Below are positions 1 to 5,656 of a DNA stretch of 5,656 nucleotides, piece after piece. Under the pieces are notes generated by a model, which was given only the letters and a program-made list of their open reading frames with translations, did not search any database and was not told the DNA's origin. Source of the stretch: JBBIVP01 sp037439705 [NCBI: bacterium] (lineage in GTDB: Bacteria; JBBIVP01). Made by a program: the position numbers and the translations under genes. Position 1 is the first letter of the stretch; each line of letters opens with the position of its first letter. The DNA lies in the NCBI GenBank assembly GCA_037439705.1, contig JBBIVP010000144.1, positions 1 through 5,656 of the forward strand, read 5' to 3'.

Positions 1-858
1 CATTCCCCCTTCAATGAGCACCCTTCCTAACTGTTCCTTCCAGTTTTTCGTGGTTCGTGAAGGAAGGACGAGAATATCCATTTGTGAGTATACCCTGTGG
101 ATTTCTTCATGTGGGATTCCACCAATGTAATTAATAAAATTTCTATCACTTATCAATTCCTTCATTTTTCTTTCGTCAGGTCCCCTTCCTGCGATAATCA
201 CTTTTATTTCCGGAAAATCGTCTTTCAAACTAACAACCGCATTTATGAAATCAAAAATCCCTTTATCTTTCCATATCCTGCCCACATACCCTATTACAAC
301 TTCTTTTCCATTTCTTTTTGCGATTTTGAACTCCTCCTCATCAACTCCGTGTGGTATTATAAAAATTTTCTTTTCAAATCCCTTTTTTATCAGCACATCT
401 TTTACCTCATCAGTTAAAGCAATTGCTCCTTTTGATTTTCTGAAAACAAATTTTTCAATAAAGGAGAAGGGAGGAGGATATTTTTTGAAAATGTTTTGTT
501 TGGTATAGAATATAAACGGGATATTGAACCTGTTTGAAAGAAAAGAGAATTGAAATGCAGATATGGAATAGGGCTCTTCATCTATAAAAATCAACTGGGG
601 TTTAATCTCATTCACCACCTTTTTTGCTTTTATGTAGAAATGAGTATGAATGTCCTTGAAGGGTGGAACAATTGCTTTTAATGGATGAGAAGCAAATTTA
701 GCCCCTTCAAGGACATTTTCCTTTTTCTTACCGGTGTGCATTTCTTTCCACGAAGATGGAAAAATGAGGTGAACCTCCATTCCTTTCCCACCCAGTTTTG
801 ACCATACCTTTTGATTTTCAACCACCACACAGGAATGATCTACTACAAGAACCTTCAC
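1..858 (-). CDS. GT4-family glycosyltransferase, C-terminus cut by window edge
   Basis: Retaining GT-B-fold glycosyltransferase, expected to move a sugar from a nucleotide-sugar donor to a growing surface glycan in the cytoplasm. The 286 codons read open to base 1; the family usually has about 350-400 residues, so roughly the last quarter lies outside. The N-terminal domain starts MKVLVVDHS with a W-S-K-L-G-G-K-G-M-E-V stretch typical of the family. The linker reads IIPHGVDEEEF. The donor domain opens with GYVGRIWKDKG (R194 and K199 in the usual phosphate-contacting places), then IIAGRGPDE, YIGGIPHEEI and VLPSR. The EX7E motif is E275/E283. The GTG start overlaps the stop of the upstream GT-C gene as GTGA, so the pair is probably one operon with coupled translation. 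An ATG start is not available nearby (the next Met is codon 27). Family is certain; substrate unknown. Confidence 0.92.
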   Translation of the reverse strand, partial: MKVLVVDHSCVVVENQKVWSKLGGKGMEVHLIFPSSWKEMHTGKKKENVLEGAKFASHPLKAIVPPFKDIHTHFYIKAKKVVNEIKPQLIFIDEEPYSISAFQFSFLSNRFNIPFIFYTKQNIFKKYPPPFSFIEKFVFRKSKGAIALTDEVKDVLIKKGFEKKIFIIPHGVDEEEFKIAKRNGKEVVIGYVGRIWKDKGIFDFINAVVSLKDDFPEIKVIIAGRGPDERKMKELISDRNFINYIGGIPHEEIHRVYSQMDILVLPSRTTKNWKEQLGRVLIEGGM

Positions 859-2210
859 TCTTTTTCCCCTTTCAGTGGCTCTCTTATCATAATAAAAACA
901 AAATCCATTTTATCTACAATTTTTATTATGTACCCATTTCCCTTTAAAAGATAGGGATTATCTGTCACAACATAACAGGGGGAATGTTCGCAGAAAGGTG
1001 GGAAGTCAAAATAAATCTCCGCATCTACCCAGAAGCTCTGGATGAGTTCACTTATTTTTCCAAGAATTACCACCCTGCTTTCTTCAGGAACCTTTTCTAT
1101 TATAAAGTCCCTCATAAGTTTTTGTTTGTGAGTAAAGTGATAATGTTTAAAACTAATAACGGACGAACCAATGATAAAAATAACTGGCAGAAAAAGGTTT
1201 ATAAAAATTTTAGAATAATTCGTTTTATCTTTTACACATTCCAAAAAGGCGGGATAATAAGGGATAAGAAGAAGTATTGGAGGTAATATAAATCTTGGAC
1301 CCATTATGAGTGTCTCAATAAAAGAAGGTCTCTCCTGATAAAAATACCAGAAACTGTAAAAAAGAATGAATATAGAGGTAGAAATAAAAACCTCTATGCG
1401 GAATGGTTTTTTATTAAACAAAGGAATAAGTGGTAAAAGAGGATATATTGTAATGAGTGAAAGACTATAAAGGGAAAAATACTTCAGAAAATATTTTGTG
1501 GTAAAATACCCAGTGTGGGATAAGTCCCCACTAATCTGCCCGTAGGAGAAGTAGTTGTAGAGAATAGTGAGTATTCCAAACGGAAAAAAGCCAGAAATGA
1601 ATAACAAAAACTCCTTCTTCCTTCTTCTCAAAATCAAGGAAAAAGCAAATATGAGAAAAACAAAAATGTTGGGATATCTCATAGAAACTGAAATCCCTGA
1701 AAATAGCCCAGCAAAAATGTAATTTCCCTTCCTCTCGCTCAGGAGAAAATAAAATGATATGAGAAGAGCGATTCCTGATGGAAGGTCAGACATAATTGTC
1801 CTTGAATAAAGAACAAAGGAAGGATAAAAGAGATAAAGAACGCCATAATAAAGTGGAAAGCCAAATTGCTTCAGAATCTTCAAAAAGAAAATGTATCCTG
1901 TAAGGAAATAAAAAAGGGTGCCGAGAAATATCCAGTCTCCTTTCCCAAGAGTAAATGGGACAAGAAAGATGGGCCATCCAAAAGGATGTTTGAAAACAGT
2001 GTGCCTTCCATTCCACAATGTCTGAACAAATTTAAGCCCTGCAATATCAGGGTATATTGTTCCATTTTTAAGTGTATATGCCATACCCATATACCCCCCT
2101 TCGTCAAGGAAAGAATACATCTGTGGATATGTAATAAGATAGATGAGCATAAACAGAAAGAGAAATGCGATACTTATTATCAGGTGTTTAGAACTTCCTG
2201 AGAACTTCAT
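855..2210 (-). CDS. GT-C fold membrane glycosyltransferase (ArnT/PMT-like, GT39/GT83 type)
   Basis: Integral membrane protein of 451 residues with about ten hydrophobic segments (for example 10-27, 93-112, 122-136, 145-158, 182-194, 201-221, 248-265, 274-291, 306-324, 336-354) and a soluble C-terminal part from about 355. The first external loop carries the acidic pair D36-E37 in LDEGGYMGMAY, the expected catalytic/metal region of GT-C enzymes. Further family signs are HPFGWPIFLVPF, the loop SRTIMSDLPSG (136-146) and GPRFILPP near 304. Such enzymes use a polyprenyl-phosphate sugar and act on the outer side of the membrane. The start at 2210 is preferred over the ATG at 2219 (three residues longer), because the longer start lies inside the predicted -10 box and the promoter places the RNA start at 2210-2211. 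It heads an operon with the GT4 gene. Acceptor and sugar cannot be told. Confidence 0.85.
   Translation of the reverse strand: MKFSGSSKHLIISIAFLFLFMLIYLITYPQMYSFLDEGGYMGMAYTLKNGTIYPDIAGLKFVQTLWNGRHTVFKHPFGWPIFLVPFTLGKGDWIFLGTLFYFLTGYIFFLKILKQFGFPLYYGVLYLFYPSFVLYSRTIMSDLPSGIALLISFYFLLSERKGNYIFAGLFSGISVSMRYPNIFVFLIFAFSLILRRRKKEFLLFISGFFPFGILTILYNYFSYGQISGDLSHTGYFTTKYFLKYFSLYSLSLITIYPLLPLIPLFNKKPFRIEVFISTSIFILFYSFWYFYQERPSFIETLIMGPRFILPPILLLIPYYPAFLECVKDKTNYSKIFINLFLPVIFIIGSSVISFKHYHFTHKQKLMRDFIIEKVPEESRVVILGKISELIQSFWVDAEIYFDFPPFCEHSPCYVVTDNPYLLKGNGYIIKIVDKMDFVFIMIREPLKGEKE
865..872 (-). promoter_or_regulatory. Possible ribosome binding site for the GT4 gene
   Basis: AAAGGGGA ends six bases before the GTG start and lies inside the last codons of the GT-C gene. 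It is a purine-rich, imperfect Shine-Dalgarno match. It fits re-initiation after the GTGA stop/start overlap. The three transcription-leading genes in the window show no site at this spacing, so this internal gene seems to start translation differently. Confidence 0.4.
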
Positions 2211-2217
2211 ATTTACC

Positions 2218-2246
2218 ATAATACCCTACAACTTCTAATGCATCAA
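2218..2246 (-). promoter_or_regulatory. Sigma70-type promoter for the GT-C/GT4 operon, leaderless
   Basis: Read on the minus strand, TTGATG (2246-2241) is followed by 17 bases and TATTAT (2223-2218), matching the -35 and -10 consensus at 4/6 and 5/6. Counting from the -10 box, the RNA would begin at 2211 or at the A of the ATG at 2210. There is therefore no room for a ribosome binding site and the mRNA is predicted to be leaderless. Confidence 0.6.
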
Positions 2247-2257
2247 GGGTTTTACCC
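2247..2257. repeat. Small inverted repeat upstream of the GT-C -35 box
   Basis: GGGTTTTACCC is a perfect 4-base inverted repeat around TTT, directly upstream of the minus-strand -35 hexamer. A longer imperfect pairing, AAGGG with CCCTT (2245-2261), is also possible. It could be a regulator site, but it is short enough to occur by chance. Confidence 0.2.
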
Positions 2258-2327
2258 CCTTCCACTAAATCACTTCCTCATGTCCAATATATATTTTTTT
2301 CATACTTCCTTAAACGGGTAAAGCTTA

Positions 2328-2355
2328 ACCTTTTCCATAATTAAATTGAAAAGGT
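2328..2355. promoter_or_regulatory. 8-base inverted repeat overlapping the asnB -35 box, candidate operator
   Basis: ACCTTTTC (2328-2335) and its exact reverse complement GAAAAGGT (2348-2355) are separated by 12 bases, so the arm centres are 20 bases apart, about two helical turns. The right arm covers the -35 hexamer of asnB. This is the geometry of a dimeric regulator site. The AAGGTG in the right arm is too far (about 23 bases) from the asnB ATG to be its ribosome binding site. Confidence 0.35.
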
Positions 2356-2374
2356 GACAATATGATGATATAAA
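2346..2374 (+). promoter_or_regulatory. Sigma70-type extended -10 promoter for asnB, leaderless
   Basis: TTGAAA (2346-2351), a 17-base spacer and TATAAA (2369-2374) match the consensus at 5/6 each, and a TG at 2366-2367 gives an extended -10. The +1 position counted from the -10 falls on base 2381, the A of the asnB start codon. That start codon is fixed independently, because the enzyme family needs Cys directly after Met. No Shine-Dalgarno sequence is present at normal spacing. Confidence 0.65.
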
Positions 2375-2380
2375 TCTAAA

Positions 2381-3364
2381 ATGTGTGGAATATGCGGAGT
2401 ATTTGGTGAAAGGGACAAAAATCTGGTTCTGAAAATGTCCGATATTATTGCTCACAGGGGACCAGATGAAGATGGATACTATGAAGATGAAGAATGCTCC
2501 ATAGGCATAAAAAGGTTATCCATAATTGATCTGGAAACAGGAAATCAACCATTTTCCGATGAAAGGGGGACTTTCTGGGTGGTGATGAACGGCGAAATCT
2601 ATAACTTCTTAGAAATAAGGAAAAATCTTGGTGAAAAAGGGCATAGATTTCGTTCAAAAAGTGATGCGGAGGTAATTCCACATTTATATGAGGAATACGG
2701 GATTGATTTTGTGAAACATCTACGGGGAATGTTTGCTATAGCGCTCTGGGACACAGAAAGAAAAAGAGGTATTCTGATAAGGGATAGATTGGGAAAAACG
2801 CCTCTCTATTATATTTATAAAAATGGAAGAACATATTTTTCATCTGAGATGAAAACTTTTCTCAAAACTCAAATAGTTTCTCCATCTATTAACCCTGATG
2901 CTCTTTCCCTTTACTTAACCCTTCAATATATCCCTGGGGAAGAATCACTGATAAATGGGATAAAGAGATTACTACCAGGGCACATCCTGCTATATGAAAA
3001 TGGAACCTACAGGATACATAAATACTGGGACATAATTTTTGAGGATGAGATATCTGACCAGAGAAAAAATATAGAATCGGTAAGAGAATTGATGGAAGAA
3101 TCGGTAAGGTATCGTTTGTTGAGCGATGTCCATCTTGCCATTACCCTCTCAGGGGGTGTAGATTCTACAGCTATTGCAGTTCTTGCAAGAAGGGAAATTG
3201 CACCTTTAACCACGATTACCATAGGGTATCCAGATTATCCTGATTACGATGAGAGAAAGGAGGGTTTAAAAACAGCCTTAAAGATAGGGGCGAATCACAT
3301 AGAACTTACATTGAGGAAGGAAGATATTAATGTTTTTTCCAAAACTTGTCTGGCATATGGATGA
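2381..3364 (+). CDS. asnB: AsnB N-terminal part: glutaminase domain and start of the synthetase domain
   Basis: Class II glutamine amidotransferase domain, about residues 2-200. Met-Cys2-Gly-Ile-Cys-Gly gives the N-terminal nucleophile Cys2, exposed after Met removal, which fixes the start. Further motifs are HRGPDEDG (25-32), RLSIIDL (45-51), NGEIYN (70-75), the SDAEV box (94-98), LRGMFA (114-119), ALWD (121-124) and RDRLGKTPLYY (134-144; many relatives have Lys where this has Thr140). The synthetase domain starts after about 210 with the PP-loop SGGVDS (257-262), which binds ATP pyrophosphate, then DYDERKEG. True coding ends at the T6 run (codons 318-319). The last dozen or so residues, to the TGA at 3362, are out-of-frame translation. 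On its own this fragment could at most hydrolyse glutamine. Confidence 0.85.
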   Translation: MCGICGVFGERDKNLVLKMSDIIAHRGPDEDGYYEDEECSIGIKRLSIIDLETGNQPFSDERGTFWVVMNGEIYNFLEIRKNLGEKGHRFRSKSDAEVIPHLYEEYGIDFVKHLRGMFAIALWDTERKRGILIRDRLGKTPLYYIYKNGRTYFSSEMKTFLKTQIVSPSINPDALSLYLTLQYIPGEESLINGIKRLLPGHILLYENGTYRIHKYWDIIFEDEISDQRKNIESVRELMEESVRYRLLSDVHLAITLSGGVDSTAIAVLARREIAPLTTITIGYPDYPDYDERKEGLKTALKIGANHIELTLRKEDINVFSKTCLAYG

Positions 3365-4259
3365 CCCTATTGCAGACGAAGCCTGTCTTCCTGTCTATTT
3401 CATTTCAAAATTTGCAAGAGAAAAAGGCATCAAGGTGCTTTTAAGCGGAGAAGGGGGCGATGAAATATTTGGCGGATATCCAAGATATATCCTGCACAGA
3501 ATATTCAATCTCATTGACTTCTTTGGAGGACCTTTAAGGAAAAGCCTTTTAAGGACCTTTTCAAAAGCGCCATTTCTTCCTGAGCGTCTAACCCGTATTT
3601 TGATGAAACTTTCTGTAGATGCTGATGATGACCTATACCTCTGGCTTTCATATTTTGAAGAAAAGGAAAAAATTAAAATGCTTAAAATAAAATCTGGCAA
3701 TTCCTGGGAAAAACTTTCTCCCCTCCTATTAAGAAAGACCCCAACACATATCCTTAACAATATCTTCTATATGGATATAAAAACATGGCTTGTGGAGGAT
3801 ATCCTGATGAAGGCGGATAAGATGTCTATGGCTAACTCTGTTGAAATAAGAACCCCCTTTCTTGACCATCATCTTGTTGAATTTTCTCTAAAAATTCCCC
3901 CCCACCTTAAGGTGAGATGGAAGACGAAGTTTATCTTTAAAAAAGCATTTGAAGGTTTGTTGCCCGAGGAGGTATTGAAAAGACCAAAGAAACCATTTTT
4001 CATTCCACTTCATGAATGGATGACCTCATCCTGGTTAAAGATAATAGAATTTATGCTGCGTAAAAAAGGATGCTTGCTACATGAGATATTAGATGTTAAC
4101 TATATATCTCACCTGCTAAAAGAAGGGGCAGGAAGAGACTACTCAAAAAAACTTTTTATCATTCTTACACTTGGAATTTGGATGGAGATTTTTTTAAACA
4201 AAAAAGAACCAGAAGAAATGACAGAACTACTAAGAAGGGAGTTAACTCCCTCTAAATAA
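3330..4259 (+). CDS. asnB: AsnB C-terminal part: remainder of the synthetase domain
   Basis: This frame carries the rest of the ATP-dependent amide-forming domain. Its genuine sequence begins at the Pro codon at 3339 (residue 320 of the rebuilt protein). The ATG at 3330 is out of frame with the upstream coding and has no ribosome binding site or promoter of its own, so it is not a believable separate start. Motifs, numbered in the rebuilt protein: LSGEGGDEIFGGYPRY (354-369), KADKMSMANSVEIRTPFLDHH (about 477-497, with the family-conserved D, K, E, R and F-L-D), and the positive stretch LKRPKKPFFIPLHEWM near 532-547. The end is normal for the family. A 16-base palindrome overlaps its last codons, and a promoter for the next gene follows. 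Confidence 0.82.
   Translation: MFFPKLVWHMDDPIADEACLPVYFISKFAREKGIKVLLSGEGGDEIFGGYPRYILHRIFNLIDFFGGPLRKSLLRTFSKAPFLPERLTRILMKLSVDADDDLYLWLSYFEEKEKIKMLKIKSGNSWEKLSPLLLRKTPTHILNNIFYMDIKTWLVEDILMKADKMSMANSVEIRTPFLDHHLVEFSLKIPPHLKVRWKTKFIFKKAFEGLLPEEVLKRPKKPFFIPLHEWMTSSWLKIIEFMLRKKGCLLHEILDVNYISHLLKEGAGRDYSKKLFIILTLGIWMEIFLNKKEPEEMTELLRRELTPSK
3333..3338 (+). other. Frameshift site in a T6 run
   Basis: The T6 run, followed by CCAAAA, is where the frame must change by +1. With five Ts the codons read GTT TTT CCA AAA CTT GTC TGG, giving V-F-P-K-L-V-W, the expected family sequence. The A4 run at 3341-3344 could also take the deletion, but that would give F-S-K instead of F-P-K, which fits the family less well. 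Confidence 0.8.
4236..4251. repeat. Perfect 16-base palindrome at the end of asnB
   Basis: AGGGAGTTAACTCCCT is its own reverse complement and covers the last codons of asnB, just before the TAA. As RNA it can fold as a 6-base stem with a TTAA loop. No T run follows, so it is not a classical intrinsic terminator. It could be a weak terminator or stabilising hairpin, a protein site upstream of the GT2 promoter, or chance. Confidence 0.35.
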
Positions 4260-4284
4260 TGCAACCTCTCCCTATAGCAAAGGT

Positions 4285-4313
4285 TTGTATTTACATTTTA
4301 AGAACCATATAAT
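4285..4313 (+). promoter_or_regulatory. Sigma70-type promoter for the GT2 gene, leaderless
   Basis: TTGTAT (4285-4290; 3/6 match), 17 bases, then a perfect TATAAT (4308-4313). The RNA would start at 4320 or at the A of the ATG at 4321. The position of this -10 box just before the start codon matches the two other promoters in the window. The weak -35 suggests a low basal rate or help from an activator. Confidence 0.6.
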
Positions 4314-4320
4314 CAATTAC

Positions 4321-5247
4321 ATGGAGGTTTCGGTTATTGTCCCCACATACAGAAGACCTTACTCATTAAGAAAAACATTAATGGCACTTGAAAATCAGAC
4401 GCTCAAACCGAAAGAGATTATCGTTGTGGTAAGGGAAGATGATAAAGAAACGATAGATTTTTTAAAAAATGAGAGCATAAAAATCTTGAGGGTTGCCTTG
4501 ATAAAGGAAGGGGGGCAGGTAATTGCGATGAACGAAGGGATAAAAAATGCAACAGGAGATGTTATAGCCTTTACCGACGATGACGCAGAACCCGAAGAGA
4601 GATGGATTGAAAAGATAATAGAGCACATGGAAAAAGACGAGGTAGGAGCAGTTGGAGGAAGGGACTTTATAGCAAAGAGAAAGTTTGAGAAAAAGGCAGG
4701 GGTTGTGGGAAAAATCACATGGTTTGGGCGAATAATAGGAAATCATCACTTAGACCCCATCAATCCTGCTTCAAGAGAGGTTGAGGTTATTAAAGGTGTC
4801 AATATGGCTTATAAGAAAAAATACATTGACCGCTTTTCCTTTGACACCTTTCTTGACAACAGAACCAGCCCGATGAATGAAGTTGACATCTGTATGTATG
4901 TGAAGAAAAAGGGGAAAAAGATAATCTACGACCCTAATATAAAAGTTTTTCATTATGTTGAAGAAAGGAAATCCTCCACTCGAGAAGAGGTTCTCTTAAG
5001 CACTTACGAATACTCGCGAAATTACACATATGTGATGCTGAAGCATTTACCCTTGCACAAGAAACTCTTCTTTTTACTCTACTCCTTCCTGATAGGACAG
5101 AGAGCATCGTATGGATTACTCACTTTTATGATTGATGCCCCAATTAAGGGGAAAAAGACATTTGCTCTATTTACCACATCTCAAAAGGGAAAATGGCATG
5201 GATTAAAGGGATATCTCTGGCGTATTTTGCACCTGATTAACCCATAA
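4321..5247 (+). CDS. GT2-family glycosyltransferase
   Basis: Inverting GT-A-fold glycosyltransferase of 308 residues, likely adding a sugar from a nucleotide-sugar donor to a surface glycan on the cytoplasmic face of the membrane. It opens with MEVSVIVPTYRRPYSLRKTL, the nucleotide-binding start of the family. The metal-binding acidic triad is D86-D87-D88 in IAFTDDDAEPEERW, followed by VGGRDF (111-116), KGVNMAYKK (158-166, acceptor region) and NEVDICMYVKKKGKKIIYDP, where E187 or D189 is the probable catalytic base. Residues 243-259 (LPLHKKLFFLLYSFLIG) are hydrophobic after a basic patch and may anchor it to the membrane. The start at 4321 is chosen because the protein family begins there and the promoter puts the RNA start there. 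A TTG at 4285 is in frame but lies in the -35 box. It has its own promoter, although it could also be read through from asnB. Sugar and acceptor are unknown. Confidence 0.9.
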   Translation: MEVSVIVPTYRRPYSLRKTLMALENQTLKPKEIIVVVREDDKETIDFLKNESIKILRVALIKEGGQVIAMNEGIKNATGDVIAFTDDDAEPEERWIEKIIEHMEKDEVGAVGGRDFIAKRKFEKKAGVVGKITWFGRIIGNHHLDPINPASREVEVIKGVNMAYKKKYIDRFSFDTFLDNRTSPMNEVDICMYVKKKGKKIIYDPNIKVFHYVEERKSSTREEVLLSTYEYSRNYTYVMLKHLPLHKKLFFLLYSFLIGQRASYGLLTFMIDAPIKGKKTFALFTTSQKGKWHGLKGYLWRILHLINP

Positions 5248-5656
5248 CTTTCTCATAAACCTTGAGCGTCTTTTCAGCGCAATTTTTCCAAGTGAAGTCC
5301 TGAAAGAAATCCTTTGCGTTGTGCGAAATGGATTTCAACAATTCTTCATTTTTCAGAAAAATAGAAAGTTTCTCGTAGAGAGATTGTGGGTTGCGCTTTT
5401 CTATCTTCAAACAATGAACTCCATCCTTTAAGTCCTCTGCAATCCCCACATCCGTAGAAATTAAAGCACATCCGCACAAACCTGCTTCTGCGATGGAGAG
5501 ACCAAATCCCTCATAAAGGGATGTGTGAAGGTATACTGGATGAGATAAGTAAAGTTCCTTTATAACCTCTTTGCTCACCTTCGGTTTTAGAGAAACGAGT
5601 TTCAGATACCTTTCATCAATCATCATTGCAACATCTTCCTCTTTTAAACCAACACA
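5237..5656 (-). CDS. GT4-family glycosyltransferase, C-terminal part only
   Basis: The last 139 residues of a GT-B-fold glycosyltransferase, open to the right edge; the true start is outside. The ATG at 5626 is internal, since the frame stays open upstream of it. The visible part is the donor-binding C-terminal half: VYLHTSLYEGFGLSIAEAGLCGCALISTDVG, with the EX7E pair at fragment residues 49 and 57 (codons near 5510 and 5486), then a typical closing helix region ending in TWKNCAEKTLKVYEKVMG. The Gly-Leu-Cys-Gly-Cys after the second Glu replaces the more common Ala-Met-Ala-Cys-Gly. The HTSLYEGFG form is common in GT4 mannosyl- and related transferases, but the substrate cannot be set. Its stop lies inside the end of the convergent GT2 gene (11-base overlap), so neither gene has a separate terminator between them. 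Confidence 0.9.
   Translation of the reverse strand, partial: CVGLKEEDVAMMIDERYLKLVSLKPKVSKEVIKELYLSHPVYLHTSLYEGFGLSIAEAGLCGCALISTDVGIAEDLKDGVHCLKIEKRNPQSLYEKLSIFLKNEELLKSISHNAKDFFQDFTWKNCAEKTLKVYEKVMG

Follow-up and report, generated by a model that had tools for sequence, protein, structure and literature searches.

Promoter elements directly ahead of three start codons point to probable leaderless mRNAs in a sugar-polymer-type gene cluster

The window, i.e., the whole stretch of 5,656 nt analysed here (GC 0.366), carries a gene cluster of the sugar-polymer type, composed of a GT4 glycosyltransferase, a GT-C-like membrane protein, asnB, a GT2 glycosyltransferase and a partial second GT4 (Table 1). 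The GT-C-like protein has no Pfam match at E ≤ 0.001, and the name “GT-C” is that of the initial annotation. The start of asnB had been regarded as fixed by the catalytic Cys2, which is borne out by the sequence MCGICG. Its frame is interrupted by one base, yielding two ORFs (2381-3364 and 3330-4259), with the break probably located around 3331-3345; this copy may thus be defective or misassembled, and the region upstream of the gene is unaffected. The start of GT2 fits its PF00535 match, and the alignment with a 40%-identical homologue begins at residue 1. A tRNA search of the window found none, and the two Rfam matches score far below their gathering scores and lie outside the promoter regions.

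Table 1. Genes and candidate promoter elements of the window.
Feature	Position	Strand	Remarks
GT4 glycosyltransferase	2..858	-	operon-internal; GTG start overlaps GT-C stop
GT-C-like membrane protein	855..2210	-	first gene of the leftward unit
GT-C ATG (MKFSG...)	2208..2210	-	its A is the proposed RNA start
GT-C -10, TATTAT (5/6)	2218..2223	-	7 nt ahead of ATG; best-scoring promoter in region
GT-C -35, TTGATG (4/6)	2241..2246	-	spacer 17 nt
asnB -35, TTGAAA (5/6)	2346..2351	+	spacer 17 nt
asnB -10, TATAAA (5/6, without final T)	2369..2374	+	6 nt ahead of ATG 2381; best-scoring in region
asnB, glutamine-hydrolysing asparagine synthase family	2381..4259	+	start placed by Cys2 (MCGICG)
GT2 -35, TTGTAT (3/6)	4285..4290	+	spacer 17 nt
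GT2 -10, TATAAT (6/6)	4308..4313	+	7 nt ahead of ATG 4321; best-scoring in region
GT2 glycosyltransferase	4321..5247	+	PF00535 match, residue 4 at profile position 1

The initial annotation had described promoters of the same geometry ahead of GT-C, asnB and GT2, and our analysis reproduced it: TTGATG-17-TATTAT-7-ATG, TTGAAA-17-TATAAA-6-ATG and TTGTAT-17-TATAAT-7-ATG, respectively, where the last number is the distance d, i.e., the number of nucleotides between the end of the -10 box and the start codon. The matches of the -35 boxes are modest (4/6 for GT-C, 5/6 for asnB and 3/6 for GT2). The pattern that had been proposed for a genome scan, TATNNT or TANNNT, which leaderless bacterial genes would carry at a d of about 6 to 7, describes the boxes of GT-C and GT2 (both at d7) and fails at asnB, whose TATAAA at d6 lacks the final T. 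Several further 5/6 hexamers lie upstream of GT-C and asnB; one of them, TATGAT, ends 14 nt ahead of the asnB ATG without a fitting -35 box. The GT-C frame offers an alternative in-frame ATG upstream, at 2217-2219, which overlaps the -10 box. Archaeal leaderless promoters carry a TATA box about 25 to 37 bp before the transcription start; the elements of the window, at 6 to 13 nt and combined with a -35 box, fit a bacterial promoter. All three genes had been taken to begin a transcription unit, and they do so or appear to, GT-C leftward and asnB and GT2 rightward. The gap between asnB and GT2, which share a strand, measures 61 bp, and no terminator-like site was listed in it; GT2 is therefore a presumptive first gene and is possibly also read from asnB.

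For the chance expectation we used first-order Markov models of the window or of intergenic sequence, and counted as an event any match of at least 5/6 to TATAAT ending 5 to 8 nt before the ATG. The resulting probability is 0.040 (window model) to 0.088 (intergenic model) per gene; for all three genes together it falls to between 6e-5 and 7e-4, a range about doubled when either GT-C start is allowed. Among real genes called with a simple ORF caller, a box of this kind at d5-8 precedes 4/98 first genes from loci with a GC below 0.42 and 4/189 from loci with a GC of 0.42 to 0.52. It also precedes 2/100 genes of the asnB family whose start is fixed by MCG (1/28 in the subset with a GC below 0.45).

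We also scored -35 box, spacer and -10 box jointly over 170 bp (GT-C), 170 bp (asnB) and 120 bp (GT2), using E. coli weights. The same three sites rank first in their own regions, with scores of 8.39 (GT-C), 7.31 (asnB) and 8.87 (GT2), followed by runners-up of 5.82, 4.91 and 5.94, the last of which combines the GT2 box itself with a spacer of 18 nt. After shuffling, the regions reached these scores anywhere in 37/400, 90/400 and 8/400 cases but at d5-8 in 2/400, 7/400 and 0/400, showing that the position of the sites is unusual more than their strength; the strength of the asnB site alone is unremarkable, since almost a quarter of its shuffled regions reach it somewhere. At least the asnB score at d5-8 was found for 2/86 real first genes from loci with a GC below 0.42 and for 1/174 at a GC of 0.42 to 0.52. 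A stock consensus scan listed 11 promoter-like sites in the window compared with a shuffle mean of 17.4, i.e., no excess. It contains the GT-C site and misses those of GT2, because of the 3/6 match of the -35 box, and of asnB, because of the absent final T, listing instead GTGACA-17-TAAAAT at 2354-2382, which overlaps the asnB ATG. Since the three genes were chosen for agreeing, all of these figures somewhat overstate the case; chance is nevertheless an unlikely origin of the three sites.

The initial annotation had also seen no Shine-Dalgarno (SD) site ahead of the three ATGs, and duplex energies agree with this. With an assumed anti-SD tail, which may differ from the 16S end of the organism itself, the best duplex within the last 25 nt was -4.0 kcal/mol for GT-C and -1.4 kcal/mol for GT2, with none for asnB, compared with a median of -3.1 kcal/mol for random 25-mers. 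In contrast, the operon-internal GT4, the one internal start checked in the window (GTG 858), is preceded by the SD-like AAAGGGGA, whose duplex of -7.8 kcal/mol lies between the 5% and 10% quantiles of random 25-mers. Another SD-like motif, AAGGTGA at 2351-2357 (duplex -6.9, about the 10% quantile), is too distant for the asnB ATG; its spacing would suit a frame of 3 codons (2362-2373) just ahead of asnB, an arrangement that may be due to chance.

Known users of leaderless initiation provided a control set, for which we relied on annotated starts on plasmids. On the first 100 kb of Thermus pTT27, TANNNT boxes precede 5 first genes at d=6 and 6 at d=7 (11/37), with at most 2 at any other d from 0 to 30, and 7/52 internal genes carry one at d5-8. 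The Aquifex plasmid ece1 peaks at d=7, with 7 of 49 first genes and at most 4 at other distances, and its boxes with at least 5/6 matches to TATAAT at d5-8 precede 6/49 first and 0/12 internal genes. The plasmids of Geobacillus and Persephonella show no peak at d6-7, and boxes of at least 5/6 at d5-8 number 0/34 and 0/17, respectively. Promoters as strong as those of the window at d5-8 were found for 0/20 (Thermus) and 0/24 (Aquifex) genes with the simple ORF caller, suggesting that strong -35/-10 pairs at this distance are atypical of both, with the restriction that negatives from this caller are weak, since it blurs the known Thermus and Aquifex peaks.

A passage in PMC5730371 places the modal RNA start 7 bp past the -10 box and lists 3%, 70%, 23% and 4% alongside positions 6, 7, 8 and 9. 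Counted from the end of the box, the A of the start codon is base 7 in asnB and base 8 in GT-C and GT2, where a pyrimidine precedes it. Given that polymerase favours a start 7 to 8 bases past the box, the RNA 5' end would lie at the AUG or within one base of it. We therefore consider it probable that the three promoters give rise to leaderless mRNAs, a reading in which both the RNA ends and the mode of translation are deduced from DNA. According to this model, a housekeeping σ70-type RNA polymerase would transcribe GT-C, asnB and GT2 from -10 boxes ending 6 to 7 bases before the start codon, and the ribosome would load on the 5'-terminal AUG, with neither a leader nor SD pairing. Operon-internal genes such as GT4 would use ordinary SD-type initiation.

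The most serious of the rival readings, which we regard as possible and still clearly less probable than leaderless transcription of all three, is that just some of the genes are leaderless, for example if GT2 is cotranscribed with asnB and its box acts as an internal promoter, or if GT-C starts at its upstream ATG. The short same-strand gap between asnB and GT2 and the in-frame ATG at 2217-2219 both speak for this; against it, GT2 alone of the three genes has a perfect TATAAT upstream. It is improbable that none of the sites is real and that AT-rich intergenic DNA simply yielded -10-like hexamers, with the true promoters further upstream and ordinary leaders. The per-gene probability of 4 to 9%, the other 5/6 hexamers upstream of GT-C and asnB, the number of promoter-like sites in the window, which does not exceed that of shuffles, and the frequency of asnB-strength sites somewhere in shuffled regions speak for such an origin. 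However, all three sites are top ranked, shuffles rarely match them at d5-8, and real first genes with a promoter this strong at that position are also rare (2/86 and 1/174).

Slightly less probable still is initiation on messages with a leader, possibly a short one, in which the RNA starts further upstream and an AU-rich, unstructured start region, possibly with the help of ribosomal protein S1, recruits the ribosome independently of an SD site. An AT-rich bias at -20 to -10 is, in the passage of PMC5397173 concerned, not simply attributable to leaderless promoters, and the AAGGTGA motif with its 3-codon frame upstream of asnB also speaks for such a reading. It predicts, however, neither a -35 box at a 17-nt spacing nor a -10 box at exactly 6 to 7 nt, and the remaining sites upstream of the three genes all score lower. 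Leaderless mRNA explains the data best, at any rate for asnB and GT2. Position, promoter rank and SD absence support the leaderless transcription that the initial annotation had proposed for the three genes; its further step, to a genome-wide habit, goes beyond that evidence. Three genes of one window, chosen for agreeing, cannot establish a rate for the genome, and any genome-wide leaderless use would be an extrapolation from them.

The arginine codons of the window are mostly AGA or AGG (66/80), and its codon use suggests a thermophile. We found no close kin in the genomes searched. For the C-terminal half of asnB, the GTDB 220 species collection contained no close relative, the top best-segment identity being 37% among the best 80 of 82 relatives. 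For the N-terminal half, 16 of 16 genomes matched, the best by E-value with 46% identity. We also sampled genomes of six phyla and a single set of relatives, at cut-offs of 1e-82 to 1e-86 and with centres other than Thermotogota and Aquificota, and obtained matches in 0/297, 0/7, 10/247, 0/301, 0/299, 2/247 and 16/188 genomes (the last sample overlaps that of 2/247), again without close kin and with identities of 43 to 47% among the matches listed. Searches with GT-C matched 1/59 genomes (E 8e-4), and those with GT2 matched 1/140 genomes at E ≤ 1e-25 (identity 40%) and 0/188 at E ≤ 1e-45. Viral contigs gave one distant match for GT2 and one for the asnB N-terminal half, and no match for GT-C or GT4.

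The best match of the asnB N-terminal half by E-value (3.8e-88, 46% identity) came from G1419, a genome sampled from the same phylum as G012 (locus L071, “Acidobacteria bacterium”). The GC of G1419 is 0.326, and its share of AGA/AGG is 0.81, compared with 66/80 in the window. A relative of G1419 with a GC of 0.51 (G1621, 7.6e-88) and a genome sampled from the phylum that includes an Elusimicrobia-titled record (G556, 8.8e-88) match practically as well, showing that asnB is a poor marker of descent. In codon use, the Persephonella plasmid, whose 0/17 boxes at d5-8 count against the leaderless reading, is the closest to the window of the sets compared (r 0.925), and G1419 reaches r 0.90.

In a side test, we looked for the same signature in other genomes. 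G1419 carries it in a minority of its first genes: at d5-8, it was found in 13/124 first genes of the first 389 kb (shuffle mean 1.0, maximum 4) and in 7/142 of a 400-kb hold-out (shuffle mean 1.3, maximum 4; other 4-wide bins mean 5.0, maximum 9). At d6-9, a range picked after inspection of the first half, strong promoters precede 25/266 first and 3/255 internal genes, and the controls for the first genes gave a shuffle mean of 2.8 (maximum 7) and a mean of 8.4 (maximum 12) in other 4-wide bins. The hold-out at d6-9 contained 9/142 (shuffle mean 1.5, maximum 5), and since other positions there also reach 9, the position peak lacks independent confirmation. An SD-like motif was found in 1/25 of the d6-9 genes versus 119/241 other first genes, and in 0/9 versus 66/133 in the hold-out. 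Part of this depletion is mechanical, as the SD position is taken up by the -10 box. G1553 gave 7/129 (shuffle mean 0.7, maximum 3; other positions up to 8), and small samples of seven more relatives of G1419 gave 5/113 first genes at d6-9 (singly 2/34, 1/14, 1/9, 1/14, 0/18, 0/15 and 0/9). A further candidate, G011, was rejected as a leaderless user, since over 85 kb strong promoters at d5-8 precede 0/39 first genes; one asnB gene of this genome (L070) has TATTAT at d6.

The comparison with Deinococcus-Thermus and Actinobacteria that the initial annotation had drawn is a fair one, and the published tally is wider, adding Aquificae, Acidobacteria and others (PMC3160421). As given in that tally (Zheng 2011), TA-led genes, regarded as leaderless, amount to a mean of 39.4% in Deinococcus-Thermus (5/5 genomes) and to 19.2% in Actinobacteria (86/89 genomes), and its Table 2 has means of 26.5% for Aquificae (2/5 genomes) and 13.3% for Acidobacteria (3/3 genomes); in medium-GC groups such as Aquificae, a box of the TAtaaT type is described there that precedes the start by about 12 bp. 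Reporter assays on the ORF-adjacent -10 box of Deinococcus-Thermus, as reported in Zhong 2025, revealed a spacing requirement and a rise in expression when a -35 box was placed 17 bp upstream, and the bacterial domain was also scanned in that work (PMC12340547). For mycobacteria, nearly a quarter of transcripts are reported as leaderless, with a 5'-end ATG or GTG necessary and sufficient in reporters and with support from RNA-seq and ribosome profiling (PMC4633059).

The window would resemble Deinococcus-Thermus in having a -10 box directly ahead of the start and separate from an SD-type motif, as in the d6-7 peak of pTT27, but differs in its AT-rich DNA (GC 0.366) and its near-full TATAAT and -35 boxes, for which 0/20 pTT27 genes had an equally strong counterpart. 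The d=7 peak of the Aquifex plasmid coincides with the distance of the GT-C and GT2 boxes, and an RNA beginning at the start codon, predicted here from DNA alone, would parallel the mycobacterial case (PMC4633059).

Both the mechanism and the wide spread of leaderless initiation are already published (PMC3160421, PMC12340547), so that novelty, if any, would be confined to the organism. In a narrow check of the literature, none of the titles listed announced a study of leaderless initiation in uncultivated lineages or candidate phyla. We tentatively raise the possibility, which we hold to be rather doubtful, that the window belongs to a thermophile-like bacterial lineage that has no near relatives in the genomes covered and whose unit-first genes are mostly leaderless, with near-consensus -35 and -10 boxes that set it apart from Deinococcus-Thermus. 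If this were true, leaderless initiation would prevail in a lineage for which it has so far been unmeasured. An ancient origin of leaderless initiation has been argued by some (PMC3160421), and phyla vary widely in their share of it. An added lineage would be a data point, if confirmed genome-wide; in that case, it would also give annotators the positions of gene starts.

The AT-rich genome G1419 (loci L114-L133 and L163-L182), sampled within the same phylum as a record that bears the title "Acidobacteria", has the best match by E-value to the N-terminal half of asnB (46% identity). Strong promoters ending 6 to 9 nt before the start codon precede 25 of its 266 genes that begin a transcription unit; in 18 of these promoters the spacer is 17 nt long. 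In the hold-out half of this genome, the position peak of strong promoters was not distinct from other positions.

Between the divergent GT-C and asnB genes, an inverted repeat overlaps the asnB -35 box and looks like a putative operator for a regulator of this region. Immediately 5' of asnB, a Shine-Dalgarno-like AAGGTGA is followed by a three-codon frame that shares bases with the -10 box. This may be a very short leader frame or a chance occurrence.

Features in and around asnB
Feature	Position	Detail
Inverted repeat	2328-2338 / 2345-2355	11-nt arms, 91% complementary, 6-nt gap
-35 box	2346-2351	TTGAAA
AAGGTGA and small frame	2351-2373	ATG ATG ATA TAA
-10 box	2369-2374	TATAAA
Frame break	3330-3364	one base

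The asnB frame break lies close to a T6 and an A4 run, and the two open reading frames align with consecutive segments of the Asn_synthase family profile. The gene may be decayed, or the break may be an artefact of sequencing or assembly.

Across all genes of the window, AGA and AGG make up 66 of the 80 arginine codons, and glutamine only 1.3% of residues. High AGA plus AGG use and low glutamine are found in many thermophiles.
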